64,000 nucleotides of DNA from Deltaproteobacteria bacterium (lineage in GTDB: Bacteria > Bdellovibrionota > JACOXK01), in contig JACPKQ010000024.1 in the NCBI GenBank assembly GCA_016186995.1, positions 1 through 64,000 on the forward strand, read 5' to 3'. A program made the translations under genes and the position numbers. Shown here in pieces: positions 1 through 64,000 of this stretch. The notes beneath the pieces are model-generated. The model saw only the letters and a list, made by a program, of their open reading frames with translations, did no database searches and was not told the origin of the DNA. How positions within the stretch are numbered: position 1 is the first letter of the stretch; each line of letters starts with the position of its first letter.

Positions 1-131
1 TGTTGAATAACTACAGCGAGCCATGAAGCGGAAGATAGTAACCATTTTAAGAACTTAAGTTTCGAAGCGGATTTGCTTTTGGGAGGGGGCGCCGATATGA
101 TGAAGCAAAGGTATCACTCCCTCTCAAAAAT

Positions 132-2105
132 ATGGAAAGAAACATTCTTATTGTTGACGATGAGCCTTACATTCTTTCCGCTTTCCAAAGGCTTTTAAAG
201 CCCCATTATAATTCAATATTCACAGCTCAAACAACTCAAGAAGCTGAAAAAATACTTAAAGTCCAAAAAATTGACCTTGTTATTTGTGATCAAAGACTCC
301 CCCAAGAAGATGGGCTCCATTTTCTAACACGCGCCAAAGAAAAATGGCCAGAAACATTAAGAGTCCTTCTCACAGGCTACCCTGATGCAGGTCTTGCCAC
401 AAAAGCCCTCAATGAAGCTTCTATTTTTCGTTTTATTACAAAACCCTGGGATGAAACTCAAGTTCTTTCATTGATTAAAAAAAGTTTTGAGAAGAAAGAT
501 TTGGGTTTCCAAAATCAAACACTTTTGAAATTGACTCAAAAACAACAAGAAAGACTTTCAAAGCTAAACCATGAACTTCAAGAAAGAACACAAAAAGTAA
601 AAAATTCTCAGGAGCTTATTAAAAAAAATAAATTAAGACTCTCTAAAATCAATATATTCATGACCCACCTTAATGAAAGTAAAACCTTAGAAGACATTAT
701 TGAAACCATTAAAAAAGACACCAAAAACTTTATTCCTTTTGATGGATTTACACTTCTTACGCACAATGAAAAGCTACAAAAAATACTCGCATCTTTTAAA
801 ACAAAAAATCCAAGAATTTATTCTCAAAGCAAATCTGTTATAAAAGCGTTATTCGAAAAACCAGAAAAAGTGAAGTCTATTCTTTTTTTTCCCCTTACAA
901 CTCATATAGGAGGTAAAAAAAACTGCTCGGCCATTTTAAGCCTTGGAAGACATAAACCTCCTTATTTTACAAAAAAAGATATTGAAACCTTAGAAGAAGT
1001 CTCTGGCCCCTTAGCCATGGCTATTAATAAAATTCTTCTTTTTGATATTGTCCACAGAGGAAGCAAACAATGGGAAGAAACTTTTGATGCCATTGAAGAC
1101 CCTATTACCATCATTGATCAAAACTTCAATATCATTAAAGCAAATAAGGCCGCAGAAAAAATATCAGGACTTAGTATTAAAGATTTACTTTCAAAAAAAT
1201 GTTACGAACTTCTTGCTAAAAGCTCTCAACCTTGTAAAAACTGCTCAGTCCCAGACAGCCTACAAACAAAAAAAGCAACAACCGCACATGATTTAACCGA
1301 ATTTAAGGGAAAAGAAATGAGAACGTGGTCTTATCCTGTGCTCAATGAAAAAAATAAAATAGAGTTTATTGTACAATATTATAAAGACCTTTCTCAAGAA
1401 AAGGCCATTTATCAAAAACTTGTTCAATCTGAAAAACTTTCCGCTGTAGGATTACTCACAAGCTCTGTGGCTCATGAAATTAATAATCCTGTAACAGGTA
1501 TTTTAAGTCTGACCCAAATTCTTAAAAAAGAACTCAATCCAAATGATACTCACTATGCAGATATAGTTGAAATTGAAAGAGCGGCAGAACGTTGCAAAGA
1601 AATTACAGAAAATCTTTTAAATTTTTCTAAAGAGCTTGGAGAATGGCATCAAAGTGGGTATCAAAAAAAATTAATTAACATTAACAATGTTCTTGAAACA
1701 ACTCTTTCTCTTGTGTGGTTTTCTTCAGAAAAAAAATCTATCAATATTGAAAAAAAATTCTCACAAAGCCTACCTCTTATCAAAGCAAAGTTTGGTGAAT
1801 TACAACAAGTTTTTTTTAATATCTTTAACAATGCCTATCAAGCTATTGATAAAGAAGGTACCATTGAAATCACAACTCAAAAAAATGGACCTTTCATCGA
1901 AGTTTCTATCCGAGATACAGGTTGCGGTATAGAGCCTCAAAACATAGATCGAATTTTTGAACCTTTCTTTACAACAAAAAAACAAGGTAAAGGAACAGGA
2001 CTTGGGTTATCTGTTTCTTATGATATTATCCAAAAATATGCTGGACAGATTTTAGTCCACAGTAAAGTAAACAGTGGTACAACTTTTATTGTGAGGATAA
2101 AATAA
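132..2105 (+). CDS. Hybrid signalling histidine kinase, REC-GAF-PAS-HisKA-HATPase
   Basis: 657 aa. An N-terminal receiver domain (about 1-120) has the acidic pair D9/D10, phospho-acceptor D53 (ICDQRLP), T81 and K104. A coiled coil (about 130-175) leads to a GAF-like region (about 175-305). A PAS domain (about 310-430) carries C357 and a CKNC pair of the kind seen in many deltaproteobacterial PAS domains. The transmitter has an H-box HEINNP with H448, an N-box around N566-N567, and G-boxes DTGCG (595-599) and GTGLG (621-625), so it should be catalytically competent. There is no membrane segment, so it is cytoplasmic. The receiver-first order suggests a phosphorelay that takes input from another kinase. 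Its stop overlaps the uppP start region, so the two are probably co-transcribed. No clear SD precedes the ATG. The signal is unknown. Confidence 0.93.
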   Translation: MERNILIVDDEPYILSAFQRLLKPHYNSIFTAQTTQEAEKILKVQKIDLVICDQRLPQEDGLHFLTRAKEKWPETLRVLLTGYPDAGLATKALNEASIFRFITKPWDETQVLSLIKKSFEKKDLGFQNQTLLKLTQKQQERLSKLNHELQERTQKVKNSQELIKKNKLRLSKINIFMTHLNESKTLEDIIETIKKDTKNFIPFDGFTLLTHNEKLQKILASFKTKNPRIYSQSKSVIKALFEKPEKVKSILFFPLTTHIGGKKNCSAILSLGRHKPPYFTKKDIETLEEVSGPLAMAINKILLFDIVHRGSKQWEETFDAIEDPITIIDQNFNIIKANKAAEKISGLSIKDLLSKKCYELLAKSSQPCKNCSVPDSLQTKKATTAHDLTEFKGKEMRTWSYPVLNEKNKIEFIVQYYKDLSQEKAIYQKLVQSEKLSAVGLLTSSVAHEINNPVTGILSLTQILKKELNPNDTHYADIVEIERAAERCKEITENLLNFSKELGEWHQSGYQKKLININNVLETTLSLVWFSSEKKSINIEKKFSQSLPLIKAKFGELQQVFFNIFNNAYQAIDKEGTIEITTQKNGPFIEVSIRDTGCGIEPQNIDRIFEPFFTTKKQGKGTGLGLSVSYDIIQKYAGQILVHSKVNSGTTFIVRIK

Positions 2106-2899
2106 TCGAAACACTTCAATCGCTTGTATTAGGCATTCTCCAAGGTCTCACTGAATTTCTTCCTATAAGCAGCTCAGGGCACCTTGTTTTGGGAGAACAT
2201 TTTTTTAAAATAACCCCTGATCTTTCCTTTAACATTCTTCTTCATGTTGCAACTCTTTTCGCGGTTCTCGTATTTTTTCGAAAAACTTGTTTTAAAATAG
2301 TGCTCTCTTTAAAAACACGAGATTCTTATTTTCATCTTTTTATTCTTATTATTATTGCCTCTATTCCAACTGCATTCATAGGTTTTTTAGGTAAATCCTA
2401 TGTTGAAAGCTTTATGGAAAACTCTTCTTTCACAGCGGTGGCTCTTGTTGTAAATGGGCTTCTTCTTATTTCAAGCACATGCTTTCTTCATAAGCTCACC
2501 ACCTCTCAATTTGCTACACCCCCATCACTTCACCTTTCAAAAAAAACAATTCTTATAGTTCTTTTAATAGGCGTTGCTCAGGGTATTGCTATCATTCCTG
2601 GTATTTCTCGTTCTGGAAGCACTATTATCACAGCTCTCTTTCTTGGATTTTCGGGAGGAGAAGCCTTTTTATTTTCTTTTTTACTTTCTATACCTGCTAT
2701 TATAGGCGCCTTTCTTTTTGAATGTTCTCACTTTTCACTTAAAACTTTGAGCCCTTCACTTGCTGTGGGTTTTGTAAGCGCTTTTATATGTGGACTTTTT
2801 TCTATTTATATTGTTCGGGCCTCTCTCATACGCGGATTTTTTCCCTTTTTTGGATATTACTGTTTAATAATAGGAGTAGCTGCGCTTTTCTTCTTATGA
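2105..2899 (+). CDS. uppP: Undecaprenyl-diphosphate phosphatase, non-canonical start
   Basis: Integral membrane enzyme (BacA/UppP family) that dephosphorylates undecaprenyl-PP to recycle the lipid carrier for peptidoglycan and other surface polymers. The conserved N-terminal motif QGLTEFLPISSSGH and the later PGISRSGS motif are both present. About 264 aa matches the family (roughly 270). No in-frame ATG, GTG or TTG occurs upstream of the first motif. The first ordinary start is a TTG at 2189, inside the conserved region, and would delete half the active site. SD-like GAGG at 2093-2096 sits 8 nt before ATC at 2105 (5 nt before ATA at 2102), so initiation at ATC or ATA is inferred. ATC at 2105 overlaps the last base of the preceding kinase gene's stop. 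The 3' end overlaps the next gene as ATGA. Confidence 0.9.
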   Translation: METLQSLVLGILQGLTEFLPISSSGHLVLGEHFFKITPDLSFNILLHVATLFAVLVFFRKTCFKIVLSLKTRDSYFHLFILIIIASIPTAFIGFLGKSYVESFMENSSFTAVALVVNGLLLISSTCFLHKLTTSQFATPPSLHLSKKTILIVLLIGVAQGIAIIPGISRSGSTIITALFLGFSGGEAFLFSFLLSIPAIIGAFLFECSHFSLKTLSPSLAVGFVSAFICGLFSIYIVRASLIRGFFPFFGYYCLIIGVAALFFL

Positions 2900-3264
2900 A
2901 CAAAAAAATACTTATTGTTGATGATGAACAAACGATAGCAAAAGCACTTTCACGGCTCTTTTCAAAACACGGTTTTGAAACCCACATTGCCCACGATGGT
3001 AAAAAAGCTTTAGTTTTTTTTAAAGACCACCCATTTGATCTTGTGCTTTTAGATGTCATTCTTCCAAAGCTCAATGGGATAGCCGTACTTGAATACATCA
3101 GAAAAAAGAATAAAAAAATTCCTATTATTATGATGACTGCTTACAGTAATGTAGAATCTCTCAAAGAAGCTCAAAAACTAGGGGCTAATGACGCCTTATT
3201 TAAGCCTTTTGATAATATTGATGATGTCTTAAAAAAAGTTAAAAAATACGTCTCGTTGTGTTAG
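2896..3264 (+). CDS. Single-domain response regulator (CheY/Spo0F type)
   Basis: 122 aa, a bare receiver domain with D9/D10, phospho-acceptor D53 (LLDVILP), T81 and K103, and no output domain. Its ATG overlaps the uppP stop in an ATGA, so it is translationally coupled. An upstream in-frame extension to 2788 exists but lies inside uppP and is not needed for the fold. A lone receiver near a receiver-headed hybrid kinase suggests a phosphorelay intermediate or a protein-protein switch. That pairing is inferred from position only. Confidence 0.92.
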   Translation: MNKKILIVDDEQTIAKALSRLFSKHGFETHIAHDGKKALVFFKDHPFDLVLLDVILPKLNGIAVLEYIRKKNKKIPIIMMTAYSNVESLKEAQKLGANDALFKPFDNIDDVLKKVKKYVSLC

Positions 3265-3274
3265 AAATGGGATC

Positions 3275-4132
3275 ATGAGACAATCCAAAATTAAAACTAT
3301 AGAGATTTTTTCAAAAAAGAAAAATAAAAAAGCAATTGCTTTAGCCCATGAACTTACAGAATGGTTTCAACATCGTAATGTTAAAACTCTTTCGGGACAA
3401 AAAAGAAATATTGTTAAAAAAGCAGATCTTCTCATTGTTCTTGGAGGTGATGGAACTCTTCTTTCTGTTGTTCGTCATCTTATAAAACCTACCCCTATCT
3501 TAGGCATTAATCTTGGAGACCTTGGCTTCATTACAGAACTCAACATCGAAGAAATCTATCCTGTTCTTAAAACAGTCCTTAAAGGAAATTATGCGGTTGA
3601 TAACCGCATTATGCTGAACGCTCATATTTTAAATACAACTCAAAAAAAAGAAAAATCATTTCAAGTGTTAAATGAGGTTGTTATTCACAACCGTTCGGAA
3701 TCAAGGCTTATTGAACTGGATCTCCTTATTGATGAAAAAGGTATTACAAGCATCAAAGGAGACGGACTCATTGTTGCAACACCTACAGGCTCCACCGCTT
3801 ATTCTTTAGCTGCAGGAGGGCCTATCATTCATCCAAAAACAAACTCTATAGCTATTACACCCATTTGCCCTCATGGACTGACTAATAGACCACTTATTAT
3901 CCCGAATACCTCTGAAATCATGATTCGAATCCCTAAAAAAAGACAGAAAGTTATTTTAGCTTTAGATGGACAAAAGTTTTATCCGCTCAGAGCTTCTCAA
4001 TCTGTTCTGATTCAAAAAGCATCTCTCTATACATCTCTCATTAAGTATCCCTCTCGTAATTATTATGATATTCTTAAAACCAAACTCCACTTAGGATTAC
4101 GAGGAAATAATGGGGAGGCTCTGAAATCTTGA
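3275..4132 (+). CDS. nadK: NAD kinase
   Basis: 285 aa cytoplasmic ATP(polyphosphate)-NAD kinase that makes NADP. The family signature GGDGT lies at residues 57-61, followed by NLGDLGFIT and the substrate-binding stretch ATPTGSTAYSLAAGGP. Length and motif order are normal. It starts 10 nt after the response regulator stop and its TGA overlaps the TTG start of the PP2C gene, so it belongs to the same + strand operon. Confidence 0.95.
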   Translation: MRQSKIKTIEIFSKKKNKKAIALAHELTEWFQHRNVKTLSGQKRNIVKKADLLIVLGGDGTLLSVVRHLIKPTPILGINLGDLGFITELNIEEIYPVLKTVLKGNYAVDNRIMLNAHILNTTQKKEKSFQVLNEVVIHNRSESRLIELDLLIDEKGITSIKGDGLIVATPTGSTAYSLAAGGPIIHPKTNSIAITPICPHGLTNRPLIIPNTSEIMIRIPKKRQKVILALDGQKFYPLRASQSVLIQKASLYTSLIKYPSRNYYDILKTKLHLGLRGNNGEALKS

Positions 4133-4830
4133 AAATCGAAGCCTATGGGGCTACGGACATTGGGAAGGTTCGAAAAACTAATCAGGACTCCTTTTTAGTT
4201 GATCAGAAAAACCATCTTTATATTGTTGCTGATGGTATTGGTGGTGCCAAAGGGGGAGATAAAGCAAGCCGTCTCTGTATTGAAATACTTTCTGAATCCA
4301 TTCAAAAAAATCAATATCAAAAACCCAGTGATTTTTTAAAACAAGCCTTCCAAAAAACAAACGAATTCATTTTTGAAGAAGCAAAAACAGAGCGAGAACT
4401 GAGGGGTATGGGTACAACAGGAACCGCTCTTTATATTCACGAAGGTAAAGCTTATTGTGCACACGTGGGTGATAGCCGTGCTTATCTTTTTCGAGATGGT
4501 GGACTTTGGCAACTGACAGAAGACCATACGCTTGCAGCTCAAAAAATGAAAAGGGGAATAAGCTCAAATGAAACAAACGTTCTCATTCGTTCTTTGGGTG
4601 TTGAGGGAAATGTTAAAATCGATCAACTTTATAGAAAACTTCATAAAAATGACATTTTTTTGCTTTGTTCGGATGGGCTTACAAGTCATATTAAAAATAA
4701 TGGACTTGCTAGACTCCTCAATCAAAGTGCTATTAACGAAATACCAGATCATCTTATTAATGAGGCCAACAACCAAGGAGGAGAGGATAATATTACTGTT
4801 CTTGTGGTGCATATTATTGACACAAAATAA
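4129..4830 (+). CDS. PP2C-family Ser/Thr protein phosphatase (PrpC/Stp-like)
   Basis: 233 aa, starting at TTG that overlaps the nadK stop (TTGA), with GGGGAGG upstream. Metal-binding and catalytic motifs of bacterial PP2C are present in order: TNQDS near the N terminus, VADGIGG, GTTGTA, HVGDSRAYL, TEDHT, CSDGLT and GGEDNIT. It should be an active Mn/Mg-dependent phosphatase that reverses Hanks-type Ser/Thr kinase phosphorylation. No partner kinase lies in this window. No membrane segment is seen. Confidence 0.95.
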   Translation: MKIEAYGATDIGKVRKTNQDSFLVDQKNHLYIVADGIGGAKGGDKASRLCIEILSESIQKNQYQKPSDFLKQAFQKTNEFIFEEAKTERELRGMGTTGTALYIHEGKAYCAHVGDSRAYLFRDGGLWQLTEDHTLAAQKMKRGISSNETNVLIRSLGVEGNVKIDQLYRKLHKNDIFLLCSDGLTSHIKNNGLARLLNQSAINEIPDHLINEANNQGGEDNITVLVVHIIDTK

Positions 4831-4853
4831 TCCAAAGAATAGTTTCACTTGTT

Positions 4854-5792
4854 ATGAGAAAATATTCTCAACATTATAAAGATGAAAAAATAACTTTGAT
4901 GCTCATGAGTAATCGCAAAACTCATGTTCATAAACTGCACTTCCCAGCTCACTTCGCAAGACCTCTTCTCTTTGCAGGAAGTGGTTTAGTCATCCTCTTT
5001 GTTGTTCTTTCTATTCACTATTTTTATCTTCTCAAAAAACTAGGAAACTATGACGTCCTTCAAGAACAAAATCAAAAACTCACCCAACAACTAGGAAGTC
5101 TTGAAAACAAAGTTTCTACAGTTGACTCTCTCGTACAACAAGTTTACGAACTTTCGACAAAACTTTCGATCATGGCTGGAGTCAAAACATCTGAAAAATT
5201 ACAACTCTCTTTAGGAGCCAGACCAGATACTTTTGAAAATACTTATGTTGGAGAATTTGAACCTTCGCCAGAATGGGATAAGCAATCTTACTTTGATGAA
5301 ATGAACGCAAAAATAGACATTCATAAAGAGTCTTTGGAGCTTGAAAGACTTTCTCTTGAAGAGGTTTATAATATTTTACAGGATCAATCTTCTCTCATGG
5401 CTTCAACCCCTTCAATTAACCCAACAGATGGTTGGGTTACTTCCGGGTTTGGTATGAGGGTTTCTCCTTGGACGGGGAAAAAACAAATGCACGCAGGTAT
5501 TGATATTGCTGCACGAGCAGGAACAGAAGTCATGGCACCTGCAGACGGCGTTGTTGTTTTTGCAGGAATGAAGGCCGGCTTTGGGAAAACGGTTGTAGTG
5601 AACCACGGATATGACACTGATACACTCTAAGCCCATCTTTCTCAATTTTTTAAAAAAAAAGAAAAAAAAGTAAAAAGAGGAGATGTCATTGGAGCTGTGG
5701 GAAGCACAGGAAGAGCGACAGGACCTCATGTGCACTATGAAGTTTTAAAAAGTGGTGAACACATCAATCCTGCTAATTACATTCTGGATTAA
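4854..5792 (+). pseudogene. M23 (LytM-like) peptidase gene interrupted by an in-frame TAA
   Basis: The first 258 codons encode a short cytoplasmic tail, one membrane segment (about residues 34-58), a coiled coil (about 60-100) and most of an M23 domain including the first metal motif HAGIDIA. At 5628-5630 a TAA replaces the codon expected to be Tyr (family pattern TLYAHL). The same frame stays open for 53 more codons, encoding AHLSQFF, a lysine-rich loop, RGDVIG and the second metal motif GPHVHYE, and ends at 5790-5792. The truncated product would lack a metal ligand and be inactive. Conservation after the stop points to a recent nonsense mutation, a strain variant or a sequencing error. Intact homologues are envelope peptidoglycan endopeptidases or their activators. 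Confidence 0.88.
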
Positions 5793-5886
5793 GGGTCTCT
5801 TTAAAAAAGCCGATAAAGTCAATGTAAGTGAAAAGCCTCAAATAAAGTGTTTTTAGGGGTTTTTTCAAGGGAAAAGAATTTTTCCT

Positions 5887-5914
5887 TTGAGCGATTCGTG
5901 GATAATGGTATAAT
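5887..5914 (+). promoter_or_regulatory. Sigma-70-type promoter for the TonB-like gene
   Basis: TTGAGC (-35, 5887-5892), 16-nt spacer and a perfect TATAAT (-10, 5909-5914) lie about 20 nt before the GTG start at 5935. The 5793-5886 gap before it contains only an A/T-rich stretch with a weak hairpin around GGAAAA/TTTTTCC. Confidence 0.65.
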
Positions 5915-5934
5915 TTAAACAAGGTATTGTGGTT

Positions 5935-6840
5935 GTGAAATTCTTATCTTCTAAAAATAATAAAGATCGGATTCTCATCTTAAGTATCACCATCTCCCTC
6001 CTTTTTCACGCAGGTCTTCTTCTCATCCCTCTTCATCTTAAAAAACAAGAAGAAGTCTTACGCATCGTACGTTTAGACCCCGAAACTCTTCCAGAAAAAC
6101 AAGTTATCGATGATGAAGGAAAGCCTCTTAGTGAAGAAACACCGGATGAAACTCGCTTTTTAAGCAAACATAATAGAAAAGTTGAACAAGAAACCAAAGC
6201 TCGTCACTCAGGACCTACGCAGAATAATAATGTTCAAGTAAAACGCCTCGTAGACCCTCAAGAAGAAAATGCCACAAAGAAAATTCTTAATAAAGATGAC
6301 ATGCTCTTAGCACTACATAAACCAGAGGCACAAAGACAAACTCTTGAAAAAAAGCCTGAAAACAAAACAGAAGAATCTTTAGTTGAAAAAACTTTCTCAA
6401 GCTTAAACCCATCAACAACAGATGATTACCTGCCTGATGTAGAAGAATCTGAAGAAACAGCACTTAATTCTAAAGAGTTTTTATTCTATTCTTTTTATGC
6501 TCGCATTAAAGAAAAACTTCGTGTGCACTGGACAGATAATTTAAAAACAATCATGCGTGAGCAGCAAGCTTATAGAACTATTGCCTCTAACCAAGATTAT
6601 ATTACAAAGCTTCGTATACAGCTGAGAGACAATGGTGAACTTAAAAATGTATTTGTTATTGCCTCATCTGGAGATACAAGTCTAGATAATGCTGCTGTTC
6701 GAGCCTTTGAGCAAGCAGCTCCTTTTCCAAATCCTCCCAAAAACATGATTGAAAGTGATGGCTCTGTAAAATTAAGATGGGATTTCATTATTGAAGCCAA
6801 TCGCGGAAGCCGCATTAAAGTTCTTCTTTCTCGTATCTAA
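5935..6840 (+). CDS. TonB-family energy transducer-like protein (TonB C-terminal domain)
   Basis: About 301 aa. One N-terminal membrane anchor (about residues 12-32), a long charged, low-complexity periplasmic linker (about 35-175), and a C-terminal TonB/TolA-type domain ending in a region with RIQLRDNGELKNV, LDNAAVRAF and LRWDFII. GTG at 5935 is preferred over GTG at 5929 because AAGG at 5921-5924 is well spaced from it. It probably links an inner-membrane motor to an outer-membrane process. No exbB/exbD or tolQ/tolR genes are adjacent, so the partner is unknown. Confidence 0.8.
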   Translation: MKFLSSKNNKDRILILSITISLLFHAGLLLIPLHLKKQEEVLRIVRLDPETLPEKQVIDDEGKPLSEETPDETRFLSKHNRKVEQETKARHSGPTQNNNVQVKRLVDPQEENATKKILNKDDMLLALHKPEAQRQTLEKKPENKTEESLVEKTFSSLNPSTTDDYLPDVEESEETALNSKEFLFYSFYARIKEKLRVHWTDNLKTIMREQQAYRTIASNQDYITKLRIQLRDNGELKNVFVIASSGDTSLDNAAVRAFEQAAPFPNPPKNMIESDGSVKLRWDFIIEANRGSRIKVLLSRI

Positions 6841-6880
6841 CCATTTTCTCATTTTTAAGAATAAATATATTATCTTCTCA

Positions 6881-6963
6881 GTTCTTGATGGACTGGAGGT
6901 TTTGAAGGGGAGGATCCACACTGGGCGGAGGGGCCCCTGAGGAACCTCCAGGTCATCAAGAAC
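6881..6963. repeat. Palindromic element, family D, copy 1
   Basis: Arms at 6881-6899 and 6945-6963 pair with one G-T wobble and one mismatch (left arm GTTCTTGATGGACTGGAGG). The core contains GGATCC and GGGGCCCC. The same core recurs at 55484-55554 and, truncated, at 32514-32556. It lies in the 330-bp gap between the TonB-like gene and the subtilase. Confidence 0.85.
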
Positions 6964-6993
6964 TTAAGGTTGTTGAAGGATTTTTGAACATGA

Positions 6994-7007
6994 GCCATTT
7001 CAAGAAC
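6994..7007 (-). repeat. Short dispersed repeat GTTCTTGAAATGGC
   Basis: The minus strand reads GTTCTTGAAATGGC. The identical 14-mer occurs on the + strand at 32230-32243 and 59144-59157, always intergenic and at the edge of palindromic blocks, which suggests it is an end motif of a repeat family. Confidence 0.6.
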
Positions 7008-7123
7008 CTAGCGATAAGAACATGAATTTTTTTCATATTTTCTGTCTACGTATCATCCGAAAAATAATAAATATTGCACTCCTATTTTTTTGAAATCCAA
7101 TCATTACAATAGGTTAAAAATTT

Positions 7124-7139
7124 TGGCATAAGCATTGCA
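7124..7139 (+). promoter_or_regulatory. Sigma-54 (-24/-12) promoter for the subtilase
   Basis: The sequence TGGCATAAGCATTGCA matches the TGGCAY-N5-TTGCW consensus. GG (7125-7126) and GC (7137-7138) are separated by exactly 10 nt. It lies about 31 nt before the subtilase ATG. Regulators able to use it (bEBPs) are encoded at 48596-50164 and 59541-61151; the link is inferred. Confidence 0.8.
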
Positions 7140-7144
7140 CACAA

Positions 7145-7164
7145 CCTCCTTTATAAAAAGGAGG
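7145..7164 (+). promoter_or_regulatory. SD-sequestering hairpin before the subtilase
   Basis: CCTCCTTT (7145-7152) and AAAGGAGG (7157-7164) form a perfect 8-bp stem with a 4-nt loop. The right arm is the SD, 5 nt before the ATG at 7170. In the mRNA the SD would be fully paired, so translation would need melting or a helper, as in RNA thermometers or protein- or sRNA-controlled leaders. Confidence 0.7.
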
Positions 7165-7169
7165 CTTTA

Positions 7170-8597
7170 ATGAAATCTCTTAAAGGTATCTTGTTTATAG
7201 TGGGTGTGTTGGTTTTTTCCACCTTGAAAATAGCGCACGCAGAAGGTGTTCTTCTTATTGTTCATACTTCTCAAGCCTTGGCTTTTCACAATATTCTTAG
7301 AAATGTAGCACACGTTTCTGTCACCCCTCTTTTAGGTGATGAAATTTTTGAAGTTAAAATTCTTTCTGGCAATAAAGAAGCTGTTATTGAAACACTCCAA
7401 TCCCTTGAAGGTGTGACTGTTACAGAAGATCTTCCTCTCCCTATTCAAACTCAAGAAATTGAGTTTATCTCCATGGATACCCCCCGTCCAGCTAATCTTT
7501 GGTGGCAGAAAAATGATGGTAGTATTAAATATAAAGTTGTTAAATATAATGATAAAATAAAAAAATTCGACATTGTTAGAGAAATACAAAGTGTACGTGG
7601 AGCTGACATTAACCTTCCTTTAGCTCACAGTGTTGAACGTGGAGATCCTAGCATCATTGTGGGTGTGATTGACTCAGGGCTTTCACTCGTTCATCCGGCT
7701 TTTCAAAACAGTGTTTACACAAACCCTTTTGAAATTCCAGAAAATGGTATTGATGACGACAATAATGGTTATGTTGATGATATTCACGGGTGGAATTTTG
7801 CAACAAACTCGCCCCATGTCACAGATATTGTTGGACACGGAACTTCTGTCAGTGGAGTGATTGCAGGAAATACAAAAGGCTTTCAAGGAGTCTGTCCAAA
7901 CTGTAAAGTTTTACCTGTCATCATACAAAAAGAATATACACAAGAATCCACGAGTACAACTTCTACCTATCTAAGCTCTTTTTTGCGGGCTATCGATTAC
8001 TTAAGTCGTCAAGGCGCTCGCATCATTAATATGAGTTTTATTTTGCTCGGTGATAAAGATAAACCTGCTACTTTAGAAAACCCTGTCACAATAATTTTCT
8101 ATGCAGGCTTAAGGGTTTTAGAAAAACAAGGTGTTGTGTTAGTAGCAGCTGCTGGAAATGAAGGCCAAAATGGAAACTCTACTGTTTACCCCGCGGCCTT
8201 TAGAAATACTATTTCTGTAGGAGCTTTGAATCCTTTAAATACATGGGCAGATTTTTCAAACTTTGGAAATTGGATTGATATTATGGCCCCTGGTGAAGAA
8301 ATTTGGACAACACAACCTTTTGGTATCATCAACTGGCATAAGCTTTTGTTTGATCCCGATAACTACGTTCCAGGATATTCTTACCAAGATGGGACAAGCT
8401 TTGCTGCACCTATGGTTGCAGGCGCTGCTGGACTTCTTCTTTCTCATTACCCACGCATGACGCCACAAGATGTTCATGCAACACTCACACATCCTTCAAA
8501 TACAAATTATGTCAGAAGTTTAGGAAAACCAAATGTACGGAGTCTTAATGTCTATCGTGCACTGGTGAACCCTATTTACGTATCAGAGAGTTTCTAG
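7170..8597 (+). CDS. Secreted S8 (subtilisin-like) serine protease
   Basis: 475 aa with a Sec signal peptide ending near AHA (about residues 22-24). The catalytic triad is D168 (VIDSG), H223 (GHGTS) and S410 (DGTSFAAP), with oxyanion N330 (AAGNEG). A Ca-binding-like NGIDDDNNGYVDD segment (192-204) follows the Asp motif. The stretch 27-150 is a probable pro-region. There is no C-terminal extension and no membrane anchor, so it is likely released to the periplasm or medium. Expression appears to be gated twice, by a sigma-54 promoter and by a hairpin over the SD. A terminator follows. Substrates are unknown. Confidence 0.93.
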   Translation: MKSLKGILFIVGVLVFSTLKIAHAEGVLLIVHTSQALAFHNILRNVAHVSVTPLLGDEIFEVKILSGNKEAVIETLQSLEGVTVTEDLPLPIQTQEIEFISMDTPRPANLWWQKNDGSIKYKVVKYNDKIKKFDIVREIQSVRGADINLPLAHSVERGDPSIIVGVIDSGLSLVHPAFQNSVYTNPFEIPENGIDDDNNGYVDDIHGWNFATNSPHVTDIVGHGTSVSGVIAGNTKGFQGVCPNCKVLPVIIQKEYTQESTSTTSTYLSSFLRAIDYLSRQGARIINMSFILLGDKDKPATLENPVTIIFYAGLRVLEKQGVVLVAAAGNEGQNGNSTVYPAAFRNTISVGALNPLNTWADFSNFGNWIDIMAPGEEIWTTQPFGIINWHKLLFDPDNYVPGYSYQDGTSFAAPMVAGAAGLLLSHYPRMTPQDVHATLTHPSNTNYVRSLGKPNVRSLNVYRALVNPIYVSESF

Positions 8598-8626
8598 TCC
8601 ACTCCATCCTTCCTCAAACTCACATG

Positions 8627-8657
8627 GGGCCCCACTCTCCCTGGGGCCCTTCTTTTT
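8627..8657 (+). terminator. Rho-independent terminator after the subtilase
   Basis: GGGCCCCA (8627-8634) and TGGGGCCC (8642-8649) form a GC-rich 8-bp stem followed by TTCTTTTT. Confidence 0.85.
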
Positions 8658-8690
8658 GCTCTGCATTTATGTTAAAGACGAGGAAAAACG

Positions 8691-9401
8691 ATGACCGAAT
8701 TACACAAAACAGTTCTTATCACAGGAGCCAGTCGTGGCATAGGACGTGCTATAGCCCTTCTTTTTGCTGAACACGGAGCTCATGTTCTTCTCACAGCTCG
8801 AACTTCTCAAGAACTTCAAAAACTTAAAGAAGAAATTGAAAAGAAAAAAGGAAAAGCTTCGTTTCTTGTCCTAGATCTTTTAAAAGACGAAGATATCCAC
8901 AGTTTAGCGAAGTGGGCTGTGGATAAAGACATTGATATTCTCATTAATAATGCAGGGTGTGGTTTTAAAGGAGCCTTTCACAAAATTTCTACAAAAGATA
9001 TGGATAGGGTTCTTCACATTAATCAAAGAGCTCCTATGCTTTTAACTAAACTTCTTCTGCCCCATTTTTTTAAAAAACAATCAGGTACTATTATTAATAT
9101 TGCTTCCATTGCAGGAAAGATAGGGATAGCACACAGCGTCAGTTACTGTGCTTCAAAACATGCTGTTGTTGGATTTACCCATGCACTTTTTGAAGAAGTG
9201 AGAGAAAAAAATATTAAAGTTGCTACCATTTGCCCAGGTTATGTGGATACAGAGCTTATTCCAGAAACAAAAAAAATAAATAGAGAAAAAATGATAAGAC
9301 CGGAAGATGTTGCCAAAGCTTGTCTTTTTATAGCAACATCTTCCAAAGAATCGTGCCCGATCGAAATGATCATTCGACCTCAAGTCAATCCGCGCAATTA
9401 A
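8691..9401 (+). CDS. Short-chain dehydrogenase/reductase
   Basis: 236 aa classical SDR. It has the nucleotide-binding TGASRGIG (residues 11-18), NNAG, and the catalytic S139-Y152-x3-K156 (YCASK). It should be a cytoplasmic NAD(P)(H)-dependent oxidoreductase. The closest pattern is FabG/YdfG-like, but neighbours do not reveal the substrate. It stands alone after a terminator and is convergent with the lipoprotein gene, the two 3' ends overlapping by 4 nt. Confidence 0.9.
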   Translation: MTELHKTVLITGASRGIGRAIALLFAEHGAHVLLTARTSQELQKLKEEIEKKKGKASFLVLDLLKDEDIHSLAKWAVDKDIDILINNAGCGFKGAFHKISTKDMDRVLHINQRAPMLLTKLLLPHFFKKQSGTIINIASIAGKIGIAHSVSYCASKHAVVGFTHALFEEVREKNIKVATICPGYVDTELIPETKKINREKMIRPEDVAKACLFIATSSKESCPIEMIIRPQVNPRN

Positions 9402-10423
9402 AAATAAGTGGGTCTGCCGTCAAAAGTATATTTCGTTCTTTCATCACTTGTCTTGCTATTCACAAAAATATGCCCTGCAAGCTTACCTGTACTTTCGATA
9501 ACAACTAAATCAACAATAATAGTAGCTGCTTCAGTTTCAAAAGTTGCGTTAATATCTGAATATTCTGAAATGCTTAGCTCTTGGCTTACACCTAAAATGG
9601 ATTCACCGTCTTTTGTTATTTCAATGCTTGCCATAGGTGAATTAAAAACAATGTTTAAGTGAAGAGCGCCAGTTACATCATACCCTTCAAGTCTTTGAGG
9701 CACTTCTACCGGCTCATTGTGAAGTCTAGGTTCATCAGAAGAATCTTCTTCAACGCCAGCACCCTCAGTTAAACGACACATAATTTCTTCAAAGGTTGTA
9801 TTGTAAGAATGTCTGTAGGTTTCAGTTTCTTTATATTCGCTTACACCTTCTGCCGCATCTATTTTTACAATTTTTTCATAATTGTAATCTAAATGATAAG
9901 AAACGCTTACAAGAGGTGGATTTGAAAAATCAAAAATCCAATAAGAATACCCACTCCATTTTTCATCTGTCTTTGTTGCTTCATCATTGTGAGACTTTTC
10001 AAAATCTGAATCAAAACGAATAGAGTGATCATTAATATTACTGATACGAAAATCTTTAAAGAGAATACTATCTTCTCCTGCTTCACCTTGAAGAGGCTTC
10101 ACAGAAAGAATACCATCATGATAAGCCATGTTCATATCTTGACCAAATTCACTCTTTGAAAATTCTGGAAGCATACCTTGGCCGGTCACTACACCACCCA
10201 TGTTTTGAAACGTAAAATGGTAAGAACCATTTTTAAAGGATTGCATAATCTGATTTGCTCTTTCTAAAAGAGCAATTTGATGTGCGTCAGAAATAATACC
10301 ACTATCATGAACTTCTTCTGGTAAAAATGCGACAGAGGACTTATCCACCTCTAATGAGGACTGACATCCAAACCCTAAAAAACCAAAGGTGAAAACTAAA
10401 ACTAAAAACTTTATATTTTTCAT
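9398..10423 (-). CDS. Predicted lipoprotein of unknown function
   Basis: 341 aa from ATG at 10421-10423, preceded by GGAG. An open frame runs upstream to 10465 but would place the signal peptide internally. Signal peptide with lipobox LGFGC, so C20 or nearby is lipidated. The mature part has no recognised motif: acidic, rich in beta-forming stretches, with a central region (about 160-215) with aromatic-rich stretches (SGYSYWIFDF, SVSYHLDYNYEK). It shows no positive match to any family I know. No co-directional neighbour gives context. It is probably anchored to the outer or inner membrane. Confidence 0.75.
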   Translation of the reverse strand: MKNIKFLVLVFTFGFLGFGCQSSLEVDKSSVAFLPEEVHDSGIISDAHQIALLERANQIMQSFKNGSYHFTFQNMGGVVTGQGMLPEFSKSEFGQDMNMAYHDGILSVKPLQGEAGEDSILFKDFRISNINDHSIRFDSDFEKSHNDEATKTDEKWSGYSYWIFDFSNPPLVSVSYHLDYNYEKIVKIDAAEGVSEYKETETYRHSYNTTFEEIMCRLTEGAGVEEDSSDEPRLHNEPVEVPQRLEGYDVTGALHLNIVFNSPMASIEITKDGESILGVSQELSISEYSDINATFETEAATIIVDLVVIESTGKLAGHIFVNSKTSDERTKYTFDGRPTYF

Positions 10424-10460
10424 ATACACTCCTTTTTTTCGAGTTATTTCAAAGTTTCCT

Positions 10461-10542
10461 GTCATTGCGAACGTAGTGAAGCAATCTCATCACCAAAGGT
10501 GATGGGATAGCCACGTCGCCTTTTCAGGCTCCTCGCTATGAC
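10461..10542. repeat. Palindromic element, family A, copy 1
   Basis: Outer arms GTCATTGCGA / TCGCTATGAC enclose two inner hairpins (CATCACC/GGTGATG and GCCTTTTCAGGC). Related copies lie at 12632-12712 (inside a CDS) and 59248-59327. It is followed by GGAATGACA, the end motif of family C. Confidence 0.85.
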
Positions 10543-10655
10543 AAGCACGCGCTCGGAATGACAATTCATATGCAAAGCAATGACCGTGCCAAACAAATAA
10601 ACAAGTAATTACAAATAGTTAACTAAATAATACCTATTTTAGATGCCCTAAAAAA

Positions 10656-10684
10656 TGGCATAAAGTGCCAGTTTTTGGTATAAT
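10656..10684 (+). promoter_or_regulatory. Extended -10 promoter with an operator-like palindrome
   Basis: TGGTATAAT (10676-10684) is a perfect extended -10. Immediately upstream TGGCA-N5-TGCCA (10656-10670) is a perfect palindrome covering the -35 position, as a repressor or activator site would. GG-N10-GC spacing is not met, so it is not a sigma-54 promoter. Confidence 0.55.
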
Positions 10685-10712
10685 TGAGTGAGTCGTCATC
10701 ATTATTAAAATC

Positions 10713-12362
10713 ATGAAATATCGAAGGCCAAGTTTTAAAAATACTCCTCTTCTGAGGCATGACGGACAAGTTGCCGTTCTTGTTATTATTCTTTTTAGCT
10801 TTCTTTTTCTACTTTCTGCCATGGTTATTAACATTGGCATGGTCATTCATCATAAAATTAATCTTCAAAATGCAGCCGATATGGCTGCCTACTCTGGAGC
10901 AGCAGAGCAAGCCCGCATTTTAACAACCATTGGGTGGAAAAACTATGAACTTCGAAAAAATGTGAAAGAACTTGTATACCTCTACTGGGCTAAGCGTAGT
11001 GCATTTAATGCCGGCTTTCCAACACATGATAATGCTCCACTTCCGCAAGGTTGGACTCCTGTTATTTGCAATGAAGACGTTTTTAATAATTTTGATAGTG
11101 ACCCAAGTGACAAATATCAGTTTAAAAGTTTTTCAAGTATTTGCGGGTTTACACAAGTAACCATGCCACAAATTCACCGTGCAGATATTAGAGCTCCTAT
11201 TGTTGACAGAATATTTTATAAACAACTTGAAGATACAATTTTAAGATCCCGTTCAAGACAATGTCCTCAATTTGGTCAAGACAATTTTGAGAGAGCTTTC
11301 GAATATAAACAAATATTTGAGGGTAACTACAATGCTATTTTAAGCCAGATTCATGATTTGACCTATGCTCTTAACAAAGAAAGGGATGACACTCATTTAG
11401 AGGTTTATAATCATCATGAGTTTGAAACTACACTTCCAGCTCAATGGTTGGGAGATTCGATTGATCCTGAAACTGGAAACCTCGTTATTACTCCACCCAC
11501 ACTTCCTAAAGACATTGGTGTTATTGCTAAACAAACAGCACTAAAAAATTTAACTGAAAGAAATAGGCTTGGGCGTTTTGTTTTTGAACCCCTTCATCCA
11601 CAATCTTACTTAAGCCTCTCCCCTATCGAACGAAACTACTTTCTTGCTTATATGAATTTTATATCTCCCAAACTTGGAGAATGTTATCCAGAAATTAAAA
11701 GAATGTTTTTAGATAATTTTGTGGTTGGGATTAAAAAGAAAAAAGGAGAAAACACTTATTATGCCGTTCGCTTAAAATCGGAACCATGGCTTCCCTTCTT
11801 ACCTGGTAAAACAAGACCTAAACTCATCGCTTATGCAGCAGCTAAACCTTTTGGGGGTCGTATAGCCCCTGAAAGAGAAGACCCACTCTATGACTATGGT
11901 GGCGGAGGCCCTGGAGACTATAGGCTTCCTAATGTTTCTCTCTACCCAGGTGACACACAAGGTGTTGCCAATCCTCAAACACTCTACCGTCTAAGCCCTT
12001 GGGCTTTTGGTTATAAACCTGGAGCTTCGAATACAAAAAGAGACGTTCTTCAAAAAAGTGACCGCGTTGGAAGAAGTATTTTAAGAGCTCCTAGCTTGTA
12101 TGACAAAGATCTTTTTACTTTTAATTTAAATAGCGAAAGTAACATGCCCAACGTTAAACTCACAGACCATCCTTATTACCTTATGAGTGAGATAGGCAAT
12201 TACATGGGTTTTTATAACTACCCTATTTATAACCCAGATCAACTTAAAACAGGGTGGAATAATAGAACTGGCTACAGCGTAAAGTTTGTGCCTTTTCAAG
12301 AGCTCTTAAAATATGACAACCCTCCATCTCTTCCATCTGATGCAGAAAATATTTTGCACTAA
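10713..12362 (+). CDS. TadE/TadG-like protein with Flp-assembly N-terminal domain
   Basis: 549 aa. Residues about 14-60 match the TadG-like N-terminal pattern: GQVAVLVIIL start, one membrane helix (about 18-40), then LQNAADMAAYSGA typical of the domain. The rest (about 70-549) is a large extracytoplasmic region with many prolines and aromatics and no recognised domain. TadE/TadG proteins are pilus or surface assembly components. No flp, tadA, tadB, tadC or rcpA genes are nearby, so it is a stand-alone paralogue of unknown job. Its last 4 bases overlap the convergent MobA-like gene. Confidence 0.75.
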   Translation: MKYRRPSFKNTPLLRHDGQVAVLVIILFSFLFLLSAMVINIGMVIHHKINLQNAADMAAYSGAAEQARILTTIGWKNYELRKNVKELVYLYWAKRSAFNAGFPTHDNAPLPQGWTPVICNEDVFNNFDSDPSDKYQFKSFSSICGFTQVTMPQIHRADIRAPIVDRIFYKQLEDTILRSRSRQCPQFGQDNFERAFEYKQIFEGNYNAILSQIHDLTYALNKERDDTHLEVYNHHEFETTLPAQWLGDSIDPETGNLVITPPTLPKDIGVIAKQTALKNLTERNRLGRFVFEPLHPQSYLSLSPIERNYFLAYMNFISPKLGECYPEIKRMFLDNFVVGIKKKKGENTYYAVRLKSEPWLPFLPGKTRPKLIAYAAAKPFGGRIAPEREDPLYDYGGGGPGDYRLPNVSLYPGDTQGVANPQTLYRLSPWAFGYKPGASNTKRDVLQKSDRVGRSILRAPSLYDKDLFTFNLNSESNMPNVKLTDHPYYLMSEIGNYMGFYNYPIYNPDQLKTGWNNRTGYSVKFVPFQELLKYDNPPSLPSDAENILH

Positions 12363-12898
12363 TAAAGTATTTTTGTTCTTACACTTTTTAAAAATTCTTC
12401 GATTCCCTTCCCTGCTTTCAAAAATTCTTGTATTTTTTTAAGTGAGTGCTTTCTGTAAAAACCTTGTTTTAGATTTTTATTTAACAAAACTACTTGTGAT
12501 TTAGAAAGATATCCCTTCATTTTTTTGATTTCACTTAAATCAAGTTTTTCTTCGTTTTCACACACAAAGCACCATTCATTCTGAGAAACAAAAAGTCCTC
12601 CATGAAGAAAGTTTAAAAATCTAGGTATCTTGTCATCGCGAGGTTTTCGACAGGAAACCGTGGCGACCTCATCGCTTTGCGATGGGATTGCTTCACATTC
12701 GTTCGCAATGACAGACGCTCGTGATGAAAAAGAAAAGAACTGAAACGGTTTTACGCATAAAGGCTTTAAATGTGAAAGCGAAACTAAATCCTCACAAACA
12801 AGAATGATTTCATCAAAAAAATCACTTAAAAAAGCAATTTTTTCTTCTAGCCTCTGAATACTTAATTTCTCTATAACAATGATTGCAGAATATTTCAT
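12359..12898 (-). CDS. Degenerate MobA-like nucleotidyltransferase homologue carrying an in-frame repeat
   Basis: 179 aa. The C-terminal part (from about 95) resembles MobA-type proteins: HGGLFVSQNEWCFVCENE, then LLNK, and an ending FLKSVRTKILY like the MobA tail. The N terminus lacks the GTP-binding LAGGxSxRMG signature, so guanylyltransferase activity is unlikely. Residues about 62-90 (ASVIANECEAIPSQ and on) are encoded entirely by a family A palindromic element of 81 bp, which keeps the frame. It may be a decaying or repurposed gene; the MobA assignment is tentative. It is divergent from meaB, with only 24 bp between start codons if meaB starts at 12923. Confidence 0.5.
   Translation of the reverse strand: MKYSAIIVIEKLSIQRLEEKIAFLSDFFDEIILVCEDLVSLSHLKPLCVKPFQFFSFSSRASVIANECEAIPSQSDEVATVSCRKPRDDKIPRFLNFLHGGLFVSQNEWCFVCENEEKLDLSEIKKMKGYLSKSQVVLLNKNLKQGFYRKHSLKKIQEFLKAGKGIEEFLKSVRTKILY
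12632..12712. repeat. Palindromic element, family A, copy 2, inside a CDS
   Basis: 81 bp, exactly 27 codons. Outer arms GTCATCGCGAG / TCGCAATGAC, with inner hairpins GGTTT/AAACC and CATCGC/GCGATG. It is inverted relative to copies 1 and 3 and lies in frame in the MobA-like gene. Confidence 0.9.
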
Positions 12899-12922
12899 TT
12901 GTCAGTACTCTATACTTCAACT

Positions 12923-13831
12923 ATGGATCTCATACAAAAATTTTTTAAGAAAGACAGACTTGCCCTCTCCAGACTTATTTCACTTGTTGAAAACCATGAC
13001 ATCTCCTCCCTTGAGATTTTAAGTCAAATTCATAATAAAACAGGGCACGCCTTCATTATTGGTATTACGGGCCCTCCAGGGTCCGGAAAAAGCACTCTTA
13101 TTAACGAACTTTTAAAACATATCTTAAAAGCAGGAAAATCAGCGGGGATTGTGGCAGCTGATCCCTCAAGCCCTTTCTCGGGTGGGTCTATATTGGGTGA
13201 TCGTATTCGCATGCAAGATCATGTCATGAACGACAAGGTTTATGTTCGAAGTGTTTCAACTCGTGGCACCCAAGGTGGACTTTCTCGATCTACATTTGAT
13301 GCCATTCAACTTTTAGATGCCTTTGGTTTTGATTTTATTATTTTAGAAACAGTCGGTGTGGGGCAAAACGAAGTAGATATTATTAAATACGCTGACTCGA
13401 CCCTTCTTGTTCTTGTTCCCGAGTCAGGTGACAGTATTCAAACAATGAAAGCCGGTGTTATGGAAATTGCAAATATTTTTATTATTAATAAATCGGATAG
13501 GCCTGGTTCTCATAGTTTAAGAAAAAGCCTTATGGAAATCGGACACGAAAAAAATATTCCTGTTCTTATGACAGAGGCTTCACGCGGTGAAGGTATCGAA
13601 GAATTGTGGAACTATCTTAATCAAGAAAAAGAAAAATTTAAAAAAACAGACCCTAAAAAAATAAAAAAGCAACGCTATGAAGAAACTGCAAAAATTCTTG
13701 TCACAGAATTTGAAAAACTTATTTTAAAAAAAGCCCATAACCCCTTTAAAAAAATCTTTGAAGAAGTCGAAAATCAAAAACTGAACCCTTACGAGGCTGC
13801 ACAAAAAATAATCAAAAAGTTGAGTGTTTGA
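12923..13831 (+). CDS. meaB: MeaB/ArgK-family P-loop GTPase
   Basis: 302 aa G3E-type GTPase that protects and reactivates methylmalonyl-CoA mutase or a related B12 acyl-CoA mutase. It has Walker A GPPGSGKS (50-57), the family segment ADPSSPFSGGSILGDRIRM, ETVGVGQNE (switch/G3) and NKSD (G4). ATG at 12923 fits the family better than the TTG at 12899. No mutase gene lies in the window, so the client must be elsewhere. The family is also called ArgK after an old, abandoned kinase assignment. Confidence 0.93.
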   Translation: MDLIQKFFKKDRLALSRLISLVENHDISSLEILSQIHNKTGHAFIIGITGPPGSGKSTLINELLKHILKAGKSAGIVAADPSSPFSGGSILGDRIRMQDHVMNDKVYVRSVSTRGTQGGLSRSTFDAIQLLDAFGFDFIILETVGVGQNEVDIIKYADSTLLVLVPESGDSIQTMKAGVMEIANIFIINKSDRPGSHSLRKSLMEIGHEKNIPVLMTEASRGEGIEELWNYLNQEKEKFKKTDPKKIKKQRYEETAKILVTEFEKLILKKAHNPFKKIFEEVENQKLNPYEAAQKIIKKLSV

Positions 13832-13861
13832 CTAAAAATGTGTACATGATTAAATGAAGAG

Positions 13862-14944
13862 ATGAGGCGGACATGGTTTCTTATATTGCTTGCATTTGTT
13901 CTCTTTCTCACCCAATGTAAAACCATCGATGAACTCCAACGCGAAGATGTTTTAGAATACGAACAAATTTCTAAAAACACCATTCCTGTCGTTATAAACC
14001 ACCAAGTCGAAAAATTTATTACCTTCTTTCAAACAAGACATAGAAAATACATGCAATTGTGGCTTGAACGTTCTCATCAGTATCTTCCTATGATGGTAAA
14101 GGTTTTTGAAGAAAACCACTTACCTACCGATCTTGCCTACTTAGCACTCATTGAGAGTGGTTATAACCCACATGCTTATTCAAGAGCAAAAGCAGTAGGA
14201 ATATGGCAGTTTATGCAAGCAACTGGAAGACGTTATGGGCTTAAATCCAATTGGTGGATCGATGAAAGAAGAGATCCTGTCAAATCAACAAAAGCCGCGG
14301 CCAATTATCTTAAAGACCTCTATCAAATATTTGGCTCTTGGTACTTAGCTGTAGCTGCTTACAACGCTGGAGAAGGGAAAATTCTTCGTTCTGTAAAAAA
14401 GCATAAAACAGATAATTTTTGGGAAATGGCTAAATATCGCCATCTTAAGAGGGAAACAAAAGATTATATTCCAAAATTCATTGCTGCCATGCTTATTGCT
14501 AAAGATCCTGAAAAATATGGTTTTACCAATTTAAAATATCAAGAACCTATTTCCTATGAAGAGGTGGCACTCACAAAACCAGTAGATCTCCATGAAGTAG
14601 CAAAAAGCATTGAAATATCTTATGAAGAGCTTAAAAAATTAAACCCCGAACTCAAAGGATTTTCTACTCCCTTGGATTTGGATCACTACACACTTAAAGT
14701 TCCAGAAAATAAAAAAGAAATTTTTCTTGTAGAGCTTGAAAGCATTCCGGCTCTTAAAAAGACAGATTTACATCAACATCAAGTAAGTTATGGAGATACC
14801 TTATGGGCTCTTTCTAGAACCTATGGGACAAGCATTCCGCAAATTAAAAAGATGAATAATCTGACTTCAAATGTGCTCAGAATAGGACAACGCCTTGTCA
14901 TCCCCATAAAACCTGGCACCCAATATAAAGCACCCGAAGCCTGA
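13862..14944 (+). CDS. mltD: Membrane-bound lytic murein transglycosylase D-like lipoprotein
   Basis: 360 aa. A lipoprotein signal ends at LTQC (C19). The SLT domain (about 80-200) has catalytic E98 in ALIESGYNP, then AVGIWQFM and AAYNAGEGK. A weak LysM-like segment lies around 240-285 and a clear C-terminal LysM (about 308-352: SYGDTLWALSR ... IGQRLVIP). It should cleave peptidoglycan glycan strands from the outer-membrane inner leaflet. Compared with E. coli MltD it has fewer LysM repeats. It is followed by a terminator shared with the convergent subtilase gene. Confidence 0.93.
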   Translation: MRRTWFLILLAFVLFLTQCKTIDELQREDVLEYEQISKNTIPVVINHQVEKFITFFQTRHRKYMQLWLERSHQYLPMMVKVFEENHLPTDLAYLALIESGYNPHAYSRAKAVGIWQFMQATGRRYGLKSNWWIDERRDPVKSTKAAANYLKDLYQIFGSWYLAVAAYNAGEGKILRSVKKHKTDNFWEMAKYRHLKRETKDYIPKFIAAMLIAKDPEKYGFTNLKYQEPISYEEVALTKPVDLHEVAKSIEISYEELKKLNPELKGFSTPLDLDHYTLKVPENKKEIFLVELESIPALKKTDLHQHQVSYGDTLWALSRTYGTSIPQIKKMNNLTSNVLRIGQRLVIPIKPGTQYKAPEA

Positions 14945-14967
14945 TTTATTTTTATCATAATACAATG

Positions 14968-14994
14968 AAAGGGGGAGCTTTTAAGCTCCCCTTT
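14968..14994. terminator. Bidirectional terminator between mltD and the second subtilase
   Basis: AAAGGGGGAGCTT and AAGCTCCCCTTT form a stem with a TT loop between convergent genes. The T-run is short on either side. Confidence 0.75.
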
Positions 14995-15009
14995 GTAGAA
15001 AAATGTCGG

Positions 15010-16746
15010 TTATTGTAGCGTAGTAGGATCAGGGGTAACGGTATTTTCAATAACATATTGATATTGATCAATATCAAACCCATAACGAGCTACATACTTA
15101 TCTGTTTTAAGAATAATCTCGATGGTATTTCCCTCAGCTTCAAAACTCCACAACGGATCTAAAGTCCCTTCAAAAGTGTCAACCACACCCCCCGCATCAT
15201 CTTTAATGGTCACGGTATCATACCCCGCTTCTGTATCGAATTTACTGAAATGTACCCTCATACGTGTGGCACCTGGGTGTGTAATCTTCCAGTTATAAAC
15301 CTTATCATTTTCATAATCGTGAGGAGAAGAAAGTTTATGTTCTTGTGTCACCCATAAAGAAGGATCTGTGGGAACAAATCGTGGTGGTTCATAACCTGTT
15401 ACAGCATAATAAGCATTCACCCTTCCTGAAGTAACTTTTCTCCTCAAGGCTTTAATTTCTTCTGTAGAATTCATAAGTTTTTGTTTAATTTCAGCCATAG
15501 TAGCATTTGGAAATTGAGCTAACAATAAAGCAACAACACCAGCCACATGAGGAGTTGCCATGGAGGTTCCGCTTAAAAAGCCATATTTATTATCAGGAAG
15601 TGTACTGTAAATACCAACTCCAGGAGCTGATACAGGGACAGTTGTCTTCCCATGATTTGAAAAATCGGCTAAATTATCTTTATTATCTGTGGCAGCAACA
15701 GCAATCACATTTTCAAATTGATAATTTGAAGGATAATGTGGACTTTTATCATTATTACCACCATCATTTCCAGCTGCAGCTAAAAATATAATTCCTTTTT
15801 CATTAGCAGCTTGAATCACATCGGCTAGAGCTTGAGAGAATCCACCACCACCCCAACTATTATTCATAGCGTGCACGCCCATCTTCGTTGCATAATCAAT
15901 CGATTTAACAGCATCTGCTAAACTTCCACTTCCACCAGAATCCAAAAATTTAACAGCTAATAAAGAGACTTTCCACGCAACACCCACTGTTCCGACACCA
16001 TTACCACCTACAGCACCAATGGTTCCGGCAACGTGAGTTCCGTGTCCATAATCATCCATAGGATTATTGGAATTTTTCACAAAATTCCAACCAATCACAT
16101 CATCTATAAAACCATTCCCATCGTTATCGATACCATCTGTCTCTTTGTGTTTTAATGTACCATCTGGATCTGTATACTCACCTACTTCACCGGTATTATG
16201 CATAATATTTGCAGCTAAATCTTCGTGTTTATAATCAATACCGGTATCAATAACAGCCACCTTCACTTCAAGGCTTCCTGTTTGTTCAACCCATGCTTTT
16301 AAAGCATCAATATCAGACCCTATTGTTCCTTCTTGGTCATTTTTATCTTTTTGTCCTGTATTATGAAGCCCCCAGTTTTTTGGAAAATCAGGATCTGGAA
16401 CCATCCCTGAACCCGAAACAGAAAAGTCATCCGTTGTATAAATATAGTTAGGTTCTGCATAAACAACATGGGGGTGTTTTTTAAGTTCACCAATGAGTGC
16501 CTTCACATCCATAGTTTGAGGAAATTTTAATGTATAAATGTTGCGATCACTGACAAGAGATTCAAGATTTAAAGCACCGAGAGCTTTAAAAGCTGTAATA
16601 GCTGTATTTTGTTTGAGTTTAACAACAACTTCACCGGCCACAAAATTTGGCCCATTACCGCGGTTCAACCGAGTCAGTTCTGAATGGATAACCCCAACAC
16701 TCACAAGAAATACTGCAAATACCAACAATAACGAAATTCTTTTCAT
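15010..16746 (-). CDS. Secreted subtilase with I9 propeptide and C-terminal CUB/P-like domain
   Basis: 578 aa. Signal peptide (about 1-22), inhibitor-I9-like propeptide (about 34-104, ending in VVYAEPNYIY), then the S8 domain with D167 (VIDTG), H235 (GHGTHVAG), N327 and S395 (SGTSMATPHVAG). The last 120 residues (about 455-570) form a beta-rich domain with FDTEAGYDTVTIKD and YGFDIDQY, resembling CUB or P-type jelly rolls that aid binding or folding. It is preceded by GGGGG, an SD. It differs from the first subtilase in having a classical propeptide and extra domain, so the two are not recent duplicates. No sigma-54 promoter was found upstream. Confidence 0.95.
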   Translation of the reverse strand: MKRISLLLVFAVFLVSVGVIHSELTRLNRGNGPNFVAGEVVVKLKQNTAITAFKALGALNLESLVSDRNIYTLKFPQTMDVKALIGELKKHPHVVYAEPNYIYTTDDFSVSGSGMVPDPDFPKNWGLHNTGQKDKNDQEGTIGSDIDALKAWVEQTGSLEVKVAVIDTGIDYKHEDLAANIMHNTGEVGEYTDPDGTLKHKETDGIDNDGNGFIDDVIGWNFVKNSNNPMDDYGHGTHVAGTIGAVGGNGVGTVGVAWKVSLLAVKFLDSGGSGSLADAVKSIDYATKMGVHAMNNSWGGGGFSQALADVIQAANEKGIIFLAAAGNDGGNNDKSPHYPSNYQFENVIAVAATDNKDNLADFSNHGKTTVPVSAPGVGIYSTLPDNKYGFLSGTSMATPHVAGVVALLLAQFPNATMAEIKQKLMNSTEEIKALRRKVTSGRVNAYYAVTGYEPPRFVPTDPSLWVTQEHKLSSPHDYENDKVYNWKITHPGATRMRVHFSKFDTEAGYDTVTIKDDAGGVVDTFEGTLDPLWSFEAEGNTIEIILKTDKYVARYGFDIDQYQYVIENTVTPDPTTLQ

Positions 16747-16950
16747 AAAGATCCCCCTTTAAGCCTGGCCGGCTTCCCCTATTGTCTTTCAATACTGCTT
16801 GGAATTCTTTGTGAACTGAACTTGTTCCGCCTGATAATAAGCATATTATCAAATCTTTAAAACCGTAGCAATCCTTTTATCGTGGCGCGTCAAAATGTTA
16901 TGTGAAAATAAGTATTCAAAATGCCCATGGAGAGCGCTATATAAGGAAAT

Positions 16951-17367
16951 ATGTTGTCTCAATTCTTCTTTTATGGAGCTCTTTGCCACAATGGCACATA
17001 TTTCAAAACTCATTCAGGCTCTGCTTTTTCTCTACAAAAAGCCTATACCTATGGAACTCTTTATGAGGGAAAGCACGGGTATGCCTATCTTATCCTCGAC
17101 ATTCACAAAACTAAAAAAGTCTATGGCGAAATATTTATGTTTCAAAATGAAGAAGTGTTTAAAAAGTTGGACTCATTAGAAGGTTTTATTGATAGAAATA
17201 ATCCGTCTAATCTTTACGAAAGAAAAAAAATAATATCCTATACAATAGATCATAATCAAAAATATGAAACTTGGGCTTATCTTTGTCCACCTCATTTAGA
17301 AAAAAATATTATTGAAAATTGCGTACTTATTCAAAGTGGAAGATGGGAAAAGCGACCAAGGCTTTAA
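16951..17367 (+). CDS. Gamma-glutamylcyclotransferase-fold protein (GGCT/AIG2-like)
   Basis: 138 aa. The N-terminal FFYGALCHNG corresponds to the YGxL substrate loop of the fold, followed by GTLYEGKHGYAYL, LDSLEGF and YERKKI. The acidic residue in LDSLEGF is at the place of the catalytic Glu. It may release 5-oxoproline from gamma-glutamyl peptides or amines, but this family includes many proteins of unknown substrate. It stands alone; ATG at 16951 is chosen because the YG motif follows closely. Confidence 0.8.
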   Translation: MLSQFFFYGALCHNGTYFKTHSGSAFSLQKAYTYGTLYEGKHGYAYLILDIHKTKKVYGEIFMFQNEEVFKKLDSLEGFIDRNNPSNLYERKKIISYTIDHNQKYETWAYLCPPHLEKNIIENCVLIQSGRWEKRPRL

Positions 17368-17438
17368 TTTTAGTTAATTTTTGTAAAGAATATTTACACA
17401 TATCTTTCTTAAGTGTTACTCATAAGTTAAAGAGATTT

Positions 17439-17453
17439 TGATAATCATTGTCA
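17439..17453 (+). promoter_or_regulatory. Fur-box-like operator
   Basis: TGATAATCATTGTCA matches the 7-1-7 Fur motif TGATAAT-N-ATTATCA with one mismatch. It overlaps a possible -35 (TTGATA, 17438-17443), so iron-loaded Fur would block a promoter firing into 17470 and beyond. Confidence 0.6.
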
Positions 17454-17469
17454 TTTTTTGTTTATACAT

Positions 17470-17702
17470 TGAACACAAAAATAACCTTTTTTAAATGACC
17501 CTTATCTACCAAAAGGCCCCAAAGCCCTTGAAATACAAGGGTTTTATAAAGTACTTGATCTTTGGCATGGGCTTTGCTATTACCTATCGACGTAAAATCC
17601 AAACAGAAGCTTTCAAAGAACACCTTCTGTCGAATTTTACACAACACAACGATACCTTATGGAAAACAGCCTTGGCATCCCCGCCGGGGCTGTTTTCTTT
17701 TT
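17470..17702 (+). ncRNA. Putative Fur-controlled small RNA
   Basis: About 230 nt between the Fur-box promoter and a strong terminator. It contains stem AAGCCCTTG/CAAGGGTTT (near 17522-17545), stem ACAGAAG/CTTCTGT (near 17602-17629) and the terminator hairpin. A 74-codon ORF (17495-17719) is open here but has no SD, and its end reads through the terminator, so a non-coding role is preferred. The 5' end is approximate. Function by analogy with RyhB-type iron-sparing RNAs is speculation. Confidence 0.45.
17663..17702 (+). terminator. Rho-independent terminator
   Basis: AAAACAGCC (17663-17671) pairs with GGCTGTTTT (17688-17696), with an inner CCCC/GGGG stack, followed by TTTTCTTTTT. 17703-18044 is very A/T-rich with no gene seen. 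Confidence 0.8.
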
Positions 17703-18044
17703 GGGGATTTTTTTTGTGAATTATGTCATGCCTCAAGTGAAACGAAGGATCTATCTTTTTTCTTTGAAACTTTCTAAAAAAAATATTTTTAATATTTATC
17801 TATAAATTTATATTCATCTTATTTTTTAACTAGGAACAAATAAAAAATAATTTTTATTTCCACATAAAAAAATCTTTAATTCCCAAGTTTCAAAACCCTC
17901 TTTTCCTTTTTTTGAACTTATTCTTCTAAAAACTTTTTTACTCTCTTCAAAGTCATTTTTTCCAGAATTTTTCATACATCAGACTTCAAAATAGAAAAAA
18001 ATCTTAAATATTTGAAAAAAAGGGGGATTTTTTGATTTTTTTTG

Positions 18045-18073
18045 TTGCAAGTTAGAACTTTTGTTCTTAAAAT
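18045..18073 (+). promoter_or_regulatory. Promoter with GAAC-N4-GTTC palindrome in the spacer
   Basis: TTGCAA (18045-18050), 17-nt spacer, TAAAAT (18068-18073). The spacer contains AGAACTTTTGTTCT (18054-18067), whose core GAAC-N4-GTTC equals the LexA (Cheo) box of Gram-positives. It could be a repressor site; the identity of the regulator is inferred only from this resemblance. Confidence 0.55.
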
Positions 18074-18143
18074 AAATATTATGTCGGTTGGGGAAATAAG
18101 TTTTTTTATTATAACTAAATCTTTCTAAAAGGAGGATGTAAAA

Positions 18144-18290
18144 ATGGCTAAGAAGAAAAAGAAAGGACGTAAAAAAACAAAAGCAGCTCCAAAGAAAAAA
18201 ATGAAACATAAAAAGAAAAAAGCTGCTCCTAAGAAGAAAAAAACAAAAAAAGCAAAGAAGAAAAAAGCAACTAAGAAGAAAAAGAAGTAA
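18144..18290 (+). CDS. 48-aa lysine-rich (histone H1-like) protein
   Basis: The peptide is almost only Lys, Ala, Thr and Pro (MAKKKKKGRKKTKAAP at the start, AAPKKKKTKKAKKKK later) and resembles the C-terminal tails of H1-like or AlgP-like proteins. A very strong SD (AAAAGGAGG, 18128-18136), a good promoter and a perfect terminator show a dedicated monocistronic gene that is probably highly expressed. It likely binds DNA or RNA electrostatically. Its composition is like the N-terminal tail of RpoD in this genome. Confidence 0.8.
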   Translation: MAKKKKKGRKKTKAAPKKKMKHKKKKAAPKKKKTKKAKKKKATKKKKK

Positions 18291-18307
18291 GTTTTTTTCA
18301 TATAGAA

Positions 18308-18339
18308 AAAAGCCGCCTCATAAAGGCGGCTTTTTTTTT
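18308..18339 (+). terminator. Rho-independent terminator of the lysine-rich protein gene
   Basis: AAAGCCGCC and GGCGGCTTT form a 9-bp stem with a 7-nt loop, followed by a run of nine T. Confidence 0.93.
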
Positions 18340-18455
18340 GTCTTCATGTACCATCTCCATCCTATTAAGCCCCACCTCCTTTTTTACATGCCGTTGACAA
18401 GCAAGATTTGGCTATGCTACGACCTAGAGCACAGTAACAAAAGGAGGCTATTTTT

Positions 18456-18725
18456 ATGACAACTACTACCCCACAAAATGTTCGAAATGTACCACTGGAA
18501 GAGTTGGTACACACTAAACTGGAGTCCTTTTTAGACCAAACAGAAGGTGTCGCTTTAGATAGTCTCTATTCAACAATCATACAAACTGTTGAAAAGCCTC
18601 TCATTCAGCTTGTTCTTAGAAAAACACGTGGGAACCAAGTTAAGGCTTCCAGAATTTTGGGTATTAATAGAAATACTTTACGTAAAAAAATTAATACTTT
18701 AAATATTCAAGTTAAAAAGAATTAA
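18456..18725 (+). CDS. Fis-family DNA-binding protein
   Basis: 89 aa. The C-terminal HTH_8 region (about 46-85: [20 protein letters not shown], then [11 protein letters not shown]) is the Fis/bEBP-type helix-turn-helix. The N-terminal 45 aa would form the dimerisation helix. Length matches stand-alone Fis (about 98 aa). SD AAAAGGAGG precedes the ATG and a TTGACA lies upstream at 18393. It is probably a nucleoid-associated regulator, but could also be a detached bEBP output domain. It is convergent with the 53-aa gene, with one base between stops. Confidence 0.85.
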
Positions 18726-18726
18726 T

Positions 18727-18888
18727 TCACTGTTCTAAAATATCTTTTAGAAGAGCTTCCGTAAAACATCGTAGTTGTGAGAGGGTTATATTTTCTGGAT
18801 CATAGCCTTGCTCAAGGAGCATTTCCTTGAGAAGAGGATGTGGTAATCCTGAAAGGCTGATAACTTCGTTAAAAAGTTCGTTCCCCAT
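18727..18888 (-). CDS. 53-aa conserved-looking small protein
   Basis: A 53-codon frame starting MGNELFNEVISLSG and ending EALLKDILEQ. It is acidic, helical and ordinary in codon use, with GGGA 5-6 nt before the ATG. The pattern of an N-terminal helix, a short PENITL turn and an amphipathic C-terminal helix resembles small uncharacterised proteins I recall from other delta-type genomes, but I cannot name a family. It lies upstream of nothing and downstream of pabB on the same strand (61 bp gap). Confidence 0.6.
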   Translation of the reverse strand: MGNELFNEVISLSGLPHPLLKEMLLEQGYDPENITLSQLRCFTEALLKDILEQ

Positions 18889-18949
18889 TTTGTCCCGATA
18901 CTTTTTAGACTTCTTAACGAAATGCTATAACTTCTTGCCCAAAACACCC

Positions 18950-20257
18950 TTACAAATTGTCTACAATCATTTTAGCTTTGACAAGTGTTTCTTCGTACTC
19001 CTCAAAAGGATCTGAATCGATTACAATACCCCCACCCACATGAAAATAATGTTGATCTTCTTTGGTTACAAGTGTTCGTATCGCAATATTAAGATCTAAA
19101 TTTCCTCTAAAATCAAAATAACCAATACTTCCTGTGTAAATGCCCCTTGAAACAGGCTCTAACTCTTCAATAATGTGCATAGCCCTTTTTTTAGGAGCAC
19201 CTGTAATAGACCCCCCTGGAAAGGTAGACATAAGAACTTCCATTATTTTTATATTTTCTTTAATCCTTCCTTTAACGGTACTTACTAAGTGATGCACTTT
19301 TTCAAAAGAATACACCTTCATAAACTCTGGAACACTTACACTTCCGGCTTGTGAAATACGTCCTAAATCATTGCGCTCAAGATCTACAATCATGACATGC
19401 TCGGCACGGTCTTTTTCACTCTCTTCTAGCCTTTGCATCTGTCTTAAATCTTCTCTCAAAGTAACTCCTCGAGGTGTTGTCCCTTTAATAGGTTGGGTTA
19501 TAATATTTCCTTGTAAATCAAGCTTTAAGAACCTTTCTGGAGAGAAAGAAACAATTGTAAAAAGGTTGAAATTTAAAAAGGCACTATGGGGTTCATACAC
19601 AAGTTGGGGCATAAGCTTGATAAGAGTACTTCGTGGAGCATTAAAAGAGAGTCGATACGCAAAATTCACCTGATAAGTCTCTCCATTATAGAGATAATCT
19701 TTAACTTTTTGGATAGAAGAAAAGTATTTTTCTTGAGGAAGACAACTATGAAGTTTGATGGGGTGTTCTTCTACTTCAAAAAATTTTTTATCATAGGGAA
19801 TTTTAAGCCAATCTAAAGACTTTTTAAGATCTTTCTTATTCTGATAAGAAATAAAAACCTTATTTGTAGCATGTTCATAAATAAAAAGAGCCTCATAAAC
19901 ACCTAAAGCATAAAGAGGCATGTTAAGATCATCCTTGGAACAAGAAGAAATACCATAAATATGTTTTCCAAGATCGTAACTTAAATATCCAACTAACCCT
20001 CCTCTTAAAAGAGAATCATAGGAAGAATAAGAAAGACTTTTTTTCTCCTGTCTTATATATTCCGAAAGTATCATGTTTAAAGATTCCAAAGGTTTTTTTT
20101 CATGACATGAATCAAAGAAGTAAGATGGATTCATTCCAAAATAGGAATATCCCTCGTCTCCCTTTTTAAGATAAAAAGATTTTTCTTCGTTAAAGATTTT
20201 AAAAAGAAGTGCTTCTAAAGATATCCGATGAGGCGATTCAAAAAGATAAGAATACAT
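18950..20257 (-). CDS. pabB: Aminodeoxychorismate synthase component I
   Basis: 435 aa chorismate-binding enzyme that makes 4-amino-4-deoxychorismate for folate. The PIKGT motif with K258 distinguishes PabB from TrpE (PIAGT). DLERNDLG, FPGGSITGAPK and YTGSIGYFD are the conserved active-site segments. The N-terminal domain (about 1-150) is degenerate but present. No pabA or pabC is adjacent, so the amidotransferase subunit is encoded elsewhere. The start ATG has no overlapping gene; the upstream region is filled with palindromic repeats. Confidence 0.93.
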   Translation of the reverse strand: MYSYLFESPHRISLEALLFKIFNEEKSFYLKKGDEGYSYFGMNPSYFFDSCHEKKPLESLNMILSEYIRQEKKSLSYSSYDSLLRGGLVGYLSYDLGKHIYGISSCSKDDLNMPLYALGVYEALFIYEHATNKVFISYQNKKDLKKSLDWLKIPYDKKFFEVEEHPIKLHSCLPQEKYFSSIQKVKDYLYNGETYQVNFAYRLSFNAPRSTLIKLMPQLVYEPHSAFLNFNLFTIVSFSPERFLKLDLQGNIITQPIKGTTPRGVTLREDLRQMQRLEESEKDRAEHVMIVDLERNDLGRISQAGSVSVPEFMKVYSFEKVHHLVSTVKGRIKENIKIMEVLMSTFPGGSITGAPKKRAMHIIEELEPVSRGIYTGSIGYFDFRGNLDLNIAIRTLVTKEDQHYFHVGGGIVIDSDPFEEYEETLVKAKMIVDNL

Positions 20258-20286
20258 GTCTCAAGCTCTATTGTATTAAAAGTTTT

Positions 20287-20410
20287 TTGTCATTCTCTCG
20301 TGATGACAGCTCATAGCTTCAGCACCATCACCCTCTCAGAACCAAGATGGTATTTAAAATACTAGATCCCTCGCGGCCCAAGCCGTGGGATGACAGAGAG
20401 GGTCATTTCC
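20287..20410. repeat. Composite palindromic repeat block
   Basis: Contains a family B unit (GATCCC ... GGGATGACAG, about 20370-20398), flanked by CTCTCGTGATGAC and CAGAGAGGGTCA pieces, plus a CTCTCAGAACCAA segment also found at 32451-32465. It looks like nested insertions. Confidence 0.7.
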
Positions 20411-20478
20411 TAACGAAAGGGTTGACAGGTTGACGCAGCGTGTTAATTTAAAACCAAGTATTAACAAAGGGGGCTAAA

Positions 20479-20814
20479 ATGTCTAAAAATGCAATCCAAA
20501 AACTGATTACAGAACAAGTGAATGAACTCACAAAAGCTGTAAATGATCTTGAAAAACGGGCTCGCAAAGTCATTCAAGAGGGTAAAAAATCAAAAACGGT
20601 TAAAGATCTTACAAAAAAAGTAAATGATCTTACTAAAATGGTTCAAAAAGACCCTCGTTTACAGCTTCTCGTTAAAATTAAAAATGAAGCTATGAAGGTA
20701 AATTTTTTAGATCAATATTTACCTGTTCGCAAAAAGGATCTTAAATCCTTAGAAAAGAAACTAACAACTATTAATGAAAAGCTTGATAATTTAAATCAAA
20801 AGCCTAAAAACTAA
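20479..20814 (+). CDS. Small coiled-coil protein of unknown function
   Basis: 111 aa, almost entirely helical and charged, with heptad-like repeats (VNELTKAVNDLEKRARK, KKVNDLTKMVQKD) and a C-terminal coiled coil ending in NEKLDNLNQKPKN. A strong SD (AAAGGGGG) precedes the ATG. No signal peptide or membrane segment. It is somewhat phasin- or poly-helix-like, but no family is recognised. Confidence 0.7.
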   Translation: MSKNAIQKLITEQVNELTKAVNDLEKRARKVIQEGKKSKTVKDLTKKVNDLTKMVQKDPRLQLLVKIKNEAMKVNFLDQYLPVRKKDLKSLEKKLTTINEKLDNLNQKPKN

Positions 20815-20890
20815 ATAATATTCGTTAGTTAAAGGGGAAGTCATGCTCGCAGTCGCTGCTGCAATTCAAAATAAGCTTCCTTTTGCTTTT

Positions 20891-22192
20891 TTAATAATTT
20901 TTTTTAATAAGGTCTAAAGCTTCTTCTTTTGACCGAATCTTTCCTTCAAGCTGAGCATCTTCAATAAGTGTTAAAATCTTTTTAAAAGTAGGTCCTGGTT
21001 TTAAGCCTAAATTAATCAAGTCTTGCCCTGTTACAAAAGGAGTTGGTTTCATCTTTTCTTTTCCAAACTCTTTTATTTTTTTTTCACAAAACTCATACGC
21101 TTCTAAAATATTATGGCTTGAGGAGCAATCAATTTTATGAAGATACATATGGTCTTGAAATTTATCCTGTCTTAAGAAACGTTTTAAAGTACTTTCACGC
21201 ATATTTTTGACATCTTTAAATTTCATGTGTTGTTTAACAAGGCTTACCACGTGTTCCGTTGAGGCTTTAGACATTCTAAGCCGCTTACAAATGTGAGCTG
21301 CCATGTTGGCTCCAACATTTTCATGGGCATCAAAACGAATTCTTTCAGCTACTTTAAAAGTAGGGGGTTTTCCAACATCATGTAAAAGAATCCCCAAGGC
21401 CACCTCAGGATGAATTCCCTTTTCTAACTTTTCAAGCATCATCATTGTATGAATATAAACATCCCCTTCAGGATGAAATTCAGAGGGTTGTTCCACCCCT
21501 TTCATAGCACTTATTTCAGGAAGGATTTCTTTTAAGAGCCCTACTTCGTCCAAAAGTTCAAACCCAGATCGAGCCTTTCCACTTGTTAAAATTTTAAGTA
21601 CTTCATCTCGAACTCTTTCTGCTGAAACCTGAGATATGTGGGAAGCCATCTGGAATATTACTTTTTTTGTTTTTTCTTCTAAGTGAAATCTTAAACGAGA
21701 AGCAAAACGAACAGCCCGAAGCATTCGAAGCTTATCTTCTTCAAACCTTTTGTGCGCATCCCCAATGGTTCTTATAACTTTTTTTTTAAGATCTTTTTGT
21801 CCGTCTATATAATCAATGATTTTGTGTGTAGTAGGGTCGTAAAACATCCCATTAATTGTAAAATCACGACGCAAAGCATCCTTTTCAGGGGTTGTAAAAC
21901 TTACTTTATCAGGATGACGACCATCAGAATAAGCCCCCTCTTCTCGAAACGTAGCCACTTCAAACTGATACCCACCTTGATGCACTTGCACCACACCAAA
22001 AGAAGCCCCTATGGGAATGGTTTTTTCAAAAATGTTTTGGATATCTTCTGTTTTCGCATCAGTTGCAATATCAATATCTGAAATAGGATTACCTAAAAGC
22101 TTGTCGCGTACAAAGCCCCCAGCATAGTAGGCCGTAAATCCCTTTTCATTTAACTTCTTAACAATCTTAAAAGCCTCTTTTTCCATATTCAC
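20891..22192 (-). CDS. cca: CCA-adding tRNA nucleotidyltransferase / poly(A) polymerase family
   Basis: 433 aa class II nucleotidyltransferase. GGFVRDKLLG (26-35) and the catalytic DIDIATD follow the N terminus. RRDFTINGMFYD and the RxxxE-type template region come next, then an HD domain with LLHDVGKP. It adds or repairs the 3' CCA of tRNAs or makes poly(A). The three tRNA genes in this window do not encode CCA, so a CCA-adding role is likely. Some family members split A- and CC-adding roles; motifs alone cannot exclude this. Confidence 0.88.
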   Translation of the reverse strand: MNMEKEAFKIVKKLNEKGFTAYYAGGFVRDKLLGNPISDIDIATDAKTEDIQNIFEKTIPIGASFGVVQVHQGGYQFEVATFREEGAYSDGRHPDKVSFTTPEKDALRRDFTINGMFYDPTTHKIIDYIDGQKDLKKKVIRTIGDAHKRFEEDKLRMLRAVRFASRLRFHLEEKTKKVIFQMASHISQVSAERVRDEVLKILTSGKARSGFELLDEVGLLKEILPEISAMKGVEQPSEFHPEGDVYIHTMMMLEKLEKGIHPEVALGILLHDVGKPPTFKVAERIRFDAHENVGANMAAHICKRLRMSKASTEHVVSLVKQHMKFKDVKNMRESTLKRFLRQDKFQDHMYLHKIDCSSSHNILEAYEFCEKKIKEFGKEKMKPTPFVTGQDLINLGLKPGPTFKKILTLIEDAQLEGKIRSKEEALDLIKKNY

Positions 22193-22216
22193 CTATTTAC
22201 ATGAACTCGAAAATAA

Positions 22217-22238
22217 ATCTATAGGGCAAAAGATAGGG
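22217..22238 (+). repeat. Short dispersed repeat around GGGCAAAAGATAGGGATAG
   Basis: The pieces AAAAGATAGGGATAGT (22227-22242) and TATAGGGCAAAAGATA recur at the two ends of the palindromic block 32230-32465, in opposite orientation. Confidence 0.5.
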
Positions 22239-22300
22239 ATAGTGCAGCTCTTTTAACTCTCTCAACTCCCTAATTTACAAATAACACCCACTTACCTATA

Positions 22301-24871
22301 ATGCAAAAGATGTTAGCAGGACTTGGTAAAAAAATCTTTGGAAGCGCTAATGAACGAGAAATAAAAAGACTCGGGCCCTTTGTAGAAAAAATAAATTCAT
22401 TAGAACTTCAATTTGAAAAATTCTCTGAAAACGAATTATGCGCTAAAACAGATGAGTTTAAAAAAAGGCTTTCTGAAGGATACACTTTAGATGATCTCTT
22501 GCCCGAAGCCTTTGCCATTGTTCGGGAAGCAAGCAAAAGAACTCTCAAGATGCGTCATTATGATGTACAGCTCATTGGGGGTATCATTCTTCACCAGGGA
22601 AAAATAGCAGAAATGAAAACAGGGGAAGGAAAAACCCTTGTTGCCACTCTTCCACTTTATCTCAATGCTTTAAAAGGAAAAGGTTGCCATCTTGTCACAG
22701 TAAACGATTATTTAGCACAAAGAGACTCTGAATGGATGAAACCTATCTATAATCTTTTAGGACTCTCTGTTGGGGTCATTGTTCACGGTCTCGATGACCG
22801 CGAACGTCAAGCAGCCTATGGCTGTGATATTACCTATGGAACTAATAATGAGTTTGGTTTTGATTATTTAAGAGATAATATGAAATACTCTTTGAAAGAC
22901 TTTGCTCAAAGAGATTTTCATTATTGTATTGTTGACGAAGTTGATAGCATTTTAATTGATGAGGCACGAACACCTCTTATTATTTCTGGTTCATCTGAAG
23001 AATCTACAGATAAATACTACAAAGTAAATTCTATTATTCCCTATCTTTCAAAAGAAAAAAATTACACCATCGATGAAAAAGCAAAAACAGCGGTTCTCAC
23101 AGAAGATGGGATTATGAAAGTAGAACAACTTCTTAAAGTTGATAACCTCTACGATCCTCGAAATATTGAACTTGTGCACCATGTAAATCAGGCTTTGAAA
23201 GCCCATGCTCTTTTTAAACGCGATGTTGATTATGTGGTGAAAGATGGTGAAGTGCTTATTGTTGATGAATTTACAGGAAGGCTTATGCCAGGCCGTCGTT
23301 ACAGCGATGGCCTTCATCAAGCCTTAGAAGCTAAAGAAGGTGTTACAATAGAAAATGAAAACCAAACTTTAGCAAGTGTTACCTTTCAAAACTTTTTTAG
23401 AATGTATGAAAAACTTGCCGGTATGACGGGAACAGCAGAAACAGAAGCTGCTGAGTTTAAAAAAATCTATGACCTTGATGTTGCCGTCATTCCAACTAAC
23501 CAACCTATTGCACGAACCGATTACTCCGACATTATTTATAAAAACAAAAGAGGAAAATACAAAGCCATTATACAAGAAATTCAAAAACTTCATGAAGAAG
23601 GACGCCCTGTTCTTGTAGGTACCATTGCTATTGAAACCTCAGAACTTTTAAGCACACTTTTAAAACGTGAAGGGCTTTCTCATCATGTTCTTAATGCTAA
23701 ACATCATGACAAAGAAGCCAAAATTATTGCTGAAGCAGGACAACCAGGTGCTGTTACCATTGCTACCAATATGGCAGGCCGAGGAACTGATATTAAACTT
23801 GGACCCGGCGTAGCTGAAAAAGGCGGGCTTCACATTTTAGGTACAGAACGACATGAAAGTAGACGCATTGATAACCAGCTTCGAGGACGAAGTGGACGTC
23901 AAGGAGATAAAGGTTCATCCCGATTTTACCTATCCCTTGAAGATGATCTTTTAAGAATTTTTGGCGGAGAAAGAATTACAAGCATGATGGAAAGATTTGG
24001 CTTTGATGAAGACGAGCCTATTGAACACCGAATGATTACAAAAGGTATTGAACGAGCTCAGAAAAAAGTAGAAGCTCACAATTTTGATATTCGTAAACAT
24101 TTGCTTGAATACGACGATGTTATGAACACCCAAAGAGATGTCATCTATCATCAAAGACGAGAAATTCTTAAAGGCGAAAATGTTCATTCTCTTATTTTAG
24201 AAAATATACAAGACATTGTTGAAAACTATATTAATGATTTTGTAAATCCTTCTCAAAACCCAGAAGATTGGGATTTTAAAATACTTTCAGAAGCTTTTTT
24301 TAAAATTTTTAATATCCGATTTGAAAACCTTACAATTTCTTCATCTAAAGAAATTGAAGAATTTAAAGAAAAAGTCAAAAGACACGCTCTCGAGTTTTAT
24401 GAAAATAAACTTAAACAACTTGGGGAAACCATCTCACAAGACATGGAAAAAATGTTTTACCTTCACACCATTGATATCCACTGGAAAGATCACCTTTTGG
24501 CCATGGATCACCTTAAAGAAGGTATTGGATTACGTGGTTACGCTCAAAAAGACCCTCTTCTTGAGTATAAAAAAGAGGGTTTTCAAATGTTTCAATCCTT
24601 GGATTTTAGAATAAAAGAAGATGTTATTGAAAGATTGTATAAAGTGGAATTAGCCAGAGAGGAAGATATAGCCGTAGTAAGACGCCGTGAGCAAGAAATG
24701 AAGCTTATCCATCAGGAAGCACAAAGTGCCATGCGTGCTGCAGAGGCTGCAGGTCGAGATAAAGCTTTACCCCAGAGTCAACCGATAAAGAGAGAGAACC
24801 CTAAAGTAGGGAGAAATGACCCCTGCCCGTGTGGCAGTGGTCAAAAATTTAAAAAGTGTCATGGCAAATAA
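22301..24871 (+). CDS. secA: Preprotein translocase ATPase SecA
   Basis: 856 aa motor of the Sec export pathway. Walker A TGEGKT lies at 107-112, [20 protein letters not shown] at about 211-231, the MAGRGTDI segment at about 488-495, helical scaffold and wing regions follow, and the C-terminal zinc/SecB-binding tail is [15 protein letters not shown]. Length is normal. ATG at 22301 or 22310 may be used. The stop overlaps the next gene by 11 nt, indicating coupling. Confidence 0.97.
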
Positions 24872-25619
24872 AGAGAAAAAAAATCAAAAAAAACAAGAAA
24901 AGGTCTTTGAATCTGATGTCATCCCAGGCTTGGCCGGGGATCTAGAAGAGGTATCTTCAGAAGAAGCTCATTTTGAAAATGCAAATGATACCCTTTCAGC
25001 CCTTGAAAAAGAGTTAACTGCGGCAAGCCCTGTTTATCCTGAATTTACACTTATTATTCAAGATATTGAAAAAGAAAAAGATAAAGAATTCATTCGAAAA
25101 CTTCTTTCAGACCCTAAGTTTGAATTAAATCTTCCTGATATTGAGGATCAACTTGCTAAAAATAAAATCGTTGTTTCAGCACTGTCTGAAGTTCAAGGTA
25201 CTCTCATTGTTCAAAACATTAAAGATATCGATGCTGATATTCGCTTTGACCTTTCTCTCAAACTTCTTCCCAACTTTGAAGAAACACTTCCAGAAAACTT
25301 ACCAGCTTACAGAGGTAACTTAGCTGATCTTAGAAAAAAAGTAGCCGAAAAAAAAGATCCCAATTTCATTGTCTCAACAAGTGCCCACATCGAGGAAAAA
25401 AAAATAGATAGATACTTAGGAATTGTTACAGCAGAAAAAATTATTTCCCAAAAACAAAAAATAGAAGATATTTCTGATGTGCTTATTAATGAACTTATTC
25501 TTAAAGCCAAAAACAAAGGGGCTGATGCCATTTTAGGTGTTAATTTTGATGTAAAACCTTATCCGGATAATAAAAAGCTAGCTTTTACCTCTGCCACCGC
25601 CGTTAAACTCAAAGAGTAA
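24861..25619 (+). CDS. YbjQ/DUF74-domain protein with an in-frame repeat near the N terminus
   Basis: 252 aa. ATG at 24861 overlaps the secA stop. The C-terminal half (about 165-252) resembles the YbjQ heavy-metal-binding-like domain: [45 protein letters not shown]. The middle (about 45-150) is a helix/strand region of unknown type. Residues 19-30 ([12 protein letters not shown]) are encoded by a family B palindromic element. No signal peptide. Pentameric YbjQ proteins have no settled function; the link to SecA is by gene coupling only. Confidence 0.7.
24917..24943. repeat. Palindromic element, family B, inside a CDS
   Basis: TGTCATCCC (24917-24925) pairs with GGGATCT (24937-24943) around a loop. 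It is the reverse complement of the GGATCCC ... GGGATGACA pattern seen at 35024-35049 and about 20370-20398. Confidence 0.75.
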
Positions 25620-25664
25620 ATATTCCTAAATCATTTCCTCACTTTAACCGATAATACATACAGT

Positions 25665-26228
25665 ATGGGACTTTTTTCTCTTCTCAAAATAACCGAGGCT
25701 TTCTGTGAAAAATGTCAGGTTGTTCTACCTCAAGAACAGCTCAATCAATTTGACTCCACCATTCGCGATGAAAAAGATGGTGGTGAATATAAATCAGTTT
25801 GTAGAAACTGTCTTATGGATGAATTCCACAATGCTCTTAAAAACTTTACTTTTAGGGCTATCATGGTTCATCCACTTAAAAAATTAGATGGCATGGCATA
25901 TCAATACTATCCCTTTCAAGAAATGCCTGAGTATGAATGGACTCAAGAACAGATTGAAGAGTTTAAAAAATTTCTTCCTCCAGAGGATGCACATTGTGAA
26001 GAGTGCGAAAACCATGCCCAGTTTAACTGGTGTTCACCTGATATTTATTTTCATGATATTTTTTCTCAAAAAATCAATACGACAGGCGAGTTTTCACAAG
26101 AATATCTTTGTAGCGAGTGCCTTTTTAAGAAATTTAAAGAATTTATTGAAAAAGAAGATATTTATTTTAATGCTGAGTTTTTTCCACCTTATGATGGAGA
26201 TGGGCTTGGCACATCATTTGAAGATTAA
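25665..26228 (+). CDS. Cys-rich, probably zinc-binding, protein of unknown function
   Basis: 187 aa, acidic. Four CxxC pairs: CEKC (about 14-17), CRNC (about 46-49), CEEC (about 108-111) and CSEC (about 146-149). Pairs one and two, and three and four, are similarly spaced with helices between, so two zinc ribbons in tandem are likely. No known enzyme motif. It ends overlapping the convergent asnS stop (TTAA shared). Confidence 0.7.
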
Positions 26229-27526
26229 GGTCTTAATCTTTCAAGCATACGTGGGAAAGGAATGGTTTCACGAACATGTTCGATTCCACAAATCCAAGCA
26301 ACAGCTCTTTCGATACCTAATCCAAAACCAGCACTGGGTGCAGAGCCATAACGACGAAGATCTAAATACCATTCGAAGTCTTTTTGATCTAATTTATGTT
26401 TTTCAATTTCTTTAAGCAAAACATCAATGGATTCCTCACGACACCCACCCCCTATAACCTCTCCATAACCTTCCGGGGCTAAAAGATCACAGCTTAAGGA
26501 AAGGGTTGCATCTTCTGGATCTTGCTTCATATAAAAAGCCTTAATAGCTTTTGGAAAGCGGTGTACAAAAAAAGGTTTATCATACTTAGAAGTTAAAAAA
26601 GTTTCTTGAGGTGCTCCAAAATCACTTCCATATTTAAAATCTGGTGAACCTTTTTCAAGCATTTTTGCTGCATCATTATAATGAAGCCTTTCAAAAGGAG
26701 CTCTATATTTTTTAAGAACATCACAATTTCTTTCTAAAGATTTAAGTTCAGGCTCTCTTGTCTCCATTATTTTTTGAATGACATATTCCACCAAATTTTC
26801 AGCTAACTCCATGTTCTCATCAAGGGTTGCAAAGGATACTTCTGGTTCAAGCATCCAAAACTCTGTTAAGTGTTTTCTTGTTTTTGATTTTTCAGCTCGA
26901 AACGTAGGGCCAAAACAATAAACCTTTCCAAAAGCTCGTGCTGTGGCTTCGCTATAAAGCTGCCCACTTTGGGTAAGATAGGCCTTTTCTCCAAAATATC
27001 CCACTTCAAAAAGGGTTGTCGTTCCCTCACAAGCACTGGGTGTTAAAATGGGAGCATCAACACATAAAAAACCATTTTTATCAAAAAACTCACGGCAAAG
27101 ACGAATAACTTCAGCTCTCACTCTTAAAACAGCATGTTGCCTTTTCGACCGAATCCATAAGTGACGTTGATCCATTAAAAAACCTGTACCATGCTCTTTA
27201 GGCGTAATCGGATAATCCTCTGTTTTATGAACAATTTCAAAGGAAGTAAGCCCTAACTCAAACCCCCCGAGAGCACGTTTTTCTTCACGTACTATACCTG
27301 TCACAATCACTGAAGATTCTTGAGTGAGAAGAGAAAACTGATCTAAATATTCTTGAAGTGTTTCACCTTGAAAAAGAACACATTGAATGTAACCTGTACC
27401 ATCTCGCAAAAGTAAAAACTTAATTTTGCTACCACTCGAGCGGGTATTATAAACCCACCCTTTTAAAGTGATTTCTTGTCCCACATAAGATCCAAGATCT
27501 TGAATGTAAACCCATTTTTTCGACAT
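26225..27526 (-). CDS. asnS: Asparaginyl-tRNA synthetase
   Basis: 433 aa class IIb aminoacyl-tRNA synthetase. The N-terminal OB fold (about 1-105) binds the anticodon, followed by the catalytic domain with motif 2 ([18 protein letters not shown]) and motif 3 ([13 protein letters not shown]). The Asn-type residues and the short insertion-free form separate it from AspRS. ATG at 27524-27526 starts the conserved [12 protein letters not shown]; the longer frame to 27592 has no support. A dedicated AsnRS means Asn-tRNA need not be made by GatCAB. Confidence 0.95.
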
Positions 27527-27621
27527 GATGTGAGAATTAACATAGGTTATGAGGGTGTACAAGCCTCTTGCCAAAGAAGATTCCTTTTGCAACGATGTGA
27601 AAAATACGAGGAGGTATCGTT

Positions 27622-28317
27622 ATGAGAACTTTTAAAATCATCTTTCTATCTTTCTTTCTTATTTCTTTTTTCTCAATAAATGTGGTTTCGTTTTCTAGAT
27701 TCCTGCTAGTGTCCTCGGCTCATGCAGGAATGACAAATGATGTTCTTTTTGTGGATGCGGATCGTGGGGGTCATTATGAAACAGATTACATTGAAGCCTT
27801 AAACCTTGCTAACATTCCTTTCACTTACTGGAATGTTGAAAAAAAAGGGGTTCCTACCCTTCTCGATTTTCAAAAACACCGTGTCATTCTCTGGATTACA
27901 GACACCTCTAACACTGGAATTCCTTTTGAGGGAGCTTACACTTTGGCCAAGCATCTTCAGCTCAAAGGAAAAGTGATTGTTATGGGATATCAAACAGGGG
28001 CTTCTTTAAGAGAGATGTGGCTTGATGAAGCTTTTTTTGGCTTTAAATATGAAGGTTCTTCAACAAGTGAAAAAGAAGTAGCCCATAAATTCAGAGAAGA
28101 TTCTTTTAATGTAAGAACCGATTTTGTTCAAGAAACAAGAGAAGGTTTTTCTGAATATGAAATCGTAGGCAACTTTCATGATGGGCTTTATGGAAAAACA
28201 TGCGCCGTTAAAACCCAGCATACTTATTGGCTTGGATTTGACATTAACGATATTGAATCAAAATTTACAAGGGCTCAAATACTTTATAAAGCTGTGAATG
28301 GTTTGATGAACAAGTAG
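27622..28317 (+). CDS. Secreted protein of unknown function; signal peptide made partly by a repeat
   Basis: 231 aa with strong SD (GAGGAGG). A hydrophobic signal sequence (about 1-35) ends in SSAHAG. The cleavage site and the preceding residues (SRFLLVSSAHAGMTN) come from a family C palindromic element. The mature part begins VLFVDADRGGHYE, and its pattern of VLFVD, a Y/W-rich stretch, VILWITDTSN and GKVIVMGYQ resembles the flavodoxin-like/GATase-like domain found beside secreted metallopeptidases (ThuA-like). This is only a fold guess. It is convergent with oppC. Confidence 0.7.
   Translation: MRTFKIIFLSFFLISFFSINVVSFSRFLLVSSAHAGMTNDVLFVDADRGGHYETDYIEALNLANIPFTYWNVEKKGVPTLLDFQKHRVILWITDTSNTGIPFEGAYTLAKHLQLKGKVIVMGYQTGASLREMWLDEAFFGFKYEGSSTSEKEVAHKFREDSFNVRTDFVQETREGFSEYEIVGNFHDGLYGKTCAVKTQHTYWLGFDINDIESKFTRAQILYKAVNGLMNK
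27694..27735. repeat. Palindromic element, family C, inside a signal peptide
   Basis: ATTCCTGC (27699-27706) pairs with GCAGGAAT (27724-27731), then GACA. It is the common GATTCC ... GGAATGACA pattern also present at 32477-32506. Confidence 0.8.
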
Positions 28318-29388
28318 TTAAGTTTTTGGGTCAAAAGCATCACGAAGACCATCACCAAAAAGATTAAACATTATCACCGCTAAAAAGATAAAAACGCCTG
28401 GAATCAAAATCCAAGGATGGTATTTTATTTCTGAAATAGCCATGGCTTTTGTAAGCATGTTTCCCCAACTTGCATCAGGATCTGTAATGCCTAATCCTAA
28501 AAGAGAAAGTGCACTTTCACCTAAAATATAGCTTGGAATGCTAATGGTGACAGAAACAATCACATAAGAAAGTGTGTTTGGAAGAATATGCTTAATAATA
28601 ATAATAATATTTTTAACTCCAATACAACGAGCTCCTAAAACATATTCTTTGCGTGCTTCAGATAAAACCATACCTCGAATAATTCTTGCAAGCCCAGCCC
28701 AGGCAATAAAACTCATAATAAAAACAATTCCAAAATAAATTTGAACTGAAGAAAGCTCAGGAGGTAAGGCCGCTCTTAAAGCTAAAAGTAAGTAAAACCC
28801 AGGAACCATAATTATCACCTCACAAAGCCGCATAATAAAACCATCTACAAAACCACCGTAATAGCCGGCAATGGCGCCTATAAGCATCCCCAAAATAAGA
28901 GAAATAAAAGACCCCACAAGCCCAATAGAAATACGCCCTCCAAAGAAGAGTCTTGATAAAATATCTCGCCCTTTTTCATCAGCCCCACAAAGATAAAACC
29001 TCCCTCCATTTTTAACCCCAAAAAGATGAACATCGGTTTCAAAAAGCCCTAAAAATTTATACCGTTCGCCTCGATTCAAAAAACGTAGGTAATATTTTTG
29101 GGAAGGCTCTTCCACAAATACACGGTTAAAATATTCATCAAAAGTATATCGCATGTTATAAATGTGGGGTGCAAAACTTCCGTCATCATCAAACCAATAA
29201 ATAGTTGAGGGTGGTTGATAAGAAGTATAACGAACTTCGCTATTTAATGTATAAGGTGCTAAAAAATCTGCAAAAACAGCAGAAAGATAAAGAAGAATCA
29301 GAACCCCTGCCGCACCTACAGCAAGTTTGTGTTTTTTAAACTTGTTCCAAACTCGTCTTTTTCCAAAAGCTTGTTTTTTTTCTGTCAT
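28318..29388 (-). CDS. oppC: Peptide/oligopeptide ABC transporter permease, OppC type
   Basis: 356 aa inner-membrane permease. The first membrane helix (about 24-44) is followed by an unusually long periplasmic insert (about 45-135) before the standard BPD_transp_1 domain. The EAA-loop region is GMVLSEARKEYVLGARCIG, which contacts the ATPase. It is the last gene of a three-gene operon and its ATG abuts the oppB stop. No ATPase genes (oppD/oppF) follow. Confidence 0.9.
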   Translation of the reverse strand: MTEKKQAFGKRRVWNKFKKHKLAVGAAGVLILLYLSAVFADFLAPYTLNSEVRYTSYQPPSTIYWFDDDGSFAPHIYNMRYTFDEYFNRVFVEEPSQKYYLRFLNRGERYKFLGLFETDVHLFGVKNGGRFYLCGADEKGRDILSRLFFGGRISIGLVGSFISLILGMLIGAIAGYYGGFVDGFIMRLCEVIIMVPGFYLLLALRAALPPELSSVQIYFGIVFIMSFIAWAGLARIIRGMVLSEARKEYVLGARCIGVKNIIIIIKHILPNTLSYVIVSVTISIPSYILGESALSLLGLGITDPDASWGNMLTKAMAISEIKYHPWILIPGVFIFLAVIMFNLFGDGLRDAFDPKT

Positions 29389-30357
29389 CTACCTTACCTG
29401 AATTCGTGGATCTGCTACCACAAGTAAAATATCTGCAATGAGATTGCCTACAATCAAAAGTGCTCCGCTTATAACAATATTTGCCATAACAAGATAAATA
29501 TCTTGGCTGCGTACAGCCTCTAACATCAAAGAACCCAAACCTGGCCAGGATACAATAATCTCTGTCAAAGCAGCCCCACTTAAAAGTGCAGGCAGTTGAA
29601 ACCCAAAAAGGGTAATCATAGGGTTAATTGCATTTCTTAAAGCGTGTACATAAATGACCCTTTTTTCAGACAATCCCTTGGCCCGTGCTGTCACTAAATA
29701 TTGAGATCTTAAAACTTCAAGCATGTTGCCACGCATAATTCTTTGAAGTCCAGCCATCGAGGATGTTGCAATAACAATCACAGGAATAATCATGTGTTTT
29801 CCAACATCAAGAATTTTTCCCAAAAAAGAAAGATCGTCATAGTTGTTTGAATACATTCCCCCAATAGGCAAAAGGTCAAAATAAGATCCGAAAAAATAAA
29901 GTAAAAGAAGCGCAAAGAAAAAGTTTGGGATCGAAAGCCCCATGTATGCTAAAACAGAAAATATTTTATCTCCCCATTTATACTGATAAACAGCACAGTA
30001 AATTCCAACGGGGATAGCAACTACCCAGGTAAAAAAAATACTTATTAAAGATAAAATAAATGTGTTCCACAAACGGCTTTTAATAATTTCTAAAACAGGA
30101 AGATCGTTATCGAAAGAAAAACCAAAATTAAGGGTTGCAACCCCCTTTAACCAATAAAAGTATTGGATCAACCAGGGTTGATCTAAATGATACATGACCC
30201 TGTATTGATTCAGTGTTTTTTCTGAAATCTGTGGGTTTAAGGCAAGTTTTACAAAATAATCACCCGGGGCCAGCTGCAAAATACCAAATGTAATAAAAGA
30301 AATAGCCAAAAGCAGAGGAATAGAGATAAGAATTCTTCTTAAAACATAGGTTTTCAC
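29389..30357 (-). CDS. oppB: Peptide/oligopeptide ABC transporter permease, OppB type
   Basis: 322 aa, GTG start. Six predicted membrane helices; the N-terminal segment MKTYVLRRILISIPLLLAIS and PGDYF are typical of OppB/DppB. The EAA motif RGNMLEVLRSQYLVTARAKG lies at about 208-227. It sits between oppA and oppC, with an 18-bp gap upstream. Confidence 0.94.
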   Translation of the reverse strand: MKTYVLRRILISIPLLLAISFITFGILQLAPGDYFVKLALNPQISEKTLNQYRVMYHLDQPWLIQYFYWLKGVATLNFGFSFDNDLPVLEIIKSRLWNTFILSLISIFFTWVVAIPVGIYCAVYQYKWGDKIFSVLAYMGLSIPNFFFALLLLYFFGSYFDLLPIGGMYSNNYDDLSFLGKILDVGKHMIIPVIVIATSSMAGLQRIMRGNMLEVLRSQYLVTARAKGLSEKRVIYVHALRNAINPMITLFGFQLPALLSGAALTEIIVSWPGLGSLMLEAVRSQDIYLVMANIVISGALLIVGNLIADILLVVADPRIQVR

Positions 30358-30375
30358 TTCAAAACCTTCTTTTTT

Positions 30376-32148
30376 TTACTTCTTAAATATTTTATCTACA
30401 TTATGCAGTGCTGACCATTGCCCGGTAGAAGCAATGGGTGTTGGGTGCACATTTCCAAACTCATTTTTAAAAGCAATAATCCGTGCCCCTTGTACGGTGT
30501 AAATATAAGGAACATTATCAGAAACAATTTTTTGCCAACGATCATAAATCATTTTCCTCTTATCCGGATCTAACTCTTGAACACCTTTTGAGAAAAGCTC
30601 ATCAATTTCTTTTTCCCATACTGTAGCTGGCTTTTCTTGCTTTGGATACCACATGTGAAGAGAACCACTACTATTCCAAATATTAGCCCCAAAATGAGGT
30701 TCTGTACCACCGGTAAGGGCAATAACAATAGCATCCCAATCAAAAGTGTCAGAAAGTTTTGGAATAAGAGTATTAAACTCAAGAAGTGTTAAATGAATCT
30801 TAACCCCTATATCTTCAAAATCTTTTCGAATCAATTCACAAATATCTTTTCGAACAGTGTTTCCAGTGTTTGTAAAAAGATTAAACTCAACTGCATTCCC
30901 TTCTTTATCTTCCAAAACTCCATCACCATTTCTATCTTCAAAGCCTTCAGCTTTTAAAATCTCTTTAGCTTTTTCTGGATTGAAAGGATACTCTGTCACC
31001 TTGGGGTTGTAGAAAAACCCAGAAGACTCACTCATAGGACCCCACTGGTAAAACCCCAAACCATTCATGACAATGTTAATAATAGAATCACGATCAATGG
31101 CATAAGAAAGTGCTTTTCTAAAGTTTGTATTTGTAAACCACTTTAATTTATGGGGTGCTAGAAAAGGTTTTCCTTCTTTTGATTTACCAGGGTTTTGATT
31201 CAGCACTAAAAAGCCGCTTCCCGTTGCAGGTCCTACATTATAAACAGTGTAGTTTCCTTCTTTTTCATTGGGTTTTAAAATAGGATAATCTTGACCTCTT
31301 AAACCATACACATCAACTTCACCCTTTTGAAATTTAAGAAGTTCGACATCTGTGTTTTGAACAATAGTAAACTCAATACCATCTAAATAAGGAACTTGAT
31401 TTCCGGCTTCGTCCTTATCCCAATAAAGTGGATTTCTTTTAAGAATAATTTTTTGCCCTTGAACATACTTCTCAAGCATGAAAGGCCCAGTTCCAATGAT
31501 TTCGTTGGGTGGGGTACTGACAGAAAGAGCTGATGCAAAGGTGTTATCTTTGACATATTTTTCTAAAGAATGCTTTGGGTAAATACTTGTACCCATCGCT
31601 TCTAAAAATGGGGCGAACTTCACCGGAAGTTTAAATTGAACCGTATACTGATCTGTTTTTTTAGCTGTGATCTCTTGATCTTCAATAGTTAAAATATCTC
31701 GAGTTGAGTTTGGAATTTCCTTATTAAAAATAAGTTTTTCAAAAGTAAAAATGACATCATCTGCTGTAAAGGGTTTTCCATCAAACCATTTCACATCTTT
31801 TCGAAGATGAAACGTCCATGTAAGCCCGTCTTTGGAGTATTCCCAAGAATGGGCTAAAGCAGGTTTGATCTTACCTGTAAGTCCATCTTGACTTGTAAGT
31901 CCTTCATAAAGAAAAGAGGTAATGGCTGTTGTACTTGTTTCTTGGGCTACAAAATTATTAAAGCTTTTAGGGGCAGAAGTGGTTGTCATTCTTATAACAC
32001 CACCATATTTACCCACTTGAGGTTTGTATTCACCCAACTCTGTAATCGCAATAGGCTTTGAAGTAGTTTTTTGAGATATTTTTTTAGAAGTACAAGCAAT
32101 CAACGATATAAAAATAAGTCCTAAAACAAAAAAACTGAGTTTTTTCAT
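30376..32148 (-). CDS. oppA: Peptide-binding lipoprotein, OppA/SBP_bac_5 family
   Basis: 590 aa. A lipoprotein signal ends in LIACTSKK (lipobox LIAC). The SBP_bac_5 domain covers the rest, with YEGLT, WTFHLRKDVKWFDGKPFTA and the later FRKALSYAIDRD segment. It should deliver peptides to OppBC. SD AAGGAG precedes the ATG. It heads the oppABC operon and has its own promoter. Confidence 0.95.
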   Translation of the reverse strand: MKKLSFFVLGLIFISLIACTSKKISQKTTSKPIAITELGEYKPQVGKYGGVIRMTTTSAPKSFNNFVAQETSTTAITSFLYEGLTSQDGLTGKIKPALAHSWEYSKDGLTWTFHLRKDVKWFDGKPFTADDVIFTFEKLIFNKEIPNSTRDILTIEDQEITAKKTDQYTVQFKLPVKFAPFLEAMGTSIYPKHSLEKYVKDNTFASALSVSTPPNEIIGTGPFMLEKYVQGQKIILKRNPLYWDKDEAGNQVPYLDGIEFTIVQNTDVELLKFQKGEVDVYGLRGQDYPILKPNEKEGNYTVYNVGPATGSGFLVLNQNPGKSKEGKPFLAPHKLKWFTNTNFRKALSYAIDRDSIINIVMNGLGFYQWGPMSESSGFFYNPKVTEYPFNPEKAKEILKAEGFEDRNGDGVLEDKEGNAVEFNLFTNTGNTVRKDICELIRKDFEDIGVKIHLTLLEFNTLIPKLSDTFDWDAIVIALTGGTEPHFGANIWNSSGSLHMWYPKQEKPATVWEKEIDELFSKGVQELDPDKRKMIYDRWQKIVSDNVPYIYTVQGARIIAFKNEFGNVHPTPIASTGQWSALHNVDKIFKK

Positions 32149-32175
32149 TGGTTTCTCCTTTTAAATTTCCTATTT

Positions 32176-32204
32176 TAGCTAACACACATCTACGCCGCTT
32201 ACAA
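32176..32204 (-). promoter_or_regulatory. Promoter of oppABC
   Basis: On the minus strand TTGTAA (32204-32199), 17-nt spacer, TAGCTA (32181-32176), about 30 nt before the oppA start. Confidence 0.55.
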
Positions 32205-32229
32205 CTAAAGACAAGGTATATAGCTTCAA

Positions 32230-32465
32230 GTTCTTGAAATGGCCACAAAAGATAGGGATAGTACTTCCCTCGATATATTACATCGGTGGGGCTGTATTTC
32301 TCAAAAACACGCTATCAAAATTCCCTGCGAGAATTTTGCGCTCTCTCTCGGCCGACGCTCTTTTTTACTTCGTAAAAAATCCATGCCCGCTTTGGCCTGC
32401 GAGAAGGTTTTTTTGAAACACAGTCCCACCTCTTTATATCTTTTGCCCTATACTCTCAGAACCAA
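32230..32465. repeat. Large composite palindromic block
   Basis: The left end GTTCTTGAAATGGCC...AAAAGATAGGG and the right end (as its complement GTTCTGAGAGTATAGGGC, AAAAGATA) are imperfect inverted repeats of each other. Inside are smaller hairpins: CAAAATTC/GAGAATTTTG (32306-32328) and TTTTTTAC/GTAAAAAA. No SD-linked gene is seen here; two short open frames across it are ignored. Confidence 0.7.
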
Positions 32466-32476
32466 AGTTGAATAAA

Positions 32477-32506
32477 TCCTGGATTCCAGGCCGCAGTACG
32501 GAATGA
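32477..32506. repeat. Palindromic element, family C
   Basis: GGATTCC and GGAATGACA around a short loop; a stand-alone intergenic copy of the unit found in the signal peptide at 27694-27735. Confidence 0.65.
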
Positions 32507-32513
32507 CAAAGAA

Positions 32514-32556
32514 TTCGAGTTTATGTGAAGATGGCCTGGAGGTTTTGAAGGGGATG
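32514..32556 (+). repeat. Palindromic element, family D, truncated copy
   Basis: Shares TTCGAGT-TATGT-AAGATGGCC and then TGGAGGTTTTGAAGGGGA with the left half of the copy at 55430-55597. The right half is missing. Confidence 0.75.
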
Positions 32557-32635
32557 ATATGAGTGAGTTTATTGAATAACATACTGATATTATTAAATTT
32601 TTTTAATTTCTGGAGTATTTAAATAGACTCAAGAA

Positions 32636-32664
32636 TTGTAAAGCTGCCACCCATCAGGTATAAT
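32636..32664 (+). promoter_or_regulatory. Sigma-70 promoter for the HAMP-domain gene cluster
   Basis: TTGTAA (32636-32641), 17-nt spacer, TATAAT (32659-32664). Confidence 0.7.
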
Positions 32665-32717
32665 TATAGGCAGTGGTACGTTTGTGGGGTGTATTTCCTT
32701 CCGGGGGAGTTTCTACT

Positions 32718-33314
32718 TTGGAAAAAAAACGCAAAGAAATTCTAAGAACGCAGTATCTTATTGATAAACCCTTTCAGCTTAAATACAGCTTAGGGTTTGT
32801 TGCGACTGTTCTTGTTTTAAGTGTGGCTTTTTCCATAGCAACTTATAGTTACATTCAAGATGCCCTTTTTGCTTCCGTTACAACAGGTATTTCTCAATCT
32901 CAAGTTGCTTCTTCACTCGCACAAGAACAAGTAACACTTTTAAATAATAATATTCTTCTTTTCTTTGGTTTTTTTACTTTGTGTCTCATTATCTTAGCTA
33001 TTTATATGACTCATCGTGTTGCAGGACCCATGTTCTCTCTTAAAAGAAGAATGAGAGAGATTTCTCAGGGAATTGTTCACTTGAAACCTCTTCAATTTAG
33101 GAAAACGGACGAGTTTCAAGATGTAGCAGAGGTTTTTAACCAAATGATAAAAAGTCTTGAAGAAAAAAGAAAAAATGAACTTATTAATATTCAAAATGAA
33201 CTTCAGATGATTTTGAATGAATTAGAAGGAATGAATTTACCACTCGAACAACTTGATAAAATGAAAAACACTATTGAGAAAATTGAAGAAGAGTCTAAGC
33301 ATGAGGCTGCCTAA
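32718..33314 (+). CDS. Membrane protein with HAMP domain, no output domain
   Basis: 198 aa from TTG at 32718, with GGGGGAG 8 nt upstream (the 32673 frame start would lie at the transcript 5' end). Two membrane helices (about 22-44 and 74-96) flank a short periplasmic loop. A HAMP-like segment follows (HRVAGPMFSLKRRMREIS, then DEFQDVAEVFNQMIKSLEE), then a coiled coil to the C terminus. Kinase, cyclase and MCP signalling parts are absent. Such proteins are widespread in delta-type bacteria without known function. First gene of a tight + cluster. Confidence 0.8.
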   Translation: MEKKRKEILRTQYLIDKPFQLKYSLGFVATVLVLSVAFSIATYSYIQDALFASVTTGISQSQVASSLAQEQVTLLNNNILLFFGFFTLCLIILAIYMTHRVAGPMFSLKRRMREISQGIVHLKPLQFRKTDEFQDVAEVFNQMIKSLEEKRKNELINIQNELQMILNELEGMNLPLEQLDKMKNTIEKIEEESKHEAA

Positions 33315-34625
33315 ATGAGATATTATAAATCAATCTTTATTACTATTATTCTTTTTTTTAGTGCATTGATTTATGCTGCTGTTAAAACAAATCAATTACT
33401 ACAGCAAAAATATCTCTATCAATCTTCGCTTAGGGAAACACTGATAACCCTTGATGATATGAGTTTTCACGACAAAGATCTTTTTCATAGAGCCTCTCTC
33501 ATTGCGGCGAGAAGTATTTTTAAAGAAAAAGATCTTATAAGTTCAAAAAAAATAATTGAAAGTTTTATGATGACATTAGACAATAAAGTTTTTTATACCC
33601 ATGGTAAAGACCTCATTGAGTACAGTTTTAACACTAAGAAAGAAAAAGCATTTGAAATAACGTTACCTCATGATGAAAAACTTATAGCATTATCTCCGCA
33701 CCCTTATGATAAAAAATCATTTTTAGGAGTAAGCTCACACAATCATCTTTATAACTTCAACACTCTTGAAACAAAAATAAGCCCTACATTACTCGAAAAA
33801 AGTATATTCCCAGACAATGTTACTGTAAAAAATTTGTGGCTCAATCCTATTAATAAAAATGTTACTTTCCTCACAAACATTGAAAATAACAGCATTCTGA
33901 GTGAAAGATCTTCAGTGAACTGGCTTAAAAATATTAGAGAAATAACTTTTAGAAACATTCACTATAGAGGAGGGCTTGATTTAAGCCTTTATTATAAAGC
34001 CCTTATCTCTCAAAGTGGTGTGCTTCATGTTTTAAACTGGGAAGAAGGCGAGATTATGCATGTTTACAAACATAATAAAAAAGCATTGCTATCACAAAAA
34101 GAGGAACATTATTCTTTAAGTTTTGAAAATAATCGTTTTCTTCTTCTCTCAAGAAATTCTCACGATTCTCATATATCTCATTTAAAATGGAAGAAGAGAA
34201 ACGACCTTATTGTTATGAATCAAGCACTTAAAGTGAGTGCTGAAAATCAACTCAAACTTGAATGGAAGTTTTTCTCACAATATTACGGAGAACCCCGATT
34301 TTTTATAGATTTAGAACTCAAAAAAGATGTTCACCATGCCACTTCTATTTTAGGAATAGGACCTCTGCATACCTCAACACTTGAAATACCTATGCAAAAA
34401 CCTATGCGTGAAATGAAAGAAGCACATGTCAATCCTTTGGTTCAAAATACAAGTCTTCATTCACTTTTAAGCCAGGATAAAAAGCTTGTTTTAAAAATTG
34501 CGGCTCTCGACAAAAAGGGTAAAGGAATTGGGAGTGTTCAAAACTTTAAAATTGAACCTCACAATATTATCGAGGAAAGATCAAGAATGCCTGCTTTTAT
34601 TCAAAAAATATTTATAGAGGAATAA
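33315..34625 (+). CDS. Membrane-anchored protein of unknown function
   Basis: 436 aa, starting directly after the HAMP protein's stop (no gap). One N-terminal membrane helix (about 6-24), then a large region rich in beta-strand patterns and WD/propeller-like repeats (YSFNTKKEKAFEITLPHD, LYNFNTLETK, LHVLNWEEGEIMHVY), suggestive of a beta-propeller outside the cytoplasm, but no repeat signature is firm. No enzyme motif recognised. Co-translated with its neighbours. Confidence 0.65.
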   Translation: MRYYKSIFITIILFFSALIYAAVKTNQLLQQKYLYQSSLRETLITLDDMSFHDKDLFHRASLIAARSIFKEKDLISSKKIIESFMMTLDNKVFYTHGKDLIEYSFNTKKEKAFEITLPHDEKLIALSPHPYDKKSFLGVSSHNHLYNFNTLETKISPTLLEKSIFPDNVTVKNLWLNPINKNVTFLTNIENNSILSERSSVNWLKNIREITFRNIHYRGGLDLSLYYKALISQSGVLHVLNWEEGEIMHVYKHNKKALLSQKEEHYSLSFENNRFLLLSRNSHDSHISHLKWKKRNDLIVMNQALKVSAENQLKLEWKFFSQYYGEPRFFIDLELKKDVHHATSILGIGPLHTSTLEIPMQKPMREMKEAHVNPLVQNTSLHSLLSQDKKLVLKIAALDKKGKGIGSVQNFKIEPHNIIEERSRMPAFIQKIFIEE

Positions 34626-34626
34626 T

Positions 34627-35013
34627 ATGGAATTTCATCCTTTTATGTTTATTATTATTTATGGGGTACTTACTTTAAGTGTCATTGCCTATCTTGTTTA
34701 TTTTTTGGCAACACGAAAAAAAGATTATTTTAATCATGGAATACCTCATAATAAAAAACCAATACCAAAAATAAAAGAAGATATGGGTTACAGAGAAAAA
34801 ATGATTGATGAAAATGACCCTTTTCAAGTTCTTGGAGTACCCCACAAAGCCACTAAAAATGAGGTACTCAAAGCCTATAAAAAAAAGTTAAAAATGTATC
34901 ATCCCGATATTGTTTCTCATCGAGGTGAGGAATTTAAAAAGATTGCACAAGAAAAAACAATTCTTTTGCAAGAAGCCAAAGAAAAAATATTGAAAAATTT
35001 AAAAGCAGCTTAA
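34627..35013 (+). CDS. Membrane-anchored J-domain protein
   Basis: 128 aa. Membrane helix at about 8-28, basic linker, then a C-terminal J domain (about 63-125) with DPFQVLGVPHKATKNEV and the invariant HPD at 92-94. It should stimulate a DnaK-type Hsp70 at the membrane face. It starts one base after the preceding stop. It resembles DjlA in layout but lacks the TerB-like region. Confidence 0.85.
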   Translation: MEFHPFMFIIIYGVLTLSVIAYLVYFLATRKKDYFNHGIPHNKKPIPKIKEDMGYREKMIDENDPFQVLGVPHKATKNEVLKAYKKKLKMYHPDIVSHRGEEFKKIAQEKTILLQEAKEKILKNLKAA

Positions 35014-35020
35014 TAAAAAT

Positions 35021-35049
35021 TCTGGATCCCAACCTTTGTTGGGATGACG
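35021..35049. repeat. Palindromic element, family B
   Basis: GGATCCC (35024-35030) and GGGATGACG (35041-35049) around a 10-nt loop, between the J-domain gene and the next SD. Confidence 0.75.
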
Positions 35050-35069
35050 GATATTAAAAGGAGGCACGT

Positions 35070-35459
35070 ATGAACAAGAAGAACTTCTGGGACAATGCAA
35101 AATCAACAGCTAAAAAAGCCGGTAGTTTTGCAACTGAGCTTTCCAAAATTGCTGGAACGCGAGTTGTAGAATTCGAACAACTTACTCCGTTACTTGCAAA
35201 ACGATTTAACGTTAATCGTAATATGCATAAACAGTATGAGCAACTTGGGGAAATGACTTATGAACTTTCAAAAATGAAAAGCTCTGCCAATATTGGGGAA
35301 AACTCTGATGTTAAAGATATCATGTCAGAGATTCGAGCACTTGAAAGTAATTTAAGTCACATTGAAAGTGAAATTGAAAGAGTTAAATCAGAATACAACA
35401 GAAAAGTTGTCAATCTTAAAAACAACAACTCATCTTCAAAAAAAGCTCAAGGAAAGTGA
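35070..35459 (+). CDS. Small helical/coiled-coil protein of unknown function
   Basis: 129 aa. An alanine/lysine-rich N-terminal amphipathic helix (NAKSTAKKAGSFATELSKI), then a long coiled coil (about 80-118). Strong SD AAAAGGAGG. No signal peptide. Perhaps a stress or membrane-associated phasin-like protein; no family recognised. Confidence 0.7.
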   Translation: MNKKNFWDNAKSTAKKAGSFATELSKIAGTRVVEFEQLTPLLAKRFNVNRNMHKQYEQLGEMTYELSKMKSSANIGENSDVKDIMSEIRALESNLSHIESEIERVKSEYNRKVVNLKNNNSSSKKAQGK

Positions 35460-35475
35460 ATTGAATAATGATCGT

Positions 35476-35517
35476 TACACTTAATCACAAGCTTTTTAAA
35501 AACCGTGATTAAGTGTA
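35476..35517. other. Long perfect hairpin between convergent genes
   Basis: TACACTTAATCAC (35476-35488) and GTGATTAAGTGTA (35505-35517) are perfect 13-bp arms. It lies between the 129-aa gene and the rnpB 3' end and may end transcription from either side, although there is no T-run. Confidence 0.6.
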
Positions 35518-35523
35518 GACGAT

Positions 35524-35926
35524 TTAAAAGCTACCTCGTAAGCCGGTTTCTGTTCACCTTTATGGTGGGCAATCATCTATCTGGGATTGTCATTACTGAA
35601 CAACCTCAAGCGGATAACCCGAAGACTTAGAAGCGAGCAACTCCTCAAGTTTAAAACTTGGTCTTCCTTTAATCCTTGCTCCAGGTGGGGTTTACCGAGC
35701 CAAATAAGTCACCCTATCTGCTGGTGAGCTCTTACCTCACCGTTTCACCTTTACCGCTTTGTTTAAAAACGGAAGTCTATTCTCTGTGGCACTTTCCTTC
35801 AGATTACCCTGACTGGCCATTAACCAGCACCCTGCTCTATGGAGCCCGGACTTTCCTCTTTTAACCTTGTCATCCCGGCAAGAGCAGGGAGCCAGTGTTA
35901 AAAGCGACTACCTCCAGTAGCTTTTA
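35524..35926 (-). ncRNA. rnpB: RNase P RNA, bacterial class A
   Basis: Read on the minus strand: P1 5' strand AAAAGCTAC pairs with GTAGCTTTT at the 3' end. The hallmarks GAGGAAAGTCCGGGCTCC, CAGGGTGCTGG, GAAAGTGCCACAGA, GGTGAAACGGTGAGGTAAGA, ACCCCACCTGGAGCAAG, AGATGATTGCC and CAGAAACCGGCTTA appear in the normal order. It is the catalytic RNA that matures tRNA 5' ends. The P3 helix arms TTTTAAC/GTTAAAA enclose a family B repeat-like hairpin. The 5' end touches the rnhA stop; ends are approximate. Confidence 0.93.
35868..35894. repeat. Family B-like palindrome inside rnpB helix P3
   Basis: TGTCATCCC (35868-35876) and GGGAGCCA around a loop; on the rnpB strand this reads TGGCTCCC ... GGGATGACA, the family B pattern. 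Confidence 0.65.
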
Positions 35927-36325
35927 TCTTTCATCAAGTGCCTCGTTTGCTAAACGATCTGCTTCCTTATTTTCTTTTCGAGGCACATGTTCAACTTTCA
36001 AAGATCGAAATTGAAGTATAAGCTTTTTAGCTTCTAAAAAAAGAGAAAGCAAGCCTTCGTTCTTAACTTTATATTCACCCTTGAGCTGTCTTACAATAAG
36101 CTCACTATCCATTTTTACTGTTAAGTCTTGAATTTCTAGTTTTTTGGCTTTTTTAAGCCCTATGATAAAAGCCTTATATTCAGCTTGATTGTTTGTACCT
36201 CTCCCAAGATACTCTGTAATCTCACAAAGAACTTCTCCGTGAGAATCATAGAGGATGACACCTGCCCCCGATTCACCTGGGTTTCCTCGACTTGCTCCAT
36301 CTGTATAAAGAATTGCTTTTTTCAT
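35924..36325 (-). CDS. rnhA: Ribonuclease HI family protein
   Basis: 133 aa. The RNase H fold carries catalytic D9 (YTDGAS), E49 (NNQAEYKA), D73 (MDSEL) and D123 (EADRLA). It lacks the basic handle region of E. coli RnhA and fits the RVT_3/YpdQ-like subgroup. It should cleave RNA in RNA-DNA hybrids. Its ATG abuts the nif3 stop, and the rnpB gene begins at its own stop, so co-transcription with rnpB is possible. Confidence 0.9.
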   Translation of the reverse strand: MKKAILYTDGASRGNPGESGAGVILYDSHGEVLCEITEYLGRGTNNQAEYKAFIIGLKKAKKLEIQDLTVKMDSELIVRQLKGEYKVKNEGLLSLFLEAKKLILQFRSLKVEHVPRKENKEADRLANEALDER

Positions 36326-37423
36326 TTAATTGATAACCTGGAAAGGGTTCTCGGCTTGATTGTATTCATAAACTTGTATTTTTGAAATTTGTTTAAGTTT
36401 TTGGGCTAAGTAAGAAACATACTCTTTCTCAAAAGTAAAATGGTCAATCTCTATAAAATTGAGCCCCCACAAACTTCCATCAAGGGCCTCATGATATTTT
36501 AAATCACCTGTAATATAAACATCGGCTTGAGATGCCAAGGCTTCTTTCCAGAGTGATCCTCCACTCCCGGGACAAAGAGCAACCCTTTCAACCGAAGATT
36601 TTGATTTAACAACTCGTAAAGATTTAAGCCTCCACAGTTTTTTAATGTCTTTAGCAAAATCCAAAAAAGAAACTTTCTTTTTTAAATCTCCAATTCTCCC
36701 TATTCCTGTGGTTTCAGAAAGTTTTCTTAAAGGGTAGATGTCATAAGCCACTTCTTCATAAGGATGGGCTTTACGAACTTGTGAAAGAACTTCTTTTTCT
36801 AAATAACAAGGTATTCGTACCTCTATCCTTACTTCTTGAGTTTTTTCGAGTGTTCTTTTGTGCCCTATATAAGGTTTGGATTCTTCTCCACCCTTAAAAG
36901 TACCCGTCCCCTCTATATTAAAGGAACAATTTTCATAATTTCCAATAACACCACCCCCTACAGAAAAAAGTGCATTTCTTACTTTTTCGACGTGAGAGAG
37001 TGGCACAAAAACAACAAATTTTGAGTAATGATCTTTCTCTAAAATAAGAGGTTTAATATTATGAAGCCCTATTCTTTTTGCAATATCATCACTTAAAGAT
37101 TCAAAAGTTTTATCAAGATTAGTATGAAGACTGACAAGAGAAATATTTTTTTGAAGGGCTAATTTTAAAACTTCATATTTTGGATCGTTTTTATTTAAAT
37201 TGTGAAGAGGATGAAAAAAAAGAGGGTGGTGTGAAAAAACAACATCCACTTTTTTTAAGACTGCTTCTTTAAGAACGTTGGGCGTTATATCTAAACACAC
37301 AAGTGCTTTTTTGACATTGTGCTCAAGGTCTCCTATTTGCAAGCCTACTTTATCCCAACTTTCAGCCAAAGAAAGCGGAGCCACCTTTAAAGAAACTAAT
37401 GATACCAAGTCGTTAAGCTTCAT
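36326..37423 (-). CDS. Nif3/YqfO-family metal-binding protein
   Basis: 365 aa. N-terminal (about 1-125) and C-terminal (about 230-350) Nif3 halves carry metal-site motifs including HHPLFFHP and SLHTNLD, with CPGSGGS and DLKYHEAL near the C terminus. The central insert (about 130-225) contains a PII/CutA-like unit with HPYEEVAYDIYP. Long Nif3 proteins of this type are annotated as GTP cyclohydrolase I type 2-like, a function not firmly proven. ATG at 37423 is preferred over GTG at 37435. Upstream of rnhA in one operon. Confidence 0.88.
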   Translation of the reverse strand: MKLNDLVSLVSLKVAPLSLAESWDKVGLQIGDLEHNVKKALVCLDITPNVLKEAVLKKVDVVFSHHPLFFHPLHNLNKNDPKYEVLKLALQKNISLVSLHTNLDKTFESLSDDIAKRIGLHNIKPLILEKDHYSKFVVFVPLSHVEKVRNALFSVGGGVIGNYENCSFNIEGTGTFKGGEESKPYIGHKRTLEKTQEVRIEVRIPCYLEKEVLSQVRKAHPYEEVAYDIYPLRKLSETTGIGRIGDLKKKVSFLDFAKDIKKLWRLKSLRVVKSKSSVERVALCPGSGGSLWKEALASQADVYITGDLKYHEALDGSLWGLNFIEIDHFTFEKEYVSYLAQKLKQISKIQVYEYNQAENPFQVIN

Positions 37424-37455
37424 AATGCGCCCCACTATAACACTCTAAAGGTTCA

Positions 37456-37484
37456 TTGACAAAACACTCTCCATTTCTTTTACT
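37456..37484 (+). promoter_or_regulatory. Promoter of the glycosyltransferase gene
   Basis: Perfect TTGACA (37456-37461), 17-nt spacer, TTTACT (37479-37484), 35 nt before the ATG. Confidence 0.6.
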
Positions 37485-37519
37485 AGTGTAAGCCCCTACT
37501 CAGAACTTAAGTCTGTTTT

Positions 37520-38245
37520 ATGGATAGTTCAGTTATCATTCCTATTTATAACGAAGAAGAAAATATCTCTTTATTGTGGGAGAAAACTTTTGGGGCATTT
37601 CAAGATTTAAACGTTCAGTATGAAATTATTTTCATTAATGATGGAAGTACAGATCGTTCACTCGAAATACTTTTAAAACTAAAACAACAGTATCCTAACA
37701 TCATTAAAATTATCACACTTTCAAAAAATGCAGGACAATCAGCGGCTTTAGTTGCAGGTTTTAATAATGCTAGAGGACACACTCTTATAACCTTAGATAG
37801 CGATCTCCAAAATGATCCCTCTGACATTCCACTTCTTTTAAAAGAAATGGATCATAACGATGTTGTGTGTGGAATAAGAAAAAAAAGGCAAGATTCATGG
37901 GTCAGAAAAATATCTTCTCGAATCGCAAACAAAACGAGAAACCGATTTACAAATGAAGATATTAAAGATGTCGGGTGTTCACTTCGTGCCTTTAAAAAAG
38001 ATCTTTTAAAAAATATTCATTATTTTAACGGCTTTCACAGGTTCTTTCCCACGCTTTTAAAACTTTATAATAGCAATCCTGCACCTTTAAAAATTAAAGA
38101 AATTTATGTAAATCATCACCCTCGAAAATTTGGAAAATCAAAATACAATATTAGAAATAGATTGTTTAAGAGCCTTCACGATCTTGTAGGTGTCCGATGG
38201 CTTCAACAGAAACAAATCAGCTACGACATTAAAGAAATTAAATAA
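37520..38245 (+). CDS. GT2 family glycosyltransferase (DPM1/polyprenyl-phosphate type)
   Basis: 241 aa GT-A fold. SVIIPIYNEEENI at the N terminus, FINDGSTD (about 38-45), the metal-binding DSDLQNDP (about 93-100) and GFHRFFPTLL. This is the soluble dolichol/undecaprenyl-phosphate sugar transferase type, lacking C-terminal membrane helices. It probably loads a sugar onto a lipid carrier for surface glycans. It stands alone with its own promoter. Confidence 0.9.
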   Translation: MDSSVIIPIYNEEENISLLWEKTFGAFQDLNVQYEIIFINDGSTDRSLEILLKLKQQYPNIIKIITLSKNAGQSAALVAGFNNARGHTLITLDSDLQNDPSDIPLLLKEMDHNDVVCGIRKKRQDSWVRKISSRIANKTRNRFTNEDIKDVGCSLRAFKKDLLKNIHYFNGFHRFFPTLLKLYNSNPAPLKIKEIYVNHHPRKFGKSKYNIRNRLFKSLHDLVGVRWLQQKQISYDIKEIK

Positions 38246-38246
38246 T

Positions 38247-38819
38247 TTAACACCCTAAGATGGATTTTTTCTCAGAACTCCAGGTTGAAGCAGTCTTTTT
38301 ATAAAGAGTACACTGACCTTTTACATAATTCTCTGGGCTCATTTCATAAATATTCCAAAAAGTGGGTGAACAAAGTACTACTCCCATGTTAGGAGCTCTT
38401 TTTTTTAAATCAAATGGATATTCTTTCCCATCTTGAAATGTAATCCCTTCTTGATCAAGCCAATAAGCTAAACGAACTTCTTCTCTCATAAGAAGCCACA
38501 TCTTATCTAAAAAAGTTTTTTCTTTCTCGTAAGTTGAATCTACTAAAACAGCCTTTCCCTCCCAACGAAATTGAGCATATCTTTTTAAATCAACATAACA
38601 GCCAGAGTGGTATGGATTTGACTTAAGTTCGGCCCATTTTGAGGAACTTGTATGACAATTAAAAACTAAGGCCTTTTTTTCTGCCATCCAATGAAAATGA
38701 ACAGTTCTTACTTGAGGAAATTTATTTAATCCATTTGTTGCTAACTGTCCATAAGCCCCTAGCTCTTCATCCGTAAAAGCGCTTATAATAAGATTTTGAA
38801 CTCCAAAGGGTAACATCAT
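38247..38819 (-). CDS. Pyridoxamine 5'-phosphate oxidase-like (FMN split-barrel) protein
   Basis: 190 aa. The split-barrel pattern LATNGLNKFPQVRTVHFHW, ALVFNCHTSSSKWAEL and RWEGKAVLVD follows PNPOx-like family members (Alr4036 type). The extreme C-terminal PNPOx dimerisation segment with its RxxxR-type PLP residues is not evident, so true PdxH activity is doubtful. ATG at 38819 (or 38816) is preferred over TTG at 38825. Confidence 0.75.
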   Translation of the reverse strand: MMLPFGVQNLIISAFTDEELGAYGQLATNGLNKFPQVRTVHFHWMAEKKALVFNCHTSSSKWAELKSNPYHSGCYVDLKRYAQFRWEGKAVLVDSTYEKEKTFLDKMWLLMREEVRLAYWLDQEGITFQDGKEYPFDLKKRAPNMGVVLCSPTFWNIYEMSPENYVKGQCTLYKKTASTWSSEKKSILGC

Positions 38820-38837
38820 AAACAAGAACCAAAAGTG

Positions 38838-38860
38838 TGGGCCCAGGAGGACTTGAACCT
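38838..38860 (-). pseudogene. 3' fragment of tRNA(CAT)
   Basis: 23 nt identical to the T-arm and acceptor end of the tRNA at 39074-39147. The shared block is 29 nt (38832-38860 = 39068-39096). Beyond it the T-stem partner is changed (GTAGG instead of GGAGG) and the rest of the tRNA is absent. Confidence 0.85.
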
Positions 38861-38897
38861 ACGGAGCCGTCTTCCTTTGAATCTATATAATAGATAC

Positions 38898-38946
38898 TTG
38901 ATCTTAGCAAGAATGCGAGCGAACGCAGCATTCGAGCTTAGATCAA
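38898..38946. repeat. Nested palindrome between tRNA fragment and tRNA (1)
   Basis: TTGATCTTAGC pairs with GCTTAGATCAA (one mismatch), enclosing GAATGC/GCATTC with GAGCGAACGCA in the loop. The inner AATGCGAGC motif also occurs in the hairpin at 63789-63841. Confidence 0.75.
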
Positions 38947-38956
38947 TAGGCGGAGA

Positions 38957-39012
38957 CTCTTTTCATTTTAATGAGAACGAGCCTAAAAGGCGAAGTTCGA
39001 ATTAGAAAAGAG
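38957..39012. repeat. Nested palindrome between tRNA fragment and tRNA (2)
   Basis: CTCTTTTC (38957-38964) pairs with GAAAAGAG (39005-39012), enclosing a GAAC/GTTC and GCC/GGC hairpin. Confidence 0.7.
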
Positions 39013-39073
39013 GGTATGAGATGTCTGTTTGAATATGAGGAATAGTCGCGCTGGGCGCGGTATGAGGAAAGTG

Positions 39074-39147
39074 TGGGCCCAGGAGGACTTGAACCTCCGA
39101 CCAACCGGTTATGAGCCGGTAGCTCTAACCAACTGAGCTATGGGCCC
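39074..39147 (-). tRNA. tRNA with CAT anticodon (Met or Ile2)
   Basis: Full cloverleaf on the minus strand: acceptor GGGCCCA/TGGGCCC, D-loop AGTTGGTTAGA, anticodon stem ACCGG/CCGGT with loop CTCATAA, and T-arm GGAGGTTCAAGTCCTCC. CCA is not encoded (CAC follows the discriminator A). It is not an initiator tRNA; elongator Met or lysidine-modified Ile2 cannot be separated by eye. Confidence 0.93.
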
Positions 39148-39162
39148 TCGAAAAACCTAGAG

Positions 39163-41187
39163 TTACTCAGTATTACTGCCACCGCTATTTTTTTCATCTT
39201 CTAAGAATGCTTTTAACTTCTTACTACGGCTTGGATGCCTTAACTTACGAAGAGCTTTAGCCTCAATCTGACGTATTCTTTCACGCGTTACATTAAAATC
39301 TTTACCAACTTCTTCCAAAGTATGGTCTGATTCTTCACCAATTCCAAAACGCATTCTTAATACCTTTTCTTCTCGAGGTGTGAGTGTTGAAAGAATTCTT
39401 CTCGTTTGTTCTGAAAGTGAGAGGTTCATCATTGCATGTGAAGGATTCACAACTTTTTTATCTTCAATGAAATCTCCAAGGTGACTGTCTTCTTCTTCTC
39501 CGATAGGGGTTTCAAGAGAAATAGGTTCTTTTGCTATTTTCAAAACATTTCTCACTTTATCAACAGGAAGATCCATTTTTTCTGAAATCTCTTCAGGAGT
39601 TGGCTCTCGACCCAATTCTTGAACAAGAAGTCTTGATGTACGAATCAATTTATTAAGGGTTTCAATCATGTGCACAGGAATACGAATGGTTCTTGCTTGA
39701 TCTGCAATAGCGCGTGTAATTGCTTGCCTGATCCACCACGTTGCATAAGTACTAAACTTATAACCACGTCTGTATTCGAACTTATCAACCGCCTTCATAA
39801 GCCCAATGTTTCCTTCTTGAATAAGATCTAAAAACTGAAGACCTCTGTTGGTATATTTTTTAGCAATGCTCACAACAAGGCGAAGGTTAGCTTCAATCAG
39901 TTCGTTTTTAGCAAGATCTGCTTTTTGTTCCGCAGATTTAATACGAACATACGTGCCTTTAAGAGTATCCACAGGTAAGTTTGTCTCATCTTCTATAACT
40001 TTAAATTGAATTTTAATATTCTTAATCGTTTTATCAAGTTGATGAAACTTTTCTTCAGTTAACTTTGTTCTTGTTAAGTGTTTGCGTATAGCTGAGCTAT
40101 CTGTATACATTTCTTTTACAAACTTCCTAAACTCAAGCTCATTTTTAAATTTTGCTTTACGTAAAGAGTTCTTAATCTCTCTTTCTCCGGCCCAAATTTG
40201 AGTAACATAATCGCGAAACTTATCAACAATCTTATTAATTGTTTTTCTATTGAGATTCAGTCTTTTAAAAACCTTAACAATCTCAGCTCTTTCAAAGCTA
40301 AGCTTTTTCCTAATTCCCTCTTGTTGTTTTTTTGTAAGCGAACGCTTCGAAAGTTTATTTTCAATTTCTTGAATTTTTCCTTTATAAGATACAAGCTTAT
40401 TAATAGCTTTGAGAGTCTTGTTAATATAAATGTCTTCATTAACAAGACTATCTTCTTCATCGATATCTCTTAAAATATCTCGAATTCTAATTTTATTATT
40501 TTTAAGTCTTTCTCCAATATGTAAAATTTCATTGATACCAATGGTAGATCCTAGAACAATATCAAGGACTTCTGTTTCTCCATCCTCTATCTTTTTTGCA
40601 ATTTCTACTTCTCCTGCACGTGTGAGAAGAGAAACAGAACCCATCTTTTTCAAATAAAGTCTGACTGGGTCATTCGCTCTTCCAAAAGAATCATCTTCAA
40701 AGGTGGGCTCTTCTGCCTCTTCTTCATCTGTATCTGTTTTTTTAAAATCTTCTTCACTCTCAACAATATCAATATCCATCTCATCAAACATCATCATAAC
40801 TTCATCAAGTTCTTCTGCTGAAGTGACATCTTCAGGAAGCGCTTTATTGACTTCTTCATAGGTAAGAAATTTTTTCTCTTTACCTAGATCAATGAGCTTA
40901 TCTAAACCTTTAACCTTAGATTTGTTTGAGGAAGTCTTAGCTTCTTTCTTACCTTCCTGAGATTTCCCCCTAAAATTTAATTCCTGTTGTTGTGCCCCTT
41001 TAGAATCTTTTTTAGTTTTAGAAGCTTCTTTTGTTTGCTTCGATTTTGTTTTTTTTGTCATATTTATTTTTTGAGTTTTTTTAACCTTCACTTTTAATTT
41101 TGTTTTCTTTGCTTTTGTTGCTTTCTTTTTTATAACCTTTTTATTTTTAGCCTTCTTTTTTATCTTTGTATTCTTCTTTCTAGGCAT
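39163..41187 (-). CDS. rpoD: RNA polymerase primary sigma factor RpoD
   Basis: 674 aa sigma-70. The first about 95 residues are a lysine-rich low-complexity tail, followed by region 1.1 (about 95-145), an acidic linker, region 1.2 ([12 protein letters not shown]), a non-conserved helical region, region 2 ([20 protein letters not shown]) and regions 3-4 with [14 protein letters not shown] and [19 protein letters not shown]. It is last in the rpsU-dnaG-rpoD macromolecular synthesis order, its start overlapping the dnaG stop by one base. Confidence 0.96.
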
Positions 41188-42932
41188 TACGAATCTCCTC
41201 CCTTCAGCTTTTTTTGCTGAATGACTAAGTTCTGGTACTGTTCAAGCAATTTAGGGTTATCTTCTTTTTTAATCTGTTCAAGTAGGTCTTTTTGCATCAT
41301 GCTCATATAGCGCATCCTGATTTTTTTGCAACAATCATCTAGGATTTTTTCATTAAAATCAAGCTCTTGGGTTTCCAAACTCAACTGAGTCATCGCAGAA
41401 GGATAACGGGTTCTTTGAATAATTTTTGAAACATCCACTTGCCCTGTTTCAGTATAAAAATCAAGAATGTGTTTTGTCATTTCTTGAAGCTCCAAATGAG
41501 TTAAAAGATCAAGAATATCAGCATGTTGTACAAATTCTATCCATTTCACTTCTGAAAGCATAGCTTGTACAATGTATTTTTGAGCCTGATCGAACTTGAG
41601 AGGTGTCATTTCTTCTGGCTGTACATCTTGCTTTTTGGGAGTAAACCGTTTTTCTTTCCCTAAAAACTGGAAAACAAGGCTTTCATCGACAGAAAGTCTT
41701 TCTGAAATTTCTTTAAGATATAAGCCTTTAAGCATCGGTTGTGTGATATCAGCTAAAAGAGGTTGCAACACTTCGAGTATTTTTGATTTAGCTTGAACAC
41801 TTTTACCATGTTCCGAAATGAGAGAGTCTAAAAGAAAAAGAATTTGATCTTGAGATTTTTGATTTACATATTCCAAAAAATCTTCTTTCCCTACTTTTTG
41901 GACAAACTCATCAGGATCTTGTCCTTCTGGGAGAATAAGAACTCTTCCTTCTACCCCTTCGTCAAAAAAAATTTTCAAACTTCTTTTCATCGCATTAATA
42001 CCCGCACTATCTGAATCAAAAATAAGAACTATCTTATGAGTATAACGTTTGAGAACACTTACCTGATCTCTTGTAAGTGCTGTGCCTAAGGGGGCCACAA
42101 CATTTTCAATTCCCTTTTCTACAAGCCCTAAAACATCAAAATATCCTTCTACTACATACACACAATCTTTGTGCGCTATCACTGATTTAGCCACATGAAT
42201 ACCATAAAGACTGCGACTTTTATTATAAATAACTGAATCCCTTGAGTTTAAATATTTGGGATTTGAGTCAGAATCTAAAACTCTTCCTCCAAAACCTATA
42301 ATCTTAGAATCAATGTTAAATATCGGGAAAATAATCCTATTTCTAAAATAATCATAGGTTTTCTCGGAACCGGCAATAAGACTTGCCTCTGAGAGAAGCC
42401 CTATTGAAACTTTCTTTCGAAGAAGCTCTGTTTTAAGAACCTCCCAAGCATGGGGAGCAAAACCTAATTTAAATTTTTCAATTATATTTTTTGAAAGCCC
42501 TCTTTTTTTAAAATATTCTCTTGCCTTCTCTGCTTCTCTCCCTTGGAGTAAATTCTCATGATAAAACTGTGCTGCCCATTGGTTTAATTTGTACAATAAA
42601 TTTTTTTTATTTTCTTTTTGGGACTCTTCTTTTGTTTTTTCCTTTTCTTCGATAACAACACCAGCACGTTCTGCAAGTTTGTAAACAGCTTCGATAAAAG
42701 AAATATTAAGAAATTTCATAATAAATGTATAAACATTGCCACCCGCACTACATCCAAAACAATGAAAAATTTGTTTCTCCCGACTCACAATAAAAGAAGG
42801 GGTTTTTTCTGAGTGAAAAGGACAAACACCCTTAAAATTAATACCAGCTTGTTTAAGACCTATATAATCTGAAATAATATCAACGATATCTAAGCGTTCT
42901 TTAATGTGCTCAATATGCTCTTGAGGAATCAT
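41187..42932 (-). CDS. dnaG: DNA primase
   Basis: 581 aa. N-terminal CHC2 zinc finger (C37, H40, C58, C61), RNA polymerase/Toprim core with [11 protein letters not shown] (about 260) and [13 protein letters not shown], and a C-terminal helicase-binding region (about 440-581). It makes RNA primers for replication. Second gene of the macromolecular synthesis operon; 45 bp after rpsU. Confidence 0.96.
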
Positions 42933-42977
42933 ATTAAAATTTCGGATTGTGACAACTCAAAAATGTGAAAGAGAAAA

Positions 42978-43172
42978 CTATCTAAATCTTCTCTTTTTCT
43001 TCTGATTTCGTTTTACCGCTGCCAGAGCTTTTTTCTTTTTACGAACGCTAGGTTTATCATAATGCTCTCTTTTTCTCACTTCAGAAAGCACACCTGCTTT
43101 TTCACATTGTTTTTTAAAGCGTCTTAAAGCGCTCTCAAAAGATTCACCTTCTCTTACTTTAATACCCGGCAT
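42978..43172 (-). CDS. rpsU: 30S ribosomal protein bS21
   Basis: 64 aa, basic, with [22 protein letters not shown] and a KKKRRFR tail, typical of bS21. It heads the dnaG-rpoD operon behind its own promoter. Confidence 0.95.
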
Positions 43173-43204
43173 TTATTATCTCCAATTGAAAGTCCAAAGC
43201 TCTT

Positions 43205-43232
43205 TTTATACTAGAGAGGTTTTAAAAGTCAA
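43205..43232 (-). promoter_or_regulatory. Promoter of rpsU-dnaG-rpoD
   Basis: Minus strand TTGACT (43232-43227), 16-nt spacer, TATAAA (43210-43205). A hairpin AAGTCAAT/ATTGACTT just upstream, followed by TTAAAA, may partly terminate murA transcripts; its right arm is part of the -35. Confidence 0.65.
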
Positions 43233-43256
43233 TTCACGAGCACATTGACTTGGCAT

Positions 43257-44510
43257 TTAAGAAACTCTTTCAATGTGTGCTCCAAGCTGGCTTAATTTTC
43301 TCTCCAAGGCTTCGTACCCTCGATCAAGATGGTAAACACGGTGAATCTCTGTTGTACCCTCTGCTACGAGTCCAGCAATGACAAGACTTACACTTGCCCT
43401 TAAATCTGTTGCCATGACAGGAGCTCCTTTAAGATGAGAAACTCCTTTCACTTGAGCTACATTCCCATGAATATCAATCTCGGCACCCATTCTTTGAAGC
43501 TCGCACACGTGCATAAAACGATTTTCAAAAATATGCTCAGCTATAAAACTTGTTCCCTCTGAAATACTTGCTAAAGCCATCATTTGAGCTTGCATGTCCG
43601 TTGGAAATCCAGGATAAGGTTCTGTTTTTATATTGACTGATTTAAGCTTTCCTTCACTTTTAATTTTTATTTGATTTTTTACTGATAAATCTAAATCAAC
43701 CCCCATCTGTGTTAATTTTGTTAAAATAGATTGGAGATGTTTGGCTTCTCCATTATGAAGAACAACCTCCCCCCCTGTAGCTGCAACGGCTACAAGATAG
43801 GTACCGGTTTCAATTCGATCAGGCATGATTTCATACTCAACCCCTTTAAGATCTGAAACCCCTTCAATAGTAATACGAGAAGTGCCTGTACCTTCTATTT
43901 TGGCTCCCATCTTATTAAGACACTGTGCTAAATCAATAATTTCAGGTTCTTTAGCTGCATTTTCAATAATAGTTGTTCCTTCAGCTAAAACAGCAGCCAT
44001 CATAATATTTTCAGTACCTGTTACTGTTGTCGTTTCAAAACAAAGAGTCGTTCCTTTTAATTTTTTTGCTTGGGCTGTTACATATCCTTCGTTCAAAGAA
44101 ATATCAGCACCCAAACTTACAAGCGCGTTGAGATGAAGATTAATAGGACGCGCTCCAATGGCACATCCTCCTGGTAAAGCAATACGAGCATAACCATGAC
44201 GTGCAAGAAGAGGCCCTAAAGCCAATACAGAGGCTCTCATCGTTTTTACTAAGTCATAGGAAGCCAGAGGCTTCTCAATATTGTGTGCAAGTACATGAAG
44301 TGTGTTTTCATCTTTTTTTGTAGAAACTCCAAAGTTTTCTAGAAGCTTAACTGTTGTTGAAACATCTTTAAGGTCAGGAACATTTTTATAAACACAATTT
44401 TCATCTGTTAAAAGAGATGCAAATAAAATAGGAAGAACAGCATTTTTTGCACCACTCATAGTGATTTCACCCTGTAGGGGAGTACCTCCTCTTATTAAAA
44501 TTTTATCCAT
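43257..44510 (-). CDS. murA: UDP-N-acetylglucosamine 1-carboxyvinyltransferase
   Basis: 417 aa EPSP-like fold that makes UDP-GlcNAc-enolpyruvate, the first committed step of peptidoglycan synthesis. SGAKNAVLPI near the N terminus, and the loop GGCAIGARP with catalytic C116 (so fosfomycin-type chemistry is possible). Overlaps prmC by 8 nt. Confidence 0.97.
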   Translation of the reverse strand: MDKILIRGGTPLQGEITMSGAKNAVLPILFASLLTDENCVYKNVPDLKDVSTTVKLLENFGVSTKKDENTLHVLAHNIEKPLASYDLVKTMRASVLALGPLLARHGYARIALPGGCAIGARPINLHLNALVSLGADISLNEGYVTAQAKKLKGTTLCFETTTVTGTENIMMAAVLAEGTTIIENAAKEPEIIDLAQCLNKMGAKIEGTGTSRITIEGVSDLKGVEYEIMPDRIETGTYLVAVAATGGEVVLHNGEAKHLQSILTKLTQMGVDLDLSVKNQIKIKSEGKLKSVNIKTEPYPGFPTDMQAQMMALASISEGTSFIAEHIFENRFMHVCELQRMGAEIDIHGNVAQVKGVSHLKGAPVMATDLRASVSLVIAGLVAEGTTEIHRVYHLDRGYEALERKLSQLGAHIERVS

Positions 44511-45354
44511 AAAGTACCCTCATAATTCGGTCTCTTCCTGAGTAATCAGGAAGCACACACACATCCCTAAAAGTTCCTTGATCTAGAAATGCAGATTTTA
44601 GTAAGTCTCCTTGGCTTGGGTCAAGCTCTAAATAAACAAAAGCACCTGGTTTAAGATATTGTTTTACTTGATTAATAATTTCAAGATGAAATTTCACACC
44701 TTTTTTACCACCCACAAGAGCTAAATGAGGTTCAAAATTTTTAACCTCAAGTGGTAAATTTTCAAATTGTTCTTCTGAAACATAAGGAGGATTCGACACA
44801 AAAAGCTCAAATTTTTCTGAATCTTTAATAACAGAGAAACCATCACCCTCTCTTAAATCAACAGCGACCTTATGCTTTTCTATATTTTTTTTTGCATACT
44901 TATAAGCTTCTTTTGAAATTTCAGAGGCTACAAAATGAGCTTGGCTAAAATGAGAGGCAAGCGCTATTGAAACAGCACCACTCCCAGCACCCCACTCAAA
45001 ACAAGAAAAACAATTTTCTTTAGAAAAGTTTTTTTGAATATCTTCAATCACAATTTCTGTTTCTGGACGGGGAATAAGAACTCCTCTCCCAACTTCAAAA
45101 TCAAGAGACCAAAATTCTCTATGCCCTGTAATATAGGCAATGGGCTCTCCCTGAGCTCTTCTTTTAACAAATTCTCTAAAACGATTCACCACATCATCAC
45201 TCAAAATATCGTTATAGCGAACATAGAGATCAACACGACGACACTCTAAAACAAGAGCCATTAAAATTTCACTTGAAGCTCTGGGTGACGGAATATTTTT
45301 TTGTTCAAAATATTGAGTTGTTTTGTGGACAAGTTCTAAAAGAGGCCATGTCAT
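44503..45354 (-). CDS. prmC: Release factor glutamine methyltransferase
   Basis: 283 aa. An N-terminal helical domain (1-75), then a SAM-binding fold with EWGAGSGAVSIALA and the catalytic NPPY (188-191). It methylates the GGQ glutamine of RF1/RF2; its substrate RF1 is encoded just upstream (4-bp gap). Confidence 0.96.
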   Translation of the reverse strand: MTWPLLELVHKTTQYFEQKNIPSPRASSEILMALVLECRRVDLYVRYNDILSDDVVNRFREFVKRRAQGEPIAYITGHREFWSLDFEVGRGVLIPRPETEIVIEDIQKNFSKENCFSCFEWGAGSGAVSIALASHFSQAHFVASEISKEAYKYAKKNIEKHKVAVDLREGDGFSVIKDSEKFELFVSNPPYVSEEQFENLPLEVKNFEPHLALVGGKKGVKFHLEIINQVKQYLKPGAFVYLELDPSQGDLLKSAFLDQGTFRDVCVLPDYSGRDRIMRVLYG

Positions 45355-45358
45355 GTTT

Positions 45359-46414
45359 TCATTCTCTTGAGCCCTGAAAATGCATTCTTAAGGCTTCGAT
45401 GATTTCACCAACGTCTCCTTGAATAACCATATCAAGTTTTTTAAGCGTAAGCCCTATACGATGATCGGTCACCCTATTTTGGGGAAAATTATAAGTTCGA
45501 ATTCTTTCACTTCGATCTCCACTTCCAATCTGTTGTTTTCTTTGAGCAGCTAATTTTTCATTTCGCTCTCTTTCTTCTTTTTCTAATAATCGTGCTCTTA
45601 AAATTTTTAAGGCTTTCGCTTTATTTTTATGTTGAGATTTTTCATCCTGACAGCTTATAACAATACCCGTAGGTATGTGTGTTACTCTCACCGCTGAATC
45701 CGTTGTATTCACACTTTGTCCTCCTGGGCCTGAAGAACGAAAAACATCAATTTTCAAATCTTGTGGATTGATATTGACTTCTACCTCGTCTGCTTCCGGA
45801 AGTACAGCAACCGTCACCGCAGAAGTATGAAGCCTTCCTTGCGATTCGGTCTGAGGAACCCTTTGAACCCTATGAACACCACTTTCATATTTAAGACTTC
45901 CATACACATCTTTGCCTTGTATAAAAGCAATGACCACTTTATATCCACCCAATTCAGAAACACTAGCACTTACAATTTCAACCTTCCAACCTACTTTTTC
46001 ACCATATCTGGAATACATTTTAAAAAGATCAGCTGCAAAAAGAGCGGCTTCTTGTCCACCTGTTCCCGCACGAATTTCAACAAAAGCATTTTTTTCATCA
46101 AGTGGATCTTGAGGCACAAGAAGAAGTTTAAGTTTTTTTTCATACCCTTCTTTTTTTTCGTTAAGTATTTCAAGTTCTGCTTTAGCAAGTTCACAAAGCT
46201 CTGAATTTTTTTCTTCTTCAAGAAGTTTTTGATTGGACTCAAGCTCTTTCATTATTTTTTGATATTCTTTATAAGGTTCTACAATTTCCTTTAAATCGGA
46301 GTATTCTTTTGAAAGCTCTATGTATTTCTTCTGATCTTTCATAATAAGTGGATCAGAAAGTATATGTGAAAGCTCTTCGTAACGTTTGTAAAGTTTCTCT
46401 AATTTTTCAAACAT
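45359..46414 (-). CDS. prfA: Peptide chain release factor 1
   Basis: 351 aa. The codon-recognition motif PQT (RF1 PxT type) in [10 protein letters not shown], the GGQ motif in [13 protein letters not shown], and the C-terminal [14 protein letters not shown] region. It terminates at UAA and UAG. Followed by prmC and murA. Confidence 0.97.
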
Positions 46415-46424
46415 AGAAAGGGTT

Positions 46425-47327
46425 TTATATTACCCTTTTAAGTGCGGCTAAAGCAACCTCTAATTGCTCATCTGTAGGTTCCTGAGTAGTGAGTTTTTGG
46501 AGAAAAAGCCCTGGCTTGCAAAAGAGGGAAAATAAAACACTCTTTGTTCCTTGGCTTTTTTTGATAAGTTCATAAGAGATACCTGCAATAGGAAACATGA
46601 GAAGAAGTTTTAAAATAACAAAACTAACTTGCGAGTGTAAAGGAATATGTAAAAATAGCACTAAAGGTGGGAGTACTAAAGCAAAAACAATAAGACTTAC
46701 AATTAAAATAAAAACAACAAAAGAAGTACCACATCGAGGATGAAGGGTGGAATATTTCCTTGCATTAGCAACCGTTAATTCTTCTTGAGCTTCATAGGCA
46801 TAAATCGATTTGTGTTCAGCACCATGATATTGAAACAACGTTTGAATATCAGAAAGCTTTGAAATCATAAAAAGATAGAAAACAAATAAAGAAATTTTAA
46901 TGACTCCATCTAAAACATGAAATGAAACAGATGTTGTACTTGGTATCAAAAACTCTGAAAGAATATGTGGCACATAAATAAAACCCAAAGTCACAAAAAA
47001 AGTAGCTACAATAAAAGAACCCGCAAAAGTATAGTTCCTGCTTTTTTCTGATTGTAACAAAGGAGTATTTTCTTTAAGGTCGTGAGTCACTGAATATCTT
47101 AATGCACAAAGCCCATTAAAAACAGTTTCTATAAATACAATGATCCCTCTTAAAAAAGGAATTTTAAAAAAAGAAGCTTTGGCTTTTATAAAAGATTTCC
47201 AAGGAAGATCTTGAACTACAATATGTCCTTTTACTGAACGAACAGCCACCGCCATAGAAGTAGCGCCTCGCATCATGACACCACCTATGACAGCTTGTCC
47301 CCCAATATTAATGTTATTTTCCCCCAT
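46425..47327 (-). CDS. YqhQ / DUF1385 membrane protein
   Basis: 300 aa, starting with the family hallmark [13 protein letters not shown]. Several membrane helices (about 108-130, 140-160, 210-235, 240-262) and [15 protein letters not shown] plus HPRCGTSFV, whose His/Glu/Cys residues suggest a metal site. The function is unsettled; in many genomes it is found beside prfA, as here (10-bp gap). Confidence 0.88.
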
Positions 47328-47358
47328 AAATCATATTCGTCTTTTTTACAAAAAAGAC

Positions 47359-48297
47359 TTAATGCTGAATCAAACCGTATTTCTCAACCTTTTGTATGAG
47401 TCCTGAGCGACTAATACCCAGCTCGCGCGATGTTTTTGATTTATTCCAGTTTGTTCGAACAAGGCTTTCTAAAATCATTGCTTTTTCAAGTTTTTCCAAC
47501 GCAGCCGTTAAATCTTCCTGTGTTTTTAAAATGGAGGACATGTGTTTTGCAGATTCTCCAACAATGCGTGAAGAAACCATTTCAGTTGCCCATTTATTCA
47601 TATGTCCATATTTTTTAATCAAATATCTTATTTCTTCTTTAAGTTCACCCACATTAAGTGGCCAATGGTAATCAATCAATTTTCCAAGGAGTTGGTGAGA
47701 AAAATGCACCATTCCTTTTTTGTCTTCAGAAAATTTAGCTACAAAAAAATCAATCAAGGGTAGAACATCTTCTTTTCTTTCTCTTAAAGGTGAGAGATAA
47801 AAATGAATTCTTCGAAAATGATAAAGAAGTTGATATTTAAAATGAATAAGTTTCTCTAAAGCAATAGAAGTCGCTGCGATGACCCGCGCCCCTTGCATGC
47901 TTTTCTTTTGCCATTTTAAATAAGAAACAAGTTCTTCCTGAAGAGTAGATGTTAAACGATCTATTTCTTCAATAAAAACAGTTGATCCATTTAAAGATTT
48001 AAATTTTTCAAAAGAATCATTTTCAACATCAAAAATAAAGAAGTTTTTTGGATTGTGCACGTGACAGTGCATTTCAAGAGCAAGAGATTTCTTTCCTGTC
48101 CCCATTTCTCCTTCAATGAGAACAGGAGTTAAACTATCACTGTGATTGTGAGCTGCTCGGAAAATACTTTGAATATATTCATTCTTACTAAACAAGGCAC
48201 CAAAATGAGTGAGTCGATCATTACAAGTATAAATTGAAAATTCTCTCTTAGTTTCTTTGAGTTTTATACTTTCTTTCACACTTTTTAAAGATTGCAT
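47359..48297 (-). CDS. Degenerate sigma-54 activator paralogue lacking the GAFTGA loop
   Basis: 312 aa. AAA+ region (about 30-235) with Walker A GEMGTGKKS, but the segment that normally carries ESELFGH...GAFTGA is missing: HVHNPKNFFIFDVEND runs directly into GSTVFIEEIDRL. Walker B has E for D (FIEEID). The C-terminal Fis HTH (WNKSKTSRELGISRSGLIQK) is nearly the same as that of the bEBP upstream. Without the GAFTGA loop it should not remodel sigma-54, so a repressor or modulator role by site competition or mixed oligomers is inferred. It has its own sigma-54 promoter. Confidence 0.85.
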   Translation of the reverse strand: MQSLKSVKESIKLKETKREFSIYTCNDRLTHFGALFSKNEYIQSIFRAAHNHSDSLTPVLIEGEMGTGKKSLALEMHCHVHNPKNFFIFDVENDSFEKFKSLNGSTVFIEEIDRLTSTLQEELVSYLKWQKKSMQGARVIAATSIALEKLIHFKYQLLYHFRRIHFYLSPLRERKEDVLPLIDFFVAKFSEDKKGMVHFSHQLLGKLIDYHWPLNVGELKEEIRYLIKKYGHMNKWATEMVSSRIVGESAKHMSSILKTQEDLTAALEKLEKAMILESLVRTNWNKSKTSRELGISRSGLIQKVEKYGLIQH

Positions 48298-48350
48298 CTA
48301 TTCCCCCAAGAGGAGTGTTACTTAAGGGTGTCATCTTGCGTGAGGGAAAG

Positions 48351-48366
48351 AGCAAAAGCTATGCCA
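48351..48366 (-). promoter_or_regulatory. Sigma-54 (-24/-12) promoter for the degenerate activator
   Basis: Minus strand TGGCATAGCTTTTGCT: GG and GC separated by exactly 10 nt, TTGCT at -12. The -12 element lies about 55 nt before the ATG at 48297. The rest of the 298-bp gap (48298-48595) is A/T-rich with no gene seen. Confidence 0.8.
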
Positions 48367-48595
48367 TAAAAAAAACTAAACTTAACCCCTTGATATCACT
48401 TATTTATTTAAAAAAATCCAAAAAACTGAATAATGTCGCTAACGTAAAGGATTTAGTCATTAATGAGTGTTAAAAAACTACTGAAATTACTAAGGTATTT
48501 GAAACAATGGGGTTTTTATCTCTTGTAGAAATAATGTACAAGAATGTCTAGAGACTTCAAGAAAATAAAAAGGGGTGATAAGAACCAAAAAAAAT

Positions 48596-50164
48596 TTATT
48601 GAGATTCTGCTTTTTTAAGCATTTTTCTCTTATCAAGTCCGTACTTTTCAACTTTCATAATAAGCCCAGCACGACTGATCCCGAGTTCTTTAGCTAAGCG
48701 TGATTTATTCCACCCGGTTCTTCTTAACCCTTCTCGTATCATTTCTCGTTCAAGCTCTTCTAAAGCATCTTTAAGCTTTCCCTGAACACGAACACCTTGA
48801 ATTTTACTTCTCTCACCAAAGGTGCGTATTCTTTCTGAAAGCATTTCAACAGGAACTTTTTGCTCATCACCAGAAAGAACGACAAGTCTTTCAATTTCAT
48901 TTTCAAGCTCTCGAATATTACCTGGCCAATTATAATCAAAGACCTTCTCCAGAGCTCTCTTTGTTAAAACTTTTTTCTTTTCCCCTCTTTCTTTAGCAAT
49001 TTTTTCAATAAAATGATCAATAAGAAGAGGAATATCTTCTTTTCTTTCCCTTAGTGCCGGAACACGAATATTAATAACATTCAGTCTATAATAAAGATCT
49101 TCACGAAACTCACCTCTTTCTACCATTCCTTTAAGATCTTTATTGGTAGCTGCAAGAATTCTCACATCAACTTTCTTAGGAGATGTAGCACCTACAGGAA
49201 TGAAAGTGCCTTCTTGTAAAACTCTTAAAAGTTTTACTTGCATCGAAGGAGAGGTATCTGCAATTTCATCGAGAAGAAAGGTTCCCCCATCGGCTACTTC
49301 AAAAAGACCTTTTTTGTCCTTGATAGCGCCTGTAAAAGACCCTTTCACGTGACCAAAAAGTTCTGAATCAAGGAGATTTTCGTTAAATGCAGAACAGTTT
49401 TGGGTTACAAAAATTTTATCCTTTCGAGGACTGTTGTAATGAATAGCTCGAGCGATAAGTTCTTTACCCGTACCATTATCTCCTTCAATCATAACTGTAC
49501 TTTCGCTATTTTTAATCTTATCTAAAAGACCGTAGACCTCTTGCATAGGCCTACTTTTTCCGATCATGGCATCATATTTATAACGAACACCTAACTCTTT
49601 ATTAAGTTCACTGATTCTTGCGTCTCTTGAAGATATTTCGGTATGAAGCGTCATAATTTCTTGAGCGACAAGATCGACAAGCTCAGTAAAATGATCAATA
49701 TCTTCAGATTTAACAACTTTAATTTTAGAAAGGGCTTCATCGACACTTTGTCCTGAAAAACCCATTTTTTTAAGTTTACTTTCAAGCGTTTTAAGGTTCT
49801 CTTGCATTCCTTCTTTTAAAAAACCTACTCCTAAAACTACGCCGATAAACTCATTATCAATGGTAATGGGAACAACAAGACTTGAAATTCCTAAATCAAG
49901 ATTTCTAAAAAGATATCTTTCTTCGGATTCTTTCATCTCTTGAACTGCTTTTTTTGAAAAATCTGAAAGCATATCCCAACCTGTATCTGTTTGAAGAATA
50001 AGATTACAGACGAGATTTTTGTACTCTTTTGCTTTCTCTCGTTCTATACCTCGAATATAACCTCGATCATCGGCAAAAAAGACCTCGGTATGCCACCATT
50101 TGGATAGAATTTCACGTAATTTTCTAATAACGTGAATGTGCTCAAACTCATCCCAGTTAACCAT
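48596..50164 (-). CDS. Sigma-54-dependent transcriptional activator with PocR-like sensor
   Basis: 522 aa from ATG at 50164, which has GGAGGGAG 6-7 nt upstream (the frame start at 50179 overlaps that SD). The N-terminal domain (about 1-185; ILSKWWHTEVFFADDRG, LVCNLILQTDTGW) resembles PocR/GAF-type ligand sensors. AAA+ with Walker A GDNGTGKE, loop KGSFTGA (A to S variant of GAFTGA) and LLDEIAD. The C-terminal Fis HTH ends near WNKSRLAKELGISRAGLIMK. A competent bEBP; likely controls sigma-54 promoters such as 48351 and 7124 (inferred). Confidence 0.93.
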   Translation of the reverse strand: MVNWDEFEHIHVIRKLREILSKWWHTEVFFADDRGYIRGIEREKAKEYKNLVCNLILQTDTGWDMLSDFSKKAVQEMKESEERYLFRNLDLGISSLVVPITIDNEFIGVVLGVGFLKEGMQENLKTLESKLKKMGFSGQSVDEALSKIKVVKSEDIDHFTELVDLVAQEIMTLHTEISSRDARISELNKELGVRYKYDAMIGKSRPMQEVYGLLDKIKNSESTVMIEGDNGTGKELIARAIHYNSPRKDKIFVTQNCSAFNENLLDSELFGHVKGSFTGAIKDKKGLFEVADGGTFLLDEIADTSPSMQVKLLRVLQEGTFIPVGATSPKKVDVRILAATNKDLKGMVERGEFREDLYYRLNVINIRVPALRERKEDIPLLIDHFIEKIAKERGEKKKVLTKRALEKVFDYNWPGNIRELENEIERLVVLSGDEQKVPVEMLSERIRTFGERSKIQGVRVQGKLKDALEELEREMIREGLRRTGWNKSRLAKELGISRAGLIMKVEKYGLDKRKMLKKAESQ

Positions 50165-50246
50165 AAATACTCCCTCCATCTAGGATTTTACTTACCTTAT
50201 TAAAGCTTTTTTCTTTGATTTAACTAACGAAAAGAACAACCCCTCA

Positions 50247-50278
50247 CTGTATATATATTATACTGTATATATATTATA
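50247..50278. repeat. Tandem 16-bp repeat upstream of the activator
   Basis: CTGTATATATATTATA occurs twice, head to tail (50247-50262 and 50263-50278), 83 nt before the activator start. It may bind a regulator or simply be A/T-rich promoter DNA. The surrounding 50165-50418 region is strongly A/T-rich and also holds ATATATTATACA at 50312-50323. Confidence 0.7.
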
Positions 50279-50418
50279 TAGAAAATCTTTAGACGGGTCA
50301 AATTAAATATGAACATATATTATACAATTAACTTATGTTATTGATATTATTAAGGTCTTATAAATACCAACTGTATAATATTTTGATGGACTCTGTCAGA
50401 ATAATAACAAGCTAGGTT

Positions 50419-51135
50419 TTATTGATTACTATTTGTGCTAGTTAAATTCTCTAAAGTCACATCCGAAGGTGTCTGAAAACGAAAATCTTCTTTACCTACG
50501 AGAGGGTGAAGTGAAGTTTCTTTATGTTTTTCGAAAAGCTTTTGGTTGAGTTTCACGTCAGAAAAAGAAACAACAGTTGTCTTGTTTAAATCATAACGAA
50601 TTCTTAATCCCATGAGTAAAAAGGTTTTAAAATCATAAATAAGCTCAATTCTATGTACATTCGGAATTTTTTTCTTGGGATAAAGAGCTAAAACCTTATC
50701 ATCTTCTTTACCTAAAAACTGCACAACAAAATAATCTTCAAGCTTTCCAGAACTTTTAAGAAACAATATTGTAATTTTAGATATAAAATCATCCTCAGAC
50801 AAAAGCGAATAATAGACAATCTTTTCGCTTGGTTGGTAAAGCCATTGCTCACGATTAGAAATAACCAAGAGTTCTTCTTTGGAATCAGGATTTTTTGTAT
50901 GCCATAAAAACTTTCCTGGTCTTATAGAAAAAATCTTACCTGTCGAAGTTGTTTTCTTATCGAAAAGCTCTTGAATAATAGTTTGTTCAAAGTTCATTTC
51001 AATATCATCAATTTTCGAATATTTCTGTTCTATTTTATTAAGAATATCTTTAACTGTAATAGGATTTAAAATTGGAGTACCTGGAAAACACATCCCATGA
51101 AATAAAAACACCATTATGAAAAAAGTCTTTTTCAT
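50419..51135 (-). CDS. lolA: Outer-membrane lipoprotein carrier LolA
   Basis: 238 aa from ATG at 51133-51135 (the frame stays open to 51363 without start support). Signal peptide (about 1-18), then the LolA half-barrel: MNFEQTI, GKIFSIRPGKFLWHT, LVISNREQWLYQP and IELIYDF. It carries lipoproteins from LolCDE to the outer membrane, which supports a Gram-negative cell and the several lipoproteins in the window. Divergent from pdaD. Confidence 0.88.
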   Translation of the reverse strand: MKKTFFIMVFLFHGMCFPGTPILNPITVKDILNKIEQKYSKIDDIEMNFEQTIIQELFDKKTTSTGKIFSIRPGKFLWHTKNPDSKEELLVISNREQWLYQPSEKIVYYSLLSEDDFISKITILFLKSSGKLEDYFVVQFLGKEDDKVLALYPKKKIPNVHRIELIYDFKTFLLMGLRIRYDLNKTTVVSFSDVKLNQKLFEKHKETSLHPLVGKEDFRFQTPSDVTLENLTSTNSNQ

Positions 51136-51217
51136 AAGACAACCGTACCTTCGAAAAATCTTCTTGGAAACATATTTTTTGCTTGCATGGCTTCCAAAAA
51201 CTATATATATCGAGATT

Positions 51218-51760
51218 ATGTATATCCCAAAGGAAATGTTTCTTACAAAAGGGGTTGGAAGACACAAGGAAATGCTTGCATCCTTTGAAGAAGCTCTACG
51301 TGGTGGAGGTATTGCACATTTTAATCTTGTAACTGTTTCAAGTATTTTTCCACCACACTGCAAAATTGTCGCACCTAATGTTGGTTTAGAAAAGTTAAAA
51401 CCTGGTCAAGTAGTGCACGTTGTTATGAGTCGTTGCCAAACCGATGAACACAGAAGGCTTATTGCAGCCTCTGTCGGTGTTGCTCGGCCTAAAGACCCAG
51501 ATCAGTTTGGTTATCTTTCTGAACATCACAGTTATGGAGAAACAGAAAATGAAGCTGGGGATTATGCTGAAGATTTAGCAGCCTCTATGCTTGCCACCGT
51601 TCAAGGTGTTGAGTATGACCCGGCTCTTGCATGGGATGAGAAAAAAGAAATTTTTAAAATCGATGGCAAAATTGTGGGTACAAGAAACATCACTCAAACT
51701 GCTCTAGGGCAAAAAGGCTTCTGGACAACAGTCATTGCCGCAGCTGTACTCATTCCTTAA
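51218..51760 (+). CDS. pdaD: Pyruvoyl-dependent arginine decarboxylase
   Basis: 180 aa from ATG at 51218. The self-cleavage site VSSIFPP (S41-S42) yields the pyruvoyl group, followed by GQVVHVVMSRCQT, HHSYGETENEAGDYAE and the C-terminal GFWTTVIAAAV. It converts arginine to agmatine. This family is typical of archaea and chlamydiae and patchy in other bacteria. Immediately followed by the agmatinase gene. Frame extends upstream to 51116 but that part overlaps lolA's 5' end and is not conserved. Confidence 0.93.
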   Translation: MYIPKEMFLTKGVGRHKEMLASFEEALRGGGIAHFNLVTVSSIFPPHCKIVAPNVGLEKLKPGQVVHVVMSRCQTDEHRRLIAASVGVARPKDPDQFGYLSEHHSYGETENEAGDYAEDLAASMLATVQGVEYDPALAWDEKKEIFKIDGKIVGTRNITQTALGQKGFWTTVIAAAVLIP

Positions 51761-51764
51761 TTTC

Positions 51765-52646
51765 ATGATCATGAAAAATTTTGGTGGTCTTTCAAAACAA
51801 GAGGCTCTTTTTGAAAAATCAAAATTTGTTGTTATCTCTCTTCCTTATGACCAAACAGCTTCTTATCAAAAAGGAAGTGTAAATGGCCCAGAAGCCATTC
51901 TTGATGCATCCTATCAAGTCGAACTTTATGATGAAGAACTTAAACAGGAAACTTACAAACTAGGTATTTATACTTATCCTCATTTTGATATTTCTGGAAA
52001 ACCAGAAGAAATGATTGAAAAAATCCTTCCTGTTTACAGAAAGCTTCTTAAAGAAACAGATAAAGTTCTTGTTGGATTGGGTGGAGAACACTCTGTGAGC
52101 TATGCCCCTATCAAGGCTTATAAAGAAAAATTTCCAAATCTTTCCATTCTTCATTTTGATGCTCATGCAGATTTGAGAGATGGCTATGAAGGAGAGAGGT
52201 TTAGCCACGCTGCTGTGATGCGAAGGGTTTCAGAACTCTGCCCTATCACACAAATTGGCATTCGAAATTATTCTATTGGAGAGGTACCCCTTGTAGAAGG
52301 TGAAAATAACAATATTCACACCTATCTTTGGCATGAACACTTACCTTTAGAAAAATATCACGATGAAATTATAGAAACACTTTCAGATACTGTTTATATT
52401 TCTTTTGATACAGATGGTTTTGACCCAGCTGTTTTTCCTGGAACAGGAACTCCGGAACCGGGAGGGCTTACGTGGTATGATGTCACTTCACTTGTAAGAA
52501 AAGTTTCGAAGATTTCGAAAATTGTTGGGTTTGATGTTGTTGAACTCATGCCCTTACCTCACAATAAAGTCTCAGATTTTACGGCTGCTAAGCTTGTTTA
52601 CCGCTTCATGGGATATGCAGCTCAAAGTCTCAAGTGGCACATTTAA
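51765..52646 (+). CDS. speB: Agmatinase (ureohydrolase family)
   Basis: 293 aa. Mn-binding motifs GGEHSVSY, FDAHADLRD and SFDTDGFDP in order. It cleaves agmatine to putrescine and urea, completing the route begun by PdaD; 4 bp separate the genes (ATG at 51765 or 51771). The last step is convergent with uvrA, whose stop overlaps. Confidence 0.93.
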   Translation: MIMKNFGGLSKQEALFEKSKFVVISLPYDQTASYQKGSVNGPEAILDASYQVELYDEELKQETYKLGIYTYPHFDISGKPEEMIEKILPVYRKLLKETDKVLVGLGGEHSVSYAPIKAYKEKFPNLSILHFDAHADLRDGYEGERFSHAAVMRRVSELCPITQIGIRNYSIGEVPLVEGENNNIHTYLWHEHLPLEKYHDEIIETLSDTVYISFDTDGFDPAVFPGTGTPEPGGLTWYDVTSLVRKVSKISKIVGFDVVELMPLPHNKVSDFTAAKLVYRFMGYAAQSLKWHI

Positions 52647-55381
52647 GTAGACAAAACTGATTGCAAAAACTGGCCTGTATAGGATTGTTTTACATTTATG
52701 ATTTCTTCAGGTTTTCCAGAAGCTATAATTTTGCCTCCACCTTTTCCACCATCTGGCCCTAAATCTACAATGTAATCAGCACATTTAATAACATCCAAAT
52801 TATGTTCAATGACAACAACTGTGTTTCCTTGATTAACAAGCCTATTTAAAACGTAGAGAAGTTTTTTAACATCTTCTAAATGTAAACCTGTTGTTGGCTC
52901 ATCTAAAATATAAAGATGATTCTGATAAGACTTTAAAGAAAGTTCTTTAGCAATTTTAAGCCGTTGTGCCTCTCCTCCTGAAAGGGTGGGGGCGGATTGC
53001 CCTAATTTTAGATAATCAAGCCCAACATCTCTTAAAATAGAAAGCTTTCTCATAAGGTTTAAAGAATGCCCAAAAAAACTCATCGCCTCAGCAACAGTAA
53101 GATTTAAAACTTCATTAATATTTTTATTTTTATATTTTACTTCTAAAATTTCTTTTTTAAATTTTGCACCATTACACCTTTCACAAGTAAGCTCGATATC
53201 TTCTAAAAACTGCATATCAATAATCTGCACTCCAGAACCCTCACACCCTTCACATCTTCCTCCTGGAATATTAAAAGAAAAATGACCTGGTTTAAAACCT
53301 CTTCTTCGTGCCTCAAGTGTTTCTGAAAAAATTTCTCTCACCTCGTCATAGGCTTTCATATAAGTAATAGGATTGGATCTTACAGATCGACCGATGGGCT
53401 TTTGATTGAGGAGCTTTACCCCATGCAAACTTTGAAACCCACTCATAGATTTAAAAACGCCTATTTTTCCAGGTTCTCTATAGAAAAGTTTAGCAAGCGC
53501 TCGATATAAAGTTTCTTGGATTAAACTTGTTTTTCCACTTCCTGAAACTCCGGTAATACAAACAAAAGTACCCAGTGGAATTTTAAGCTCTACTTTTTTC
53601 AAATTATGGTGTTCTGCTCCATTAAGACAGAGAATATCTCTTGATTCCCTTCTTTCCTTAGGTATTGGAATGGCATTTTTACCCTTCACATAATGGGCTG
53701 TTAAAGTATCTTTAAAGTCTTGGAATGCCCCCTCAAAAACAATTTTTCCACCTTGTTCCCCTGCTCCTGGCCCCAATTCAATAATATGATCTGCTTTTTC
53801 AATCACGGCCTTTTCATGCTCAACAACAAGAACAGTATTTCCTTCATCTCTTAACTCTTCAATAATGCTCAAAAATCTTTCTATGTCTTTTGCATGAAGA
53901 CCAATAGTAGGTTCATCAAGTATATAAGTTGTTTCCGTGAGTTTTGAACCTAACTGTCTTGCTAATTGAATACGCTGGTACTCCCCACCAGAAAGGGTAC
54001 GAGTCAGCCTTGAAAGAGAAAGATAATCAAGCCCCACTTCGTGAAGAAATTCAAGACGATCTCGAACTTGACGTAAAATATCAGAAGCAATAGTTTCTTC
54101 ATACGCTTCAAGCTTAACACTTGAAAAATATTTTCTGCCTTCTGAAACTGTCATATCCAGCATTTGAATAATGTTTTTACCATGAACCAAAACCCAGTTT
54201 GTTTCTTCTCGAAGCCTTTTTCCTTTACAAACATTACAAGTAAAAGGATTTTTATAACGACTTAAAAAAACTCGAACACCCAGTTTGTACTTTTTTTTAT
54301 CAAGCCTCTCAAAAAAACCATTGATGCCTTTAAAAGTTTTATCCCCTTCAAAAATAAGTTTTTTCTCTTTTTTACTGAGTTTTTTATAAGGAATTTTTGT
54401 TTTTATCTTATTTTTTTTTGCAAATTCTAAAAACTTCTTTTTCCATCTTTGGTGAGAAGGTTTATTCCACGGATCAAGTGCGCCTGCCTCAAGGCTTAAT
54501 TCAGGATCGGGAACAATGAGTTCTTCATCTAAAATAAGGTGGTTACCAAACCCATTACAAGAAGGACAAGCCCCGTAAGGATTATTAAAAGAAAAAAAAT
54601 GGGGATTGATATCTGGAAATTTTATTTTATCTCTGGGGCATGAAAAATCGAGACTAAATTTATGAATTTTTTTACTTTCAGATTCATAAACATGAATCAC
54701 CCCTTTTGAAACTTCATAACACACACCTATAGAATCAAAGAGTCTTGATTTTTTAGACTCATCAATGTGAATTCGATCAACAACAAGAGAAAGGCTGTTT
54801 GATTTAACATTTTTAAGTTCGCTCAACTTCTTTATTTCTTTTTTGAAAAGAACTCTTGAAAATCCCTTTTTTTGAAGGTCCTGTAAAAAATCCTTCCATG
54901 AAATATCTTTTGATTTTTCGAGAGGTGCTATAAGCAGAACCTCCTGATTTGGAAGATGCTTTAAGAGAAATTGAGCCACATCTGAAGCATTTTCTTTCTG
55001 AATCTTTTTATGGCACTCAGGGCAATAAAGAACCCCAATTTTTGCAAATAAAAGCCTTAAATAATCATAGAGCTCTGTCGAAGTACCCACGGTCGATCTT
55101 GAGTTTTTAACTGCGTTTTTTTGTTCAATCGCAATCGTAGGCGAAATGTTTTCAATGCTATCTACATCGGGTTTCTCCACGCGCTCTAAAAATTGTCTGG
55201 CATAGGTAGAAAGAGATTCTACAAACTTTCTTTTTCCCTCAGCAAAAACTGTATCAAATGCCAAAGAAGACTTTCCAGAGCCACTTGGCCCTGTTAAAAC
55301 CACAAGCTTTTGGTGAGGAATCACAACATCAATATTTTTAAGATTGTTCTGACGGGCACCTTTAATATGAATGCTTCTCAT
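52643..55381 (-). CDS. uvrA: Excinuclease ABC subunit A
   Basis: 912 aa. Two ABC ATPase modules: Walker A GPSGSGKSS (about 31-39) and GVSGSGKTS (about 603-611), signature LSGGEYQR and LSGGEAQR, and zinc fingers (CPECHKKI; CEGCEGSGV ... CERCNGAKF). It is the damage-recognition subunit of nucleotide excision repair. No LexA-like box is evident upstream, where a family D repeat lies. Confidence 0.97.
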   Translation of the reverse strand: MRSIHIKGARQNNLKNIDVVIPHQKLVVLTGPSGSGKSSLAFDTVFAEGKRKFVESLSTYARQFLERVEKPDVDSIENISPTIAIEQKNAVKNSRSTVGTSTELYDYLRLLFAKIGVLYCPECHKKIQKENASDVAQFLLKHLPNQEVLLIAPLEKSKDISWKDFLQDLQKKGFSRVLFKKEIKKLSELKNVKSNSLSLVVDRIHIDESKKSRLFDSIGVCYEVSKGVIHVYESESKKIHKFSLDFSCPRDKIKFPDINPHFFSFNNPYGACPSCNGFGNHLILDEELIVPDPELSLEAGALDPWNKPSHQRWKKKFLEFAKKNKIKTKIPYKKLSKKEKKLIFEGDKTFKGINGFFERLDKKKYKLGVRVFLSRYKNPFTCNVCKGKRLREETNWVLVHGKNIIQMLDMTVSEGRKYFSSVKLEAYEETIASDILRQVRDRLEFLHEVGLDYLSLSRLTRTLSGGEYQRIQLARQLGSKLTETTYILDEPTIGLHAKDIERFLSIIEELRDEGNTVLVVEHEKAVIEKADHIIELGPGAGEQGGKIVFEGAFQDFKDTLTAHYVKGKNAIPIPKERRESRDILCLNGAEHHNLKKVELKIPLGTFVCITGVSGSGKTSLIQETLYRALAKLFYREPGKIGVFKSMSGFQSLHGVKLLNQKPIGRSVRSNPITYMKAYDEVREIFSETLEARRRGFKPGHFSFNIPGGRCEGCEGSGVQIIDMQFLEDIELTCERCNGAKFKKEILEVKYKNKNINEVLNLTVAEAMSFFGHSLNLMRKLSILRDVGLDYLKLGQSAPTLSGGEAQRLKIAKELSLKSYQNHLYILDEPTTGLHLEDVKKLLYVLNRLVNQGNTVVVIEHNLDVIKCADYIVDLGPDGGKGGGKIIASGKPEEIINVKQSYTGQFLQSVLST

Positions 55382-55429
55382 AAACTTACATTTTTACTGA
55401 GAAACCTCATACATTGTCAAACATCGATT

Positions 55430-55597
55430 GTGTTCAAAAAGTCTGAATTTTTTCTTAACGAATTAAGTTCGAGTGTATGTAAAGATGGCCTGGAGGTTTT
55501 GAAGGGGAGGATCCACACCGGGCGGAGGGGCCCCTGAGAGACCTCCAGGCCATCAAGAACATAAAGTTGTTAGAAAAAATTCACACTTTTTGAACAC
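55430..55597. repeat. Palindromic element, family D, full-length copy
   Basis: 168 bp of nested inverted repeats. The outer arms (GTGTTCAAAAAGT at 55430-55442, complement near 55585-55597) extend with few mismatches to GTTC/GAAC. The inner arms GATGGCCTGGAGGT (55484-55497) and ACCTCCAGGCCATC (55541-55554) are perfect. The core contains GGATCC and GGGGCCCC as in copy 1. Confidence 0.88.
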
Positions 55598-55601
55598 GAC
55601 C

Positions 55602-57170
55602 TTATTTAGAAGCGATTTTGTTCTGTATTTCAAAATCGCCTTTGAGATAGGAGATAAAGGTGTGGATACCTTCTAAATGAGAATCATAAGCACAGAGGTA
55701 AGCTGAAACCCCTTTTAATGGGATTGAAAAATAAGGAGTTGAGAAGGAAAGTGCAATAACAGGTATTTTTACTTGTGGGGTTAAATCATTAATAAATCTA
55801 ACATGGCTTTCTTTTTCAAAACCAATAACAATAAAATCATACTTTTTTTTAGAAATTGTTTCTAAAAGAGTTTTTTGAAGTTTTGAAGTCATACCGTCTT
55901 TAAGATATTGAAATTCTGCTTGAGGAAAGCTTGCTTTAAACTCTTTAAAAAATGGATATTGAGAACTTAAAACAAGAATCTTTTTGTTTTTATCTTTAAT
56001 AAGCTTGAATGAATCTTTTTGAGATATCAATGTTAGAGATTTTTCTGCAATTTTTTTTCTAAAATCAGAACTTGGTTTTCTTAAAGAAGATACTTGTGCC
56101 TCTTCTCTTTTATACTTTGTGAGAAGAATTCTTGTTAATGATTCATGGAGTCTTTTTAAAGGTATTTTTTTATCTTGAACAGCTTGATAAAGCCCATCGA
56201 AAACAGTAAGTTGATTTTTTCTTTGACCGGCAACCATCAAAATATCATTTCCAGCTAAAAAGGCATCAACCGCCGCTTTTTTAATACCCTCTTCATCAAG
56301 AATAGCTGACATTTCTAAATCATCACTCAAAACAATACCTTTAAATCCTAATTCTTTGCGCAACAGTCCTACTAAATATTTTTGAGAAAGTGTAACTGGA
56401 AGATCATCCCCTGGAAGAGTAATGTGTGCTGTCATAAGCATATCAACACCTTGATCAATCGCTTTTTTAAAAGGAATAAGATCAAATTTTTTAAACTTTT
56501 CGAATGAGTAAGGAACTCTTGAAAGACCTTTGTGTGAGTCACCTACAGAATTACCATGCCCAGGAAAGTGTTTAGCTGCTGCACTTAAACCTGCTTCTTG
56601 AAGACCTTTAATAAAAGCATTTCCCATAAGAGCTACTTCATCTGGAGTTCTTCCAAAAGAGCGATTCCCCATCACACTTAAATTTGCCTGAGCATTGATA
56701 TCCAAAACAGGAGCTAGGTTAAGATTAAAACCAATACTTTTCATTTGATAACCTAAATGAAAGGCTGCTTCATAAGCTAAATTGGGATCTTTTGTTGCCC
56801 CTATTGCCATGGCTGATGGGATTCGAAATTGTTTTTCACGAATTCGAATAATATCCCCACCTTCTTGATCTGTTGTAATATAAATAGGATATTTTTGTGT
56901 GCTTTTAAGATCAGTTATCAATTTTTCAACTTGTTTTGAGTTTTCGATGTTGTAAGAAAAAAGAATAAAGTTCCCAAAGGGGTAGTTTTTGAGGAGTTTT
57001 TGAGACTCAGAAGAAAGCTTTTTACCACGCACACCTACCATCATAATGTGGCCAATCTTCTCTTTTAAAGTCATTTGGTTAATGATATTTTCCACTTGAG
57101 ATTGTGATGCGAAAAGAAAGCTAAAGTTTAAGAAAAGAGAAAAAACGAATATAGAAATAGCTTTGACCAT
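55602..57170 (-). CDS. nagZ: Glycoside hydrolase family 3 beta-N-acetylhexosaminidase (NagZ-like), secreted
   Basis: 522 aa with a signal peptide (about 1-21). GH3 TIM barrel (about 25-355) with KHFPGHG (200-206) and the nucleophile D283 in SDDLEM. A second domain (about 370-522) is present, absent from short cytoplasmic NagZ. It removes GlcNAc from muropeptides or glycans, here outside the cytoplasm, so recycling or predation/degradation is possible. Divergent from the MFS gene (37 bp). Confidence 0.9.
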   Translation of the reverse strand: MVKAISIFVFSLFLNFSFLFASQSQVENIINQMTLKEKIGHIMMVGVRGKKLSSESQKLLKNYPFGNFILFSYNIENSKQVEKLITDLKSTQKYPIYITTDQEGGDIIRIREKQFRIPSAMAIGATKDPNLAYEAAFHLGYQMKSIGFNLNLAPVLDINAQANLSVMGNRSFGRTPDEVALMGNAFIKGLQEAGLSAAAKHFPGHGNSVGDSHKGLSRVPYSFEKFKKFDLIPFKKAIDQGVDMLMTAHITLPGDDLPVTLSQKYLVGLLRKELGFKGIVLSDDLEMSAILDEEGIKKAAVDAFLAGNDILMVAGQRKNQLTVFDGLYQAVQDKKIPLKRLHESLTRILLTKYKREEAQVSSLRKPSSDFRKKIAEKSLTLISQKDSFKLIKDKNKKILVLSSQYPFFKEFKASFPQAEFQYLKDGMTSKLQKTLLETISKKKYDFIVIGFEKESHVRFINDLTPQVKIPVIALSFSTPYFSIPLKGVSAYLCAYDSHLEGIHTFISYLKGDFEIQNKIASK

Positions 57171-57207
57171 GTCTTTATAACTTTATATTCATTTTCATCG
57201 GTATGTC

Positions 57208-58386
57208 ATGAGTAAATTTAAAGTCCTTCTCTGGAAGTACTATCTCTACAGGGTTCTCATCCACATCCACTTTTTTAGTGGGGTTCTCGTTCCCTTTTTT
57301 ACAGACTGGGGCGGCATCACATTTACCCAAGTGATGATCCTTCAATCATGGTTCATGTTCTGGATTTTTGCTCTTGAAATACCCACAGGAAGTGTTGCTG
57401 ATTATTTTGGCAGAAAATACTCTATAGCTCTTGGATGTTTTGCACATGCACTGGGGTGTGTCATTTATGTTATAGCCCCTCAATTCTTGGTTTTTCTCAT
57501 AGCAGAGTTTTTGATGGCACTTGGTATGTCGCTTATTTCTGGAGCCAATGAAGCTTTTATTTATGATTCACTTGTTGAAATTAAGGAAGAACATCAATCT
57601 AAAAAGATTTTTGCAAGGGCTGAAAGTTTTGGGCTTAGTGGCATCATGATCTCAGCCCCTATTGGTAGTTGGATGGCAAGTCTTTGGGGGCTTCAATCAA
57701 CGATGTTTCTCACAACCTTTCCAACCCTTCTAGGTGGTTTCATTGCTTTAAGTTTTAAAGAACCTAAACTTTACACAGAACAAAAAGAAAAAAAATATTT
57801 TTCTATTCTTAAAGAAGGCACAAAATACTTTTTGCATCACAAAATACTTAAAGTTTTAGCATTCGATATGATTCTTATCCAATCTGTTGCTTATTTTATG
57901 ATTTGGCTTTACCAACCCAAACTTCAAAGCATTTATTTTAACATTGTTTACTTCGGGCTTGTTCATGCCTCTTTTGTTTTAAGTCAAACTGTGATGATGA
58001 ACTATTTTGAAAAGCTTGAAAAAATTTTTCGTTCCAAAAAAAGGCTCATCTTTTTAACCTCTTTTTTAACAGGGTGTTTTTTCTTGCTCACTGGGTTTAC
58101 AAACATGATTGTTCCCACACTATTAGGAATTATTCTCGGTGGAGGAATAGGTCTTTCAAGGCGTCCTATTCTCATTAGTTACATGAACAAACACATCCCC
58201 TCTCATCAAAGAGCAACGATTCTTTCTTGCGTTTCCATGATGCGAACCTTCATGTTGGTTATTATTAACCCTTTTGTAGGCTATCTTGCCAGCCAATACC
58301 TTAACACTACCTTCATTGTTTTAGGAAGCTTTGCTCTACTCTTTTCGCTTGCTTCAAAAGTTCAAGAAGAACATCTTTTAGATTAA
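57208..58386 (+). CDS. MFS transporter
   Basis: 392 aa, about 12 membrane helices. Motif A-like GSVADYFGRKYS (about 63-74) after helix 2, RAESFGLSG in helix 4-5, and a second half after a cytoplasmic loop near 190-215. A proton-driven exporter or importer; substrate unknown. Ends 2 bp before the convergent DUF374 gene. Confidence 0.88.
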   Translation: MSKFKVLLWKYYLYRVLIHIHFFSGVLVPFFTDWGGITFTQVMILQSWFMFWIFALEIPTGSVADYFGRKYSIALGCFAHALGCVIYVIAPQFLVFLIAEFLMALGMSLISGANEAFIYDSLVEIKEEHQSKKIFARAESFGLSGIMISAPIGSWMASLWGLQSTMFLTTFPTLLGGFIALSFKEPKLYTEQKEKKYFSILKEGTKYFLHHKILKVLAFDMILIQSVAYFMIWLYQPKLQSIYFNIVYFGLVHASFVLSQTVMMNYFEKLEKIFRSKKRLIFLTSFLTGCFFLLTGFTNMIVPTLLGIILGGGIGLSRRPILISYMNKHIPSHQRATILSCVSMMRTFMLVIINPFVGYLASQYLNTTFIVLGSFALLFSLASKVQEEHLLD

Positions 58387-58388
58387 AA

Positions 58389-59051
58389 TTAAATAAGATG
58401 TTGAGCTTGAGTTTGTAAGTTTAAAAGCTCTTGTTCTACTTGAAGTCTGATATTTTCTATCTCTTCTTCACTAGCATCTTTTGATATAAAAAAAGGCTGT
58501 CCACCAATAAGAACACCTTTTGAAAAAGGAATGGGTAGATAACATTGATCCCAACTTGATTTAAAAATAATTTTTTTTGGAAAATAACAACTGAGTGGAA
58601 TGATGGGACTCCCTGTTAGTTTAGCTAAATACAATATCCCTTTTTTTACTTTATAAAGTGGCCCTTTAGAACCATCAACAGCAATAGCTCCATGACTTCC
58701 ACTTTTAATATCTCTTACCATTTGTCTTAATGCAAAAGCTCCACCTTTTGATGCAGATCCTCTTGAAACTAAAAAGCCTAGATATCTTTGGATAGAAGCA
58801 CTTAATTCACCATCACGACTTAAGCTAGACATAGTACTGATAGACCTATGATTTAAACTACCAATCATAGCTAAACAAAAATTATGTTGGTGCCAGTAGG
58901 GGTAAAGTAAACCTTTTTTGCTTTGAGATTCATATTTTTGAACAACATCATCATGAACTTTTTTAATTCGAAGCGTTCGTCCCCATAGTTTTAGGATTGT
59001 GGCCACACAAAAACAGCTAGCTTTAAATAATGTCTTGCGCATAAAAACCAT
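58389..59051 (-). CDS. DUF374 lysophospholipid acyltransferase-like protein
   Basis: 220 aa. YPYWHQHNFCL, SLSRDGEL, SRGSASKGG and AVDGSKGPLYKVKKG are the DUF374 pattern, related to PlsC-type acyltransferases with H/D replaced at the catalytic pair (WHQ / DGSKGP). An N-terminal hydrophobic segment suggests membrane association. It may act in lipid A or phospholipid acylation. Confidence 0.85.
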   Translation of the reverse strand: MVFMRKTLFKASCFCVATILKLWGRTLRIKKVHDDVVQKYESQSKKGLLYPYWHQHNFCLAMIGSLNHRSISTMSSLSRDGELSASIQRYLGFLVSRGSASKGGAFALRQMVRDIKSGSHGAIAVDGSKGPLYKVKKGILYLAKLTGSPIIPLSCYFPKKIIFKSSWDQCYLPIPFSKGVLIGGQPFFISKDASEEEIENIRLQVEQELLNLQTQAQHLI

Positions 59052-59177
59052 TTAACACAGTCCTTTAAAGCACTCAATCATGGTTTAAAAAAGGGAGTTG
59101 CGATGAGCACATGTGATGTTATCCACATGTTTATGCAACTTAGGTTCTTGAAATGGCAGAATAACAAGCTTGCTTCT

Positions 59178-59233
59178 GAATTGGGGGCATATTTTTTGCT
59201 CCTAAACGTGCGCAAAAAACAGCGCCCCAATTC
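59178..59233. repeat. Palindromic element beside the GTTCTTGAAATGGC repeat
   Basis: GAATTGGGG (59178-59186) pairs with CCCCAATTC (59225-59233), with inner TTTTTTGC/GCAAAAAA. It lies in the 490-bp gap 59052-59540, which holds only repeats and a promoter. Confidence 0.75.
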
Positions 59234-59247
59234 TCTCATGGATACGT

Positions 59248-59327
59248 GTCATTGCGAGTGTAGCGAAGCAATCCCATCGCGGTAGCGATGAGATCACCAC
59301 GGGTTCTTTCAGAACCCTCGTGATGAC
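59248..59327. repeat. Palindromic element, family A, copy 3
   Basis: GTCATTGCGAG ... CTCGTGATGAC, with inner CATCGC/GCGATG and GGGTTCT/AGAACCC. Confidence 0.9.
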
Positions 59328-59477
59328 AGACAAGATGTGCGTGGGAGATTATAAATACAAAGTGTTTGATATAAGCGTCCCAGAGTCACCTACAGCTCAT
59401 CGCAACTTTCTAAAAATAGTTGAATGTAAAAATTATCTACGCTTTTAGCTTTAAATTTAGCCATTTTAAAAAAAGTC

Positions 59478-59506
59478 TTGATCAAATCATGTAAAAAGTA
59501 TATGTT
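59478..59506 (+). promoter_or_regulatory. Promoter of the GAF-bEBP gene
   Basis: TTGATC (59478-59483), 17-nt spacer, TATGTT (59501-59506), 34 nt before the ATG. Confidence 0.5.
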
Positions 59507-59540
59507 TGGGCCCCTGAAAACAGAGGATTTTTAGGCTACG

Positions 59541-61151
59541 ATGAGGGATGATAAAAGAGCCATACAGTTAAAAATCGTTAATGAAGTTGCTGAACTCATT
59601 CTCTCAACCCTTGATCTTAAAAAACTTTACGATGAAGTCCTTCATAAAATTCAACAAAAATTTGAATACTTTCACCTTTCTTTTTGGCTTTTAGACCGAA
59701 AAACAAATAATCTTGTTTTGACAGCCCATGCTGGATATGAAGAGCCCAAAGTTCAAATTGGTTATAGACTTCCAGTCAATAATGGCATCTTAAGTTGGGT
59801 TGTTCAAAACCAAAAATCAAGACTTGTTCCTAACACAAGTTTAGAACCCGATTTTGTTAAATTAAGTCCTGAGTCAGCAAAAATTAAATCTGAGGTTGCC
59901 TCTCCGGTAAAGCTTCATGAACAGTTCATTGGGGTACTCGATATCGAAAGTGAAAATCTTGCTGGTTTTGATGATTTTGATGTGCTTGTTCTTGAAACTA
60001 TTGCGAACCAATTTGCTATAGCTATTCACAACGCTCATCTTTATGAAGAAATAAAATCTTTCAACTCCGTACTTAACCAAAAAGTTCGAGAAAAAACAGA
60101 AGAGCTACGAGTCGCTCATCAAAAAATTTTAGAACAAAAAAGAGATCTTAAAAAAGAAAACCAAAATTTAAAAACAATTATTTCTTCTCACCAAAATTAT
60201 AATGATACAGATCCTGTTGGAGAATCTAAAGCTTTGCAATCGCTTTTAAATATGGTCGATAAAATTGCTCCAACCAATGCAACAGCCCTTATCCAAGGAG
60301 AAAGCGGAACAGGAAAAGAACTCATTGCAAAAAGACTTCATGAAAGAAGTCACCGCACTAAAAAACCTTATGTCACTATTAACTGTGGTGCTCTTCAAGA
60401 AACACTTCTTGAGTCAGAACTTTTTGGACATGAAAAGGGCTCCTTTACAGGAGCCCACGTCCAGAAAATTGGATTGGCAGAAACGGCTGATGGTGGAACT
60501 CTTTTTCTAGATGAAATTGGGGAATTAGGAGCAGGAATCCAAGCAAAAATTCTTCGTTTCTTACAGGAAGGAGAAATCTACAGAGTAGGTGGTAAAAAAG
60601 CTCTCAAGATTGACGTAAGAATTATTTCTGCAACAAATAAAGATCTTGAAAAAGAAGTTAAAGAAGGCCATTTTCGAGAAGATCTTTACTACAGAATTAA
60701 TACCATTACTTTAAGAATACCTCCTTTAAGAAAAAGAAAAGAAGATATTCCCCTTCTCGTCAATTATTTCCTTAAAAATAGTAAATATGGTGGAATGACT
60801 CACAAATCTATTTCTACAGAGGCTATGGAACTTCTTCAAGAATATGATTGGCCAGGAAATATTCGTGAACTGCAAAACGTTATTGAAAGAATTAAAATTT
60901 TAGCAGAAGGAGATATGATTGCTCCAGATGATATTCGCTATAATATTCAATTCCCAGTAAGAACCAAAGCTCATCTGCCAGACATGACATCTTCAACTCT
61001 GCCTTTAGAAGAGCTTGAAAGAACTCATATTTTAAGAACCTTAGATTTTTACAAAGGAAATAAAACAAAAGCAGCACATGCCTTAGGAATTACAATTAAA
61101 ACACTTTATAACAAACTTCACAAATATCATCCTGATTTGGTAGAACATTAA
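59541..61151 (+). CDS. Sigma-54-dependent activator with GAF sensor
   Basis: 536 aa. GAF domain (about 5-170), coiled coil (about 175-215), AAA+ (about 225-455) with Walker A GESGTGKE, loop KGSFTGA, LFLDEIGE and the arginine-finger region, then a Fis HTH (KTKAAHALGITIKTLYNKL). Fully equipped bEBP. The GAF ligand is unknown. The stop is followed by repeats and the tRNA-Val fragments. Confidence 0.95.
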   Translation: MRDDKRAIQLKIVNEVAELILSTLDLKKLYDEVLHKIQQKFEYFHLSFWLLDRKTNNLVLTAHAGYEEPKVQIGYRLPVNNGILSWVVQNQKSRLVPNTSLEPDFVKLSPESAKIKSEVASPVKLHEQFIGVLDIESENLAGFDDFDVLVLETIANQFAIAIHNAHLYEEIKSFNSVLNQKVREKTEELRVAHQKILEQKRDLKKENQNLKTIISSHQNYNDTDPVGESKALQSLLNMVDKIAPTNATALIQGESGTGKELIAKRLHERSHRTKKPYVTINCGALQETLLESELFGHEKGSFTGAHVQKIGLAETADGGTLFLDEIGELGAGIQAKILRFLQEGEIYRVGGKKALKIDVRIISATNKDLEKEVKEGHFREDLYYRINTITLRIPPLRKRKEDIPLLVNYFLKNSKYGGMTHKSISTEAMELLQEYDWPGNIRELQNVIERIKILAEGDMIAPDDIRYNIQFPVRTKAHLPDMTSSTLPLEELERTHILRTLDFYKGNKTKAAHALGITIKTLYNKLHKYHPDLVEH

Positions 61152-61173
61152 TCTTAAAAATAAAAAGCTCTAG

Positions 61174-61250
61174 AAAGCCAACACTGCGCTCTGCTCGTGT
61201 TGGCACTATTTGAAAATGCCCATTGCAAGACAATGGGCGATATAGGTCTC
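61174..61250. repeat. 77-bp direct repeat with tRNA-Val 3' end, copy 1
   Basis: Identical by eye to 61351-61427. It contains hairpins GCCAACAC/GTGTTGGC and GCCCATTG/CAATGGGC and ends in the last 17 nt of tRNA-Val (TGGGCGATATAGGTCTC). Confidence 0.9.
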
Positions 61251-61294
61251 CTCTCATGTCAAAAACTGCTTCGCATTTTTTGCATTCGAGCCCG

Positions 61295-61339
61295 GGCCTC
61301 CTGAACCACCAGCATAGCTGGTACCGGTTCAGTCCGGCC
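61295..61339. repeat. Hairpin element between the direct repeats
   Basis: CTGAACC/GGTTCAG enclosing ACCAGC/GCTGGT, flanked by GGCC/GGCC. Confidence 0.75.
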
Positions 61340-61350
61340 TTCTCGACCTT

Positions 61351-61427
61351 AAAGCCAACACTGCGCTCTGCTCGTGTTGGCACTATTTGAAAATGCCCAT
61401 TGCAAGACAATGGGCGATATAGGTCTC
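61351..61427. repeat. 77-bp direct repeat overlapping tRNA-Val, copy 2
   Basis: Same sequence as 61174-61250; its right end is the 3' end of the intact tRNA-Val gene. Confidence 0.9.
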
Positions 61428-61482
61428 GAACCTATGACCTCTGCAATGTGAATGCAGCGCTCTACCACTGAGCTAATCGCCC
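61411..61482 (-). tRNA. tRNA-Val (CAC)
   Basis: Cloverleaf on the minus strand: acceptor GGGCGAT/ATCGCCC, D-loop AGTGGTAGA, anticodon stem CTGCA/TGCAG with loop TTCACAT (anticodon CAC), T-arm ATAGGTTCGAGACCTAT. CCA is not encoded. Confidence 0.93.
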
Positions 61483-61604
61483 AAAACTAACCTCTTCCTA
61501 ATAACAAATGAGCCTTTCCCCAGTTTGAAGGGATCCCGGACGTTCGGCTAAAGCCTCTTCCGGGACTCGCTCTTTTGTGCTTGGCATTGCACAAAATAGC
61601 TTCG

Positions 61605-61616
61605 GCTAATCGCCCA
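61605..61616 (-). pseudogene. 5' fragment of tRNA-Val
   Basis: GCTAATCGCCCA copies the 5' acceptor and start of the D-arm of tRNA-Val (61471-61483), next to hairpins GATCCCGG/CCGGGA-type (61531-61564) and TTTTGTGC/GCACAAAA (61572-61596). Confidence 0.6.
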
Positions 61617-61638
61617 CATATTAAAATAAAGTTCTTCC

Positions 61639-62634
61639 TCATTTATTGAGCATTCCAGGAAAATCTTTTGTGACTCTTTTCTCAAACCATCGATTAAAAT
61701 CAATAAGATCTTTTTCAAGGTATGGGTTGTAATCAAAAATGTCAGTATATCTTTTGTATATCTTTGCTTTTTCTTTGACTAATTTTTCAGAGTAGTTTTG
61801 TGACTTCTCTTGTTCAATATTAAATTGATTTTCAAAGTTGGAGATAGCCTCCGAAATAGCATTGTAGTTTTTATTAAAGATTGCTAGTAATGATTTTTTT
61901 TCGTTTTTATTGAGTGCAAGCTTTTGAGCATGGTCATAGAGATAGCGTGACGCCGCTAAACCTTCGTGAAGCTTATGAAATGTGTATTTGAGATGCGATA
62001 AGAGCCCTTCCAGATAAATAAGCTCTGCCTCTTCCATCTGTGTTTGTGCCACTTTTTTATCTTTTTGAAGAATGCACTCATATTTTTTTTTTGCTTCTAC
62101 ATATTGATTATAAAGCATTCTGTTTGTTAAATACGTATTAGGATAAATAGCTGTCTTGTCCTCTGTATCGTAAGCCTCAACTACGTGTAAAAAGTAAGCA
62201 TAAAGAACGTGAGCTTTATTGGCATCCATAAAGAATCCAATCTTTGCTGGAAGACACTTATAGTCTATCAATCCATCACTTTCATTTTTAGGTAATTTTT
62301 CATAAAGGGGGAAAATAGGGGTAGCAAAGCTCACTGGCATGTTTTCAGTATCATTCATGTATCTTTCCATATCATATGACTTAGAAGTGATATATTTTTC
62401 TGGAATAGTAATGGGATTTTCTGGATTTGATTTGAGATTGACTCTGACTACATCAAATCCTTCGCGAGTGAGTGTTTCAAGCATCTCATGGATTGTTTTT
62501 TTTGCTTGATCAAAAAGCTTTTCATCTTCGATCATCAAGTGAAAACCAACATGAACTTCTTTTGCCGATACAACGCCAATAAATGACACAAGAGCTAATA
62601 ACGTAAGGACGAGTAAGCGAATTTTAATGATCAG
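61639..62634 (-). CDS. Secreted helical protein of unknown function, non-canonical start
   Basis: About 331 aa. No ATG/GTG/TTG precedes the signal peptide closely; SD GGAG is followed 5 nt later by CTG (62634) and 8 nt later by ATC. The signal peptide runs IIKIRLLVLTLLALV and ends at VVSA. The mature part begins EVHVGFHLM and is mostly helical, with a possible coiled coil (about 245-300) and scattered single Cys. No family recognised. Upstream in-frame TTG at 62697 would give an unlikely long n-region. Confidence 0.65.
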   Translation of the reverse strand: MIIKIRLLVLTLLALVSFIGVVSAKEVHVGFHLMIEDEKLFDQAKKTIHEMLETLTREGFDVVRVNLKSNPENPITIPEKYITSKSYDMERYMNDTENMPVSFATPIFPLYEKLPKNESDGLIDYKCLPAKIGFFMDANKAHVLYAYFLHVVEAYDTEDKTAIYPNTYLTNRMLYNQYVEAKKKYECILQKDKKVAQTQMEEAELIYLEGLLSHLKYTFHKLHEGLAASRYLYDHAQKLALNKNEKKSLLAIFNKNYNAISEAISNFENQFNIEQEKSQNYSEKLVKEKAKIYKRYTDIFDYNPYLEKDLIDFNRWFEKRVTKDFPGMLNK

Positions 62635-62724
62635 AAAATCTCCTTTTTCAAGAAGAAAAATTTTAATTTCTGTACCATGAGCACATGTGAAAAGCAAACG
62701 CTTAAGGATCTGCCCCTGGTTTGA

Positions 62725-63405
62725 CTAGTCTTTTTGGAATATATACAGGGCCTGGGAAATGTATTGTATTAGGTTTTTATTCATTTTTAATTCAGCCACA
62801 GCATTTGTCGCTTCTTGTGTTTGAATCTTTGACACATAGACAGCCGCATTATATCTCACCGAAATATCCTCATCTTCATCCTTGATCAAGGCAACAAAAT
62901 CCTGAATCATTTGTGAATTTGGATGAAGGACCATGAACTCAAGACTGGATTGAGCCGCACTGGTAACATCACTCATAATATCATATGTGTAAGCATGGAC
63001 AATGGCTGCAAGAATCTTTTGGGTACCAAAGTCCATTTTAGAGAGCATCTCAACGGCTTCAATCCGCTTATACATAGTCTTGGAAGCTTCAATTCGATGA
63101 CGCCTGTCATCCCACTCCACAAATTGTACGGCAAATGTTTCAAAAACATTCACTCTCATAATGCTGTAATAGTGGGCCTTTAAGTTTTCTTCTTTCCCAT
63201 CTTCAAGAATTTGTAAATATTCTTGTCTTTTTTTCGCAAGGATCGCACGTGCTTGGTCTCGGTCGATTTGAGATTGCTTAGGATCATCACGCACAGTTAT
63301 TAAAAACAAAATGATATCATTTGATTCAGCTCTGACTCCAATGGGGAATTGGACAGAAACCAATATAAGAAAAAAAACAATCACGATTTTTTTACTGTAC
63401 TTCAT
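62725..63405 (-). CDS. Secreted HEAT-repeat-like protein
   Basis: 226 aa with a signal peptide ending GVRA (about 1-26). The remainder is alpha-helical with HEAT-like helical pairs (AVEMLSKMDFGTQKILAAIV, SSLEFMVLHPNSQMIQDFV, RYNAAVYVSKIQ). Possibly a protein-binding scaffold in the periplasm. Same strand as and 90 bp upstream of the preceding entry, perhaps one operon between tRNA-Val and tRNA-Phe. Confidence 0.7.
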   Translation of the reverse strand: MKYSKKIVIVFFLILVSVQFPIGVRAESNDIILFLITVRDDPKQSQIDRDQARAILAKKRQEYLQILEDGKEENLKAHYYSIMRVNVFETFAVQFVEWDDRRHRIEASKTMYKRIEAVEMLSKMDFGTQKILAAIVHAYTYDIMSDVTSAAQSSLEFMVLHPNSQMIQDFVALIKDEDEDISVRYNAAVYVSKIQTQEATNAVAELKMNKNLIQYISQALYIFQKD

Positions 63406-63588
63406 AAAAATATAATTGAAGCAAGGAACACACCCATTTTTTTGTACAAAAAATCAAATGATGTCAAAGACATAGCAATGTGGAGAGCTGGATTGACTGA
63501 CAAAAATTGTCAGTTACATCGTAAATCGACAAATACAGTGAGCCATTCATGAGCTCTATTATATTATTGATTTTAAAAAAAAAGAGTG

Positions 63589-63661
<73 letters not shown>

Positions 63662-63740
63662 ACTTGTGTATTCAACTAACTCATCAGTGATAATTTTTCA
63701 AAACTTTCTTTTTTTCTAGCTCAGCCTTCCAGGCTTACCG

Positions 63741-63779
63741 CTTTCTGTAAAGCTCGAACAAGTTCTCGCTAACAGAAAG
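63741..63779. repeat. Palindromic element upstream of tRNA-Phe (1)
   Basis: CTTTCTGT/ACAGAAAG enclosing GCTCGAAC/GTTCTCGC. Confidence 0.7.
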
Positions 63780-63788
63780 TCTCCAGCT

Positions 63789-63841
63789 GCTCATCTAAAA
63801 TTCAAATGCTGAGCTCTGCTCGCATTCTCATTAAGATGAGC
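63789..63841. repeat. Palindromic element upstream of tRNA-Phe (2)
   Basis: GCTCATCT (63789-63796) pairs with AGATGAGC (63834-63841), enclosing AATGC ... GCATT with a GAGCTC core. Confidence 0.75.
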
Positions 63842-63852
63842 TACGCTTCCGT

Positions 63853-63866
63853 GCTACCGGGCCACT
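63853..63866 (-). pseudogene. 5' fragment of tRNA-Phe
   Basis: GCTACCGGGCCACT is identical to the 5' end of the intact tRNA and its first flanking bases (63651-63664). It is followed on the tRNA strand by a 13-nt insertion that repeats GTAGC. Confidence 0.75.
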
Positions 63867-63972
63867 AACAAAACTGATCCCACTAACATAAGGATCTAAT
63901 TAGATTTTTTTTTGCATAACTTAACTTATTTGTCATCTCTTAAAAAAATGATTATTATTTAAGCGGGATAAC

Positions 63973-63997
63973 TTTTTTGAAGAATTTCTTCAAAAAA
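63973..63997. other. Hairpin at the window edge
   Basis: TTTTTTGAAG (63973-63982) and CTTCAAAAAA (63988-63997) form a perfect 10-bp A/T-rich stem; context lies outside the window. Confidence 0.4.
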
Positions 63998-64000
63998 CTG

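Follow-up and report, generated by a model that had tools for sequence, protein, structure and literature searches.

We found that a complete sigma-54 activator (the long protein) is encoded directly ahead of a paralogue (the short protein) that has lost its catalytic residues, has kept a Fis-type HTH and lies behind a conserved sigma-54 promoter. We give about an even chance to the reading that the long protein switches on this paralogue, which is catalytically dead and shares its sites and would then be a negative-feedback governor of the regulon. The pair was studied in a stretch of 64,000 nucleotides (the window; positions 1 to 64,000 of contig JACPKQ010000024.1, assembly GCA_016186995.1). 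The host genome (G000) has 1.68 Mb, belongs to Bdellovibrionota and has one RpoN.

The long and short proteins

Both open reading frames were found where the initial annotation had placed them (Table 1). In the long protein, Pfam detected PF00158 (2.3e-67), PF10114 PocR (3.2e-9) and PF02954 HTH_8 (2.7e-12); these correspond to a PocR sensor, a full sigma-54 AAA+ domain and an HTH of Fis type. The loop, the complete ATPase site and the HTH of a functional activator are all present. The L1 loop motif reads GSFTGA, a normal variant of GAFTGA, and the catalytic, loop, sensor and finger residues were intact in all long proteins examined. Orthologues occur across Bdellovibrionota (51-81% identity), and 80 relatives of the long gene from named genomes all carried the label Bdellovibrionota or older labels for it. 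Judged by these sequences, it is a sigma-54 activator that is conserved in Bdellovibrionota; we found no published study on it in the open-access literature searched.

Table 1. Features of the activator locus (window coordinates)
Feature	Position	Strand	Remarks
Long gene, complete sigma-54 enhancer-binding protein	48596..50164	-	522 aa; alternative start 50179 gives 527 aa
PocR sensory domain, long protein	49646..50011	-	PF10114, residues 57-178 of the 527-aa form
L1 loop of long protein, KGSFTGA	49325..49345	-	absent in short protein
HTH of long protein, GWNKSRLAKELGISRAGLIMKVEKYGL	48635..48715	-	Pfam and HTH comparison
Candidate upstream activator site TCTTGTA-N9-TACAAGA	48521..48543	-	core TGT-N11-ACA 48524-48540; p=0.02 vs shuffles
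-24/-12 promoter of short gene, TGGCATAGCTTTTGCT	48351..48366	-	exact pattern match, conserved in orthologues
Short gene, loop-less catalytically degenerate paralogue with Fis-type HTH	47359..48297	-	312 aa
Walker A of short protein, GEMGTGKK, retained	48088..48111	-	residue table
Degenerate Walker B of short protein, VFIEEI	47962..47979	-	residue table
Degenerate arginine-finger region of short protein, HFKYQLLYHF	47815..47844	-	residue table
HTH of short protein, NWNKSKTSRELGISRSGLIQKVEKYGL	47371..47451	-	Pfam and HTH comparison

The short protein was recognised by Pfam through Sigma54_activ_2, AAA_lid_14 and HTH_8, with a reduced AAA+ domain. It shares 34% identity with the long protein over 319 aa (E 2e-44), which makes the two paralogues. 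With its homologous AAA+ domain and Fis-type HTH (Pfam, Foldseek, tree), it is a sigma-54 enhancer-binding protein by descent. The AlphaFold2 model (pLDDT 84) gave a confident AAA+ plus HTH fold, and its nearest solved structures in Foldseek were NtrX, ZraR, NtrC1, FleQ and PspF. None of the named NCBIfam equivalogs (PrdR, DhaR, AtoC, TyrR and others) scored above the curated cut-off, the best reaching 114.9 bits vs 795.

The initial annotation had described a protein without the GAFTGA loop, with an altered Walker B and a retained Walker A, and this proved correct. The L1 loop is deleted in all short proteins, and Walker B reads IEEI instead of the intact LDEI. The sensor I Asn is gone as well (N to S), as are both R-fingers (FREDLYYR to FKYQLLYH) and the sensor II Arg (GNIREL to LNVGEL). 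From the set of Walker A/B, sensor I, R-fingers and sensor II, the Walker A Lys alone remains. When nine HTH-bearing short proteins (G000-G006, G010, G018) were compared, this lysine was present in 9/9, while the GAFTGA loop, switch Asn, Walker B Asp, sensor I Asn and sensor II Arg were missing in 9/9; the arginine-finger pair was never intact. The short protein is predicted to be unable to hydrolyse ATP or engage sigma-54, though it may still hold nucleotide.

Conservation and history of the pair

The pair, which the initial annotation had suggested looking for in relatives, is conserved. A short form with an HTH was found in only ten of 369 Bdellovibrionota genomes (G000-G006, G010, G018 and G032); it lies directly after the long gene in nine of these ten genomes and about 6 kb off in G032. 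At 39 further loci near the long gene we found a relative of 143-401 aa with no recognisable HTH or Walker A. This is the form of Bdellovibrionaceae and relatives, and most relatives keep the short gene without its HTH. The best matches of a model of the HTH-less form were still sigma-54 activators (DmpR, a bEBP P-loop domain and NtrC1).

In a tree of 50 proteins, a quick build with long branches that is backed by synteny and folds, all short forms fell into one clade (SH-aLRT 100), sister to the long clade (90). The HTH-less short proteins made up one group (97), with the HTH-bearing G032 protein as its sister. This is most simply explained by a single old duplication and a later loss of the HTH.

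As dS was saturated between the window and its sister genome, selection was measured on G005 and G006 only. There, dN/dS was 0.051 for the short gene (AAA 0.040, HTH 0.016) and 0.035 for the long gene. The reading frame of the short gene was intact in every HTH-bearing genome. The short gene is under purifying selection and is not decaying.

The shared HTH

The claim of near-identical Fis helices held when the HTHs of the two proteins were compared (ELGISRSGLIQKVEKYGL vs ELGISRAGLIMKVEKYGL): 20/27 residues were identical, against at most 11/27 between the short HTH and those of six further enhancer-binding proteins encoded in this genome. The recognition helix is nearly invariant. The short protein is probably able to bind the same boxes as the long protein. 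Two recognition-helix positions consistently differ between short and long proteins (A to S, M to Q), which speaks against a governor. Elsewhere in the window (18456-18725, +), an 89-aa ORF resembles a stand-alone Fis protein.

The sigma-54 promoter of the short gene

A perfect -24/-12 promoter had been noted before the short gene, and searches with the pattern TGGCAYN5TTGCW confirmed it as a genuine signal, with 49 matches in the 1.68-Mb genome and 0 in the reversed control. In 1.44 Mb around the long gene from about 100 related loci, the pattern matched 14 times; ten of these matches, in seven distinct genomes, were immediately upstream of an HTH-bearing short gene. An element was found before all ten HTH-bearing short genes, exact in G000-G006 and G018, near-exact in G010 and weak in G032. 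Genome-wide counts were 37 in G001, 77 in G002, 58 in G004, 36 in G010 and 31 in G018 (controls 1-2), but only 18 vs a control of 5 in the 4-Mb G048, which belongs to an HTH-less lineage. Recognisable elements were also enriched before HTH-less short genes (7/33 vs 1.3 expected), which argues that the sigma-54 promoter of the short gene is probably ancestral.

The 49 host promoters mostly precede lipoprotein, secreted, pilus and protease genes. The sigma-54 regulon of this genome consists mainly of exported proteins (lipoproteins, Tad pilus genes, proteases) and also takes in a flagellar/sporulation-type sigma factor and a ComM-like gene. Further exact -24/-12 promoters of the window are located at 7124-7139 (+), before a subtilisin-like protease (7170), and at 10576-10591 (-), before a lipoprotein-like gene (9398-10465).

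A candidate activator site

TGT-N11-ACA boxes, which precede many sigma-54 promoters, are the probable recognition sites of the long protein; this candidate site rests on a correlation across genomes. The idea came from dyads before the short gene in G000 and G001, and the N11 signal from testing TGT-ACA pairs by spacing. An exact-dyad search for a site common to the 49 host promoters gave nothing above shuffles. Within 250 bp upstream of these promoters, TGT-N11-ACA was present at 14/49 vs 3.0 expected (maximum 8 in 60 shuffles), and most spacings neighbouring N11 were at chance level. A refined matrix was over-fitted, having been trained on the promoters that it scores, so we relied on the untrained N11 count and the spacing control. 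An A three bases from the box centre, which had not been selected for, was 74% conserved.

The box was also found at sigma-54 promoters of G001 (10/30 vs 2.9), G002 (13/52 vs 2.2) and G048 (5/18 vs 0.7). It was weak in G010 (4/30 vs 1.6), a point against the governor. In family f10, whose nearest homologue carries a different recognition helix (FQITRQGLLKKIGKY), the count was 3/69 vs 2.2. Taken together, four genomes with the long protein (G000, G001, G002, G048) had the box at 42/149 promoters vs 3/69 for f10 (Fisher p=2e-5). Because enrichment tracks the long protein across genomes, we infer that TGT-N11-ACA is its site.

Upstream of the short promoter itself, a box was located at -176 in the window (p=0.02), at -171 in the sister genome G001 (0/200 shuffles as high) and at -138 in the distant relative G018 (p=0.005). 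No TGT-N11-ACA box was found near the short promoter in G002-G006 or G010, and this again argues against a governor. The palindrome ATTCTTAAATTTAAGAAT, kept 75-105 bp before the short promoter in G002-G006 (with variants in G003 and G004), was rejected as the activator site as it does not fit TGT-N11-ACA. In pooled sigma-54 promoters of seven genomes, TGT-N13-ACA (22/158) and TGT-N7-ACA (20/158) also exceeded the expected value of about 8; these boxes may be sites of other activators. One more exact -24/-12 promoter of the window (17563-17578, +) has two TGT-N11-ACA boxes but is not followed by a convincing long ORF; the region 16750-18950 contains small ORFs only, one of them lysine-rich and 48 aa long (18144-18290).

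A possible governor and its alternatives

The sequences themselves show that domains were lost, that the promoter is conserved, that selection is purifying and that the two proteins have a common origin and share an HTH; which activator drives the short promoter, that sites are shared in vivo and that the sign is negative is what we infer. A retained DNA head, combined with the loss of hydrolysis and sigma-54 contact and with a sigma-54 promoter that has a probable box, makes a governor the best reading and restraint the likeliest effect of the short protein. The long protein would bind TGT-N11-ACA boxes and switch on many sigma-54 promoters, with the promoter of its downstream paralogue among the targets. 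The short protein would accumulate while the regulon is on and would limit output by occupying boxes, by forming mixed rings with the long protein, or both; the two modes are compatible and not mutually exclusive. A duplicate that still reads DNA and is probably switched on by the sigma-54 system it would restrain points to an intrinsic brake on a large genetic programme.

The activator/anti-activator interpretation of the initial annotation, in which the short protein competes for shared sites or enters mixed hexamers, is partly supported. The shared HTH is accompanied by the candidate TGT-N11-ACA site and by a box before the short gene, but most relatives have HTH-less orthologues, so DNA competition cannot explain the whole family. 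The same relatives argue for protein contact as the older or more general part. A wider claim, which we hold with somewhat less than even confidence, is that dead activator duplicates, each beside one conserved sigma-54 activator, form a family of dedicated governors in Bdellovibrionota. Where the sigma-54 regulon is large, the duplicate would be sigma-54-driven and read the same TGT-N11-ACA boxes; in Bdellovibrio-type genomes it would be a DNA-blind pseudo-AAA subunit working by protein contact only.

A different activator of this genome could instead drive the short promoter, which would count against a governor. The sign could also be positive. Dead subunits need not inhibit, since PspF hexamers remain functional with Walker-B-dead subunits in alternating positions (PMC4132715). 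We think it rather unlikely, though a serious alternative, that the short protein is a co-activator which, like FleT with FleQ, joins the long protein in hetero-oligomers that certain promoters require or that are adjusted to them. The precedents are that fleT is transcribed from a FleQ/sigma-54 promoter and that the FleQ-FleT complex activates later genes (PMC7277832), that hetero-oligomers are known for other paralogous activator pairs (PMC9542535) and that PspF rings tolerate dead subunits; the persistence of HTH-less orthologues likewise implies protein contact. However, GAFTGA, Walker B, R-fingers and sensors I and II have all been lost together here, which goes far beyond any subunit tested in these systems.

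The other serious alternative, which also seems unlikely, is that the short protein regulates sigma-70 promoters independently, as TyrR, HupR and Caulobacter NtrC do, with its sigma-54 promoter merely bringing it into the regulon as a second-tier repressor or activator. Loop-less relatives do act at sigma-70 promoters (PMC3162934, PMC12421884), its HTH is the part under strongest constraint and two helix positions are unlike those of the long protein. Yet the gene is tightly linked to the long gene across the class, the HTH similarity is specific to the long protein, and the HTH-less orthologues are incapable of acting alone on DNA. A decaying duplicate without function, to which the many lost catalytic residues and long tree branches might point, is very improbable given a dN/dS of 0.05, intact frames, a promoter conserved across families and the nearly invariant recognition helix; on the same dN/dS, the reading of the short gene as a pseudogene was rejected.

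Relation to known systems

Several known systems come close to this pair. In the FleQ/FleT system of Rhodobacter sphaeroides, the activator turns on a second enhancer-binding-protein paralogue from a sigma-54 promoter, and the paralogue then acts with the activator. In the window, a sigma-54 promoter and a candidate activator site precede the short gene. FleT has no HTH and is listed with an activator domain, whereas the short protein of the window has an HTH but neither the activator loop nor the catalytic residues; it is the HTH-less Bdellovibrionaceae orthologues that resemble FleT in this respect. The FleQ/FleT example indicates that wiring of this kind can be positive (PMC7277832, PMC9542535). 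HrpR/HrpS, RedR1/RedR2 and the VnfA paralogues are similar in being paralogous activators with interaction or dependence between the partners. Reports describe them as activators that need or modulate one another, whereas one partner of the present pair is, by its sequence, catalytically dead.

TyrR, DhaR, HupR and Caulobacter NtrC also lack the sigma-54 contact motif (GAFTGA) and keep a Fis-type HTH, and the short protein shares both traits. They are reported at sigma-70 promoters, whereas the short gene adjoins an intact paralogue and lies behind a sigma-54 promoter. The anti-activators HrpV, NifL, PspA and FleN each restrain a specific sigma-54 activator and are not known to be enhancer-binding-protein paralogues; the brake proposed here, unlike them, is a duplicate of the activator itself.

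Loop-less activators (PMC3162934, PMC12421884) and interacting activator paralogues (PMC9542535) are thus already known. In the open-access literature searched we found no loop-less, catalytically dead paralogue beside an intact activator and behind a conserved sigma-54 promoter, which is no proof of novelty. If the governor reading is true, an activator would be under the control of its own degenerate copy throughout a phylum of predatory bacteria. The graded set of short proteins (HTH and Walker A, HTH only, neither) offers a natural dissection of DNA competition vs mixed-ring formation, and TGT-N11-ACA and the regulon are candidates for the site and targets of a conserved Bdellovibrionota activator.

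Gene neighbourhood

Next to the activator locus, the window carries adjacent pyruvoyl-dependent arginine decarboxylase-like and agmatinase-like genes (51116-52646, +), an agmatine-to-putrescine pair. A second complete sigma-54 activator, with an apparent N-terminal GAF domain, is encoded at 59541-61151 (+). At four Bdellovibrio-type loci (L051, L056, L059, L060), two genes come after the HTH-less short gene. They are like the L051 pair, an APH-type kinase and a nucleotidyltransferase with resemblance to AmgK-MurU of peptidoglycan recycling (Pfam on the L051 pair only). In family f2 (L044-L048), propionyl-CoA carboxylase and methylmalonyl-CoA mutase genes are found downstream of the pair (Pfam on L044).

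What the first reader, a model, noticed from the sequence alone, without database searches (positions are those of the whole stretch)
63651..63866. tRNA-Phe 5' end copied about 200 bp upstream, fused to hairpins
The 14-nt match GCTACCGGGCCACT is followed by a short internal duplication and two palindromes; one shares the AATGCGAGC motif with the palindrome by tRNA(CAT). All three tRNA genes in the window show the same architecture, so palindromes and tRNA fragments seem linked by a mechanism (tRNA-targeting insertion, or tRNA-derived repeats). I do not recognise this as a named system.
Basis: partly seen in the sequence, partly recalled or inferred. Interest (0 to 1): 0.65.

Follow-up and report, generated by a model that had tools for sequence, protein, structure and literature searches.

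The report
Tiny structured inserts inside tRNA genes
The tRNA fragment marks one of a family of roughly 100-200 base, gene-free, strongly folded inserts that have repeatedly landed in the same arms of many tRNA genes in this bacterial lineage while leaving a working tRNA behind; what moves them is unknown.

Summary
The tRNA-Phe 5' end is copied 202 bp upstream around a folded insert. In the window's genome 10 of 34 tRNAs carry a copy of their own end nearby (0.15 expected); a sister genus has 8 of 30, a control genome 0 of 31. The inserts are gene-free, about 100-200 bp, in three structured families. E1 sits at Phe and Met, E2 at the 5' side of Val, E3 at the 3' side of Val. Junctions are fixed: after nt 11 (D-arm), at nt 50-52 (T-arm, E1) or nt 55-57 (T-loop, E3). 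The duplicated stretch always reaches the mature tRNA end, so a tRNA survives. E3 occurs in 14 of 192 relatives (Bdellovibrionota by matched records), nearly always just behind a tRNA or tmRNA. Its fold shows strong covariation, and one stem pairs an internal 'guide' with the displaced fragment of that tRNA. Related cores occur at different tRNAs with changed guides. No Rfam family matches and no integrase was found beside the loci checked. Several carriers, including a complete one, lack a reverse transcriptase. I read this as a small non-autonomous mobile element aimed at tRNA arms by base pairing; the enzyme is unknown.

The parts
63588..63661 (-). intact tRNA-Phe(GAA)
   Evidence: ARAGORN and Rfam
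63853..63866 (-). copied 5' end of tRNA-Phe (tRNA nt 1-11 plus 3 leader bases); duplicate of 63651-63664
   Evidence: exact match
63731..63852 (-). E1 insert at tRNA-Phe; precise end ACGG at 63852, joined after tRNA nt 11 (GTAGC|)
   Evidence: RNA model R2, 97.4 bits; Phe is one of the 8 sequences in the model
63789..63841 (-).
63741..63779 (-). E1 hairpin 2
63717..63724 (-). candidate E1 guide CTGAGCTA, complementary to the uninterrupted target TAGC|TCAG across the insertion point
   Evidence: 8 nt, 0.6% of shuffles reach 8
39073..39147 (-). intact tRNA-Met(CAT)
38832..38860 (-). copied 3' end of tRNA-Met (from nt 51, to 6 bases past N73); 29-nt duplicate of 39068-39096
38861..39067 (+). E1 insert at tRNA-Met, reverse orientation relative to the tRNA, precise end ACGG at 38861
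   Evidence: RNA model R2 at 38890-39022, 118.3 bits
61410..61483 (-). intact tRNA-Val(CAC)
61605..61616 (-). copied 5' end of tRNA-Val (12 nt, ends GATTAGC)
61516..61604 (-). E2 insert on the 5' side of tRNA-Val (CGAAG-hairpin-CGAGTCC-hairpin)
   Evidence: RNA model R1, 101 bits
61174..61250 (-). outer copy of a 77-nt exact direct repeat: tRNA-Val 3' end from nt 56/57 (61234-61250), fold-back and hairpin M
61351..61427 (-). inner copy of the 77-nt repeat, overlapping the intact tRNA-Val 3' end
61241..61351 (-). E3: guide (61340-61350), three-way-junction core, displaced T-arm strand
   Evidence: RNA model R3, 103.9 bits; fold; covariation
61354..61381 (-). hairpin M (GCCAACACGAGCAGAGCGCAGTGTTGGC), same GCGAGC-like motif as E1 hairpin 1
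   Evidence: sequence
61395..61415 (-). fold-back GCCCATTG-TCTTG-CAATGGGC pairing the tRNA-Val 3' end with the start of the insert
   Evidence: sequence

Best explanation
The reported feature is one copy of a group of small (about 100-200 bp), non-coding, strongly structured, non-autonomous mobile elements that insert into the D-arm or T-arm of tRNA genes. Shown: each insert lies between an intact tRNA and a direct duplicate of that tRNA's own end. The junction with the tRNA is at a fixed position (nt 11|12, about 50|51, or 55-57). The duplicate reaches at least the mature tRNA end, so the gene is regenerated. The fold of E1 and E3 is kept by compensatory changes. E3 contains a segment complementary to the T-arm of its own host tRNA that forms a closing stem with the displaced fragment, and related cores sit at different tRNAs with altered segments. 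Inferred: the complementary segment aims the element at a tRNA arm by base pairing while the element is single-stranded (folded DNA or RNA; G-U exceeds A-C pairing on the tRNA strand), a trans-acting enzyme opens one strand at the paired arm and the other near the tRNA end, and repair duplicates the tRNA terminus. tRNA genes are a safe harbour because a regenerated gene and a spacer removed by tRNA processing cost the host little. The enzyme is not identified; a resident RVT_1 reverse transcriptase is unlikely.
For: Fragments: 10/34 tRNAs (G000) and 8/30 (G001) against 0.15 and 0.03 expected; control genome G011 0/31. Fixed junctions: in 22 E3 loci the repeat starts at nt 55-58 in 21 (20 at 55-57); in 7 E1 loci at nt 50-52 in 6; over 29 loci it ends -1 to +8 nt around N73 in 25 and never earlier. 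E3, found by structure model alone in other families of the phylum, lies directly behind a tRNA in 25 of 30 loci, plus one at tmRNA and one behind an initiator-Met-like gene that ARAGORN missed. E3 fold: 34 of 39 pairs with compensatory changes, 87% of cells paired, 0/500 shuffles reach it, slid controls 37-42%; E1 22 of 33 pairs. Guide: mean 9.9-nt complement to own tRNA vs 5.1 to others, p 3e-13. Retargeting: cores 92% identical at Trp and Gly of G001, 84% at two Arg tRNAs of G034, 86% at Ser of G003 and Leu of G004. Empty sites: tRNA-Leu(gag) of G005 and G006 lacks the insert present in congener G007; the Gly-Tyr-Thr-Trp cluster has 12-21 bp gaps in G000, 209-212 bp E3-filled gaps in G001. 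G-U 16 vs A-C 3 in E3 core pairs on the tRNA strand.
Against: No mobilising protein was found and movement was not observed. The guide match could be produced by the insertion (a fold-back copy of the target) or kept by selection in place, rather than cause targeting. E1 guides are clear in only 3-4 of 11 copies, and E2 has none that I could see. Repeat lengths vary (12 to over 100 nt), which no known transposase explains; the longest include tandem second units (L258). In G007 the sequence beyond the fragment is not syntenic with G005/G006, so the empty site is exact only on the upstream side.
Confidence: 0.55

Rival explanations
1. Micro-islands of a tyrosine integrase acting in trans: the element carries an attP with the tRNA end, recombines at the D- or T-loop, regenerates the tRNA and leaves a displaced fragment.
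For: Architecture (regenerated tDNA plus displaced fragment) is that of tDNA islands (PMC4383910). In several loci (L236, L237, L247, L249, L259) the displaced copy keeps the encoded CCA while the intact copy lacks it. An integrase gene lies next to one locus (tRNA-Ser of G001).
Against: Islands carry an integrase and their size peaks at 13.6 and 39.9 kbp; these inserts are 100-200 bp with no integrase. G000 has one intact Xer-like recombinase and one broken one. An attP-borne tRNA end would not match each new tRNA, yet near-identical cores sit at different tRNAs, each with its own duplicated end. Flanking genes tested show no integrase. Duplicates can run 24-59 nt past the tRNA.
Confidence: 0.15
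2. SINE-like retrotransposition: the structured RNA is reverse-transcribed at a nick in the tRNA gene, giving variable target-site duplications.
For: One precise end and one variable end; duplications of variable length; strand-specific G-U pairing; short structured RNA.
Against: No RVT_1 reverse transcriptase in G000, G002 (100% complete, 5 E3 copies), G003 or G112. The only RT of G001 is a diversity-generating retroelement with Avd. No poly-A or other shared tail at the variable end.
Confidence: 0.1
3. Host-only mechanism: stalled replication at tRNA genes and template switching copies hairpin modules next to tRNA ends; no dedicated enzyme.
For: Perfect inverted repeats growing out of tRNA 3' ends (L241, L243, L249, L254, L260); mosaic E1 modules; no RT or Y1 transposase in G000; one tandem second unit (L258).
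Against: Junctions at the same nucleotide in unrelated tRNAs; deep covariation and a kept guide:fragment stem; presence only in some lineages.
Confidence: 0.13
4. REP-like elements moved by a RAYT/Y1 HUH transposase: palindromes with GTAG/GGAG feet, inserted after GTAG of the D-arm.
For: GTAG precedes E1/E2 at D-arms and GGAG lies between E1 hairpins; Y1 proteins exist in G001.
Against: No Y1_Tnp in G000; G001 Y1 genes are not flanked by E1 or E3; T-arm copies lack the tag at the junction; REPs are 20-40 bp (PMC3733652).
Confidence: 0.04
5. The inserts are functional non-coding RNAs or processing signals of tRNA operons, kept by selection, not mobile.
For: Strong structural conservation; pairing with the host tRNA.
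Against: Sporadic presence: different tRNAs in each genome, empty orthologous sites, at least 5 near-identical E1 copies in G001 far from tRNAs.
Confidence: 0.03

Closest known systems
Genomic islands in tRNA/tmRNA genes (tyrosine-integrase islands; Islander, PMC4383910)
   Same: target is a tDNA; regenerated gene plus displaced own fragment; T-loop crossover; tmRNA also hit
   Different: 100-200 bp, no integrase, same core at many tRNAs each with its own duplicated end, covarying stem made with the fragment
REP / BIME / MITE-type palindromic repeats (PMC3733652)
   Same: small, non-coding, structured, multicopy; modules recombine; some E1 copies lie free in intergenic DNA
   Different: junctions in tRNA arms with duplicated tRNA ends; 100-200 bp; no Y1 transposase in the genome
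Mitochondrial double-hairpin / repetitive hairpin-forming elements (PMC2800124)
   Same: mobile hairpin elements that can sit in structural RNA genes
   Different: mitochondrial, usually one or two hairpins, and I know of no regenerated tRNA or target-matched guide (knowledge, not tested)
Casposons (PMC10359463)
   Same: target-site duplication; tRNA-Leu sites among targets
   Different: carry Cas1 and PolB, 14-bp duplications, terminal inverted repeats
Group II introns, IS110 bridge RNAs
   Same: works-like comparison only: insertion aimed by base pairing of an element segment with the target
   Different: no RT in several carriers, far too short, target duplicated; IS110 transposases not searched; no Rfam hit

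Membership tests
tDNA genomic island | displaced fragment of the same tDNA plus regenerated gene | tested here: met
tDNA genomic island | integrase gene inside the island | tested here: not met
   inserts of 100-200 bp are too short to hold one; one intact Xer-like recombinase and one broken one in G000; tested neighbours not integrases
SINE / target-primed retrotransposon | resident reverse transcriptase to act in trans | tested here: not met
   none in G000, G002, G003, G112; MAG incompleteness applies except G002 (100%)
SINE / target-primed retrotransposon | variable target-site duplication with one fixed junction | tested here: met
REP/RAYT | Y1 (TnpA-REP) transposase in the genome | tested here: not met
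   0 in G000
REP/RAYT | 20-40 bp palindrome with GTAG/CGTC tag | tested here: not met
   100-200 bp multi-hairpin units; tag absent at T-arm junctions
Casposon | fixed 14-16 bp target duplication and Cas1-solo | tested here: not met
   duplications 12-77 nt or more; Cas1 not searched, inserts too short to encode it
Known RNA family (Rfam 15) | match at or near gathering score | tested here: not met
   only tRNA, RNase P RNA and weak tRNA-antisense or chance hits
IS110 bridge-RNA element | DEDD transposase and bridge RNA | not tested

The most novel reading that the evidence does not exclude
A new class of bacterial mobile element: a protein-free, folded RNA or single-stranded DNA that is programmed by base pairing to tRNA/tmRNA arms, rebuilds the tRNA it enters, and is re-aimed to new tRNAs by changing a short guide, moved by an as yet unknown non-RT enzyme.
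Probability: 0.3. Interest if true: 0.92.

Novelty: new variant of a known kind. Interest (0 to 1): 0.74.

Why it matters
tRNA genes are the classic landing site of large integrase-driven islands. Here the landing is done by elements a hundred times smaller, without genes, whose fold includes a stem built with the host tRNA's own sequence. If the guide directs insertion, this would be a natural, easily re-aimed insertion system. Even if not, it is an apparently undescribed structured family with very strong covariation, and a clean model for how selfish sequence stays harmless by rebuilding its target.

Tried and rejected
A degenerate E2 pattern in IMG/VR gave about the number of hits expected by chance, so it was dropped. 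Phage and plasmid BLAST found only tRNA genes or nothing; the E3 pattern is absent from viral contigs. The idea that the G001 reverse transcriptase (RT plus Avd) moves the elements was rejected: it is an ordinary DGR with VR/TR repeats. A RAYT link was rejected. Hammerhead, HDV and group I/II resemblance was considered by eye and not supported by Rfam. Coincidence was rejected. Copying the guide de novo from the target at insertion is disfavoured: in the G001 Trp/Gly and G034 Arg pairs the inner half of the guide is inherited and mismatched while the outer half fits the new tRNA. Paper searches found no description of such elements, but the library is open access only.

Full report
Check of the observation. 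The 14-nt match lies at 63651-63664 and 63853-63866, the internal GTAGC duplication and both hairpins are as described, and AATGCGAGC is shared with the element by tRNA-Met. The window's three tRNAs all carry copied ends: Phe its 5' end, Met its 3' end, Val both.

Genome survey. The genome (1.68 Mb, 93% complete) has 34 tRNAs by Rfam. Searching each tRNA against its own 500-bp flanks gave a strict pattern. 5' copies are always nt 1 to 11/12, upstream, same strand, 129-140 bp away (202 for Phe). 3' copies always run from the T-arm to the tRNA end, downstream, about 160-212 bp away. Ten of 34 tRNAs qualify; each tRNA against the flanks of the others predicts 0.15. The nearest relative (G001, same family, other genus) has 8 of 30, at mostly different tRNAs (tRNA-Phe is hit at its 3' end there, at its 5' end here), and a closed genome of the same phylum has 0 of 31. 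tRNA-Sec (L218) also has an insert.

The inserts. E1 (Phe, Met, Leu, Ser, Arg-acg, Asp, second Ala, Sec; in G001 Leu, Ala, Phe) starts with ACGGA and folds into two long hairpins; 22 of 33 pairs show compensatory changes. E2 (Arg-tct, Val, His, Gln, Ala) is a D-arm family, CGAAG-hairpin-CGAGTCC-hairpin. E3 (Val and Ser-gga here; Met, Gly, Tyr, Trp, Ser in G001) is a three-way junction. E1 was found only in this family, in 192 relatives; E2 in these two genomes plus one weak hit; E3 in 14 of 192 genomes. That E3 pattern hit no other taxon that the E3 model confirmed.

E3 as an independent test. The E3 model was built from G000 and G001 copies. Of 30 loci examined with it, mostly from other genomes, 25 lie 42-254 bp behind a tRNA on the same strand, one behind tmRNA and one behind an initiator-Met-like gene that ARAGORN missed (my reading). 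Two others are still followed by a tRNA-like 3' end although no tRNA gene was found near. Most are followed by a copy of the same tRNA's 3' end and preceded by a segment complementary to that tRNA's T-arm: mean run 9.9 nt to own, 5.1 to others, p 3e-13. Over 31 sequences the fold, including the stem between segment and displaced fragment, has 87.4% of cells paired against 67% shuffled and about 40% slid, with 34 of 39 pairs compensated. The alignment was fitted to the model, which leans counts towards the core, but the guide stem was not part of the model. G-U pairs outnumber A-C mismatches 16 to 3 in the core on the tRNA strand, so the tRNA strand is probably the one that folds.

Geometry. 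In 22 E3 loci the direct repeat starts at tRNA nt 55-57 in 20 (one at 58, one at 60); in 7 E1 T-arm loci at 50-52 in six; it ends within -1 to +8 nt of N73 in 25 of 29, never earlier. D-arm repeats end at nt 11 and begin at or up to about 6 nt before the tRNA. The lower bound is what selection for a working tRNA would impose; the crowding at the mature end is unexplained and may only reflect short duplications. The longest repeats include fold-back and hairpin M (Val: 77 nt) or a second E3 unit (L258).

Insertion. tRNA-Leu(gag) of two species of one genus ends in CCA followed by a common downstream sequence, while a third species has E3 between an intact copy lacking CCA and a displaced copy keeping CCA. 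The Gly-Tyr-Thr-Trp cluster has 12-21 bp gaps here and 209-212 bp gaps filled with E3 in G001; in G053 E3 sits between Tyr and Gly of a Thr-Tyr-Gly-Thr-tuf operon. Cores at different tRNAs are nearest relatives: Trp/Gly 92%, Arg-ccg/Arg-tct 84%, Ser/Leu across genera 86%. In the Trp/Gly and Arg/Arg pairs the inner half of the guide is inherited and the outer half fits the new tRNA, which argues for adaptation of an inherited guide rather than fresh copying (my reading).

Mechanism. The data fit a folded single strand paired with a tRNA arm and inserted at the paired position with duplication of the tRNA end. No enzyme is shown. Reverse transcriptase is absent from four carriers of at least 92% completeness, including a complete genome, Y1 transposase from this genome, and integrases are absent beside the loci tested. 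E1 copies carry a target-spanning complement of 8-9 nt in three of eleven cases (0.6% of shuffles reach 8) and 7 nt in a fourth, which hints at a shared principle but does not prove it.

Known systems. The architecture is that of tDNA islands (PMC4383910) at about one hundredth of their size and without integrase. The closest kind by size is the REP/MITE group (PMC3733652), but neither tRNA-arm targeting nor the tRNA-paired stem is described there in what I read. No Rfam family matches. I therefore call it a new variant of a known kind, with a real chance that it is a new kind.

Noticed in passing
window 55430-55597 (also 6871-6974 and 32514-32558): 88-nt repeat GATGGCCTGGAGGTTTTGAAGGGG...CCTCCAGGCCATC; the 55.4-kb copy is enclosed by a 41-nt inverted repeat: another palindromic repeat family not near tRNAs.
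   Followed up: no
L215, L217, L219, L223, L225 (genome G001): At least five near-identical E1 copies far from tRNAs, each with a T-arm-like left end GGTTTTTGATTCGAAAACCG and right end AAGGCAGGTTTT: E1 can also spread as a free repeat.
   Followed up: partly
L224 (G000:C21:59436-59531): Half an E1 with the tRNA-Leu(tag) 3' fragment attached, 5 kb from tRNA-Leu: the fragment can travel with the insert, or a tRNA copy was lost.
   Followed up: no
L243, L254, L260, L241, L249: Perfect inverted repeats growing out of the tRNA 3' end (up to about 45 bp) before the E3 guide.
   Followed up: partly
L258: Tandem second E3 unit, exact over 50 nt up to the contig end.
   Followed up: no
L271 (same site as L252): E3 directly behind the tmRNA gene: tmRNA T-arm is also a target.
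   Followed up: partly
L198 (G001:C139): Diversity-generating retroelement: RT, Avd, TR and a formylglycine-type variable repeat.
   Followed up: yes
G000:C1:10001-10427 (L205, L207): Tyrosine recombinase gene broken by a stop/frameshift, the only second one in the genome.
   Followed up: no
L016 and L024 upstream of tRNA-Gly(ccc) and tRNA-Ser(gga): A further shared repeat near tRNAs (ACCTTGGTTCTGAATTGGGG / CTCATGAACA), not E1-E3.
   Followed up: no
window 32294-32369: Weak E3-model match (16 bits), no tRNA near; probably chance or a decayed copy.
   Followed up: no
window 6499 (-): Third AATGCGAGC in the window, away from tRNAs.
   Followed up: no
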